Of a stretch of DNA of 42,145 nt, positions 1 to 42,145 are shown piece by piece. A model generated the notes under the pieces. It made no database searches. It was not told the origin of the DNA and saw only the letters and a program-made list of their open reading frames with translations. The DNA is taken from assembly GCA_947491315.1 (NCBI GenBank), contig CANLII010000021.1, positions 1 through 42,145 on the forward strand. Direction: 5' to 3'. Source of the DNA: Ignavibacteria bacterium. Its GTDB lineage: Bacteria > Bacteroidota > Ignavibacteria > Kapaibacteriales > UBA961. Position numbers and translations under genes: made by a program. Positions within the stretch are counted from its first letter, which is position 1; every line of letters begins with the position of its first letter.

Positions 1-299
1 ACTGTAGATCTACCATCATCATGTATGACTGTTTCGCCACCGTGAAACAGTATGTGGTTAAATCTATCATTAGTCATAGCATAATCTGTATAAAGGAATA
101 TATCCGGTTCTTTTGGATCTTCTCCTTCAATCGTCGGATTTGCTGATAAGAAAACATCGTTCAGGTAGAATAATGCGCGAAAATCTGTACCTGCAGATGG
201 ATACCATGCTATGCGTGCCTCATGTTCAAGACTTGAAACAAATTTTGTGAATTGAACACTTCGACGATTATCCAGCAATTGTAATAATTGTGATGACAT
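1..299 (-). CDS. Hypothetical protein, partial (N-terminal 99 residues)
   Basis: An open frame begins with ATG at 299-297 and runs off the left edge of the window without a stop. A purine-rich AGGGG lies about 6 bases before the ATG. The translation starts MSSQLLQLLDNRRSVQF and contains a WYPSAGTDFRALFYL stretch followed by an acidic segment with PDIFLYTDY. I have the impression that similar motifs occur in uncharacterised bacterial proteins, but I cannot name a family. No signal peptide or membrane segment is visible in the part seen. It is separated from the gene behind it by an AT-rich 124-base gap (300-423), so it probably has its own promoter. Function unknown; that it is coding is supported by the long open frame and plausible ribosome binding site. 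Confidence 0.7.
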   Translation of the reverse strand, partial: MSSQLLQLLDNRRSVQFTKFVSSLEHEARIAWYPSAGTDFRALFYLNDVFLSANPTIEGEDPKEPDIFLYTDYAMTNDRFNHILFHGGETVIHDDGRST

Positions 300-389
300 A
301 TAAACCCCTAATAATTAGAAAAACCCTCAATTCTTTATGGCCGACAATAGAATACGAATATCGACACAGTTATTATTAACGTTGTAAAA

Positions 390-407
390 TTAATATAATT
401 ATATTAA
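390..407. repeat. 18-bp perfect AT-only palindrome in the 300-423 gap
   Basis: TTAATATAATTATATTAA reads identically on both strands. It lies between the end of the 609-residue gene and the start of the partial gene at the left edge, in a very AT-rich stretch with T-rich flanks on the minus strand. It could be a weak hairpin ending the SNF2 operon, a regulatory site for the left-edge gene, or simply a by-product of base composition. The rest of the 300-423 gap shows nothing I can name. Confidence 0.4.
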
Positions 408-423
408 ATAAAAAAATAAATTA

Positions 424-2253
424 TTACTCAATAAAAAATCCCAAATCCCCTAGTCTTTTCTTAACTCTGTTTAGGTCAGTTTTGTTGATGATGATTCTGA
501 ATCCTTCAGCCCTTTTCGTTAATAATTTCAATTCAGGATCTATTGCAAACAGTCTTGTCAGATCGGGATGGTCTTTCAGCTTAAACACTATTGAAGTAGG
601 TTCGGGAATCAAGGCATTTGATTTGTTGATCAAATCATGAAAAAATTGTTCCCAGTTGTCGGGTAATTCACTTCCGATGAGATTTCTGAATTGTGTAATC
701 TTACGCTGAATATCTTTTACTGTGTGACATCCTTTAGTGAAGAGTGTGGGATCCATTTGAAAGAATTGTCCTCCAATTCTCATTGCATATTGGGAGATAG
801 CCAATTGTCTGTGGACTGCATTTCCTCTGACTGTAATGATTAACCTCACCTGATCAAGAAGAAAAGGATCATTTGGGGCTTCTGTAGCATTGATAACTTC
901 ATCATCTTGTTTTCCGAGCAGTATGAGTCCAATATCAGTGATCTTTGCATGTATAATGCCATCCCAAGGTGATAAATATTTAAGTCCTTTGAGTTGATAG
1001 TGATGATTGTTAGGAATGACCGAAAGAAAATCAAGTATGCCCAAAGAACCCAATATTCCCAATACCCCTCTGATGAAAGTTGGATAAATGGCTTCTCTAT
1101 ATGACATAGGATCTATAGAAGGTTTGTCATAGGTTGACAAGTTTATATATCCTGCATCTTCTCGCGATGGAAGTTCTGGATATAGTGGGGGAAGAATCTC
1201 ATGAACCATGATTGCATCTATTAATGATTCAATATTAATCCAATAACCTTTGGTACAGAATTCTAAGAGTTGGGGGATTCCGGCACAGATAGCGGATATA
1301 TTGTTTTGAACATCATTGTCATTTACAAATTGCAGTATATAATCTTTGATGGGCACATTATGTTTGACCAACATTTCGTAATACATTCGAATGATATCCA
1401 TTCCGCTTGATTTGTAGACTGTTTCAGAAGCCGGACCATTCAGTATCGTCCATATGAGTGGATTTGTTGAAATGGTGTCGAATTCTCTATTGTCAGGATA
1501 CAATTCTGGAAGTGAAAACATGGAAATCAGAGATTTTGTTTTCTTTCTTTGCAAAGAACCCGGAAAGGTACACTCTTCGATATAAAAATCTTGTTGAACT
1601 CTTGGAATCAAGTCGCGTAATATCTCTGGTAATCTATGTTGAGATTCATACAAATGCCAACCTCCTTTCGGTGGATCGGGTAATTCCCCAGTAGATATAG
1701 GAAACTTTGAAATAGGTGATTCGATAACCTCGCGGAATGCATTTCGCAGAAGAGGTGGAAGATAAAACCACACATTTTGGAAACGATTGACTTTGGAGGT
1801 TTGAACTCTTCGCATAATCGGTGGCGTCAATTCATCCAGAGCGAGAAGTGCATACTCTTGTTTCGGAAATGCCATGGATGGAAGAACGGAATCTTCAGAG
1901 TATTGAATTTTTTCAATTTCTGTGACTTGTTGAGCAGAACTTTTGACAGCATGACAGGGACCGCGCCATACCACATACTGCAATGTCTCAAATACGGGGT
2001 CGTGCAAATAATCGATGAGAGTTGAGGCCAAATCATCATGTTTTACAATCGTTGCATAGAGATTAGCAATGATGATCTTCTCGGGTATATCTGTTGAGCG
2101 TGCAATACCTTTGAATTCTTTCAGAGCCTTATGGGATGAATGAATCAAGACTTGGCCACGAAGATATTCAGTGTATGCCAAAGTCAGTTCTGCATGAGTA
2201 TAATAGTCACAGATTTCCTGCACCAAAGATGACAAATTATCGTGAATGATCAT
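424..2253 (-). CDS. Unknown 609-residue protein coupled to a SNF2 helicase
   Basis: The gene overlaps the 3' end of the SNF2 helicase gene by 17 bases. I chose the ATG at 2253 because GGAGA lies 5 bases upstream; an in-frame ATG at 2268 lies upstream of that ribosome binding site. No signal peptide, membrane segment or Cys/His zinc cluster (such as a SWIM finger) is visible. The last ~55 residues (FKLKDHPDLTRLFAIDPELK, a basic stretch, then DLNRVKKRLGDLGFFIE) follow the pattern of the small helicase-associated domain at the C-terminus of some XPB/Ssl2-like bacterial proteins. This likeness is from memory and tentative. The overlap with the helicase gene argues that the two proteins are made together and may act together. 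I do not recognise the rest of the protein. Confidence 0.8.
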   Translation of the reverse strand: MIIHDNLSSLVQEICDYYTHAELTLAYTEYLRGQVLIHSSHKALKEFKGIARSTDIPEKIIIANLYATIVKHDDLASTLIDYLHDPVFETLQYVVWRGPCHAVKSSAQQVTEIEKIQYSEDSVLPSMAFPKQEYALLALDELTPPIMRRVQTSKVNRFQNVWFYLPPLLRNAFREVIESPISKFPISTGELPDPPKGGWHLYESQHRLPEILRDLIPRVQQDFYIEECTFPGSLQRKKTKSLISMFSLPELYPDNREFDTISTNPLIWTILNGPASETVYKSSGMDIIRMYYEMLVKHNVPIKDYILQFVNDNDVQNNISAICAGIPQLLEFCTKGYWINIESLIDAIMVHEILPPLYPELPSREDAGYINLSTYDKPSIDPMSYREAIYPTFIRGVLGILGSLGILDFLSVIPNNHHYQLKGLKYLSPWDGIIHAKITDIGLILLGKQDDEVINATEAPNDPFLLDQVRLIITVRGNAVHRQLAISQYAMRIGGQFFQMDPTLFTKGCHTVKDIQRKITQFRNLIGSELPDNWEQFFHDLINKSNALIPEPTSIVFKLKDHPDLTRLFAIDPELKLLTKRAEGFRIIINKTDLNRVKKRLGDLGFFIE

Positions 2254-5059
2254 CTGTCTCTCCTTCACCGAGAATATATTCTATATCTTCTTCAGTCAAT
2301 GCTTTTAGGGAAGTACCATCGGTTGAGATGATGGCATCAAACAGTTCGCGCTTACGATCCTGCAGTTTGAGTATTTTTTCTTCGATCGAACCACGAGCAA
2401 TTAATTTGTAACTCAATACGGTATTCTTTTGACCAATTCTATGGGATCTGTCAATTGCTTGATTTTCGGCCGCGATATTCCACCATGGATCATAAAGAAA
2501 GATCATGTCTGCAGCAGTGAGATTCAAACCAAGCCCGCCTGTTTTAAGTGTCATCACAAATGCACGAATCGATTCATCTTGTTGGAATTTCTCTACTATT
2601 TGCTGTCTATTGGTGGATGAACCTGTCATTACGACATGTCCGATTCCTGCTTTGCTCAACTCTTCTTCGATGGTATTAACCGCTCCAATATAATTTGAGA
2701 AGATGAGAATCTTATGTCCATTCGCTACTGCATCCAATACATGCTCCATCAATACTTCGCGTTTTGGTGAAATGATGGCGCCTTCGGTTTTGACCTCAGG
2801 ACATGATGCAATTTGTCGCAAATCGCTGAGTGCTTGTAAAATGTGGAACTGTGACTTTTGCAATCCTTCGGTAAGGATTTCTTCGCGAATTGTCTGATAG
2901 TAGAAATTTCTTCTTTGCTCATAATATGTTTGTTGTTCGGGAGACATTTCAACATAAAGCGTTTGCTCAATCCGCTCAGGCAATTCCTTTGCCACCTCAC
3001 GCTTGAGTCTTCTCAATATGAACGGGAATATTTTCTTTCGCAGTTCAGATGCTATTTCTTTGCTATTATCTCTTTGAATCGGCACGGCATACATACGCGA
3101 GAACTCATCCGGACTGCCAAACATAGATGGATTCAAGAAACGGAAGAGTGCATAGAGTTCGCCGATATTATTTTCAATTGGTGTTCCTGAAAGCGCAAAT
3201 CTGCAATTGGAACGAAGAAGCAGAGCTGCTCTCGCGGTTCTTGAATTAAGATTTTTGATATTTTGAGACTCATCGAGGACCACCATGTGAAAATCTTTTT
3301 CACGCAATTCTTCGATATCATTTCTCAATACGGAATAAGTGGTAAGAATCACATCGGCATTATCGGCTTTATCCCAATCTCTATTTCCACCATAATATGT
3401 GTAGAAAGAAATCTGTGGAGCAAATCTTTGTAATTCCTGAGCCCAGTTGAAAAGCAAACTCTTGGGCATGATGATGAGCGATTGTTTCTTCTCACCGGGA
3501 TACAATGATGCCAGCATCGTGATGGTTTGCAATGTTTTTCCCAATCCCATATCATCTGCCAAGCAACCACCAAGATTATTGTCATGAAGATATCGCATCC
3601 ATTTGAAACCCAATACTTGATATGGTCTCAATTCTGCATTGATCTTCGGTAGTTTAATGTTTCTGTCTTGATATGTGGAGAATCCACGAAAAATGGAGCG
3701 AGCTTTTGGAAATGCTTTTTCTGCCGCATTTTCATCGAGTAAGTCTTCAATGATGGGAAGATCAAAAAATGAGATACGAGTTTTTTTCTTCGATTTCTGG
3801 AATATCCTTTCCAGCTTCCTCATGAATTCGATATTTGGTAGAGCTTGGGTGCCATTGGATAATTGTACATATCCATGATTCTTGAACATTGCAAGAGCAT
3901 CAAAAACTGTGAAATGCTCTTCGTCAATGACTACTCCCACATCACCTTCGAGAAAGTCAATGCCATGAGACAGTGAAACCGAGAGTGTCGGGGTAACTGC
4001 TTTGATGCGATATGTCTTGAGATTTTCTGATCCATAAACAACAAAGTCCCTAACGATATGCTCCAATTCTTTCCGGATGAATTCTCTGGCCAATTCTTCT
4101 TGAATGATAAAGAGGGTACCATCCACAATGAAATCAGATGAGGTACGCAAAAGCTTTTTGTGTAGTGAGAGTTTCTTTGAGAGATCCTGAACGAGAGGTG
4201 CGATATCTTTATCCAATACACGAAATATCAATATCCGTTTTTCTGCAGGATTGACAGAAACATATCGTTGAATATCAAACTCTTCAATGAGCGTTGGTTC
4301 AGTTTCTGGCAATGATTGAGAAAGGCGTAAATAGAGCGTGTTATCGGCATCAATTTTCTCGATGAATACACATTGTTGTGTCGTGAGTGCTTCGCCTTCT
4401 TCGACAATGTAATCATCATATTTGACATTGATTCCGGGATATGTACTCAACAGTAAGGACAGATACTTTTCGAGTTCATGGGGAAACACAAATGTTTGAA
4501 ATAGTCTCAAAGATTGGGGTTTTCCACCAAGTGGTTTGATATCAATGAGCATTCCTTGTGCATAGACACAAGATTCACTAATTGCCATTATCGGACTGAT
4601 AAGCTCACGGCCATAGTCCACGGCAAATGTTGTTTCGAGTTGTGATTCCACTCCGGAAATGGTAACAACTACTTTAGCGGGAATCTCATTGTCTGCAAAA
4701 GTAATAGGTCTCATGGCGGCATCTACTACATTTGGACAATTTTTCATTTGCCAAAGTAATATTTCATTATCAGCCAGATATAATCTTCCTGAGGGTTTTT
4801 CCCAATCTATTTGGAAAGCCGTACGTAAACGAATGGCATCTATCAATTGAAGAATATCCCTTACAGGACCTGAATATCCTCTTGGATCAGGTTCAATATC
4901 ACGCCTTGAATCATCTATAATGCGGAGATAGGCACCATGTTCATCAACATTGATCTGAAAATACAATTGAAGAGGAGTTTCACGATTCGTTCCTGCGCTC
5001 GGCGATCGCCTTTTCATTGCTTCATACAAAGGGGATGTATTATCCATATCTTTTGGCAT
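2237..5059 (-). CDS. SNF2-family DEAD/DEAH-box helicase
   Basis: A large Swi2/Snf2-type ATPase of about 940 residues. All helicase motifs are present in the C-terminal half: motif I LADDMGLGKT (around residue 500), motif II DESQ (around 595), motif III ALSGTPIENN, motif V MTLKTGGLGLNL and motif VI RSHRIGQ (around 870). The N-terminal ~470 residues have no domain I can name. Such proteins are DNA-dependent ATP-driven translocases; the bacterial members are mostly of unknown role, and some belong to defence systems. An in-frame TTG at 5083 exists, but a promoter-like TATTCTTG box at 5081-5088 overlaps it, so I prefer the ATG at 5059 (ATG at 5047 is also possible). The gene is coupled to the 609-residue gene downstream. 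No methylase, nuclease or protease gene is adjacent, so a defence role is unsupported. Confidence 0.95.
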   Translation of the reverse strand: MPKDMDNTSPLYEAMKRRSPSAGTNRETPLQLYFQINVDEHGAYLRIIDDSRRDIEPDPRGYSGPVRDILQLIDAIRLRTAFQIDWEKPSGRLYLADNEILLWQMKNCPNVVDAAMRPITFADNEIPAKVVVTISGVESQLETTFAVDYGRELISPIMAISESCVYAQGMLIDIKPLGGKPQSLRLFQTFVFPHELEKYLSLLLSTYPGINVKYDDYIVEEGEALTTQQCVFIEKIDADNTLYLRLSQSLPETEPTLIEEFDIQRYVSVNPAEKRILIFRVLDKDIAPLVQDLSKKLSLHKKLLRTSSDFIVDGTLFIIQEELAREFIRKELEHIVRDFVVYGSENLKTYRIKAVTPTLSVSLSHGIDFLEGDVGVVIDEEHFTVFDALAMFKNHGYVQLSNGTQALPNIEFMRKLERIFQKSKKKTRISFFDLPIIEDLLDENAAEKAFPKARSIFRGFSTYQDRNIKLPKINAELRPYQVLGFKWMRYLHDNNLGGCLADDMGLGKTLQTITMLASLYPGEKKQSLIIMPKSLLFNWAQELQRFAPQISFYTYYGGNRDWDKADNADVILTTYSVLRNDIEELREKDFHMVVLDESQNIKNLNSRTARAALLLRSNCRFALSGTPIENNIGELYALFRFLNPSMFGSPDEFSRMYAVPIQRDNSKEIASELRKKIFPFILRRLKREVAKELPERIEQTLYVEMSPEQQTYYEQRRNFYYQTIREEILTEGLQKSQFHILQALSDLRQIASCPEVKTEGAIISPKREVLMEHVLDAVANGHKILIFSNYIGAVNTIEEELSKAGIGHVVMTGSSTNRQQIVEKFQQDESIRAFVMTLKTGGLGLNLTAADMIFLYDPWWNIAAENQAIDRSHRIGQKNTVLSYKLIARGSIEEKILKLQDRKRELFDAIISTDGTSLKALTEEDIEYILGEGETDDHSR

Positions 5060-5080
5060 TGTTATTGCAGTTGTAAAATT

Positions 5081-5088
5081 CAAGAATA
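5081..5088 (-). promoter_or_regulatory. Candidate -7 box of the SNF2 operon
   Basis: TATTCTTG on the minus strand is one base off the Bacteroidota -7 consensus TAnnTTTG and lies about 22 bases before the ATG at 5059. No clear TTG -33 element is seen at the usual spacing. Confidence 0.3.
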
Positions 5089-5115
5089 TACATTAATGAA
5101 TTATTGAGTTGAACC

Positions 5116-5373
5116 ATGAGTTCTGAAGTAATTGTCAAGGCTGTTCCTTGCTTTGGCGATGTCTGTGAAGCAGATTATCGTTTTTTTGTAGAGCATGGAA
5201 CACTCCTTAATGAGATGATACATGCTTGTAGAGACACTTTGCATGAATTATCACATCAGCATATGCTTTCTGCGCAAACATTGATTTGTACGCAGTCTGA
5301 TGAAGGTAATTATACTGCGGAAATTCTTGATTCCGTTCATAATCAAAATCCATTCATGCTCTTGCCATTCTAA
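5116..5373 (+). CDS. Small hypothetical protein (85 residues)
   Basis: ATG at 5116, stop TAA at 5371-5373. The protein is acidic, with several Cys and His residues (C12, C17, C38, C58) but no recognisable zinc motif, and no signal peptide or membrane helix. It is transcribed divergently from the SNF2 gene across a 56-base gap, and its stop codon abuts the stop codon of queE on the other strand with no base between. That exact fit between two neighbours makes a real gene likely, although it is short. I do not recognise the family. Confidence 0.6.
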   Translation: MSSEVIVKAVPCFGDVCEADYRFFVEHGTLLNEMIHACRDTLHELSHQHMLSAQTLICTQSDEGNYTAEILDSVHNQNPFMLLPF

Positions 5374-6084
5374 TCACACCCCGCGCATCGTGGGGTCCCA
5401 GATGAATTTATGCATCTGAAGTTGCATGCGAACATTCAATCGATCTTCCAAAATCCATTCAGCGAGTGATTTGAAAGGCAATGCATTAAAAACGCAAGAC
5501 ATGAGTATTGCGCCACATGCAAATGTCAAATCATATTCATTGATGATGTGTTTTGCCCATTCATAGTCTTCGCGTGATGCGAGGACAAACTTCACTTCAT
5601 CATTTTTTGTCAATACCTTAAGATTCGGAAGATGATTCAGTGTACTCATTTTCGAATCAGGACATTTCACATCCATGATGCGAATCACTCTTGGATCTAT
5701 GAATGAGATGTCGATATGCCCACCTGTCTCGATTGCAACCGTATATCCTGCATCACAAAAGGTTTTCATCAGACCATGAATGGCGAATTGTTCGAGTGGC
5801 TCACCACCGGTGAATTCAATGAATTTGCAATCATATTGTTTGACGGCTTCCAATAATTCACTGCCTTTCATTGTGATTCCACCTGTTCTTTTGTCGAGTG
5901 CATAGGGAGTGTCACACCATGAGCAACGAAGTGAGCAACCATGCAATCTTATAAACACGCAACGCTCACCGGCTCTGAGTCCTTCGCCTTGAATCGAATG
6001 AAAGATTTCGCTTATGAAAAATTCAGTTTCCAGTGAATGTTCGAGTTCCAAAACTGATGCATCGGGTTGCGTGAATTTGGGCAT
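5374..6084 (-). CDS. queE: 7-carboxy-7-deazaguanine synthase (radical SAM)
   Basis: This radical SAM enzyme converts 6-carboxy-tetrahydropterin to 7-carboxy-7-deazaguanine on the queuosine (tRNA modification) pathway. Near the N-terminus the protein has SIQGEG (residues 30-35), which QueE proteins share, then the CxxxCxxC cluster-binding motif C50-S-L-R-C54-S-W-C57-D-T. FTGGEPLEQ follows, for SAM binding. The C-terminus MHKFIWDP matches the usual QueE ending. At 236 residues it has the normal length. It starts 5 bases after the stop of the heptose kinase gene, so both probably share a transcript. No other queuosine gene (queC, queD, queF) lies nearby. Confidence 0.92.
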   Translation of the reverse strand: MPKFTQPDASVLELEHSLETEFFISEIFHSIQGEGLRAGERCVFIRLHGCSLRCSWCDTPYALDKRTGGITMKGSELLEAVKQYDCKFIEFTGGEPLEQFAIHGLMKTFCDAGYTVAIETGGHIDISFIDPRVIRIMDVKCPDSKMSTLNHLPNLKVLTKNDEVKFVLASREDYEWAKHIINEYDLTFACGAILMSCVFNALPFKSLAEWILEDRLNVRMQLQMHKFIWDPTMRGV

Positions 6085-6089
6085 GACAA

Positions 6090-7082
6090 TTATTCCAAAT
6101 CGGTATCAATTGCATGAATGATTTCTTGAGGCGTAACAGAAACAATACCGGGTTGTTCGCATACAATTCCCGCCGCATAATTGGCAAGAGTCGCTGCTTC
6201 TTGTATCGTTGCTCCGCCTGCAATTGCGGAAGCAAGCATTGCGATTGCGGTATCACCCGCTCCCGACACATCGGATACTTTTCTTGCTCTTGTTGGCACG
6301 GATGATATATTGCCATTGCTCTCGAAAAGCATCATTCCTTGTTCGCCAAGAGTAAGAAGTACATTCTTGCATTCGAGTCTTTGTAATAGTTCTTTTCCAG
6401 CTTTATATATATCTTCAGTGCTTTTTAGTGAGAATCCGAGGGCCTCTTGTGCTTCCTTGCGGTTCGGTTTGAAGACGGCAACGCCTTTGTATTCGAAGAA
6501 GTGACTAAATTTAGGATCAACCAAAACAGGGATATTTCGAGCTTGTGCAATTGAGCAAAGTGATCGAATGAGTGATTTGGTCATTACGCCTTTATTATAA
6601 TCTTCGAGTATGATTCCAGCCAAATCGGGTGTATTCATGATGGAACCCAGGAGCATATCCGCTTCTGTATCAGTTATGGCATCACGAACTTCGCGGTCCA
6701 CGCGCAACATTTGTTGATTATTTCCGATTATACGGGTTTTGACTGTGGTTGGTCGATGTTCCAAAGCAATAATGCCTGAAGAAGAGCAACCAGTGGATTC
6801 AAGAATTTCCAGTAGCATGGCTCCGGAATTATCATTTCCAATCACACCACACAATAATGGTTTGATTCCAAGTGCCTGAAGATTGCTCGCCACATTGGCT
6901 GCGCCACCTAGATGTAGGGATTCTTTCTCGAGATCAATGACCGGAACAGGGGCTTCAGGAGAGATACGGCTCACAGAACCCCAGAAATAGCGATCTAGCA
7001 TCACATCGCCGACCACGGCAATAGTTTTGCCGGCACATTGAGTTAGAATAGATTTTGCAGTGGAACTAGAGATCGATTGCAT
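6090..7082 (-). CDS. rfaE1: D-glycero-beta-D-manno-heptose-7-phosphate kinase (PfkB family)
   Basis: This kinase phosphorylates heptose-7-phosphate at C1 on the route to ADP-heptose for LPS inner core. The N-terminal segment has VVGDVMLDRYFWG and RISPEAPVPV, both typical of RfaE/HldE kinase domains, followed by GGAANVA. The PfkB anion-hole motif GAGDTAIAM sits near residue 273. At 330 residues it corresponds to the kinase domain only; the nucleotidyltransferase half of the fused E. coli HldE is absent here, as in genomes with split genes. I use ATG 7082. The frame is open to a TTG at 7136, but that lies at the probable transcription start, just after the TATCTTTG promoter box at 7141-7148. 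queE follows after 5 bases. Confidence 0.92.
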   Translation of the reverse strand: MQSISSSTAKSILTQCAGKTIAVVGDVMLDRYFWGSVSRISPEAPVPVIDLEKESLHLGGAANVASNLQALGIKPLLCGVIGNDNSGAMLLEILESTGCSSSGIIALEHRPTTVKTRIIGNNQQMLRVDREVRDAITDTEADMLLGSIMNTPDLAGIILEDYNKGVMTKSLIRSLCSIAQARNIPVLVDPKFSHFFEYKGVAVFKPNRKEAQEALGFSLKSTEDIYKAGKELLQRLECKNVLLTLGEQGMMLFESNGNISSVPTRARKVSDVSGAGDTAIAMLASAIAGGATIQEAATLANYAAGIVCEQPGIVSVTPQEIIHAIDTDLE

Positions 7083-7140
7083 GCCTAAAACCTGTTTTTG
7101 AGCTGGATATTCAATGCTTCGTTCAAAAAAAAGCAAGTGG

Positions 7141-7148
7141 CAAAGATA
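7141..7148 (-). promoter_or_regulatory. Canonical Bacteroidota -7 box of rfaE1-queE
   Basis: TATCTTTG (minus strand) followed by C matches TAnnTTTG exactly. It gives a leader of about 50 bases before the ATG at 7082. No clear TTG -33 is visible at 19-21 bases. Confidence 0.55.
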
Positions 7149-7213
7149 AGAAAAAAACAGGCCTTTTGCACGTATTCTTTCTACTCATTTTACTGTCAAG
7201 AATATATGCTTAG

Positions 7214-7230
7214 ACCGGAAATAACCGGAA
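7214..7230 (+). repeat. Two ACCGGAA repeats with a 10-bp period
   Basis: ACCGGAA occurs at 7214-7220 and 7224-7230, one helical turn apart, just upstream of the -7 box at 7237-7244. The position and phasing fit a binding site for an activator or repressor. The rest of the 7083-7290 divergent gap holds only the two promoter boxes. Confidence 0.4.
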
Positions 7231-7236
7231 TTATCG

Positions 7237-7244
7237 TATTTTTG
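7237..7244 (+). promoter_or_regulatory. Candidate -7 box of the unknown-ybeY-smg operon
   Basis: TATTTTTG followed by C matches TAnnTTTG. The first ATG (7291) is 46 bases downstream. No clear -33 TTG is seen; the ACCGGAA repeats occupy that region, so the promoter may depend on an activator. Confidence 0.5.
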
Positions 7245-7290
7245 CACTTTATGGTTAAAGGCGGACCGATATGTACATCTATGAAACTCC

Positions 7291-7722
7291 ATGAAGACAC
7301 CTATTTCTCAGCAAGACATTGATGCCATGGCGAGTTTGTTGGACATTGTTCCGGCAAGACAAGATAGTGCGTGGATATGGCAAATGTCGAATGAGACATC
7401 GGGTCAATCTCAAACGGTTATCATACATGAGTCGGTGGATTTTGGTGATGGAGAGTCAGGTTACCTGATTTCCGTTCAAACAGGACATGGATATTTTGAA
7501 CTTCATGGTTGTTCGCATTTTTTGCTGTTTGAGCCGGATGAAGTCATCTTTCTACGAGTTGAAGAAAAAATGATATCAAGCATGGTGATTGGTAAGCATT
7601 GTACTTGTTCTATGTTTGCCCCCATAAATAGAGAATTACTTCGCATAGATCCTGAATTGTTGGATCCTGCGGTTTTGATGTCAGCAATGCAAATGTCAAT
7701 AGCGGAGAGTATTCTATCATGA
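7291..7722 (+). CDS. Hypothetical protein (143 residues), translationally coupled to ybeY
   Basis: ATG at 7291; the stop overlaps the ybeY start in an ATGA junction, so translation of the two is probably coupled. The protein has an acidic N-terminal region and a central beta-rich stretch (GESGYLISVQTGHGYFELHG), then LLFEPDEVIFLRV and a HCTC motif near residue 103. There is no signal peptide or membrane helix. I do not recognise the family. Its place as first gene of an operon with ybeY and the Smg-like gene suggests a cytoplasmic, perhaps RNA- or ribosome-related role, but that is association only. Confidence 0.75.
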   Translation: MKTPISQQDIDAMASLLDIVPARQDSAWIWQMSNETSGQSQTVIIHESVDFGDGESGYLISVQTGHGYFELHGCSHFLLFEPDEVIFLRVEEKMISSMVIGKHCTCSMFAPINRELLRIDPELLDPAVLMSAMQMSIAESILS

Positions 7723-8153
7723 GTTCTCGAAATAATAAGATTCAGGTTCAAGTTTTTAATGACTCGAATCAAAAGCCTGTTCCTAGAACAAAAATCCAGG
7801 AAGTTGTTCGCAGGGTTTTTGCAAGTGAAGGAATCAAAGAAGCTGAGGTGAATGTCATCATCGTTACAGATGAGCGCATTCATGAAATCAACATTGAATT
7901 TCTAAAGCATGATTTTCCAACAGATGTTATCACATTTCCAATCAGCCAAGATCCGCTGGAGGGTGAAGTGTACATAAGTGCGGATACAGCAAGAAATCAA
8001 GCGGTTGAATATGGCGTAACCTTGACTGAAGAGATTCTTCGTCTTGCAGCACATGGCGCATTACACTTAGCAGGTTATGATGATAATACCCCGGAAGGCA
8101 AAAAACAAATGAGCATTCTTGAGACCAAATACATGCATGCGGGAAATTCCTGA
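7719..8153 (+). CDS. ybeY: Endoribonuclease YbeY (rRNA maturation factor)
   Basis: YbeY is a metal-dependent endoribonuclease needed for 16S rRNA 3'-end maturation and ribosome quality control. The protein has the family's FPTDVITFPIS segment and the zinc motif region HGALHLAGYDD. The usual motif is H-x3-H-x5-H; here the third ligand position is Asp instead of His. I believe the same substitution is common in Bacteroidota YbeY, so it need not mean loss of function. At 144 residues it has the normal length. It overlaps the gene before it by 4 bases and is followed after 2 bases by the Smg-like gene. Confidence 0.92.
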   Translation: MSSRNNKIQVQVFNDSNQKPVPRTKIQEVVRRVFASEGIKEAEVNVIIVTDERIHEINIEFLKHDFPTDVITFPISQDPLEGEVYISADTARNQAVEYGVTLTEEILRLAAHGALHLAGYDDNTPEGKKQMSILETKYMHAGNS

Positions 8154-8155
8154 AC

Positions 8156-8620
8156 ATGAGCATGTATGATCGCATTTTACAGATAATCTCTGAAGTCATC
8201 GGCCATATGCAGGAAGGTGATTCATTGACAGGTTTGCAGTTAAAAGAATTCGAAAGCAGAGGTTTCACTGTTGCCGAAATTTCCACTGCATTAAGCTGGA
8301 TAGCCGAAAGAATTGAGTTATCTGTTACCGAAAAAACCGAGCATGCTTTGCGTTCCGATCTTTCTCATCGTGTATTGAATGAAACAGAAAGAGCATTGTT
8401 TTCATCTGAAGCATGGGGAAGAATGCTTCATTTTCGAGAGATTGATTTATTGCGTGCCGAACATGTTGAAATGCTGATTGAAAGAGCCATCATGATGAAT
8501 ATAGGCTCGATTGACAATCCTACGCTCACGATGCTGATAGTTTCTCTTCTATTCCAAGATGATGACTCAAAACATTCAATTCATCGGATGCTATTGAAGG
8601 GTGATGAACAGATTCATTAA
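8156..8620 (+). CDS. smg: Smg/DUF494 family protein
   Basis: The 154-residue protein follows the Smg pattern: a short N-terminal MYDRILQIISEVI helix, an ESRGFTVAEISTALSWIAE segment, a middle part with RVLNETERALFSSEAWGRML, then VEMLIERAIMMN and a final LTMLIVSLLFQ segment. Smg proteins are cytoplasmic and of unknown biochemical function; in proteobacteria the gene usually lies near dprA and def. Here it instead follows ybeY directly (2-base gap) and precedes a tRNA gene. A second in-frame ATG six bases downstream (8162) is an alternative start. Confidence 0.8.
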   Translation: MSMYDRILQIISEVIGHMQEGDSLTGLQLKEFESRGFTVAEISTALSWIAERIELSVTEKTEHALRSDLSHRVLNETERALFSSEAWGRMLHFREIDLLRAEHVEMLIERAIMMNIGSIDNPTLTMLIVSLLFQDDDSKHSIHRMLLKGDEQIH

Positions 8621-8625
8621 AGCAT

Positions 8626-8699
8626 GACCCCGTAGTTCAGCCGGATAGAACGCAAGTTTCCTAAACTTGATGTCGGAGGTTCGAGTCCTCTCGGGGTCG
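8626..8699 (+). tRNA. tRNA-Arg (anticodon CCT)
   Basis: A full cloverleaf folds by eye. The acceptor is GACCCCG (8626-8632) with CGGGGTC (8692-8698) and discriminator G. The D stem is GTTC/GAAC. The anticodon stem is CAAGT/ACTTG around the loop TTCCTAA, with anticodon CCT at 8660-8662 reading AGG. The T arm is GAGGTTCGAGTCCTC. CCA is not encoded. It lies 5 bases after the Smg-like gene and may be processed from the same transcript; obg converges on it, ending 8 bases away. Confidence 0.96.
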
Positions 8700-8707
8700 C
8701 AAGAACT

Positions 8708-9706
8708 TTAGGAATTGGTTTGAACCGCCAAAATCTTCCAAATCTCTCTTTTAAGTATCTCAACATTCTCGCCAGAAACAGCGGAAATTAGCATTGTTTT
8801 GTATTCTTTTCCGAAATCCAAAGCTTCCAGAATGGGTCTGTCCGATTCGGTTACCGTATCAACCTTACTGATGCAAATAATCCGTGGCTTTTCAAGCATT
8901 GATGATTCATATTTGCGTAATTCATCGCAGAGAACTCCATATTCTTGAACGGGATCGCCACTCATGGCATCGAGAAGGAATACAAGAACTTTGGTTCTTT
9001 CAACATGACGCAAGAATTGAATGCCCAAACCTTTGCCTTCATGTGCACCTTCAATCAAACCGGGAATATCAGCCATTGTAAATGAGCGTTCATTTCCAAC
9101 ATATACCATCCCTAGATTTGGTACGAGCGTTGTAAATGGATAATCCGCGATTTTGGGTTTTGCGGCAGACATGACGGAAATAAGCGTGGATTTCCCGGCA
9201 TTTGGGAATCCGACGAGTCCAATATCAGCGAGGATTTTTAATTCAAGTTCAAGTTTGAATTCTTCCCCCGGTTCTCCCGGCTCGAAATGTCTTGGCGCTT
9301 GATTCACAGAAGTAGTGAATTCACAATTTCCCCGACCACCCCGACCACCTTTGGCTATGGTCACACTTTGCTTATCTACAGTCAAATCAGCTAAAATTTC
9401 ATGTGTTTCGGCATTGCGAATAACAGTTCCTGCGGGCACTCTGATGATTTTATCCTTACCGCTTTTGCCTGTACAGCGAGAAGTTCCACCTTGTTTGCCA
9501 TCTTCAGCGCTATAGGATCTTTCATAACGAAAGTCGAGAAGCGTGGTTAATTGTCTGTCGGCTTCAAAAACAACATCTCCGCCTCTTCCGCCATTTCCGC
9601 CATCCGGTCCGCCAAGAGGAACGAATTTTTCCTTCCGAAAGCTCAGGTGACCTTTTCCGCCATTGCCAGATTGTACTTTTATTACGGCATTATCGATAAA
9701 ATTCAT
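8708..9706 (-). CDS. obg: Obg/CgtA ribosome-associated GTPase
   Basis: Obg is an essential GTPase that acts in 50S subunit assembly and stress control. The start ATG at 9706 gives the family's MNFIDNAVIKVQSGNGGKG beginning; longer frames only add non-homologous residues. The glycine-rich Obg fold spans roughly residues 1-158 (GGPDGGNGGRGGDVVF). The G domain follows, with G1 GFPNAGKST near 166, G3 DIPGLIEGAHEGKGLG near 211, an SKVD variant of NKxD near 280 and G5 SAVSG. The 332-residue length fits a protein without the optional C-terminal OCT domain. A weak GGAAT lies before the start, and a TATTTTTG promoter box is at 9732-9739. Confidence 0.96.
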   Translation of the reverse strand: MNFIDNAVIKVQSGNGGKGHLSFRKEKFVPLGGPDGGNGGRGGDVVFEADRQLTTLLDFRYERSYSAEDGKQGGTSRCTGKSGKDKIIRVPAGTVIRNAETHEILADLTVDKQSVTIAKGGRGGRGNCEFTTSVNQAPRHFEPGEPGEEFKLELELKILADIGLVGFPNAGKSTLISVMSAAKPKIADYPFTTLVPNLGMVYVGNERSFTMADIPGLIEGAHEGKGLGIQFLRHVERTKVLVFLLDAMSGDPVQEYGVLCDELRKYESSMLEKPRIICISKVDTVTESDRPILEALDFGKEYKTMLISAVSGENVEILKREIWKILAVQTNS

Positions 9707-9731
9707 GCTAGATTCCAAACTTATAATTACA

Positions 9732-9739
9732 CAAAAATA
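9732..9739 (-). promoter_or_regulatory. Candidate -7 box of obg
   Basis: TATTTTTG on the minus strand matches TAnnTTTG and gives a leader of about 20 bases before the obg ATG at 9706. A TTG -33 element is not obvious. Confidence 0.5.
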
Positions 9740-9836
9740 CGGTATTCCTGCCCGATGCACTCCTTAACTGCACTGAAAATCGTAAATTGCGCGCTGGAAG
9801 GGAGGGATTTCCAACCATTTTTTGATTTGAGATTTT

Positions 9837-10220
9837 ATGCCAACTATTACTTCATTGGATCCACGCATAACTCGTGCGAGTATCCCGGCAGAGCAAGAAC
9901 AACCATTTGAACCAAAAGAAACTATGGATCAGTTTCAAACTTTTGAGGTTTTTGTTCAAAGCAAAACTGGCGGTCATCACGCGCATGCTGGATCTGTCCA
10001 TGCTCCAACACCCGAAATGGCGATGTCCTATGCAAAAGAGCAATATGGTCGCAGAGGCCAAACCTTGAATATCTGGATTGTAGAGACATCGAATATTCAT
10101 GTGCTTGATCAATCTGATTCTGATTTCTTTGAAACAGTGCCTGATAAAGGATATAGAGAAGTTGCGGCTTATGCTAAGATTCGTGATAAAGTGGAAGCAT
10201 TCAAAAAGAGTCAGAGTTAA
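9837..10220 (+). CDS. Orphan PaaB-like protein (phenylacetyl-CoA epoxidase subunit B family)
   Basis: Residues ~32-100 match the PaaB fold pattern: QTFEVFVQSKTGGHHAHAGS, then VHAPTPEMAMSYAKEQYGRR, then LNIWIVETSNIHV, compared with the canonical YEVFVRxKxGxxHxHVGSLHA...A...Y.RR...SIWVV. In the phenylacetate pathway PaaB is a small non-catalytic subunit of the PaaABCE oxygenase. Here no paaA, paaC, paaD, paaE or paaK lies nearby. A ~30-residue Pro/Glu-rich N-terminal extension precedes the domain, and the C-terminus is basic. The gene ends 2 bases before dnaX, so the two are almost certainly co-transcribed. Family assignment is by motif memory; the function outside an oxygenase complex is unknown. 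Confidence 0.8.
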   Translation: MPTITSLDPRITRASIPAEQEQPFEPKETMDQFQTFEVFVQSKTGGHHAHAGSVHAPTPEMAMSYAKEQYGRRGQTLNIWIVETSNIHVLDQSDSDFFETVPDKGYREVAAYAKIRDKVEAFKKSQS

Positions 10221-10222
10221 TC

Positions 10223-11971
10223 ATGTCTGCAAATGCACGCAATAAACACTATGTGGTAACTGCCAGAAAATGGCGTCCGATGACTTTTGCCGAAGTTGTT
10301 GGTCAAGATCATATTGCAACAACATTGCGCAATGCCATGCTCAGCGGAAGAGTGCATCATGCATATTTGTTCACGGGTCCACGCGGAGTGGGTAAAACCA
10401 CTTCTGCAAGAATCGTGGCAAAGGCATTGAATTGTTTGAATCCGGGTCCTGATGCCGAACCATGTAATGCTTGTGCATCATGCAATGACATCATGGATGG
10501 GAGATCGATCGATGTAATTGAGATCGATGGTGCTTCAAATAATAGTGTGGATGATGTTCGCAAGCTCAGGGAAAATTCTCGTTATCCGCCGGTTCATGGA
10601 AAGTATAAACTCTATATTATTGATGAAGTGCATATGTTGTCAACATCGGCATTCAATGCGCTTCTTAAGACACTTGAAGAACCGCCACCGCATTTGATGT
10701 TCATCTTTGCAACTACGGAAGTGCATAAAGTTCCGGCCACGATTCTTTCAAGATGTCAACGATTTGATTTTCGTAGAATGGAAATCGAAAGCATCGTCGG
10801 TCAACTGAGAAAAATTGCAAGTGGAGAAGGTGTTTCTATAGATGATGAATCGCTGATTGCCATCGCAAGAAAAGCGGATGGTTCAATGCGTGATTCTCAG
10901 AGTATTTTTGATCAAGTCCGCGCATTTTGCGGCAATATCATCATTGCAGCTGATGTGCATGATGCATTGCATTTGATTGATACCGAATTTTTCTTCCGCA
11001 TTAGTCTTGCGATACGCGAGAAAAATGTTGCCGAGATGTTTGCCATCGCTCATGATGTAATTGTAAAGGGATATGATATTCAAGAATGTTTGAATGGTCT
11101 TTTGGAACATTTCAGAAATATCCTTTCCGTGCAAGCGACCGGTTCTACTTCGCTCATTGAATCGAGTGCGAATTTTCTCCTGAAATATGAGAAAGAGGCT
11201 TTGTATTTTTCACAGGCTGAAATTCTGAGACTCATGCATATTGTAACTACTACGGAACAGGGTTTGCGTTTTGCCGCACAGCCAGGTGTAAGACTCGAAC
11301 TTGCACTCACGCAAATGGCCTCCTTGGATTCGATTGTAGAGATTTCAGAAGTGATACAATCGCTTCGTGATAAATCAGGTTTTGAACCAAAACCAATCAT
11401 TACCCCTGAAAAAAAAACTCCTGAGCTGATCAATCCTCCAATTGTAGCGGAAAAGCCACAAGAAATTATCAAAGAAGAAGTCCCTCAAATTGTAGAAGAA
11501 GTAATCAAGACTCCTGAAACTCAACCATTGACTTCTGATATCCTCAATCGCTGGGAAGAATTCATTGAATCAACTTCTGCAATCCTACAATTTGCATTGC
11601 ATACAGCGGAGGCACGCATTGAGGAGAGTGTATTATACATTCATGCAGGTCAAAATTTTACATTTGAACAATTGCAATCGAATATCGAGACATTGAAAAA
11701 ATCTTTGAATGCATTCTATGGTATCGATATTTCCGTGCAATTGAGATCAGGGAAAGATGCATCCGGGGAACAAGGAAAGAAATCATATTTTGATAGCATA
11801 GAAAGAGTTCAGGGTAATAACAAATCCGGTGGACTCGACTTCATTTCATCCGCACCATCACACATGGAACAAATGGAATTGAATAAACCAAAAGTCCAAC
11901 AAAGAGAATTAAGCGAAGTTGAACAAACATTGATTTCAACATTCGGTGCAAGAGAATTGCCGAAGAGATAA
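10223..11971 (+). CDS. dnaX: DNA polymerase III subunit gamma/tau
   Basis: DnaX is the clamp-loader ATPase. The 582-residue tau form shows ARKWRPMTFAEVVGQ, Walker A GPRGVGKT (residues 52-59), four zinc cysteines C71, C81, C84 and C87, Walker B YIIDEVH, the SRC motif in ATILSRCQRFDF, and a sensor segment FIFATTE. After about residue 385 comes a Pro/Glu/Lys-rich linker and a tau-specific C-terminal region. At the domain boundary a run of nine A (11409-11417, codons 396-399) is followed by stops in the -1 frame (TGA 11422) and +1 frame (TGA 11427). This would give a ~400-residue gamma form if slippage occurs. The gene starts 2 bases after the PaaB-like gene. Confidence 0.97.
   Translation: MSANARNKHYVVTARKWRPMTFAEVVGQDHIATTLRNAMLSGRVHHAYLFTGPRGVGKTTSARIVAKALNCLNPGPDAEPCNACASCNDIMDGRSIDVIEIDGASNNSVDDVRKLRENSRYPPVHGKYKLYIIDEVHMLSTSAFNALLKTLEEPPPHLMFIFATTEVHKVPATILSRCQRFDFRRMEIESIVGQLRKIASGEGVSIDDESLIAIARKADGSMRDSQSIFDQVRAFCGNIIIAADVHDALHLIDTEFFFRISLAIREKNVAEMFAIAHDVIVKGYDIQECLNGLLEHFRNILSVQATGSTSLIESSANFLLKYEKEALYFSQAEILRLMHIVTTTEQGLRFAAQPGVRLELALTQMASLDSIVEISEVIQSLRDKSGFEPKPIITPEKKTPELINPPIVAEKPQEIIKEEVPQIVEEVIKTPETQPLTSDILNRWEEFIESTSAILQFALHTAEARIEESVLYIHAGQNFTFEQLQSNIETLKKSLNAFYGIDISVQLRSGKDASGEQGKKSYFDSIERVQGNNKSGGLDFISSAPSHMEQMELNKPKVQQRELSEVEQTLISTFGARELPKR
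11409..11417 (+). other. A9 slippery run inside dnaX with near stops in both shifted frames
   Basis: The frame reads GAA AAA AAA ACT. A -1 shift or an inserted A gives AAC TCC TGA; a +1 shift or lost A gives CTC CTG AGC TGA. The run lies between the ATPase/oligomerisation domains and the tau-only region, the position where gamma is made in E. coli (frameshift) and Thermus (transcriptional slippage on A9). No upstream Shine-Dalgarno stimulator or downstream hairpin is evident, which favours transcriptional slippage. Confidence 0.6.
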
Positions 11972-12069
11972 GGTTTGATTCGAGATAGATATCACTTTTG
12001 CATTATGTACTTAGTCACTTTGGACTATAAATAATCACCCAATCTCCCCTGAATCTTCACTGCATGATT

Positions 12070-13467
12070 TTAGATATGTTGATCCCGGAAAGTTCCCACA
12101 TATTTCACATAGCGATCGATGTCGGATTTTGTGGTTGCGATTCCCACTGAAATTCTCACCGCCCCGCGCATTTTTTTGAGGAAATTGAACATATCGGAAT
12201 AATTACCTTTTGTTCTTCCACTGAAAAATTGTGTCAATTCTTCTGTTGTCACACAATTGAAAATTTCATCAATTCCGGGATTGCAAAAACATCCTGATCG
12301 TAGAGAAATCATATGTTCATTTGCTTTCTGTTCCACGATGTCAAAAGGAACTGCCGATCCATCAGGATTGAGGAATGTCATGATCACCGTACCACCGCCT
12401 TTGGTTCTATCTTCCGGACCATATATATTCACTTGTTTCATTCCTGTCGCATGATGCATGTTCTGCAATTCTGAACAAAGGTATTGCATGAGTGATTGAA
12501 TTCTTTCTCCAATTTTTTCCCTGCCTATGGATTCAATGAAACGCAAGCCGATGGTAACAGCGGGAATATCAAGATAATTTATGGTTCCATTCTCAAAGCG
12601 TTCATGATTATCATGCAAATAGTGCTGTGGAGAAAGTACTGCAACCATTGTTACATTACCTCCTGCAAACCAGGGTTTCTTGAGAAGTTCGAATGAGGAT
12701 TTCTTAACAAGGAGACATCCAATACCTGTTGGATAACCGAAGATCTTGTAGAAAGACAAGGACACAAAATCTGGTTGCACCTTTTTGAGGTCGAGTTTAT
12801 TAGTGGGAGCATATGCCGCAGCATCGAGTAAGACATTCCATCCGCGATCTTGCGCTTTTTGTATCCATGATAAATCATGTTTCACCCCAGATACATTCGA
12901 CTGACCAGGAAATGCAAAAAGTTTGTGTTTTTTTTCTGTATGTCCATCAAGTTCGCAAAGCAAAGCTTCTTCATCAATCATCAAATCGTCATAGTATGTC
13001 TGTACATACTTGAAGGCACCATTCTTTGAACGACAATACTCACGGATACCATTGACTGAATTGTGATTGTCTGCGAGCAATACAAATTGTGATTCATCAC
13101 CAAATGGATAACACTCACCTACGATATGTAATGCCTCGGTGGCATTTTGCGTGAAGATGCAGAAATAATCTTCGGCATTGAAAAAGTTGAGTACTTCTTG
13201 TCTGGCTTCTTCGGTGAGCTTTGTTGCAAATTGTGATGATGGATTCGTTGAGTGCGGATTCCCAAATACATTTTGTCTTAATAATGACTGATGCTTCAAT
13301 AGTTGTGATTCGGCATAGAGATTTCCTCCCGTATAGTCCAGATACACATGACCAGCAGAATCAAGTCTGGAATATTCCTTTGCTCTCAATTCATTGAAAA
13401 ATGCATCATGCTTCAATTGAGATTGAATCGGTATATGTCTAAGCGATGAAAATAACTTTTGTATCAT
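12070..13467 (-). CDS. Class V aminotransferase (cysteine desulfurase / Mo-cofactor sulfurase-like)
   Basis: A 465-residue PLP enzyme of the class V aminotransferase superfamily. VYLDYTGGNLYAESQL near residue 42 and GNPHSTNPSS match the molybdenum-cofactor-sulfurase-like branch. FTQNATEALHIVGE, the cofactor-binding DAAAYAPTNKLDL and the Schiff-base lysine in SFYKIFGYPTGIGCLL follow. A C-terminal SLRSGCFCNPG matches the substrate-sulfur region of that branch. The MOSC domain of eukaryotic Mo-cofactor sulfurases is absent. The real substrate cannot be told from the sequence. It stands alone, convergent with dnaX across a 98-base gap (11972-12069) in which I see only a weak TAGTC/GACTA hairpin and no clear terminator. 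Confidence 0.88.
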   Translation of the reverse strand: MIQKLFSSLRHIPIQSQLKHDAFFNELRAKEYSRLDSAGHVYLDYTGGNLYAESQLLKHQSLLRQNVFGNPHSTNPSSQFATKLTEEARQEVLNFFNAEDYFCIFTQNATEALHIVGECYPFGDESQFVLLADNHNSVNGIREYCRSKNGAFKYVQTYYDDLMIDEEALLCELDGHTEKKHKLFAFPGQSNVSGVKHDLSWIQKAQDRGWNVLLDAAAYAPTNKLDLKKVQPDFVSLSFYKIFGYPTGIGCLLVKKSSFELLKKPWFAGGNVTMVAVLSPQHYLHDNHERFENGTINYLDIPAVTIGLRFIESIGREKIGERIQSLMQYLCSELQNMHHATGMKQVNIYGPEDRTKGGGTVIMTFLNPDGSAVPFDIVEQKANEHMISLRSGCFCNPGIDEIFNCVTTEELTQFFSGRTKGNYSDMFNFLKKMRGAVRISVGIATTKSDIDRYVKYVGTFRDQHI

Positions 13468-13492
13468 GATATAGCAGTCATTATAAGTGTGG

Positions 13493-13500
13493 CGAAATTA
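13493..13500 (-). promoter_or_regulatory. Candidate -7 box of the class V aminotransferase gene
   Basis: TAATTTCG on the minus strand is one base off TAnnTTTG and lies 25 bases before the ATG at 13467. The same octamer precedes the aldehyde dehydrogenase gene at a similar distance. Confidence 0.35.
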
Positions 13501-13579
13501 GCATATTTTATACACTTCCTATAACTCAAAATAACATTGATTTTATCGCTTATTCTGAGTGATTATTTAGTGAATAACA

Positions 13580-13598
13580 AGTATTTACATAAAATACT
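13580..13598. repeat. Small inverted repeat in the 13468-13654 gap
   Basis: AGTATTT and AAATACT are separated by 5 bases. No T tract follows on either strand, so it is not a clear terminator; it may be an operator or chance in AT-rich DNA. Apart from this and the promoter box, the 187-base gap shows nothing I can identify. Confidence 0.3.
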
Positions 13599-13654
13599 CC
13601 CGGCATTACAAAAAAGGCATTTGTATTCTATCAATTTGTCTTCATGGGCGATTA

Positions 13655-14065
13655 CTATTGGCTCATAATGGGGGTTTGGCAAATCTTGACTTGACTGGAT
13701 TGGCTTTGAGCTTGCACTTCTTTTACAAGCTCTCTTTTCACTCTCCTCATCCCCGCAATTGACCTGATCAATCCTTTTGGGAGTCCTTTTTTATACAGAA
13801 ATTGTATCGCACCCTTTGAATGATTCGTATCCTCCGGATCAAATGCAAACTTCCCTATTCCTGAAGATAGAGGATAGAATCCGACATGATCCTTATTTCC
13901 AGCAAAGTATACCAAGACTGCTGACATGCAATAAGTGGGAATTCCATAGGAGATACACTCTTCAGCCTCAGGAAGAGCTTTCTGAAGGATTATACGCATT
14001 TCCTGTAGATTCTTGAGTTTAAGTCCATCAAATTGCTGAAGATAGATCTCGATTGGATTAGTCAT
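13655..14065 (-). CDS. DUF1801 (YdhG-like) protein
   Basis: From ATG 14065 the 136-residue product begins MTNPIEIYLQQFDGLK and continues with a LPEAEECISYGIPTYC segment, then VLVYFAGNKDHVGFYPLSSG. This is the typical order of DUF1801/YdhG-like proteins, small cytoplasmic proteins with a frataxin-like fold and no settled function. An ATG at 14080 adds five residues and is possible. The C-terminal ~25 residues (basic, then Gln/Ser-rich) look unstructured. It is divergent from the MarR gene, so the palindrome at 14131-14144 could affect both. Confidence 0.82.
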   Translation of the reverse strand: MTNPIEIYLQQFDGLKLKNLQEMRIILQKALPEAEECISYGIPTYCMSAVLVYFAGNKDHVGFYPLSSGIGKFAFDPEDTNHSKGAIQFLYKKGLPKGLIRSIAGMRRVKRELVKEVQAQSQSSQVKICQTPIMSQ

Positions 14066-14130
14066 GTTACTGTATTGCATCAAAAAAGGATGCTTGAAAA
14101 CTAAAAAAAATAACAATGCATAGTAATATC

Positions 14131-14144
14131 TGTGTTTGAACACA
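14131..14144. promoter_or_regulatory. Palindromic candidate MarR operator
   Basis: TGTGTT-TG-AACACA has perfect 6-base arms around a 2-base centre. It lies 12 bases before the MarR-type regulator ATG and directly abuts a TATATTTG sequence at 14145-14152. MarR proteins bind short palindromes and often repress their own promoters, so autoregulation of the marR-pirin-yceI genes is the likely role. Confidence 0.5.
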
Positions 14145-14156
14145 TATATTTGTATC

Positions 14157-14645
14157 ATGATTGATTCACCAATACATATTCGATTACAACAAGAACACTT
14201 TGAGTCTGAAGTTCAGCAAGCAATGCTCAGCATTCTCGTATCTGCCGACTTTATCAAGCGTAAGCAATTGGCTGTTTGTGGTTTGAAAAACTTGACTCAT
14301 TCCCAGTATAATATTCTTCGGATCTTGAAAGGAAAACCTGCTGGCTATTGCAGGAAGGAAATTATCGAAAGAATGGTGGAAAAGGCACCTGATGTCACAA
14401 GATTGATTGATGGACTAGTATCGGAAAAATTGGCAGAGAGGGTTTCTAGTGAAACCGATAAGCGGATGTCATTGACAAGAATCACGGAAAAAGGCATCAA
14501 TCTACTCAGTGAATTGCATGAACCAATGCAATTATTAGCCCAAGAAATGAATGAGATATTTTCCAAACATGATCTGCATATGATTACTGAATTATGTGGC
14601 AGAATCATTACACATGAGATGAAAGCCGAAGGAGAACAATCATGA
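14157..14645 (+). CDS. MarR-family transcriptional regulator
   Basis: A 162-residue winged-helix regulator. The HTH region LTHSQYNILRILKGKP then CRKEIIERMVEKAPDVTRLI is followed by the wing RVSSETDKRMSLTRITEKG, with helical dimerisation segments at both ends, as in MarR proteins. The chosen ATG at 14157 follows a palindromic site (14131-14144). Its end overlaps the pirin gene in an ATGA junction. The context (regulator, pirin, YceI) suggests control of a small stress- or redox-related cluster; the ligand is unknown. Confidence 0.9.
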   Translation: MIDSPIHIRLQQEHFESEVQQAMLSILVSADFIKRKQLAVCGLKNLTHSQYNILRILKGKPAGYCRKEIIERMVEKAPDVTRLIDGLVSEKLAERVSSETDKRMSLTRITEKGINLLSELHEPMQLLAQEMNEIFSKHDLHMITELCGRIITHEMKAEGEQS

Positions 14646-15355
14646 ATATCATGATTCACAAATCGGAGTCTCGTGGTCATGCGAATCATGGCTGGCTCGA
14701 CACCTTTCACACATTCAGTTTTGGAATGTATCATGAACCAAGCAGAATACATTTTGGAATGCTTAGAGTATTGAATGATGATTTCGTGATTGGTGGTGCC
14801 GGTTTTGGAAAACATAATCATGACAATATGGAGATCATTTCAATTCCACTGCAAGGCAGTCTGGCACATTCTGATTCAACCGGAAATGAAGGAGTCATTT
14901 CTACAGGCGATGTGCAAATCATGAGTGCAGGAAGTGGAATACAGCATGCAGAGTATAATGCAAGTGAAACTGAGCTCGTGAATTTCCTACAATTGTGGAT
15001 TATCCCAAAAGAAAAAAATATTCAACCACGATATGATCAATTGTCATTTACGAAAGAGCAACTTCGGAATCAACTACGACCTATCGTATCGGCCACTGAA
15101 AAAGAAGGCACTTTGTGGATCAATCAAGATGCGGAATTGTATCTCGGTGAGTTTGATGCATCGATTGAAATATCGCATGACATCAAGTCAGCCAATCATG
15201 GCATATATATATTTGTTATTGAAGGTTCATTGACCATCGGTGACATCACATTGAACAAAAGAGACGGTATAGGAATTTACGATACTGATTCCGTGTTAGC
15301 AACCGTTCATAAGCATTCGAAATTACTTCTGATAGAAGTACCAATAAAGTTATAA
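14642..15355 (+). CDS. Pirin family protein (bicupin)
   Basis: A 237-residue cupin protein. The N-terminal RGHANHGWLDTFHTFSFGMY and GFGKHNHDNMEI segments match the pirin/YhaK group. The metal ligands are visible as H58, H60, H102 and E104 (HNH and HAE). Pirins bind iron; some act as quercetin dioxygenases, others as redox-sensing co-regulators. The overlap with the MarR gene by 4 bases shows tight coupling, and the YceI gene follows 35 bases later. Confidence 0.92.
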   Translation: MNIMIHKSESRGHANHGWLDTFHTFSFGMYHEPSRIHFGMLRVLNDDFVIGGAGFGKHNHDNMEIISIPLQGSLAHSDSTGNEGVISTGDVQIMSAGSGIQHAEYNASETELVNFLQLWIIPKEKNIQPRYDQLSFTKEQLRNQLRPIVSATEKEGTLWINQDAELYLGEFDASIEISHDIKSANHGIYIFVIEGSLTIGDITLNKRDGIGIYDTDSVLATVHKHSKLLLIEVPIKL

Positions 15356-15390
15356 TATACTTTTCACTAATCACACATTTTGGAGTACAC

Positions 15391-15975
15391 ATGAAACACT
15401 TAATCACAATGATCGCAATTTTGGTATTTGGTGCAATGTCATCAAATGCACAAAATACTACATGGAATTTCGACAGATCACATTCATCAATCAAATTCTC
15501 AGTGAGCCACATGATGGTTTCAGAGGCTGATGGAAAATTTGGTGATTTTTCAGTGAAAGTTGCTTCTGACAAAGAAGATTTCTCTGATGCAACAATCGAT
15601 GTATCTATAAAAGCAACATCCATCAATACTGATGATGCAAAGCGTGATGAACATTTGCGCAGTGCTGACTTCTTTGATGTTGCAAATCATCCGAATATCA
15701 CATTCAAAAGCAAATCAATGAAGAAGACAGGTAATGGCACCTATAAATTATCTGGTGACTTCACGATGCGTGGCGTAACAAAGCCAATCACACTTGATGT
15801 GAAATTCGGTGGCACACAAAAAAGCCCTTGGGGTCAAACAGTTGCAGGTTTCAAAATTACGGGTAATATCAACCGTAAAGATTTTGGAGTATCTTGGAGC
15901 AAACTGCTCGATCAAGGTGGTGCAGTTGTAGGTGATGTCGTTGAACTCGTCGCAAATATTGAAATCACAAAGTAA
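15391..15975 (+). CDS. YceI family periplasmic lipid-binding protein
   Basis: A Sec signal peptide (MKHLITMIAILVFGAMSSNA, cleavage before Q21) precedes the lipocalin-like YceI domain. Typical segments are WNFDRSHSSIKFSVSHMMVS, EHLRSADFFDVANHPNITFK, GDFTMRGVTKPITLDV and NINRKDFGVSW. These periplasmic proteins bind long isoprenoid or amide-type lipids; their exact role is unclear. A GGAG ribosome binding site sits 6 bases before the ATG. A rho-independent terminator follows the stop, so this is probably the last gene of the MarR-pirin-YceI unit. Confidence 0.93.
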   Translation: MKHLITMIAILVFGAMSSNAQNTTWNFDRSHSSIKFSVSHMMVSEADGKFGDFSVKVASDKEDFSDATIDVSIKATSINTDDAKRDEHLRSADFFDVANHPNITFKSKSMKKTGNGTYKLSGDFTMRGVTKPITLDVKFGGTQKSPWGQTVAGFKITGNINRKDFGVSWSKLLDQGGAVVGDVVELVANIEITK

Positions 15976-15994
15976 TATCATTTCCTGATAGCCA

Positions 15995-16043
15995 AATGGC
16001 GTCATGTATTTTCACTGAAAATGCATTGACGCCATTCTTTTTT
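15995..16043 (+). terminator. Rho-independent terminator after yceI
   Basis: Arms AATGGCGTCA (15995-16004) and TGACGCCATT (16027-16036) pair perfectly and are followed by C then six T (16038-16043). The 22-base loop can pair partly further, with one bulge. Confidence 0.85.
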
Positions 16044-16065
16044 CAGAATCAAAGTTGTGATTTTG

Positions 16066-16073
16066 TAATTTCG
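16066..16073 (+). promoter_or_regulatory. Candidate -7 box of the aldehyde dehydrogenase operon
   Basis: TAATTTCG lies 22 bases before the ATG at 16096 and just after the yceI terminator, where a new promoter is needed. It is one base off TAnnTTTG. Confidence 0.4.
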
Positions 16074-16095
16074 AATATTACTTCAACGGTACATT

Positions 16096-17499
16096 ATGTC
16101 AAAGCAAGAATTGTTGGTGTATTCACCATATTCTCGAGAACAAATAGACAGCATCCCAATGCATGATATGCAAGATGCGGAGACAATGATTGCCACTGCA
16201 TATGCTATATTCAAGGACTCAAAGCAATATATCCCATATCATGAAAGAATTGCAATACTGGAAAGATTGATTCCCATGATGGAGAACTCCATTGAATCAT
16301 TGGCAATCATGGCGACTAAAGAAGGCGGTAAACCATATCTAGATTCCAAAGTGGAAGTATTGCGTGCAATTCAGGGTGTGAAATCAGCAATTGACACCAT
16401 GCGTACGATGCATGGAAATGAAGTGCCGATGGGTTTGACGCCATCATCTCAGAATAGACTTGCAATGACAATTCATGAGCCAATCGGTGTGATATTTGCA
16501 ATTAGTGCATTCAATCATCCACTGAATTTGATTGTTCACCAAGTGATACCAGCCATTGCTGCAGGTGCTCCCGTGATTATCAAGCCGGCGAGTTCCACTC
16601 CAAGAACATGTTTGACATTTATCAAGATGATTCATGATGCAGGACTACCAAAAGAGTGGTGTCAGGCATTAATCTGTCAATCTTCCATAGCGCAACAAAT
16701 GGTATCGGATTCTCGGATTGCATTTCTATCATTCATCGGTTCGGGCGAAATCGGTTGGAAATTGCGTTCACTGCTTGCTCCCGGAATGCGCTGTGCATTG
16801 GAACATGGTGGAATGGCACCATCAATCATAGCAGAAGATACAGTTGTGGAGGAATATCTTGAGAAGATTGTGAAGGGTGCAATGTATCATTCAGGACAAG
16901 TTTGTGTGAGCACGCAACATATATATGTACATGAATCTCAGAGCGAACAACTTCTTGTATCTTTAAAGCAAAGAGTGGAACAATTCAATATCGGAGACCC
17001 ACTTTCCGCTGAGACCGAGGGTGGACCACTCATTCATCCAAAGGAAGTACAAAGAGTGCATGCCTGGATTAATGAAGCCGTGAATCAGGGAGCACAAAAA
17101 ATTTGTGGAGGAGAGAGGCTATCGGAAACACTCTATGCTCCAACTGTGTTATATAATTCGTCAGAGCATTCCTTCGTAACAAAACAGGAAATATTTGGTC
17201 CTGTTCTTTGTGTACATTCCTATACATCGCTTGATGATGCAATCAGTAGAATCAATACATCGGCATTTGGGTTTCAAGCATCAGTTTTCACTAAGAATAC
17301 TGATATTGCATTCAAAGTGATGAAATCGCTCAATGCAAGTGCAGTGATGCTCAATGATCATACAGCATTTCGGGTTGACTGGATGCCTTTTGGAGGTCGC
17401 GATGAATCAGGATTGGGATGGGGTGGAATACCTCATTCAATCAAGGAATATTCCAGAGAAAAAATGCTCATATTCAATTCACCACATTTATATCGTTGA
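16096..17499 (+). CDS. NAD(P)-dependent aldehyde dehydrogenase
   Basis: A 467-residue ALDH-superfamily enzyme that oxidises an aldehyde to the acid. The oxyanion Asn is N140 (AFNHPLN), cofactor-binding K163 is in IIKPAS, the general base is E236 (ALEHGGMAP) and the nucleophile is C270 (YHSGQVCVS). EIFGPVLCVHSY and a C-terminal FGGRDESGLGWGG are also present. The EHGG motif, where many ALDHs have ELGG, marks a less-studied branch, so the substrate cannot be given. The next gene starts 7 bases downstream and its GAGG ribosome binding site overlaps this gene's stop codon. Confidence 0.93.
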   Translation: MSKQELLVYSPYSREQIDSIPMHDMQDAETMIATAYAIFKDSKQYIPYHERIAILERLIPMMENSIESLAIMATKEGGKPYLDSKVEVLRAIQGVKSAIDTMRTMHGNEVPMGLTPSSQNRLAMTIHEPIGVIFAISAFNHPLNLIVHQVIPAIAAGAPVIIKPASSTPRTCLTFIKMIHDAGLPKEWCQALICQSSIAQQMVSDSRIAFLSFIGSGEIGWKLRSLLAPGMRCALEHGGMAPSIIAEDTVVEEYLEKIVKGAMYHSGQVCVSTQHIYVHESQSEQLLVSLKQRVEQFNIGDPLSAETEGGPLIHPKEVQRVHAWINEAVNQGAQKICGGERLSETLYAPTVLYNSSEHSFVTKQEIFGPVLCVHSYTSLDDAISRINTSAFGFQASVFTKNTDIAFKVMKSLNASAVMLNDHTAFRVDWMPFGGRDESGLGWGGIPHSIKEYSREKMLIFNSPHLYR

Positions 17500-17506
17500 G
17501 GCATTC

Positions 17507-17803
17507 ATGAAATGTTTTATGGTCAATATCTCATTGCCTGAAGAATATACGCCGGAATTTCTTTCGCTTATTCCGTCACAGAGATCATATATCAATAAAT
17601 TGATGGGAAGAGGAGTGGTTTCGACATATACTTTGTCATTAGATCGCACCACCTTATGGGTGACCATGTTTGGTGACAGTAGCGTGGACATCGAAGCATA
17701 TCTTGATAGATTTCCAATGAAGGATTTTATGGATTTTGAAATTGTGGAGGCTATGTTTCATCACAATGCTGCGCATTATGTTTTTCCAATGTCGCTCAAT
17801 TGA
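17507..17803 (+). CDS. Muconolactone isomerase-like small protein (98 residues)
   Basis: The ATG at 17507 has GAGG 6 bases upstream; the same frame is open into the dehydrogenase gene but that part is not used. The product begins MKCFMVNISLPEEYTPEFL and has Y-rich central strands, DRFPMKDFMDFEI and an ending AHYVFP. This matches the length and pattern of muconolactone delta-isomerase (start FMVxMxVNLPxD, middle LPLFPYMEIEV), a ferredoxin-like fold. No other ortho-cleavage gene is present, so the reaction may differ. The stop overlaps the folA start by one base (TGATG). Confidence 0.72.
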   Translation: MKCFMVNISLPEEYTPEFLSLIPSQRSYINKLMGRGVVSTYTLSLDRTTLWVTMFGDSSVDIEAYLDRFPMKDFMDFEIVEAMFHHNAAHYVFPMSLN

Positions 17804-18294
17804 TGTCACATTCATTCTCACTTGAAGCAATTCTTGCGATTGCACGGAATAATGCTATTGGACTTGATGGGAAACTCCCTTGGCATCTTCCTGTCGAATT
17901 GAAATTATTCAAAGAAGTTACGATGCATCATGCATTGATCATGGGGAGAAAAACATTTGAATCATTACCTGGAATATTACCCAATAGAGAGCATATCATA
18001 TTATCTCAATCATTGAATTCCATACATGGTGTCCATATTGCAATATCTGTTGATCATGCTTTATCAATCGCCGAATCACTTGCTCCGCAAAAAGTGTTTG
18101 TGATTGGCGGAAAACGCATTTTTGATGAGTTGATTCCGCAATGCAATGCGATTCATGTGAGTAGAATCATGAAGGAATTCCATGCCGATACATTCTATGA
18201 TTTGAATATTCAAGGATATACAATTGAACAATCACGCAGTTTGCGCGATATTGAAACTGCAACTGATATTCTCTATCAAAAATTGATTATTTGA
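17803..18294 (+). CDS. folA: Dihydrofolate reductase
   Basis: DHFR reduces dihydrofolate to tetrahydrofolate with NADPH. The 163-residue protein has AIARNNAIGLDGKLPWHLPVE at the N-terminus (substrate pocket with the conserved Trp), an IMGRKTFESLPGILPNR segment, and VFVIGGKRIFDELI (NADPH-binding GG). The active-site acidic residue is E34-like in LPVELKLFK, where E. coli has Asp27. ATG 17803 is used; it overlaps the previous stop by one base, so translation is coupled. The 3' end overlaps the convergent permease gene by 8 bases. Confidence 0.95.
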   Translation: MSHSFSLEAILAIARNNAIGLDGKLPWHLPVELKLFKEVTMHHALIMGRKTFESLPGILPNREHIILSQSLNSIHGVHIAISVDHALSIAESLAPQKVFVIGGKRIFDELIPQCNAIHVSRIMKEFHADTFYDLNIQGYTIEQSRSLRDIETATDILYQKLII

Positions 18295-19507
18295 AAAGCA
18301 TTGCTTTCGTGGGGGAAATACGCGATGCAACAAATGCGGGGATGATTGTTGAGAGGAGTGATAATACAAGAGCTGAGCCACCAACCAGATAATAATGCCA
18401 TGCTTTCATGGAGACAGGGAGAATATCGATGAAATACAAATCTGCATTCAAGGTGATGATGCCATAATTCTGCTGAATGGTGCAAAGTGCGAAGCTACTA
18501 AAGCAACCAATTGTGATACCGATTATTCCAAGTACGATACCCTGAAGAGAAAATATCATCATAATCGAAAATTGCTTCATACCGAGTGATTTCAAAATTC
18601 CGATGCTGCGCGTTTTTTCAATCACGATTATAAGTAAACTCGTGAGAATATTCATGATGGCAACAATACCGATCAAACTGAGAACAATGGGTATGGGTTC
18701 TTTCTGTAATTCAATCCAATGAAACATTCCTGCATGCAGATCATAGACTGTTTGCACGAATAGTGGATAGGGAACTTGATCCTGAATTTCAGTACTTATG
18801 GCATTGATATCAAAGCCTGGTTTCACCATCAATTCATAATGCGATTTTGCATCTTTTGAAGTGCCAAGTAGCTGAGATAAAGTCATTCGAGGAAGAAATA
18901 CATATAACTCATCATATTGCGACATGCCGGTTTTAAATAAACCCCGAATCTTTGCTTTCATCGTAACAGGAAGAGGAATTGAAGATCCTGCCGGATCGGG
19001 AATCATGGAAGTGATGATTGCAGTATCGGACACTTGAAATCCCATCGATGTTGCAAGTCTTTCACTGATGATGATTTCTTTTGATGAATCAGATGAAAAA
19101 GTAAAACTACCTTTGCGTAGCTCTTTGGGTCTTGCGATGAACTCTGTTTCATCATCAATTCCTTTGAGCAAGATACCATCAATATCTCCACCTCTTTTTC
19201 GCAATAATCCCTCTTTTTGCAATGCAATTTCAAATGAAGCAATAGCAGGATGATTGATGAGATGTTTCGGCATCGGTGGCGGAATATCACCATTAAATGA
19301 TTGGACTCGAATATGCGCCGTGAATTTTACTGCATTGTCTTCCAATGCTTGTTTGAATCCATCCAGTATTGCCATTGAAAGGAGCAAAGCCATACATCCA
19401 ATCGCAATGCTGAGTATGGCCACTATACGCGTAAACGCAATAAAACCTCGTTTCTTCAATGAGGTTCCAAAGCGATGGGTAAGATAAATGAGTCGCAAAA
19501 ATGACAT
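18287..19507 (-). CDS. FtsX-like ABC transporter permease (LolC/LolE type)
   Basis: A 406-residue permease with the LolC/E layout: one N-terminal membrane helix (around residues 27-48, IVAILSIAIGCMALLLSMAI), a large periplasmic domain (about 50-270), then three C-terminal helices beginning near IVLSLIGIVAIMNILTSLLI. IEKTRSIGILKSLGM is the cytoplasmic coupling segment typical of the family. Such permeases work with a LolD-type ATPase to release lipoproteins from the inner membrane; no ATPase gene is adjacent. It starts 1 base after the leuS stop, so it is probably co-transcribed with leuS. Confidence 0.9.
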   Translation of the reverse strand: MSFLRLIYLTHRFGTSLKKRGFIAFTRIVAILSIAIGCMALLLSMAILDGFKQALEDNAVKFTAHIRVQSFNGDIPPPMPKHLINHPAIASFEIALQKEGLLRKRGGDIDGILLKGIDDETEFIARPKELRKGSFTFSSDSSKEIIISERLATSMGFQVSDTAIITSMIPDPAGSSIPLPVTMKAKIRGLFKTGMSQYDELYVFLPRMTLSQLLGTSKDAKSHYELMVKPGFDINAISTEIQDQVPYPLFVQTVYDLHAGMFHWIELQKEPIPIVLSLIGIVAIMNILTSLLIIVIEKTRSIGILKSLGMKQFSIMMIFSLQGIVLGIIGITIGCFSSFALCTIQQNYGIITLNADLYFIDILPVSMKAWHYYLVGGSALVLSLLSTIIPAFVASRISPTKAMLFK

Positions 19508-19508
19508 G

Positions 19509-22073
19509 TTAATTCGCTATGAAGTTCACGAGCTTCCCGGGCACTATGATAGATTTTCGAATTGTGAGACCTTCAAGATGCTTCTTCACAAAGTCATCGT
19601 TCAATGCAATCTCTTTCAGTTCATCTTCGGTTGCAGTAGCGGAGACAGTAGCACGAGAGCGAATCTTACTATTGACTTGCAATACAATTTCGACAGTGGA
19701 TTGTTGCATCTTCGATTCATCATATTGCGGCCATAGAGCATTAACGATTGTATCTTCATGTCCCAATATCTGCCACAATTCTTCAGCGATATGAGGTGCG
19801 AAAGGAGCGAGTATGCGAATGAATGCACTCATCGATTCATGAGAGCGAGTCTCGGATATAGTATATTCATTCACTACAATCATCATCTGTGAAATGGAAG
19901 TATTAAAACTCATGGATTCAATGTCATCACCAACTTTCTTGATTGTAGTATGCAATGTATATTCCAATGCAGGAGAATCCTGATGTCCTTTCTTCACTGC
20001 ATCCAGCAATTGTCCATCTTCATCGGCGATTAAACGCCATGCACGATTCAAAAAGCGATTCACGCCTTCGACGCCTTTGGATGACCAAGGTTTTGTTGCT
20101 TCAAGGGGACCCATAAACATTTCAAACAAACGCAGTGAATCGGCGCCATATTGTTTGACGATATCGTCGGGATTGACAACATTGCCGAGTGATTTCGACA
20201 TCTTTCTACCATCCTCACCGAGTATTAAACCTTGATGAAATAATTTTGCAAATGGTTCTTTGGTAGAAACAAGTTCATGATCGAATAGTACTTTATGCCA
20301 AAAACGCGCATAGAGCAAATGAAGAACGGCATGTTCTGCTCCACCGACATATAAATCCACCGCACCTGAATCAGGAATATTGCCGGACCAATACTGTTCT
20401 ATATTTCTATCGCAGAATGTATCCTGATTCATTGGATCCATATAGCGCAGATAATACCAACAAGAACCAGCCCATTGAGGCATTGTATTCGTTTCAAGTT
20501 TTCCAACTTTATTCATTTTCGGATCATGCCACTTGATCCATGCATCAACATTTGCAAGAGGCGATTCACCCGTTCCTGCGGGTTTATACTCTTTCACATC
20601 CGGTAATGTGAGCGGTAATTCATCATAGTCAAGTGCGCGTTTTGTTCCATCTTCGAAATACACGATTGGGATTGGTTCGCCCCAATAACGCTGTCTTGAA
20701 AAAAGCCAATCTCTCAAACGAAATTGAATTCTGCCATGTCCGATGCCCGATTGTTCAAGCCATTCGATGCATTTCTTTTTGGCTTGATCTGTTGGAAGAC
20801 CCGAAAAGGAAACTGTATCAGGATGCTCGGAAGCCACTGAAATGGCATAATCTGTAAATGCTTGTTTTTGTACATCGATCTCGGAATCATCTACTGATTT
20901 GACCACTTGGATGATGGGAAGTGAAAACTGTTTTGCGAATATATGATCGCGTTCATCATGACCCGGAACAGCCATGATGGCTCCTGTTCCATAATGCGCG
21001 AGTACATAATCAGCAATCCAAATTTGAATTGGCTGTTGATTGGCAGGATTGATTGCGAATGCGCCTGTGTTCACACCGGTCTTTTCTTTCGACAATTCAG
21101 TTCTTTCCAAATCACTTTTGAGGGATGCAATTTTACGATATTCTTCGATTGCATTTCTCTGTTCAGCTGTCATAATCATATCAACAAGTGGATGTTCCGG
21201 TGCAAGCACGAGATAGGTGGCACCGAAGATTGTATCCGGTCTTGTCGTGAAGACTTTCACCGCATGTGCATCATTGATCTTGAAAGATATCTCCGCACCT
21301 TCTGATTTACCGATCCAATGCTTTTGCATTTCTTTTGTTGAAGCCGGCCATTCCACGAATTCCAAATCATTCAAAAGTCTATCGGCATATTTCGTGATGC
21401 GAATCATCCATTGTCGCATTGGTCTGCGCTCTACGGAATACCCTTTATCTTTCCATTCATCTACTTCCTCATTCGCGAGAACTGTACCCAATTCCTCGCA
21501 CCAATTCACGGGAATATTCGCGGTATAGGCAAGACGCTGTTCATCTCTATATGCTTCGATATCCACAGAATTTGTGAGATGCTGAGGAATTGGTAATTCA
21601 CTAATTGGACGAGCTTTTTGAAGTTCTTCATCGTACCAAGAATTATATATCTTCAAAAACATCCACTGTGTCCATTTATAATACGTTGGATCTGTGGTAT
21701 TTACAGAACGATTCCAGTCATAGCCTAAACCAAGAAGATTCAATTGTCTTTTGAAATTATTGATATTGGTTTCAGTAGCAATTGCGGGATGAATTCCTGT
21801 TACCATGGAATAGCGTTCTGTGGGCAAACCAAAGGCATCAAAACCCATAGGATGAAGAACATTAAATCCACGCATTGTTTTATAACGAGCGATGATGTCG
21901 GTGGCGGTATATCCTTCGGGATGCCCGATATGCAAACCCGTACCACTTGGATAGGGAAACATATCAAGGATATAATATTTGGGCTTTGAACTATCTTCCT
22001 GAACAGCATAGATATTCTGTTTAGTCCAAAAATTCTGCCACTTTTCTTCTATAACTGAAAAAGGATATGCCAT
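19509..22073 (-). CDS. leuS: Leucyl-tRNA synthetase
   Basis: A class I synthetase charging tRNA-Leu; 854 residues from ATG 22073 (preceded by GGA at 6 bases; the ATG at 22079 adds two residues). The HIGH signature is in PYPSGTGLHIGHPEGY near residue 40. The CP1 editing domain shows TTRPDTIFGATYLVLAPEH and GTGAIMAVPGHDERD. The KMSKS loop is GRKMSKSLGNVVNPDD. An anticodon-binding C-terminal domain follows. The gene lies 27 bases after the ABC transporter gene and 1 base before the Lol-like permease. Confidence 0.98.
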   Translation of the reverse strand: MAYPFSVIEEKWQNFWTKQNIYAVQEDSSKPKYYILDMFPYPSGTGLHIGHPEGYTATDIIARYKTMRGFNVLHPMGFDAFGLPTERYSMVTGIHPAIATETNINNFKRQLNLLGLGYDWNRSVNTTDPTYYKWTQWMFLKIYNSWYDEELQKARPISELPIPQHLTNSVDIEAYRDEQRLAYTANIPVNWCEELGTVLANEEVDEWKDKGYSVERRPMRQWMIRITKYADRLLNDLEFVEWPASTKEMQKHWIGKSEGAEISFKINDAHAVKVFTTRPDTIFGATYLVLAPEHPLVDMIMTAEQRNAIEEYRKIASLKSDLERTELSKEKTGVNTGAFAINPANQQPIQIWIADYVLAHYGTGAIMAVPGHDERDHIFAKQFSLPIIQVVKSVDDSEIDVQKQAFTDYAISVASEHPDTVSFSGLPTDQAKKKCIEWLEQSGIGHGRIQFRLRDWLFSRQRYWGEPIPIVYFEDGTKRALDYDELPLTLPDVKEYKPAGTGESPLANVDAWIKWHDPKMNKVGKLETNTMPQWAGSCWYYLRYMDPMNQDTFCDRNIEQYWSGNIPDSGAVDLYVGGAEHAVLHLLYARFWHKVLFDHELVSTKEPFAKLFHQGLILGEDGRKMSKSLGNVVNPDDIVKQYGADSLRLFEMFMGPLEATKPWSSKGVEGVNRFLNRAWRLIADEDGQLLDAVKKGHQDSPALEYTLHTTIKKVGDDIESMSFNTSISQMMIVVNEYTISETRSHESMSAFIRILAPFAPHIAEELWQILGHEDTIVNALWPQYDESKMQQSTVEIVLQVNSKIRSRATVSATATEDELKEIALNDDFVKKHLEGLTIRKSIIVPGKLVNFIAN

Positions 22074-22100
22074 GTACATTCCGATTGATATTGATATATT

Positions 22101-23918
22101 TTATGCATCAAGTGATTGCAATGCACACATTGAAGCATATATTCCGCCATGTGCGAGTAACTGTTTGTGAGTACCTGATTCTATGATGCGACCTTTCTCG
22201 AAGACATAAATTTTGTCTGCATCAATGATGGTTGATAAGCGATGCGCGATGATGAGTGCGGTTCTATCTTTCAATACATTCGCTATCGCATCTTGCACGA
22301 GTTTTTCAGACTCGGCATCCAAGGCCGATGTTGCTTCATCAAAAATAAGGATTTCGGGTCTGCGGGCAAGAGCGCGAGCAATGGCAAGGCGCTGCCTTTG
22401 TCCACCGGAAAGCAATACTCCGCGATCTCCAATCACTGTATCATATCCATTTGGCAATTCCATGATGAATGAATGTGCATGAGCAATCTTCGCAGCTTCG
22501 ATGATTGCATCACGATCCGCATTGGAACCAAAACCGATATTCGCAGAAATGGTGTCATTGAAGAGAAATGCTTCTTGAGAAACAATCCCAAAATGCGAAC
22601 GATATGAATCCATTGTAAATGATTGAATCGGTGCATCATCAATTGTGATATTTCCGGAAATGGGATCATAGAGTCGAATCACAAGATCACTCATCGTTGA
22701 TTTTCCTGATCCGCTTTGACCTACCAAAGCGATTTTCTCACCTTTCTTAATGGTGAGTGAAATGTTCTCCAGAACATTATGATTTCCATCATAGGAAAAA
22801 GTGACATCATTGAAACTGATATTGGATTGTAGTGATGGACATATTGCATGACCGTCTTTTACTTCTGGTGATTTATCAATCACGGTAAATATGCTATGCG
22901 CGGCAACCAAACCTCTTTGAATCATTGCGGGTGTACTGGTGATTTGTGCGATGGGTGACATGATGCTGAATAGAGCAAAGAGAAATGTCATGAGTTCATG
23001 TGCTTTCATCTGACCCGAATACACTTCATTTCCACCGATGAACAATACTGCGCAAAGTGATGAAATCGCAAGCATTTCATTGATGGCCGGAACGAGATCT
23101 ACAATCTTCTGATTTTTGATTGTTGCTCTCACATAGGTATTTGTTTCACCATGAAAGATCTCACTCGCCTTTTTCTCACTGCTTGTTGATTTCACGATGC
23201 GAATACCACTCAAGAATTCCTGTAGTATATGGGTCAACTGCGACATTGCAACTTGCATGCGAAGCGCATACTTTTTGATTGGAGAAGTGGTGAGTTTGAT
23301 AAGAAGTATACTTCCAATGCTCGTGCTAAATGCGATCAATGTGAGATATGGGGAATAGGTGATGAGTACGACAAGAAAGAGTGCAATTTCAATGGGTTGT
23401 CTGAACAGCGTGAAAAATAATGGAGTGATTGCTCCATTCATCACACCCACAGAATTAATCATCAAAGAAATGCCATCTCCTACTTTACTTTTATTGAAAT
23501 GCTCCATGGATTGTGACATCATGCGCGAGAACAATTGATCGCGTATGGACTTGATCACACCTTCGCCGAGGCGTGTATTGACATTGTTCCCTAGATATTT
23601 CGCAAGATTCTTGAATGCAAAGAGCGTGATGATAAGAATGCCGAGTTTAAACAATGTTTCCGAATGTGAAGCACCTTGCACAATACTCATGACATGCGTG
23701 AAGAACCAATTCTTCGCTTGTCCTGAAAAACTATCATTGGATGCAATGGCATTTGTTTTTTGCATCGTTTCAGGTTCGAACAATGCCTGAAGGACAGGTT
23801 GAATCACGATGATTGTCACCGCGCTCAAAATTGAGAACAGCGTATTCAGTATGATGGACAATATCAATAGTAGTTTGAATTGTCCGAGATATCCTAGAAC
23901 GCGAAAAAGCAATTTCAC
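22101..23918 (-). CDS. MsbA-like ABC transporter, fused permease and ATPase
   Basis: A 605-residue ABC exporter half-transporter. About six membrane helices occupy residues 1-320 (for example LLLILSIILNTLFSILSAVT). The ATPase domain follows: Walker A GQSGSGKST, Q-loop GIVSQEAFLFND, signature LSGGQRQRLAIARAL, Walker B ILIFDEATSALD and H-loop IIAHRLSTI. It probably dimerises to flip a lipid, lipid A-like molecule or peptide; substrate unknown. The start is GTG at 23918, backed by AAGGA 7 bases upstream. It lies 9 bases after purH. Confidence 0.95.
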   Translation of the reverse strand: MKLLFRVLGYLGQFKLLLILSIILNTLFSILSAVTIIVIQPVLQALFEPETMQKTNAIASNDSFSGQAKNWFFTHVMSIVQGASHSETLFKLGILIITLFAFKNLAKYLGNNVNTRLGEGVIKSIRDQLFSRMMSQSMEHFNKSKVGDGISLMINSVGVMNGAITPLFFTLFRQPIEIALFLVVLITYSPYLTLIAFSTSIGSILLIKLTTSPIKKYALRMQVAMSQLTHILQEFLSGIRIVKSTSSEKKASEIFHGETNTYVRATIKNQKIVDLVPAINEMLAISSLCAVLFIGGNEVYSGQMKAHELMTFLFALFSIMSPIAQITSTPAMIQRGLVAAHSIFTVIDKSPEVKDGHAICPSLQSNISFNDVTFSYDGNHNVLENISLTIKKGEKIALVGQSGSGKSTMSDLVIRLYDPISGNITIDDAPIQSFTMDSYRSHFGIVSQEAFLFNDTISANIGFGSNADRDAIIEAAKIAHAHSFIMELPNGYDTVIGDRGVLLSGGQRQRLAIARALARRPEILIFDEATSALDAESEKLVQDAIANVLKDRTALIIAHRLSTIIDADKIYVFEKGRIIESGTHKQLLAHGGIYASMCALQSLDA

Positions 23919-23927
23919 GAAATGTCC

Positions 23928-25478
23928 TTAATGTCTGAAATGTCTCATTCCGGTTAGCATCATCGTCACATTATTCTCATTCGCTGCAGATATGACTTCC
24001 GCATCTCGAACCGAACCACCCGGTTGAATCACAGCTGTTGCACCGGCTTCCACAGCTTGCAACATGCCATCGGCAAATGGGAAAAATGCATCGGATGCAA
24101 CCGCGCAACCTGTAAGATGTATACCTGCATCTTGTGCTTTTTTCACGGCAATGCGTGCGGAGTCGAGTCTTGACATTTGTCCGGCGCCAATCGCAAGGGT
24201 GCGATCGGAAGATGCATAGACAATTGCATTTGACTTTACATGCTTTGCAATGCGCCATGCAAAATCCATCGCTTTGGATTCTTCCTCGGTGGGATGTCTT
24301 TCCGTTACAATGTGCAAAGCTGCTTCATTTAATAATTGTGCATCTTCATCTTGAATGAGAAGTCCACCGGCAACACTGCGAATATGCTTTCCTGTAATTG
24401 CTTGTTTCAATGCATCATATCTGCAAATGAGAAGTCTTCTGTCTTTCTTTTTCATGAGTAATGACAAAGCTTCTTCGGTAAAAGAAGGAGCGATCAATAC
24501 TTCGGCAAACAATGAATGAATTGTTTCAGCTGTCTCAAGATCCATTTCTCTATTGAATGCAAGAATGCCACCGAAAGGAGAAACGGTATCTGTTGCGAAT
24601 GCTTTGTGATATGCTTCGGATAATGTATTGCCGATACCGACACCACATGGATTATTATGCTTCACGATAACTGTGACTGGTTCCTCGAATTCAAGGGCAA
24701 TCCGTGATGCAGCATCGATGTCCATGATATTATTATAGGACAATTCCTTTCCATGCAATTGCGTGAAAATGGATGAAAATGCTCCATAGAGTTTTGCATT
24801 CTGATGTGGATTCTCACCATATCTGAGCGATTGATCTGCTGGCATGGAAAGCGTGAGCACTTCAGGAAATGCAATGCCTTGTCTTTCTGCAAACCATCGT
24901 GCAATCATGGAATCATAAGATGCCGTATGCGTGAATGCTTCGCCTGCCAAATGCTTGCGGAGTCCAAGTGAAATACAACCCGTATTGTTCAATTCACTAA
25001 GCACTTCATCATAATGAGTCGGATTCACCACGATTACTGTCCATTCAAAATTCTTTGCGGAGGCGCGCACCATGGCAGGACCACCAATGTCGATATTCTC
25101 GATGCAAGTATGCTCATCATTAGTAGGTTGTGAAATAGTTTTTTCGAAGGGATATAAATTCACAATCACAAGATCGATGGAATTGATTCCATGTTCATTC
25201 ATTGCTTCCACATGACTTGCATCATTGAGTCTTGCGAGCAATGCGCCATGTATCTTTGGATGCAATGTTTTGACTCTTCCATCCATGATTTCAGGAAAAC
25301 CGGTGATGTCCTTGACGGGAGTGACGGGCAAGCCTGCCTCTTTCAGCATTGATGCTGTTCCGCCAGTGGAAATCAATTGTATGCCAAGAGCATGGAGTTG
25401 TTTGGCAAAATCGAGGATGCCTGTTTTATCTGAAACACTGATCAATGCTGTCTGGATTTTATGCAAATCGGGATTCAT
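23928..25478 (-). CDS. purH: Bifunctional AICAR formyltransferase / IMP cyclohydrolase
   Basis: PurH catalyses the last two steps of IMP synthesis. The N-terminal cyclohydrolase shows ALISVSDKTGILDFAKQL, STGGTASML, and GRVKTLHPKIHGALL. The formyltransferase part has SLRYGENPHQNA, VIVKHNNPCGVGIG (active-site KH/NPCG), and the C-terminal DAFFPFADGML. The 516-residue length is normal. ATG at 25478. It uses 10-formyl-tetrahydrofolate, linking it functionally to folA and folP in the same window, although they are not in one operon. Confidence 0.98.
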   Translation of the reverse strand: MNPDLHKIQTALISVSDKTGILDFAKQLHALGIQLISTGGTASMLKEAGLPVTPVKDITGFPEIMDGRVKTLHPKIHGALLARLNDASHVEAMNEHGINSIDLVIVNLYPFEKTISQPTNDEHTCIENIDIGGPAMVRASAKNFEWTVIVVNPTHYDEVLSELNNTGCISLGLRKHLAGEAFTHTASYDSMIARWFAERQGIAFPEVLTLSMPADQSLRYGENPHQNAKLYGAFSSIFTQLHGKELSYNNIMDIDAASRIALEFEEPVTVIVKHNNPCGVGIGNTLSEAYHKAFATDTVSPFGGILAFNREMDLETAETIHSLFAEVLIAPSFTEEALSLLMKKKDRRLLICRYDALKQAITGKHIRSVAGGLLIQDEDAQLLNEAALHIVTERHPTEEESKAMDFAWRIAKHVKSNAIVYASSDRTLAIGAGQMSRLDSARIAVKKAQDAGIHLTGCAVASDAFFPFADGMLQAVEAGATAVIQPGGSVRDAEVISAANENNVTMMLTGMRHFRH

Positions 25479-25537
25479 GAGCTCTATGAAATATGAATGA
25501 TGAGAAAATTACGAAATCGTTGTTATATCCTTGAATA

Positions 25538-26782
25538 TCATGAGTTTTTGCGTAGTCTGGCGCAGTAGAAACCATCGAAGCCATCTTTGGCAGGACACCA
25601 TCTTCTGTCTTCTTCCAATGTCCAATCTTTGCCATTCTCAGATTGCAAAAACTTCTGAATGCGATCTTCACCTTCGGAGGGAAGTACGCTACATGAGGCA
25701 TAGACTAAACATCCACCGGGTTTTACCATGGAGTTATAGGAAGATAGAAGTTCATCTTGTATTGCCATCAATTCATCTATGGATGCATTCGACTTTTTCA
25801 TGAGTGTATCGGGATTTCTGCGGAGCACTCCCGTACCCGAGCATGGCGCATCGATCAATACTGCATCTGCCGAGGCCTTTAGTTTTTTGATGTCTTTGGA
25901 TGTTTCAATGAGTCTTGTCTCGATATTCCAAGCTCCCGCTCTTCTTGTTCGCCTTTTGAGTTCATCCAATTTATACTGATGAATATCCATCGCGATGAGT
26001 CTGCCCTTATTCTCCATCAATGCCGCGATATGCAATGTCTTTCCGCCTTCTCCGGCACATGCATCAATTATGCGGAATTGTGGTGTGGCTTTTAGCATCG
26101 GCGCAATCATCTGTGAAGCGATGTCTTGCATTTCAAACATTCCTTTTTTGAATGCTTCACTTGCAAAGATTTTATCGGGCGATGAAATTTCCACTCCGGT
26201 ATCATTCGCGGGAATGACAATACCTTTGATATATTGTTTTGAGAGTGATTCAATCAATTCTTCACGCGTGCATTTGAGTGTATTTGTACGAATAAATGTG
26301 CGTGGCTCGGTGATTTGCGACATTGCGATATCATGCCAGAGATCCTGACCCAATTCTCTCTCGCATCGCTCATTGAACCAATCTGGGAAGAATGCAAAAA
26401 CACCTTTCTGTTCCAATGTCTTTTCGCAAGCAATGAGCAATGATTCAATTTCTTCTGGAACATAGCGAATGCGCAATTCACCTGGAATGACGCCACCGGC
26501 AAGGGTGAACCAGAGTCCAACGATATGTATCGGCTTGGATTCTCTCTGCCATGGAGCTGACCGAAGTACTTCCCATGAACGAAGCAATGCATAAGCGGAT
26601 TCAACAATCAATGTTCTTTGTTCGGAAGAATAGCGATGTGCTCGTAAAACTTCGCGAATGGAGGTATCGGGTCTTTGCTCCGCAATGAGTATTCCATGCA
26701 TGATATCCTTCAAAGCACGGAGTAATACATAGACATCTTCAGTTTCGATGCGGGGGAGTTGAAGTGGATTACGCATAGACAT
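25538..26782 (-). CDS. RsmB/NSUN-type rRNA (cytosine-C5) methyltransferase
   Basis: A 414-residue SAM-dependent methyltransferase. An N-terminal NusB-like helical region (residues ~1-150) is followed by a catalytic domain. SAM motif I is IDACAGEGGKTLHIAALM, motif IV is DAPCSGTGVLRRNPDT and motif VI is YASCSVLPSEGEDR; the two Cys in motifs IV and VI are the release and nucleophile residues of this family. RsmB modifies C967 of 16S rRNA; the exact target here is inferred. The ATG overlaps the stop of the GH3 gene by one base (TGATG), so the two are coupled. Confidence 0.88.
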   Translation of the reverse strand: MSMRNPLQLPRIETEDVYVLLRALKDIMHGILIAEQRPDTSIREVLRAHRYSSEQRTLIVESAYALLRSWEVLRSAPWQRESKPIHIVGLWFTLAGGVIPGELRIRYVPEEIESLLIACEKTLEQKGVFAFFPDWFNERCERELGQDLWHDIAMSQITEPRTFIRTNTLKCTREELIESLSKQYIKGIVIPANDTGVEISSPDKIFASEAFKKGMFEMQDIASQMIAPMLKATPQFRIIDACAGEGGKTLHIAALMENKGRLIAMDIHQYKLDELKRRTRRAGAWNIETRLIETSKDIKKLKASADAVLIDAPCSGTGVLRRNPDTLMKKSNASIDELMAIQDELLSSYNSMVKPGGCLVYASCSVLPSEGEDRIQKFLQSENGKDWTLEEDRRWCPAKDGFDGFYCARLRKNS

Positions 26783-28380
26783 CAGAATGACTCCGGATGG
26801 AAATTACCTGCATCGGTTGAACTCCATTCTTTACCGAATGACCTACCGGACAATGTCAGTGCAGCCGCCGCGATGGATGGAAGTGCGTCGGAAAATGCGC
26901 ATACATATGCATCAGCTGAAACAGATGAGTGCAGATATGGACTACCCAATAAAAAGGCGATGGTTTTCTTCTCTTTTGTGAGTATTTCAATTGCTTGAGC
27001 TATTTCAGGATTGATGCCGATTGTTCCTTTATATGATTGTGGTTTCACGAGTAATCCCAGAATCACAGTATCCACATCTTTAATGGTCTCGGCGAATTCC
27101 TCTGCTTCTTCTATCGTGATATCTTTATTGATAAAACCCAAATCACATTCTTGCTCAAGCGATTGTGCCATCACGCGAAAGAGTGATATACCTTTTTCGA
27201 GCGTTTGTTCGGACTCATCTCCCAATACTGCAAATGCAGCAAAAGATGCAGTTTCGGGTATTGGCAATAATGATTTGGGATCATGTACGCGCAAACCTTT
27301 TTTGGCCATATTGAGTGCATGCATTGCATGTTCTTCCATCACGGAAGAATCAAGTGGAGTATGTAATATTGGTTTGTCACTCAAATTGCACCATTCTTTT
27401 TCGACAAATATGCGCTTAACATTCTCGATGAGTACTTCTCTGAATTCGGGATATGTATTCACATATTCAATCAAACCATTCAATGCCTCAATTGCATCAT
27501 CGGGTACAAGCGCGAGGGTTGCGCCGGCTTGCAAACAAGCAATGGTCGCTTCAGCAGAAGAATATGTGTTGCTGATTGCATGCATATCGAGTGCATCTGT
27601 CACGATAATGCCGGAATATTTCCATTCTTCTCGCAGAAGATTATGCATGATTATGCGTGACAAAGAGGCAGGTATTCCGGTTGGATCAAGAGCCGGTATG
27701 GAGAGATGACCAATCATGATGGATCTCACGCCTGCATCGATTGCAGTCTTGAATGGGAGGAATTCGCGTGATTTCAATTCATCGAGAGAGCAGTCTATAA
27801 GTGGCAATGCAGAATGTGAATCAGTGGAAGTATTGCCATGACCCGGAAAATGTTTTGCACAGGCCATCACACCAGCAGATTGAGTACCATGAATAAATGC
27901 AGTGATATGTGCTTCCGCCTGTTCCGGAGATTCAGCAAATGCTCGAATATTGATGATAGGATTATTCGTATCGGTATTGATATCACAAACAGGGGCAAAA
28001 TTCCAATGAACCCCAACTGTTTGTGCTTCTTTGGCAATATATCCAGCCGCTTTTTTTGTTGCATCCGGATCATGTGCTTGCATCATGCTCATTGCATGTG
28101 GCATATCCGTTCCGCCTTCGAGTCGCATCGGAAGACCATGCTCATAATCTGCTGAGAACAATAATGGAATCTCAGACTTCAATTGTAATTGATGCAAAAG
28201 CAATGCGGTTGGATCCGCTTCTCCCTGAAATACACAAAATCCTCCTATGCCTCGCTGAATGAGCTCGGAAATTTCTTTCTGTAATTCTGGATTGTCGGCA
28301 TAATCTCTCGGAACAAGTCGTGGCATGATGCATTGCGCGGCCAATAGTTCATTTGAGAGTGATTCTGGATTCGGAAGCAT
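26782..28380 (-). CDS. Glycoside hydrolase family 3, beta-N-acetylhexosaminidase (NagZ-like)
   Basis: A 532-residue GH3 enzyme. The NagZ signature KHFPGHGNTSTDSHSALP carries the His/Asp acid-base dyad, and the nucleophile Asp is in GIIVTDALDM. The TIM-barrel occupies about residues 1-340; a C-terminal alpha/beta domain follows (FAVLGDESEQTL, VILGLLV), making it longer than E. coli NagZ. There is no signal peptide, which fits cytoplasmic cleavage of GlcNAc-anhydroMurNAc muropeptides. murQ, a later recycling step, is at 35223. The gene has its own TATCTTTG promoter box. Confidence 0.9.
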   Translation of the reverse strand: MLPNPESLSNELLAAQCIMPRLVPRDYADNPELQKEISELIQRGIGGFCVFQGEADPTALLLHQLQLKSEIPLLFSADYEHGLPMRLEGGTDMPHAMSMMQAHDPDATKKAAGYIAKEAQTVGVHWNFAPVCDINTDTNNPIINIRAFAESPEQAEAHITAFIHGTQSAGVMACAKHFPGHGNTSTDSHSALPLIDCSLDELKSREFLPFKTAIDAGVRSIMIGHLSIPALDPTGIPASLSRIIMHNLLREEWKYSGIIVTDALDMHAISNTYSSAEATIACLQAGATLALVPDDAIEALNGLIEYVNTYPEFREVLIENVKRIFVEKEWCNLSDKPILHTPLDSSVMEEHAMHALNMAKKGLRVHDPKSLLPIPETASFAAFAVLGDESEQTLEKGISLFRVMAQSLEQECDLGFINKDITIEEAEEFAETIKDVDTVILGLLVKPQSYKGTIGINPEIAQAIEILTKEKKTIAFLLGSPYLHSSVSADAYVCAFSDALPSIAAAALTLSGRSFGKEWSSTDAGNFHPESF

Positions 28381-28403
28381 AAGATTTCAATGAAGAATGA
28401 TGT

Positions 28404-28411
28404 CAAAGATA
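28404..28411 (-). promoter_or_regulatory. Canonical -7 box of the GH3-rsmB-like unit
   Basis: TATCTTTG on the minus strand, exactly TAnnTTTG, lies 23 bases before the GH3 ATG (28380) in the 54-base gap behind the desaturase gene. It would allow independent expression within the long minus-strand run. Confidence 0.55.
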
Positions 28412-28434
28412 AGCAATTGAGAATGGCGAGAGAA

Positions 28435-29907
28435 TCAGGAATGTGCCATGACTGATTGAGCAGCAAATTGACCCGATAAAATCACGAGTGGAATGCCACC
28501 TCCGGGATGCGCGCTGCCTCCGCAATGATACAGATTTTGAATATGAGGATCTGTATTTGTGGGTCTGAGGAATGCACTAAACATGGAATTCGACGAAGAT
28601 CCATAGAGCGAACCGCCCGTAGCATGAAATTCCATGGAAAAATCATCCGGAGTGATAATGAAAGGTTCCTCGGCAATATATGACTGCATGCCCGGCAGGA
28701 AACGCTCAATCATAGTCAATATGGAATGTTTATACCGCGCTGTCTTTTCTTCACTCCATTCCTTTGTACCGGAAGTTGGGGGCGTATTCACGAGGACAAA
28801 CCAATTTTCTTTGTCATCGCACACTTGCGATATATCCGATTTTCCAGAAACGCTGATATACACAGTCATTTCATCGGGTGATTCTTTGTCTTTGAAGATT
28901 GCAGTGAATTCACGCTCATATTCATCAGAAAAAAGAACGGTATGATGCGACATATTAAATGGATTTTTGTGCATCGGAATAAGCATCACAAAACCGGATG
29001 TTGAAAGCTCAGGTTTCTTTTCTTTTGATTTTCGAAGTAAGTCATGCCGGGCATGATAGACATCCGCATTGGAAATCACATGTTGTGCTTCATATAGAGT
29101 GCCGTCTTTTGCTTTCACGCCCTTTGCTATGTTCTTATCAATGATAATCTCGTCAACATCTGCATTGAAGATGAAATTCACTCCTAATTCCGTGCATCTT
29201 TTGTGAAATGCTTCTGCGATTGCATAGATGCCACCTTCCGGATACCATCCACCATATTCAAATTCGATGAATGGAATTACCATAAGAGTTGCGGGCGCGA
29301 GATAGGGCGATGATCCATTATATGTTGCGAATCGATCAAAGAGTTGAATCAATTTCGGATTGGTAAAATACTCTGCATTGAATGAATGAAATTTTGTGGA
29401 GAATTTCAGTGAAGGTAGTGCAGGCAGAAGCGGTAGATTTTTCTGTTTAAAAAATTCTTTGAATCCATCGAATGGATTGAAAAGAAATACATCTTTTGTT
29501 GCATGATAAACCTTGCTTGCATGCGCCATATATGCATTCATTTCCTGCATGCTTTTTCTGCCAAAAATCTTCTCCGTTTCTTCATTGCGTTTGAAGGGAT
29601 TGGAATGACAATCATAGTGTTTGCCATCGAGCCAGCGATAATGACAAATGGGATCAATCGGGAGCAATTTCAGATATTCATCAAGCACTGAACCTGTTTG
29701 CGCGAATGCATCACGAAGAATAAATGGCATGGTGATAAGTGAAGGGCCTGCATCAAAAATACAATCCCCATAAAAAACGCGTCTCATTTTACCACCTGGT
29801 TCGGAGCGTTTCTCGAGAATGGTCACGGAATATCCTTGCGATGCTAATTGCATTCCAGCATTCATTCCACCAATTCCCGCACCGATGATGATCACATCAT
29901 TCTTCAT
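28435..29907 (-). CDS. CrtI-type carotenoid (phytoene) desaturase family oxidoreductase
   Basis: A 490-residue FAD-dependent oxidoreductase. The dinucleotide-binding motif VIIIGAGIGGMNAGMQLA opens the protein, followed by LEKRSEPGGKMRR. FDAGPSLITMP and YPEGGIYAIAEAF are typical of the CrtI/CrtD group, and the C-terminus NLYHCGGSAHPGGGIPLV is the second FAD-contact motif of this family. It could be phytoene desaturase or a hydroxycarotenoid desaturase (CrtD); sequence alone does not decide. No phytoene synthase or cyclase gene is nearby. The ATG at 29907 lies within arfB (11-base overlap). Confidence 0.87.
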   Translation of the reverse strand: MKNDVIIIGAGIGGMNAGMQLASQGYSVTILEKRSEPGGKMRRVFYGDCIFDAGPSLITMPFILRDAFAQTGSVLDEYLKLLPIDPICHYRWLDGKHYDCHSNPFKRNEETEKIFGRKSMQEMNAYMAHASKVYHATKDVFLFNPFDGFKEFFKQKNLPLLPALPSLKFSTKFHSFNAEYFTNPKLIQLFDRFATYNGSSPYLAPATLMVIPFIEFEYGGWYPEGGIYAIAEAFHKRCTELGVNFIFNADVDEIIIDKNIAKGVKAKDGTLYEAQHVISNADVYHARHDLLRKSKEKKPELSTSGFVMLIPMHKNPFNMSHHTVLFSDEYEREFTAIFKDKESPDEMTVYISVSGKSDISQVCDDKENWFVLVNTPPTSGTKEWSEEKTARYKHSILTMIERFLPGMQSYIAEEPFIITPDDFSMEFHATGGSLYGSSSNSMFSAFLRPTNTDPHIQNLYHCGGSAHPGGGIPLVILSGQFAAQSVMAHS

Positions 29908-30337
29908 CAATACCGATCCTTTTATTCCGAGTTCTTTTTCTTTCGCTGGTGATATGTTTTGTTTGCAATCTATCCTCTTTCGAGACTCTCGTAGGGTTTG
30001 TTGCTTTTCTAATCTTTGGGACAGTCAATGCTTTTTTGATATATGATTTCAAGAGCTTCACTGCTAATTCTTTATTCTCATATTGACTTGCACCACGCTG
30101 TTCGGTGATCATGACAAGACCGTCTTTTGTCAATTTGATATCAGGGAATGCCATCAATCGGAAGCGTACATCGGCGGGTAATTCTTCATGTATGAAGATA
30201 TTATAAATGAGTCGGACTTTACTTTCCACTTTATTGACATTTTGTCCGCCCGGACCTGATGACCGAGATGTTTTGAATGTTAATGCTTCTTCGGGAATAC
30301 TATATTGATCATTGATGCGCAACAGTTTTTTGTCCAT
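29897..30337 (-). CDS. arfB: Alternative ribosome-rescue factor ArfB (YaeJ)
   Basis: A 146-residue peptidyl-tRNA hydrolase that frees ribosomes stalled on non-stop mRNA. The catalytic GGQ motif is residues 30-32 in SRSSGPGGQNVNKVESK. The protein lacks the codon-recognition domain of RF1/RF2. The basic C-terminal tail (RKRTRNKR near the end), which enters the empty mRNA channel, is present. It lies 2 bases after the rhomboid gene and overlaps the desaturase gene. Confidence 0.95.
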   Translation of the reverse strand: MDKKLLRINDQYSIPEEALTFKTSRSSGPGGQNVNKVESKVRLIYNIFIHEELPADVRFRLMAFPDIKLTKDGLVMITEQRGASQYENKELAVKLLKSYIKKALTVPKIRKATNPTRVSKEDRLQTKHITSERKRTRNKRIGIDEE

Positions 30338-30339
30338 GA

Positions 30340-30903
30340 TTACATTCCTTTTTTCTGAGTATCAGTATGTAAAAATCCAAATATGCTACCACAAATCCCG
30401 CCCATGATATGTGCAAATTGCGAAATGGTATCTGGTCTCAAAGATGCCAAAAATTCTTTTCCCAAAAACAGTACAACAATAATGATGAAAGTAAGTGGAA
30501 TATGTCCACTTCTGATATTTGCAAATGAGCTCAAAAGGATGAGCATAAACACTATTCCACTTGCGCCAAGAAGTCCGGTATTCATAAAAAAAACAGAAAT
30601 AATTCCAGTGATGAGAGCTGTAATAACCATCATGACAAGCATTGTTTTTGAACCGTATTTTTCTTCCAGTAATGGACCGATTAGCAGGATGAGCGTAAGA
30701 TTGCCGAAGAGATGTTCCCATGATGCATGACCGAGCACATGGGTGAACATCCGTAGATAACTCAGTGGATTTAATAAGCCTGAAGGCCAAGCCGTGAAGA
30801 GCAGGGAAGTACTGGTTCCTGCAGTGATTATAGAGAGTATCATCACTGCAAATGCCATGAGTGAGAATGTGAGAATGACCGGTGAATTATAGTGAATCTT
30901 CAT
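30340..30903 (-). CDS. Rhomboid family intramembrane serine protease
   Basis: A 187-residue polytopic membrane protein with six predicted helices. The catalytic Ser is S115 in LLGASGIVFM and the catalytic His is H165 in FAHIMGG. HASWEHLFGN is the conserved helix-2 segment with H60/H64 and N68. I use ATG 30903, one base after the preceding stop; an in-frame TTG at 30945 would extend the gene into its neighbour and is unlikely. Substrates are unknown. Confidence 0.9.
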   Translation of the reverse strand: MKIHYNSPVILTFSLMAFAVMILSIITAGTSTSLLFTAWPSGLLNPLSYLRMFTHVLGHASWEHLFGNLTLILLIGPLLEEKYGSKTMLVMMVITALITGIISVFFMNTGLLGASGIVFMLILLSSFANIRSGHIPLTFIIIVVLFLGKEFLASLRPDTISQFAHIMGGICGSIFGFLHTDTQKKGM

Positions 30904-30904
30904 G

Positions 30905-31813
30905 TCAAGGGACTTCCACTTCAATGATTTTTCCTTTGGTATCAATCAAGCCCCAAGTGGCTCTTTGATAATCATATCGCTCATCATCGATGTCAATATC
31001 TGATTGTGTGGAGTCGAGATTCACACGCATTTTTCCATTTTGAAAAAACCCATAGTCGAATCCGCAGCACCCTTCGTCGATGGCGCCGAAAGAGTTATTG
31101 ATTGCTCTTTCACCTTTCGCATTGATGAACATGACGAGTCCTTTTTTGCGTACGGCGGCGAGGCCTTCACTGAATCGATGTGCTTGATCAAATTGTGGTG
31201 GAATGACCCATTTACCGGTATGATCTATATAACCAAACTTATATTTGTCATGTGCCACGCATAATCCATCATGGAATTCAGGAAAATAATATGTGGCTGC
31301 TCCACCGAGTGTCCCTTCAATGATTCTATCAAAGACTTGTCTTCCATTTTTGTCTATGAATATATAATATGAATCAGTCGAATCAATCACTGCGCATATG
31401 CCCTCGGAAAAGCGGGGTCTTGCGCCACCATCACCGCCATAGATTGCGGGAATGCGCACATTACCTTTGCGATCGATGAAACCGATACGATTATTCTTTC
31501 TAAATGAATACATGCCCTCACCTGCGAACCACAAATCAGGATGGGAATATGGTAGGATGATTGTGCCTGTTGAATCGATGATTCCGCAGACTTCATTCGA
31601 ATCACCAATGATTGCATAGCCATCTTCAAACTCAGAGGCATAATCAAATTGATCCACAAATGCTTGTTCACCTGATGGAAGAACATATACATAATGCTCT
31701 CCGTCAATGATTTTGGTTTTCAAATCAGAACAAGGAAAACCTTTCTTTTGAATTCCACAAGAAAACAGCAATGGTATGAGTAATGCGATTATGCCAACAG
31801 ATTTCATAATCAT
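30905..31813 (-). CDS. WG-repeat lipoprotein
   Basis: A lipoprotein signal (MKSVGIIALLIPLLFSC, lipobox LFSC with Cys as +1) starts the 302-residue protein. At least six WG-type repeats follow: GIIDSTGTIILP, GFIDRKGNVRIP, IFIDKNGRQVF, GYIDHTGKWVIPPQF, MFINAKGERAI and GLIDTKGKIIE. Such repeats form small beta-hairpin units of unknown binding role; WG-repeat proteins are common in Bacteroidota. It is likely anchored in the outer or inner membrane facing the periplasm. Either ATG 31813 or 31807 may be the start. It is 26 bases after the carboxylase gene. Confidence 0.88.
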   Translation of the reverse strand: MIMKSVGIIALLIPLLFSCGIQKKGFPCSDLKTKIIDGEHYVYVLPSGEQAFVDQFDYASEFEDGYAIIGDSNEVCGIIDSTGTIILPYSHPDLWFAGEGMYSFRKNNRIGFIDRKGNVRIPAIYGGDGGARPRFSEGICAVIDSTDSYYIFIDKNGRQVFDRIIEGTLGGAATYYFPEFHDGLCVAHDKYKFGYIDHTGKWVIPPQFDQAHRFSEGLAAVRKKGLVMFINAKGERAINNSFGAIDEGCCGFDYGFFQNGKMRVNLDSTQSDIDIDDERYDYQRATWGLIDTKGKIIEVEVP

Positions 31814-31839
31814 CTACGAAAATGTATTGAAGAATTCAA

Positions 31840-33384
31840 TCACAAAGGTATGTTTCCATGCTTTTTCCAAGGATTTGAATCTTCTTTGGTTTCAAGCAAC
31901 TCGAGTGCGCGAATGAGTTTTTTGCGTGTATCCGATGGTCTGATCACATCATCGATAAATCCTCTTTCCGCAGCGGCATATGGATTGCAAAACTGAGCAT
32001 TATATGCGGCTTCGAGTTCAGCAGCTTTGGCAACTTTGTCTTCCGCATGTTCGATTTCTTTTTTGAATAAAATCTCAACCGCACCTTTTGCACCCATCAC
32101 GGCGATTTCCGCTGTTGGCCATGCAACATTATAATCACCACGAATATGTTTGGAATTCATTACATCATATGCTCCGCCATATGCTTTTCTTGTGATGACC
32201 GTGACTTTAGGTACTGTTGCTTCGCAGAATGCATAGAGTAATTTCGCGCCATGTCGGATGATGCCACGCCATTCTTGATCTGTTCCTGGGAGAAATCCGG
32301 GGACATCTTCAAAGACCACGAGTGGAATATTGAAGCAGTCGCAGAAGCGCACAAATCTTGCGCCTTTCGAAGAACTATTGATATCCAAAACGCCGGCCAT
32401 TGAAGCAGGTTGATTGGCAACGATACCCACGGGACGACCATTCATCGTTGCAAAACCAACCACGATATTATCGGCAAAGTCTGCATGAATTTCAAAGAAT
32501 TGTGATTCGTCAACAACAGTTTTGATCACATCTTTGATATCATAGGGTTGATTCGGATTTGCAGGGATGATGGTATCGAGTCTCGTGCAGATTCTATCGG
32601 GCAGATCTACGGTTGGAATATGTGGTAAAGTCGCAGTATTGCTTGATGGCAAATAGCGCATGAGATCGCGAACGCGTGTGAGCGTATCGACTTCATTCTC
32701 GCATGCAACATGGGCCACGCCTGATTTTGAGGCATGTGTATCTGCGCCACCGAGTTCTTCGAATGTTACTTCTTCATGCGTCACGGTTTTGACCACATTG
32801 GGTCCGGTGACAAACATATAAGAACTGCCTCTTGACATGAATACGAAGTCGGTGATTGCGGGTGAATACACTGCACCGCCAGCGCAGGGACCGAGAATCA
32901 CGCTGATTTGCGGAATCACACCGCTCGCCAATGTATTACGAAGGAATATATCAGCATAGCCACCGAGCGAAACCACGCCTTCTTGGATGCGTGCGCCACC
33001 TGAATCATTGATTCCAATGACAGGCGCGCCGATTTTCATGGCGAGATCCATGATTTTACAGATTTTTTCAGCATGGGTTTCGGAGAGAGAGCCACCAAAA
33101 ACGGTGAAATCTTGGGAGAAAACGCAGACTGTACGGCCATGAATGCGACCAGTTCCGGTGATCACGCCATCGCCGAGAGGTCTTTGCTTCTCGAGTCCGA
33201 AATTCGTGGAACGATGTCTGACAAACATGTCGATTTCTTCAAAAGAATCCGGGTCGAGCAGAAGATCGAGTCTCTCACGAGCCGTCAATTTTCCTTTTTT
33301 GTGTCTATCCGCGATTTTTTGCTCTCCGCCACCCAGCATGGCCTCTTTGCGGAGTTCATCCAGTAACTGAAATTTGTCTGACAT
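31840..33384 (-). CDS. Acyl-CoA (propionyl-CoA) carboxylase beta subunit
   Basis: The carboxyltransferase subunit, 514 residues. ATG 33384 gives the family start [20 protein letters not shown]; residues upstream in frame are not homologous. [59 protein letters not shown] (biotin/oxyanion), [12 protein letters not shown] and a C-terminal region with [10 protein letters not shown] match PccB/MmdA-type proteins. It could serve propionyl-CoA carboxylase or methylmalonyl-CoA decarboxylase. No biotin carboxylase or biotin carrier gene is in the window. Confidence 0.93.
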
Positions 33385-33422
33385 TATTTGTTTTCCATAG
33401 TGATATTCAGGGATGCAATATG

Positions 33423-33430
33423 CGAAATTG
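33423..33430 (-). promoter_or_regulatory. Weak candidate -7 box of the carboxylase operon
   Basis: CAATTTCG on the minus strand resembles the TAATTTCG boxes elsewhere; a TTG lies 22 bases upstream. The ATG (33384) is 38 bases downstream. This is in the 144-base divergent gap to xerC/D. Confidence 0.25.
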
Positions 33431-33528
33431 GAGGGAGACCCTTTTGAATTCACAACTCAAATTTCTGAATCTTTTATTCATGGCTTGATTTTTGTAGGAA
33501 TAAACTACTCAGTATCCGTGAATATGAC

Positions 33529-34440
33529 ATGTCCATGAATTTTCAGGAAGCATTCAGGCATTTCCTTTCGGCATGTGAATTGCAGAAAGGATATTCCCCG
33601 CATACGATTGAAACATATCAATGTGCCTTGCTTGAATTTCAGGAGTATTTTCTTGCGGAGTATGGCGTAATACCTGAAATAAATGCCATAGAGCCGGCGG
33701 ATATACGACCTTTTTTAGGGTATCTGCATGATCGCGGATTAGCCAAAAAATCAATTAGAGTAAAAATTTCGGCAGTAAAGTCATTTTTTAAATTCGCTTA
33801 TCGGCAATCGTGGATCGATCGCAATCCCGCAGCGATTGTATCCACGCCGAAAGCGGAGAAGAAATTACCGTCATTTTTACAGCCCGGCGAAATTGATTTG
33901 CTCATGGATTCCTTTGAGTCGAAATCAGCGTCTGGAGCAAGAAATATCGCTATTGCGGAATTGCTGTATAGTTCCGGATTACGCGTCAGTGAATTGATTC
34001 AACTTCCGATGTTGAATATTGACTTATCAGCTGGAACCGTTCGCGTGATGGGTAAAGGCAAGAAAGAACGCATTGTGCCCATTGGACAAAAAGCTAATGA
34101 AGCGATTAAGAGATATCTCGAAAAACGAGGTGAATTAGCTTCTATGAAGACGGCAAAAACCGAAGGTAAAGTCTTTCTGAGCGATAGAGGAAAGGTAATG
34201 AATCCAGCAGTTGTATATCGCATCATCAAAAGAGCAATGAATCCGATCACGGAATCATCTCAGAAAAGTCCGCATGTGTTGAGACATACCTTCGCGACGC
34301 ATTTACTCGATAATGGAGCCGACATTAGTTCCGTAAGTGAAATGCTCGGACATAGCTCTCTGTCAGCAACGCAGGTCTATACGCATGTGTCCGTGGACAG
34401 ACTCAAACAAGCATATCAAAAAGCTCATCCAAGAGCATAA
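33529..34440 (+). CDS. XerC/XerD-type tyrosine recombinase
   Basis: A 303-residue site-specific recombinase, probably for chromosome dimer resolution. The N-terminal SAM-like domain (residues ~5-95, GYSPHTIETYQCAL) and catalytic domain are complete. Catalytic residues are R152 (SSGLRVSEL), a hairpin Lys near 177 (GKGKKER), H249 and R252 (HVLRHTFATHLL), H275 (LGHSS) and Tyr284 (QVYTH). The size and the housekeeping neighbours argue for XerC/D and against an integrase of a mobile element. ATG 33535 is an alternative start. No dif site was recognised. Confidence 0.9.
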   Translation: MSMNFQEAFRHFLSACELQKGYSPHTIETYQCALLEFQEYFLAEYGVIPEINAIEPADIRPFLGYLHDRGLAKKSIRVKISAVKSFFKFAYRQSWIDRNPAAIVSTPKAEKKLPSFLQPGEIDLLMDSFESKSASGARNIAIAELLYSSGLRVSELIQLPMLNIDLSAGTVRVMGKGKKERIVPIGQKANEAIKRYLEKRGELASMKTAKTEGKVFLSDRGKVMNPAVVYRIIKRAMNPITESSQKSPHVLRHTFATHLLDNGADISSVSEMLGHSSLSATQVYTHVSVDRLKQAYQKAHPRA

Positions 34441-34454
34441 TATGAAAGGTCATA

Positions 34455-35219
34455 ATGAAAATACATGAATTTGAACATGGTCTGAAAGATAGAGTGGCAA
34501 TCGTCACCGGTGCAGCTTTCGGTAATGGTAGTGCATTTTGTGAACGACTCGCCGAAGAAGGCGCCATTGTTGTGATTGCTGATTTGGCAGATGCAAGTGA
34601 GACAGCTGAGAAAGTTCGGCAAGTCGGAGGAAGAGCACTCACCGTAAAAGCCGATTGCACCAAGCCCGAAGATGTGCAAACATTGATTGATGCAACGCTG
34701 AAGGAATTTGGTACAATTGATATTCTCGTGCATAATGTCGGCATCTATGATGAGGCACCATTGGAATTGATCACTCATGAACAATGGAGCCGAATGATGG
34801 AAATCAATCTGACCAGTTTATTTCTTGTCACGCAAGCCGTTTTACCAATCATGAAAGTAAAAAACTTTGGTAGAATCATCACAATGTCTTCCAATACCGT
34901 ATGGCTTGGAACACCATTTCTCTCTCATTATGCCGCCGCAAAAATGGGTGTGATAGGTTTTACGAGATCACTCGCATCGGAAATTGGTAAGCATGGAATC
35001 ACGATTAATGCAATTACCGTTGGATTGACCGCAACACAAAGACCGAATGATGCGAGATTGTCAAAAACAATACTCGAACATATTCTTCCGGAACAAGCCG
35101 TGCAAAGACCCGATGAACCCGAAGATATCGCGAATCTAGTTGCATTTCTCGCTTTGCCGGCATCAGGAATCATCACAGGACAAACCATCAATGTGGACGG
35201 CGGAGCCGCAAGACATTAA
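34455..35219 (+). CDS. Short-chain dehydrogenase/reductase
   Basis: A 254-residue classical SDR. The cofactor motif is TGAAFGNGSA near residue 18, followed by the HNVG segment (NNAG variant), catalytic Ser in ITMSSNTV, and YxxxK as Y-A-A-A-K near 158. The C-terminus GQTINVDGGAARH is typical. The Asp at the end of beta-2 (VVIADLAD) favours NAD(H) over NADP(H). The substrate cannot be told; FabG-like and sugar or polyol dehydrogenases are possible. It lies 14 bases after xerC/D and 3 before murQ. Confidence 0.92.
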   Translation: MKIHEFEHGLKDRVAIVTGAAFGNGSAFCERLAEEGAIVVIADLADASETAEKVRQVGGRALTVKADCTKPEDVQTLIDATLKEFGTIDILVHNVGIYDEAPLELITHEQWSRMMEINLTSLFLVTQAVLPIMKVKNFGRIITMSSNTVWLGTPFLSHYAAAKMGVIGFTRSLASEIGKHGITINAITVGLTATQRPNDARLSKTILEHILPEQAVQRPDEPEDIANLVAFLALPASGIITGQTINVDGGAARH

Positions 35220-35222
35220 GCC

Positions 35223-36140
35223 ATGACTTCACTCTTCAAAGAAATATCGAATCTTGCCACCGAGCAAAGAAATCAACGATCGAAAGACATCGATCTCATG
35301 AACACTTCTGAAATACTCGAGCTCATCAATAGCGAAGATGCAATGGTTGCATTGGCAATCAAAGATGAACTAGAACATATTACCGAAGCGGTTGATATCA
35401 TCACCAAACAATTCAAAATTGGTGGTAGATTATTCTATATTGGTGCAGGAACAAGCGGAAGACTCGGCATCGTTGATGCATCGGAATGTCCTCCGACATT
35501 TGGCACCGATCCGGAGATGGTACAAGGCATTATCGCGGGCGGAGAACAAGCAATGTTCAAAGCACAAGAAGGTGCGGAAGATTCTCCCGAATATGGTGCG
35601 CAAGCTTTGCTGGACTATCATGTGAATCAGAATGATGTCATTTGTGGAATCGCAGCATCAGGAAGAACGCCATTTGTGAGAGGTGCATTGGAAAAAGCAA
35701 GAAGCATAGGATGCCATACCATTCTGGTGACCACGAATTCAAGGGAACAACTTGATGCTATCGGGGTTGAAGCTGAAATTGTGATTGCGCCAAATGTTGG
35801 ACCCGAAGTCATCGCCGGCTCAACACGCATGAAAAGTGGAACGGCTCAAAAAATGGTACTGAATATGCTCACAACCGCATCCATGATCAGACTCGGCAAA
35901 AGTTATGGAAATATCATGGTGGATCTACAATTGACAAATGCGAAATTGCGTGAAAGAGCAAAACGCATCATCATGGAAATAGCGGATGTGGACTATGATA
36001 AAGCAGGTGAAGTTCTTGAGATTGCGCAAGGTCATGTGAAGACCGCACTCATGATGATACTCACCGATATCGATGCTCAAACCGCAAGAGAAAAATTGCA
36101 AGATGCAGACGGATTTATAAAAACTGCCCTACAAGGATGA
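35223..36140 (+). CDS. murQ: N-acetylmuramic acid 6-phosphate etherase
   Basis: MurQ cleaves the lactyl ether of MurNAc-6-phosphate, giving GlcNAc-6-phosphate and lactate in peptidoglycan recycling. The 305-residue protein has DIDLMNTSEILELIN, the SIS-domain segment FYIGAGTSGRLGIVDASECP with the catalytic Glu, EGAEDSPEYGAQAL with the second Glu, GIAASGRTPFVRGAL and GSTRMKSGTAQKMVLNM. The family's usual length. With the NagZ-like GH3 at 26782 it covers two steps of muropeptide salvage; AnmK or a MurNAc transporter is not in the window. Confidence 0.96.
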   Translation: MTSLFKEISNLATEQRNQRSKDIDLMNTSEILELINSEDAMVALAIKDELEHITEAVDIITKQFKIGGRLFYIGAGTSGRLGIVDASECPPTFGTDPEMVQGIIAGGEQAMFKAQEGAEDSPEYGAQALLDYHVNQNDVICGIAASGRTPFVRGALEKARSIGCHTILVTTNSREQLDAIGVEAEIVIAPNVGPEVIAGSTRMKSGTAQKMVLNMLTTASMIRLGKSYGNIMVDLQLTNAKLRERAKRIIMEIADVDYDKAGEVLEIAQGHVKTALMMILTDIDAQTAREKLQDADGFIKTALQG

Positions 36141-36144
36141 TATC

Positions 36145-37662
36145 GTGAAAAAGAAAGAACATGCACCGAAAACAGAACAATTGCGCAATGCTGTGAAAAC
36201 GCATCGATTGGAACATCTTCATCAAAACACGAAGATTCTGTGTACGATGGGTCCGGCAATAGCATCGCAAAACAAAATCATTGAATTGGTTTTGGCCGGT
36301 GCAAATGGGTTCAGACTCAATATGTCACATGGATCACATGAAGTGCATCTCGAGAATATCAATATCATTCGTTCTGCTGAAAAAAAACTAGGCATATTTC
36401 TTCCAATCGTTGCCGATTTACAAGGTCCGAAAATCAGAGTTGCAGATCTTAAAGATACAGTGATAGATCTTGAAACAGGAGCAAGCTTTGCGATTGCTGA
36501 TAGTCAGAAAGTAAAAAAATCAGGTTTGAAGATTCCTGATAAATTCATTCCTGTTGAATATCCTGAAATCGCTCAAGATGTGAAGAAAGGTGATGTTATG
36601 CTGTTCGATGATGGACTCATGAAAGTGACAGTCACATCGGTGAAAGCTCCATTTGTGCATGTAACAGTATTGAATGGCGGTATTCTGAAGTCGCGCAAAG
36701 GAATCAATCTTCCGAATGTGAAAGTGAGTCAACCTTCTATGTCTGACAAAGATAAGCGCGATGTGAAATTCGCTGTTGAACAAGGCGTGGATTATGTGGC
36801 ATTGTCATTTGTGAGAAAATCCGAAGATATTCTTCATATCAAAAAAGTGATTGCTAAACTTGGTGGAAAGCAGTGGGTGATTGCAAAGATTGAAAAACCC
36901 GAAGCCGTTACTAATATCGATTCCATAGTTCAAGTTTCTGATGTTATCATGGTTGCTCGTGGTGATCTCGGCGTGGAAATTCCTGCGGCGGAAGTTCCAA
37001 CGGTGCAGAAGAATATCATTACAGTGTGCAATCGTTATGCAAAACCCGTCATCACAGCAACGCAAATGCTCGAATCAATGATCAATAATCCGAGACCAAC
37101 AAGAGCCGAAGCGAGTGATGTGGCAAATGCCGTTTTGGATGGTACCGATGTGGTGATGCTTTCCGCAGAAACAAGCGTTGGTGCATTCCCGGTGGAAGCC
37201 GTGAGTTATATGCGCACAATTTGCAGCGAGGCGGAATCCCATTATAAACAAGATGATATGCGGATCAGAAGAAGAACATTGGGCTTGCCGAGAAAAGAAC
37301 ACAATACGGATTTGATCGCAACAGCCGCGGCGACGATTGCTGAGAATCAAGATATTTCCGGTATTTCTACATTGAGTTTATCCGGTGAAACAGCATTGCT
37401 GATTTCAAATAGAAGACCCAATACTCCCATCATCGCAATGACTGAATTTGCCGAGATCGCAAGAAGAACCGGACTATTCTGGGGAGTTACTGGCGTTTTA
37501 ATCGATAAAGTCGGTGGTACGGACTTCACGGTTGAACACATGAAACAATTCTTGAAGAAAGAACAATTTTTCAAGTCTGGTGAATCAGTTGTGATCACCA
37601 TCGGTCGACCCCTCGTGGCGCGCTCCAGAACAAATATGTTGACGATTGAACAGATACCGTGA
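36145..37662 (+). CDS. pyk: Pyruvate kinase
   Basis: Pyruvate kinase makes pyruvate and ATP from phosphoenolpyruvate. The start is GTG at 36145 with AAGGA about 7 bases upstream. After an N-terminal extension of ~28 residues come TKILCTMGPA, FRLNMSHGSHEVH, ADLQGPKIR, the B domain (about 100-200), VIAKIEKPEAV, VARGDLGVEIP and TATQMLESMINNPRPTRAE. The 505-residue length is slightly above normal because of the extension. The C-terminal domain is present (ISTLSLSGETALLISNRRP). The stop overlaps the porin-like gene start (GTGA). Confidence 0.96.
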   Translation: MKKKEHAPKTEQLRNAVKTHRLEHLHQNTKILCTMGPAIASQNKIIELVLAGANGFRLNMSHGSHEVHLENINIIRSAEKKLGIFLPIVADLQGPKIRVADLKDTVIDLETGASFAIADSQKVKKSGLKIPDKFIPVEYPEIAQDVKKGDVMLFDDGLMKVTVTSVKAPFVHVTVLNGGILKSRKGINLPNVKVSQPSMSDKDKRDVKFAVEQGVDYVALSFVRKSEDILHIKKVIAKLGGKQWVIAKIEKPEAVTNIDSIVQVSDVIMVARGDLGVEIPAAEVPTVQKNIITVCNRYAKPVITATQMLESMINNPRPTRAEASDVANAVLDGTDVVMLSAETSVGAFPVEAVSYMRTICSEAESHYKQDDMRIRRRTLGLPRKEHNTDLIATAAATIAENQDISGISTLSLSGETALLISNRRPNTPIIAMTEFAEIARRTGLFWGVTGVLIDKVGGTDFTVEHMKQFLKKEQFFKSGESVVITIGRPLVARSRTNMLTIEQIP

Positions 37663-38705
37663 AATTGAGAATGAGCAGTTTTGCATTATTGATCATATAT
37701 TTCCTGAGTATCAATACACCGGAAATATGTGGTAGTGATGCAGGTATAAAAATAACCACTTCGCTTCATGGAGAGGCATATCTTCAATACTCATTCAGAA
37801 AGGATAGTGAAAGATTGCCTGAATATATGGTGTCTCAAGTGGATTTCAATTCACCTGCAGTAAATCTTCTATTGGGAAAAATCGCCTTTGATGCAACATC
37901 TTGGAAAGGGGAATTTTCCATGATGTCCGGCACATATTCTCGCGATAATCTGGCTCATGAAATTGGAATATTGAAAAATATCAATTCCATGTGGTTATCC
38001 TATGCGCCTTCTGAAACTATGGACATTCTTGCCGGTATATATTCATCTCATATAGGAGTTGAATCTCCGATTGGAAAGGAATGTTTGGTCCCCACGCGAA
38101 GCATCGTCGCTGATAATTCTCCTTACTATGAATCAGGAATACGCATTCGACATCAAGCGAATAATGCAACATATGCCATACATCTTCTTAATGGTTGGCA
38201 AAGAAGCAGTATTGATTCCTTGGGTATTCTGCCCGCAATTGGTTATGAGTATAGTGCAAATACCGAACAATTGAATTATCGCTTTTCAGGATTCATAGGT
38301 AAGATAAGTCATGATACATCGGATGGAATACGATATTATCAACATCTCGGTGCTACTTATCAAATTGATCCGAATTTCATTGTATCTGCAAGCTTGGATA
38401 TTGGAATGCAACAAAAGAAGGAAATCCAAGCATGGATATTTGCTCCGCTAATTATGGGACAATGGAGTTTGAATGAGTCATTAAAAGCACATGGAAGATT
38501 GGAATATTATCATGATCCTGAAGGAATGATCATAAGTTCATTAAGTGGATTATCAGGGTTCGGTTATTCCATGGGAATTGATTGGTCATATTCCAATGTA
38601 ATCCTCTTCCGCGCTGAATGGCGACAGATTCATGCAATGCGTGATAATCAAGATGTGAATATCATGGGCATTCACGCTCAATGGGCAATCATGAATGAAT
38701 TATGA
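37659..38705 (+). CDS. Outer-membrane beta-barrel (porin-like) protein
   Basis: The product starts with a Sec signal (MKLRMSSFALLIIYFLSI) and then shows alternating polar and aromatic beta strands throughout, with no long hydrophobic helix. MWLSYAPSETMDILAGIYSS, YESGIRIRHQANNATYAIHL and LLNGWQR resemble the OmpL-like barrel family found in Bacteroidota (bbp2 type). 348 residues suit a barrel of roughly 14-16 strands. Its solute is unknown. GTG at 37659 overlaps the pyk stop by 4 bases; ATG 37671 is an alternative start. It ends 2 bases before the convergent DUF2723 gene. Confidence 0.78.
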   Translation: MKLRMSSFALLIIYFLSINTPEICGSDAGIKITTSLHGEAYLQYSFRKDSERLPEYMVSQVDFNSPAVNLLLGKIAFDATSWKGEFSMMSGTYSRDNLAHEIGILKNINSMWLSYAPSETMDILAGIYSSHIGVESPIGKECLVPTRSIVADNSPYYESGIRIRHQANNATYAIHLLNGWQRSSIDSLGILPAIGYEYSANTEQLNYRFSGFIGKISHDTSDGIRYYQHLGATYQIDPNFIVSASLDIGMQQKKEIQAWIFAPLIMGQWSLNESLKAHGRLEYYHDPEGMIISSLSGLSGFGYSMGIDWSYSNVILFRAEWRQIHAMRDNQDVNIMGIHAQWAIMNEL

Positions 38706-38707
38706 CA

Positions 38708-40576
38708 TCATCGTTGCGGACCATTCGGTGAACTGATGATTGCTTGTCTCAATTCACGCAATGTTGGATTGTCTGATTGCACTCTCTCGGCGATATTCAA
38801 ATATGCATTCGCCTCTGCAGATCTTCCCGTCATCCATGCATATTGAGCGAGATTTAATAGTTCATTTGCAGTGGTGGTTGAGAGTCCTTCATATAAATGA
38901 CCCGATTTACCACGTATCGAATTGATCAATGGATCGAATGATGTCTTGAGTAATGGCAGAGGTAATTCAGGTAAGCCAGATGGTGGTGAATTCATGATCC
39001 GAAATGACAATCCTTGGGGAATCTTCGCATAAGATTGGGCAATACTCACTTCACTTTGCAATACTTCCGAAGTAATAAAGACGGGTCTGCGATAAGCGAG
39101 CGATGTATCAATCATCGCATTGATCACATTCACATATCGCTTTTGAAGAATCTCTGCTGAATATTGTCCTCCCTGCTCAAATACCTGCAATTCTGTCAGG
39201 AATTCATTCATCTGCGAATCCACTTTCGCAAGAAAAGGATATTGTCTTTTGAGCTGTGATGGATACCAAGTTCTTCGCAATAATTCCTTCTCAATCATGA
39301 TGATGTCTGGTCTGTAATTCTCCACGATCTGCTTATACATAAAGCCCGAACAGAGATAATCCCACTGTGATGATATAATAACAGAATTTTTCGGCAGCGG
39401 ATCAATCACGAGTGAGATATATGAAGGAACCGCATAATCTTCATGCTTATTATTCTCAGCATAATTTAGCGTGAGATTGAGCAGCGGCAGAAATGGAAGA
39501 ACATATAATAAGGGTGTATGCTTCATCAAAGCAAGTAAACCCAATGCGGCAAAGATGAAGACAGGAATGAAACCCGAAAGAAAATATGTTTCAATATCAT
39601 GGATGCCATAATTGAGGGCATAGACAAGATTACCTATGATGAGTGCAATAAGAAATAAAGAGAGAATCTTGCTTTTCTTGAAGGATATATATATCCCATA
39701 GATCATTGGAATAAGTACAATCCAGGATGTCATTTCAGTAAGTGCATTCCAGTATTTCGGAAAATTCTCTTTTGTCGTTCCCTCATTGAACATCCATACT
39801 TGATATTGTTTGCCAAATGCATGATAAGCGAATGCATCCCAATTGCGATGCACTTCGCCCCAATTCACTATTGGATACTGAGCGCTTCGAAGTGGAAGAT
39901 ATATCCACACTAATAATCCCAGTACAAACCACGGAATGAGGGGAAGCAGACCACGCAATGCACCTGTTGAATAAGTGAATGTCTTTCGTTTCCAATTCAC
40001 GAAATACCCCAAAATCATTGCAGGCGCAAGTAGAATTGTTGTGCCATGATTCGTGAACGATAATCCAATCAGAAATGACCACACAAGCAAATATTTTGAC
40101 ATCCCTCCATGCTTCATTGCTTTCAGGAAATACAAGATGATCAGCATCATGAGGAATAATTGAAGTGAATAGACTTCAAGCGCGGTGCCTTGCGACCACA
40201 CAGTCGAACCAAAACCAAACATCAATGCAATGGATGTTGAAATAATTGCTTTATGTGTGGAATCTCCTTCAAACATTTCGAGTATTTCATTGAGAATCAG
40301 AGAGAATACACCTACTGACATTGCAGTGAAAATCCCTGCAAGAAGATTCAAATCATAGACTGTTGAAAATGGCGAGATGAGTGACCACACATGCGCGATG
40401 ATTGTATAGAGCGGATATCCCGTTGGATGTGCTATTCCCAATACATGCGCAGCTGCAGCTAATTCACCTGAATCAGTGAAGCCGAGATCAGGCATCATCG
40501 TGAGGAAATAGACAATGAATGTCAGAAAGAAAATGGCAAAAACACGCCATATTGGGGAAAGGAAAAGAGCAATCAT
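38708..40576 (-). CDS. DUF2723 (TMEM260-like) multi-spanning membrane protein
   Basis: A 622-residue membrane protein. The N-terminal half holds about ten hydrophobic helices, beginning with VFAIFFLTFIVYFLTMMPDL; the first loop carries the family signature DSGELAAAAHVLGIAHPTGY. The C-terminal ~220 residues are soluble (SLVIDPLPKNSVIISSQWDY, then a TPR-like helical end). DUF2723 proteins are distant GT-C glycosyltransferases, related to protein O-mannosyltransferases, typical of Bacteroidota; the substrate is unknown. The ATG at 40576 lies 9 bases after the folP stop; a TTG at 40588 is in frame but less likely. Confidence 0.9.
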   Translation of the reverse strand: MIALFLSPIWRVFAIFFLTFIVYFLTMMPDLGFTDSGELAAAAHVLGIAHPTGYPLYTIIAHVWSLISPFSTVYDLNLLAGIFTAMSVGVFSLILNEILEMFEGDSTHKAIISTSIALMFGFGSTVWSQGTALEVYSLQLFLMMLIILYFLKAMKHGGMSKYLLVWSFLIGLSFTNHGTTILLAPAMILGYFVNWKRKTFTYSTGALRGLLPLIPWFVLGLLVWIYLPLRSAQYPIVNWGEVHRNWDAFAYHAFGKQYQVWMFNEGTTKENFPKYWNALTEMTSWIVLIPMIYGIYISFKKSKILSLFLIALIIGNLVYALNYGIHDIETYFLSGFIPVFIFAALGLLALMKHTPLLYVLPFLPLLNLTLNYAENNKHEDYAVPSYISLVIDPLPKNSVIISSQWDYLCSGFMYKQIVENYRPDIIMIEKELLRRTWYPSQLKRQYPFLAKVDSQMNEFLTELQVFEQGGQYSAEILQKRYVNVINAMIDTSLAYRRPVFITSEVLQSEVSIAQSYAKIPQGLSFRIMNSPPSGLPELPLPLLKTSFDPLINSIRGKSGHLYEGLSTTTANELLNLAQYAWMTGRSAEANAYLNIAERVQSDNPTLRELRQAIISSPNGPQR

Positions 40577-40584
40577 GATGAATC

Positions 40585-41385
40585 TCAATTGTTCAATCGT
40601 GCATACAATGTTCTTGTCATTTGTGCCATTGCCACATCATGCACGCGAATGATTGAGCAATGTTTATTCAGCAATAAGGCATGTAAAAGATGCGTAGGAA
40701 TATCCCGCTCAGCCGGATTTGTAATATCCAAACTTTCTCCGATGAATGATTTTCTGGAAATACCCAAAAGCATCGGATAACCGATTTCATGAAATTCATG
40801 GAGTGAGCGCAGCAATTCCCAATTATGCTCTATTGTTTTACCAAAACCAATACCGACATCAATGATAAGTTTCTCAGCTCCATGCTCTTTTGCCAATGCG
40901 CATCGTTCCATGAGATGTACCTTGACTTCTTCAACAATATCATCATAAGTTGGATTCTGCTGCATGGTCGCTGATATGCCCTTGCGATGCATGATGATAA
41001 GTGGTACATCATACTTGGCGGCAATGATCGCAAGTTCGGGTCCATTATCCAAACCTGAGATATCATTGATGATATGTGCTCCGGCTTTGATTGCAGATTC
41101 AGCAACTTCCGGCTTTGTGGTATCAATTGAGATTGTGATTTCAGGATGTATTTCATGCAAACCTTGAATCACAGGAATCGTACGATTGATCTCTTCATCA
41201 ATAGAAATAATATCCGCACCCGGTCTTGTGCTTTCTCCACCGATATCAATGATGTCTGCACCTTGTTCAATCAATCTGCAAGCATGTGCTATGGCAGATT
41301 GATGTTCGGTATAGAGTCCACCATCAGAAAATGAATCAGGAGTGACATTGATAATACCCATGATTGCCGGAAATGTATAATTCAT
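40585..41385 (-). CDS. folP: Dihydropteroate synthase
   Basis: DHPS joins p-aminobenzoate to the pterin diphosphate in folate synthesis and is the sulfonamide target. Signatures are MGIINVTPDSFSDGG, IIDIGGESTRPGA, SIDTTKPEVAESAIKAGA, HIINDISG, IIMHRKG (MHMKG in many others), IIDVGIGFGK, LLGISRKSFIG and RVHDVAMAQ. From ATG 41385 it is 266 residues; the ATG forms an ATGA overlap with the lipoprotein stop, and GGAGAT lies 7 bases before it. A TTG at 41409 would overlap more and is unlikely. Confidence 0.97.
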   Translation of the reverse strand: MNYTFPAIMGIINVTPDSFSDGGLYTEHQSAIAHACRLIEQGADIIDIGGESTRPGADIISIDEEINRTIPVIQGLHEIHPEITISIDTTKPEVAESAIKAGAHIINDISGLDNGPELAIIAAKYDVPLIIMHRKGISATMQQNPTYDDIVEEVKVHLMERCALAKEHGAEKLIIDVGIGFGKTIEHNWELLRSLHEFHEIGYPMLLGISRKSFIGESLDITNPAERDIPTHLLHALLLNKHCSIIRVHDVAMAQMTRTLYARLNN

Positions 41386-41783
41386 TCTTTGATCTCCGAA
41401 ATGAACCAAGATTTGTCTGATTTCAATAGGGAGAAAGTAAAGGTATGTAGATAATTGAATGAACAGCGAATGTCATATGCATTGGCATTGAGTGTATCTG
41501 TTGTGAAATATGCAATGTCTGTACCCTTGATTGTATGCGCTATCCTCTCCAATTGCGGAAATGTAGCATGTCGATCTTTGGCAATCATATGAGTACCACT
41601 TTTTTGAATGAGTAATTCCGAAGCGCCAATCAGATTAGCGCTATCTAGTTCTGCCTTGAATAAATACACAGTGCCGATTGCATTCTCCTGAGTTGAATTA
41701 ATGATGCCGGAATTTCCTGAACCAATTTTGAAAAGTTCGCAGGAAGCCATGAAAAACAGTGATATGATTAAGAGATATTTCAT
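41382..41783 (-). CDS. Hypothetical lipoprotein (133 residues)
   Basis: The N-terminus MKYLLIISLFFMASC is a lipoprotein signal with lipobox MASC. The mature part (about 118 residues) has a pattern of helix then strands (LIGASELLIQKSGTHMIAKD, DIAYFTTDTLNANAYD, SWFISEIKE), which could be a small NTF2/cystatin-like fold, as in DUF4878-type lipoproteins, but I cannot assign it. It overlaps the upstream hydrolase gene and the downstream folP gene by four bases each, so the three are translationally coupled. Confidence 0.8.
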   Translation of the reverse strand: MKYLLIISLFFMASCELFKIGSGNSGIINSTQENAIGTVYLFKAELDSANLIGASELLIQKSGTHMIAKDRHATFPQLERIAHTIKGTDIAYFTTDTLNANAYDIRCSFNYLHTFTFSLLKSDKSWFISEIKE

Positions 41784-42145
41784 GTTGAAAAGAATGCAGT
41801 GGTTGTATCAATTGCATCACGCAAAGATGATGTCATTTCAGTGAAAGGATGCGTGCATCCGAAAATATGCCCTGCCTGCGGAATAGAATGCATGTGCGCA
41901 GAGTGTGATTTCTCTTGCAATGCATGTGCTTCTCGGATCGGTACTGTCATATCTTGTTCCGCATGCACAATTAGTATATCGGCCGACACTTCGGTGATTG
42001 CACGCAATGGTGAATATTCGTCACTATGGAATTCCAAGTCGCTGATATAGGTATAATTCATCGCAATGACTTTCCCATCTTCTGTTTCATCGATGGGAAA
42101 TGTACCAGTTTCAGACCAGAGTTTCTTTTGTCTCTCGGTGAATCT
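41780..42145 (-). CDS. Alpha/beta hydrolase, partial (C-terminal part)
   Basis: The frame is open to the right edge; the visible 121 residues are the C-terminal end of a serine hydrolase of the alpha/beta fold. DILIVHAEQDMTVPIREAHAL holds the triad Asp and PQAGHIFGCTHPF the triad His. The nucleophile Ser lies outside the window. The stop overlaps the lipoprotein start (ATGA). Esterase, lipase or peptidase activity cannot be distinguished. Confidence 0.85.
   Translation of the reverse strand, partial: RFTERQKKLWSETGTFPIDETEDGKVIAMNYTYISDLEFHSDEYSPLRAITEVSADILIVHAEQDMTVPIREAHALQEKSHSAHMHSIPQAGHIFGCTHPFTEMTSSLRDAIDTTTAFFST

Follow-up and report, generated by a model that had tools for sequence, protein, structure and literature searches.

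The dnaX gene of an Ignavibacteria bacterium carries a run of nine A's (A9) at the boundary between the region shared by the clamp-loader subunits tau and gamma and the region confined to tau. Comparison with relatives across the phylum Bacteroidota shows that such runs are conserved at this boundary far beyond chance. The run is probably a programmed slippage site, at which slippage by RNA polymerase would yield both tau and gamma from a single gene.

The dnaX gene and its A9 run

The window, i.e., the whole stretch of DNA analysed (42,145 nucleotides of contig CANLII010000021.1), contains a 582-codon dnaX ORF at 10223-11971 on the forward strand, in which a continuous tau frame runs straight through the A9 run. 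Its translation is a tau of 582 aa (computed mass 65.0 kDa) with Pfam matches to DNA_pol3_delta2 (residues 28-186), DNAX_ATPase_lid (191-237) and DNA_pol3_gamma3 (242-380), and a match to TIGR02397 of 450 bits, above the cut-off. The features of the locus are as follows:

10223..11971 (+), dnaX, tau form, clamp-loader subunit of DNA polymerase III (ORF, Pfam, TIGR02397)
10223..11362 (+), ATPase, lid and oligomerisation domain III (residues 1-380), common to tau and the predicted gamma (Pfam)
11409..11417 (+), A9 run, predicted transcriptional slippage site (sequence; A9-A11 in 108/195 relatives)
11422..11424 (+), TGA reached with one extra A (-1 frame), end of the predicted 400-aa gamma (sequence, translation, relatives)
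11427..11429 (+), TGA reached with one missing A (+1 frame), end of the predicted 401-aa gamma (sequence, translation, relatives)
11417..11968 (+), tau-only region, linker plus C-terminal part (zero frame 3' of the run)

The run lies within codons 396-399 (GAA AAA AAA ACT), 15 codons beyond the end of domain III (PF12169) at residue 380. With one A added, the predicted product ends ..EKK-NS-stop (400 aa, 44.5 kDa); with one A lost, it ends ..EKK-LLS-stop (401 aa, 44.6 kDa). Since domain III ends at residue 380, both predicted truncations retain the entire shared part. No Shine-Dalgarno (SD)-like motif was found in the 20 nt upstream of the run, and the 60 nt downstream showed no structure (fold z +0.63). 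These results bear out an earlier note on this DNA, which had placed the run at exactly these positions and at the boundary of the core and the tau-only region, with a TGA after two codons in the -1 frame and after three in the +1 frame, had proposed a gamma of about 400 residues from either direction of slippage, and had seen neither an SD stimulator nor a downstream hairpin. An upstream hairpin, GGTTTTGAACCAAAACC (z -1.99), was dropped and is not claimed here because it is not kept in the close relative L099. An Rfam search of the window returned a tRNA as the sole match. A PaaB-family (PF06243) ORF, unexpected next to dnaX, occupies 9837-10220 (+); only two bases separate its end from the start codon of dnaX, and the two genes are therefore probably co-transcribed.

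In the mechanism that we propose, RNA polymerase would slip at the A9 run while making some of the dnaX transcripts, adding or dropping A's. Transcripts whose run had gained or lost a number of A's other than a multiple of three would meet a stop two to three codons later and would be translated into a gamma of about 400 residues, comprising the ATPase plus the oligomerisation domain; those with nine (or 6 or 12) A's would give tau. We infer that such slippage takes place in the source organism, that it is chiefly transcriptional, and that gamma would be a working clamp-loader subunit.

Conservation of the run and of the flanking stops

The single instance in the window proves nothing without comparison, because synonymous shuffles of this gene alone yield a run of at least nine A's in 37% of rounds. 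We gathered dnaX genes at the level of the order and of the phylum, together with those of a named genome set; deduplication left 195 phylum genes and 24 from other phyla. We then defined a boundary zone of 80 codons, from 20 before to 60 after residue 375. Runs of A9-A11 were found in this zone in 108 of the 195 phylum genes, all within the span from -8 to +41 codons relative to residue 375, whereas synonymous-codon shuffles lead one to expect 35.4 such genes (sd 4.6, maximum 48, 300 rounds); among the genes from other phyla only 1 of 24 has a run. In all, 109 A9-A11 runs fall in the 46.8 kb of the zone, none in the 206 kb of upstream core and 4 in the 83.6 kb of tail, the density of runs of at least nine A's being 2.33, 0 and 0.05 per kb, respectively. 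They are also present in genes of 60-65% GC, and so are not explained by AT content alone. In 87 of the 195 genes there is no such run, which implies that its function is dispensable. On the DnaX tree the run appears or disappears 34 times, whereas shuffled labels give 73 changes on average, indicating that the trait is inherited, yet often lost or regained.

The lengths and phases of these runs are also distinctive. At the boundary the length distribution has two modes and steps up at nine A's (A7 17, A8 6, A9 43, A10 61, A11 5), whereas in the core (A7 39, A8 5, A9 0) and the tail the counts merely decay. All three codon phases are used (19, 46 and 44 runs in phases 0, 1 and 2), and the heptamer A_AAA_AAA lies within every run of at least nine A's, whatever its phase. 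A reversed arrangement is seen in 15 relatives, where the zero frame codes for gamma and tau lies in the -1 frame; a further gene, L328, has A12 with tau in the +1 frame. Downstream structure shows a weak mean excess over the 108 genes (z -0.41), and SD-like motifs occur upstream in 25 of 93 genes versus 13% of control 20-mers, a weak excess that possibly reflects composition.

The stops in the other two frames were analysed in the 93 phylum genes with tau in frame, using codon shuffles of the same downstream sequence as the control. The -1 stop falls at a median of 1 codon after the run (6 in the shuffles) and the +1 stop at a median of 3 (12 in the shuffles), with both lying within 5 codons in 69 of the 93 genes; the shuffles give 10.6 such genes on average and 19 at most. 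For A7-A8 runs elsewhere in dnaX the corresponding medians are 5 and 14. As stops come far earlier than in the shuffles in both other frames, selection acts on both.

Closer to the window, every one of the five same-genus dnaX genes whose linker is complete has a run of A9 or A10, and both of the other frames close within 1-4 codons of it. Three of them (L097, L098 and L099; core identity 98-90%) retain ACCCCTGAAAAAAAAACTCCTGA, and the other two (L100 and L101; 81%) have A10 followed by the same CTCCTGA; in these two the linker around the run has diverged beyond alignment, while the run and CTCCTGA stay. The +1 stop is kept with other letters, being TGA in the window and TAA in L098 and L099. 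Across the genus the run is A9 in four genomes and A10 with an adjusted frame in two, and tau is always in frame. Elsewhere in the window's family, A9 stands at a different place in two members of a single genus, and the remaining members beyond the window's genus have no A9 at the boundary; the run is missing in four members of this family and in 19 of 19 deduplicated members of one family in the same order.

A runs in the window and the genome

The dnaX run is the sole A9 in the window. The A8 runs elsewhere in the window, which the earlier note had entered as a caution, are indeed there, and at chance level (7 matches; shuffle mean 7.2). Counting both strands, the 2.30-Mb genome has 53 runs of exactly nine A's, plus 8 distinct longer runs. 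Their distribution was studied in 842 kb of the genome, sampled in stretches partly picked to include A9 sites and with ORFs called mechanically. Runs of at least nine A's or T's number 25 in the 83 kb between ORFs versus 12 within ORFs, which make up 759 kb. Counts of A4 to A8 runs on the ORF sense strand are 3858, 1387, 483, 157 and 49, each extra base cutting the count to about a third; extrapolating this decay predicts about 25 runs of at least nine A's, against 8 seen, a depletion that is if anything understated because the sample was partly picked to include A9 sites. Baranov et al. explain the depletion of long runs on coding strands by selection against slippage, transcriptional or replicative (PMC1088944), and by that argument the depletion found here agrees with A9 slipping, as expected, although replication slippage can also account for it. 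Among the 12 ORF runs, only 2 are followed within five codons by stops in both other frames: that of dnaX and one at codon 7 of a small ORF.

Comparison with known dnaX systems and alternative explanations

The closest parallel is dnaX of Thermus thermophilus, for which transcriptional slippage was reported by Larsen et al. 2000, as related in PMC1088944 and PMC5009743. As far as those accounts describe it, the window shares its features: at least nine sense-strand A's, a single continuous zero frame for tau, near stops in both other frames (here 11422-11424 and 11427-11429), and a gamma expected from transcripts of other lengths, the slippage being predicted from sequence in our case. The window differs in its phylum and in the place of the run, which lies about two thirds of the way along the gene, compared with seven eighths in Thermus. 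Antonov et al. 2013 (PMC3711429) described a reversed two-ORF dnaX in Chlorobium and Chloroherpeton (Chlorobi) and others. It has a poly-A run at the same gamma/tau boundary, and 15 relatives of the window have this form; there, however, gamma is in the zero frame and tau arises by the slip, whereas in the window tau is in the zero frame and gamma would arise by the predicted slip. In E. coli dnaX, as summarized in the recoding review PMC5009743, gamma results from -1 ribosomal frameshifting on A_AAA_AAG with SD and hairpin stimulators. Judged against that summary, early termination at the same boundary is shared, as a prediction in the window, where the -1 stop is near; unlike in E. coli, the window has A_AAA_AAA followed by ACT in place of the AAG heptamer, no SD-like motif or downstream hairpin, and a longer run with a phase that is free among relatives. 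Apart from PMC3711429, a search conducted mostly outside the subscription literature returned no paper joining dnaX, transcriptional slippage and Bacteroidetes. Thus, slippage of the Thermus-like kind is already known, and the phylum-wide extent of the form with tau in frame appears undescribed.

Ribosomal -1 frameshifting on the A_AAA_AAA within the run, in the manner of A_AAA_AAG in E. coli, would likewise produce a gamma (..EKKNS), and several observations fit it: the window has the heptamer in frame, as does every run of at least nine A's, the nearest stops are those of the -1 frame (median 1 codon), and poly-A cassettes frameshift in E. coli to an extent that rises with length (7 A 10%, 9 A 40%, 11 A 63%; PMC3711429). 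We nevertheless consider it unlikely as the main cause, though it may contribute, and rank transcriptional slippage above it. A7 and A8 runs in the right phase should suffice for the ribosome, but they form no boundary peak; the step at nine favours RNA polymerase, being expected if a long RNA-DNA hybrid has to slip, whereas the ribosomal heptamer needs only seven bases. The use of all three codon phases also favours the polymerase, as do the selected stops in both other frames, a +1 stop being of no need to -1 frameshifting. The same is true of the reversed relatives, which open both ways (15 in -1, L328 in +1), a varying direction of the slip being the criterion of Antonov et al. for transcriptional realignment (PMC3711429), and of the window site itself, which has no SD-like motif or downstream hairpin; among relatives the SD-like excess is weak (25/93 vs 13%).

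That the run has no function and arose by accident, the linker being rich in lysine and the genome in AT, is quite improbable: the frequency with which shuffles of the window gene generate such a run (37%) and the many relatives without one are as it would predict, but it accounts poorly for 108 genes against 35 expected, for the zero count in the core, for runs at 60-65% GC and for the selected stops of both other frames. A chance origin was accordingly rejected on position, synonymous shuffles and stop distances. Least credible is that the run is a contingency site, at which DNA changes would switch tau off in part of the population. Long A runs are mutable in replication too (PMC1088944, PMC3711429), but the lengths within the genus are steady (A9 in four, A10 in two) and tau is always in frame. 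Moreover, in well-studied bacteria dnaX has an essential housekeeping role, unlike phase-variable surface genes.

Polymerase slippage at the A9 thus remains the preferred reading. The earlier note had proposed both a Thermus-like route and the making of tau and gamma. The route gains support from the step at nine, the three phases, the selected stops and the bidirectional openings of the reversed relatives. The two products are favoured by the comparative evidence, i.e., the 108 of 195 relatives and the stops beyond chance. That note had counted AAG codons breaking the run in relatives against itself and had suggested looking there for a conserved run with near stops: the run is intact in 5 of 5 same-genus genes, and A9-A11 recurs in 108 of 195 in the phylum.

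An in-frame UAG at the same boundary in one Bacteroidales family

Three Bacteroidales or Bacteroidetes genomes (L052, L068 and L092) have a TAG precisely at the boundary that closes the dnaX zero frame; beyond it, that frame stays open for another 189-254 codons and leads into a normal tau tail. A search of the family gave 117 genomes with a match, roughly half of which list a TAG inside the dnaX match; several '1 TAG' matches at the order level turned out not to be boundary stops. In all 28 loci read the stop is TAG, never TAA or TGA, followed by ATWGC and AG. The conserved element, recorded for L068 (L291), L052 (L292), L092 (L293), L343-L354, L356, L359-L369, L371 and L401, is TAGATWGCNAG (UAGAUWGCNAG in RNA), followed by a small GC hairpin. 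This hairpin starts 10-11 nt past the TAG in 26 of the 28 loci versus 14% of control windows, a descriptive figure since the criterion was set after seeing the sequences, and its stem letters vary by subgroup (CGCC/GGCG, GCC/GGC, GTCC/GGGC). The tau tails past the TAG align with those of sister genomes without it. A repeat-element origin was discarded, as TAGATWGCAAGR occurs 0-2 times per genome, mostly at dnaX; reassignment of UAG in this family is unlikely, as TAG is the terminal stop of 6 of the 28 tau ORFs; and an Rfam search of the element gave no credible match.

Programmed UAG readthrough is possible as the simplest reading of this element. It would be a readthrough-like route of dnaX recoding, none of which was found in the literature searched, and may be the newer of the findings; the 2016 recoding review, as far as consulted, names frameshifting, slippage and proteolysis as ways to gamma and mentions no UAG route (PMC5009743). 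In two sisters of the UAG family (L396 and L400), tau lies in the +1 frame after the TAG, with the related sequence TAGGCYTAGCTAG..CGCCAMAAGCG, which suggests frameshift or bypass at the element there rather than plain readthrough. Other genomes of the same Bacteroidales family (L384-L394, L397-L399) have a reversed dnaX with A9-A11, several reading GGCTGAAAAAAAAACTCC then TAA, near the window's CCCTGAAAAAAAAACTCCTGA, by descent or convergence. In L395 the zero frame ends in TAA and tau is in the +1 frame with no homopolymer run; this is either another shift-requiring form or an assembly error. In L063 (Bacteroidaceae), a G7 followed by CGTAG lies at the dnaX boundary, around codon 371, where one extra G would meet the TAG; G-run slippage is possible there. 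The UAG finding has no bearing on whether the window's A9 slips, but it shows the boundary to be a recoding hot spot. We lean slightly towards viewing the gamma/tau choice in the phylum as a replaceable recoding module, filled by an A run with tau in frame, an A run with gamma in frame or, in one Bacteroidales family, an in-frame UAG element.

Implications

These observations would turn what was a Thermus oddity into a widespread, repeatedly lost feature of Bacteroidota and their relatives. The disputed need for gamma thereby becomes testable by comparing the lineages that keep the site, reverse it or drop it. The UAG form in one Bacteroidales family would, if real, add another way of obtaining tau and gamma. 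The survey also singles out organisms in which slippage of RNA polymerase at A9 is to be expected, and a second, unannotated protein is probably encoded by many dnaX genes that consist of a single ORF.
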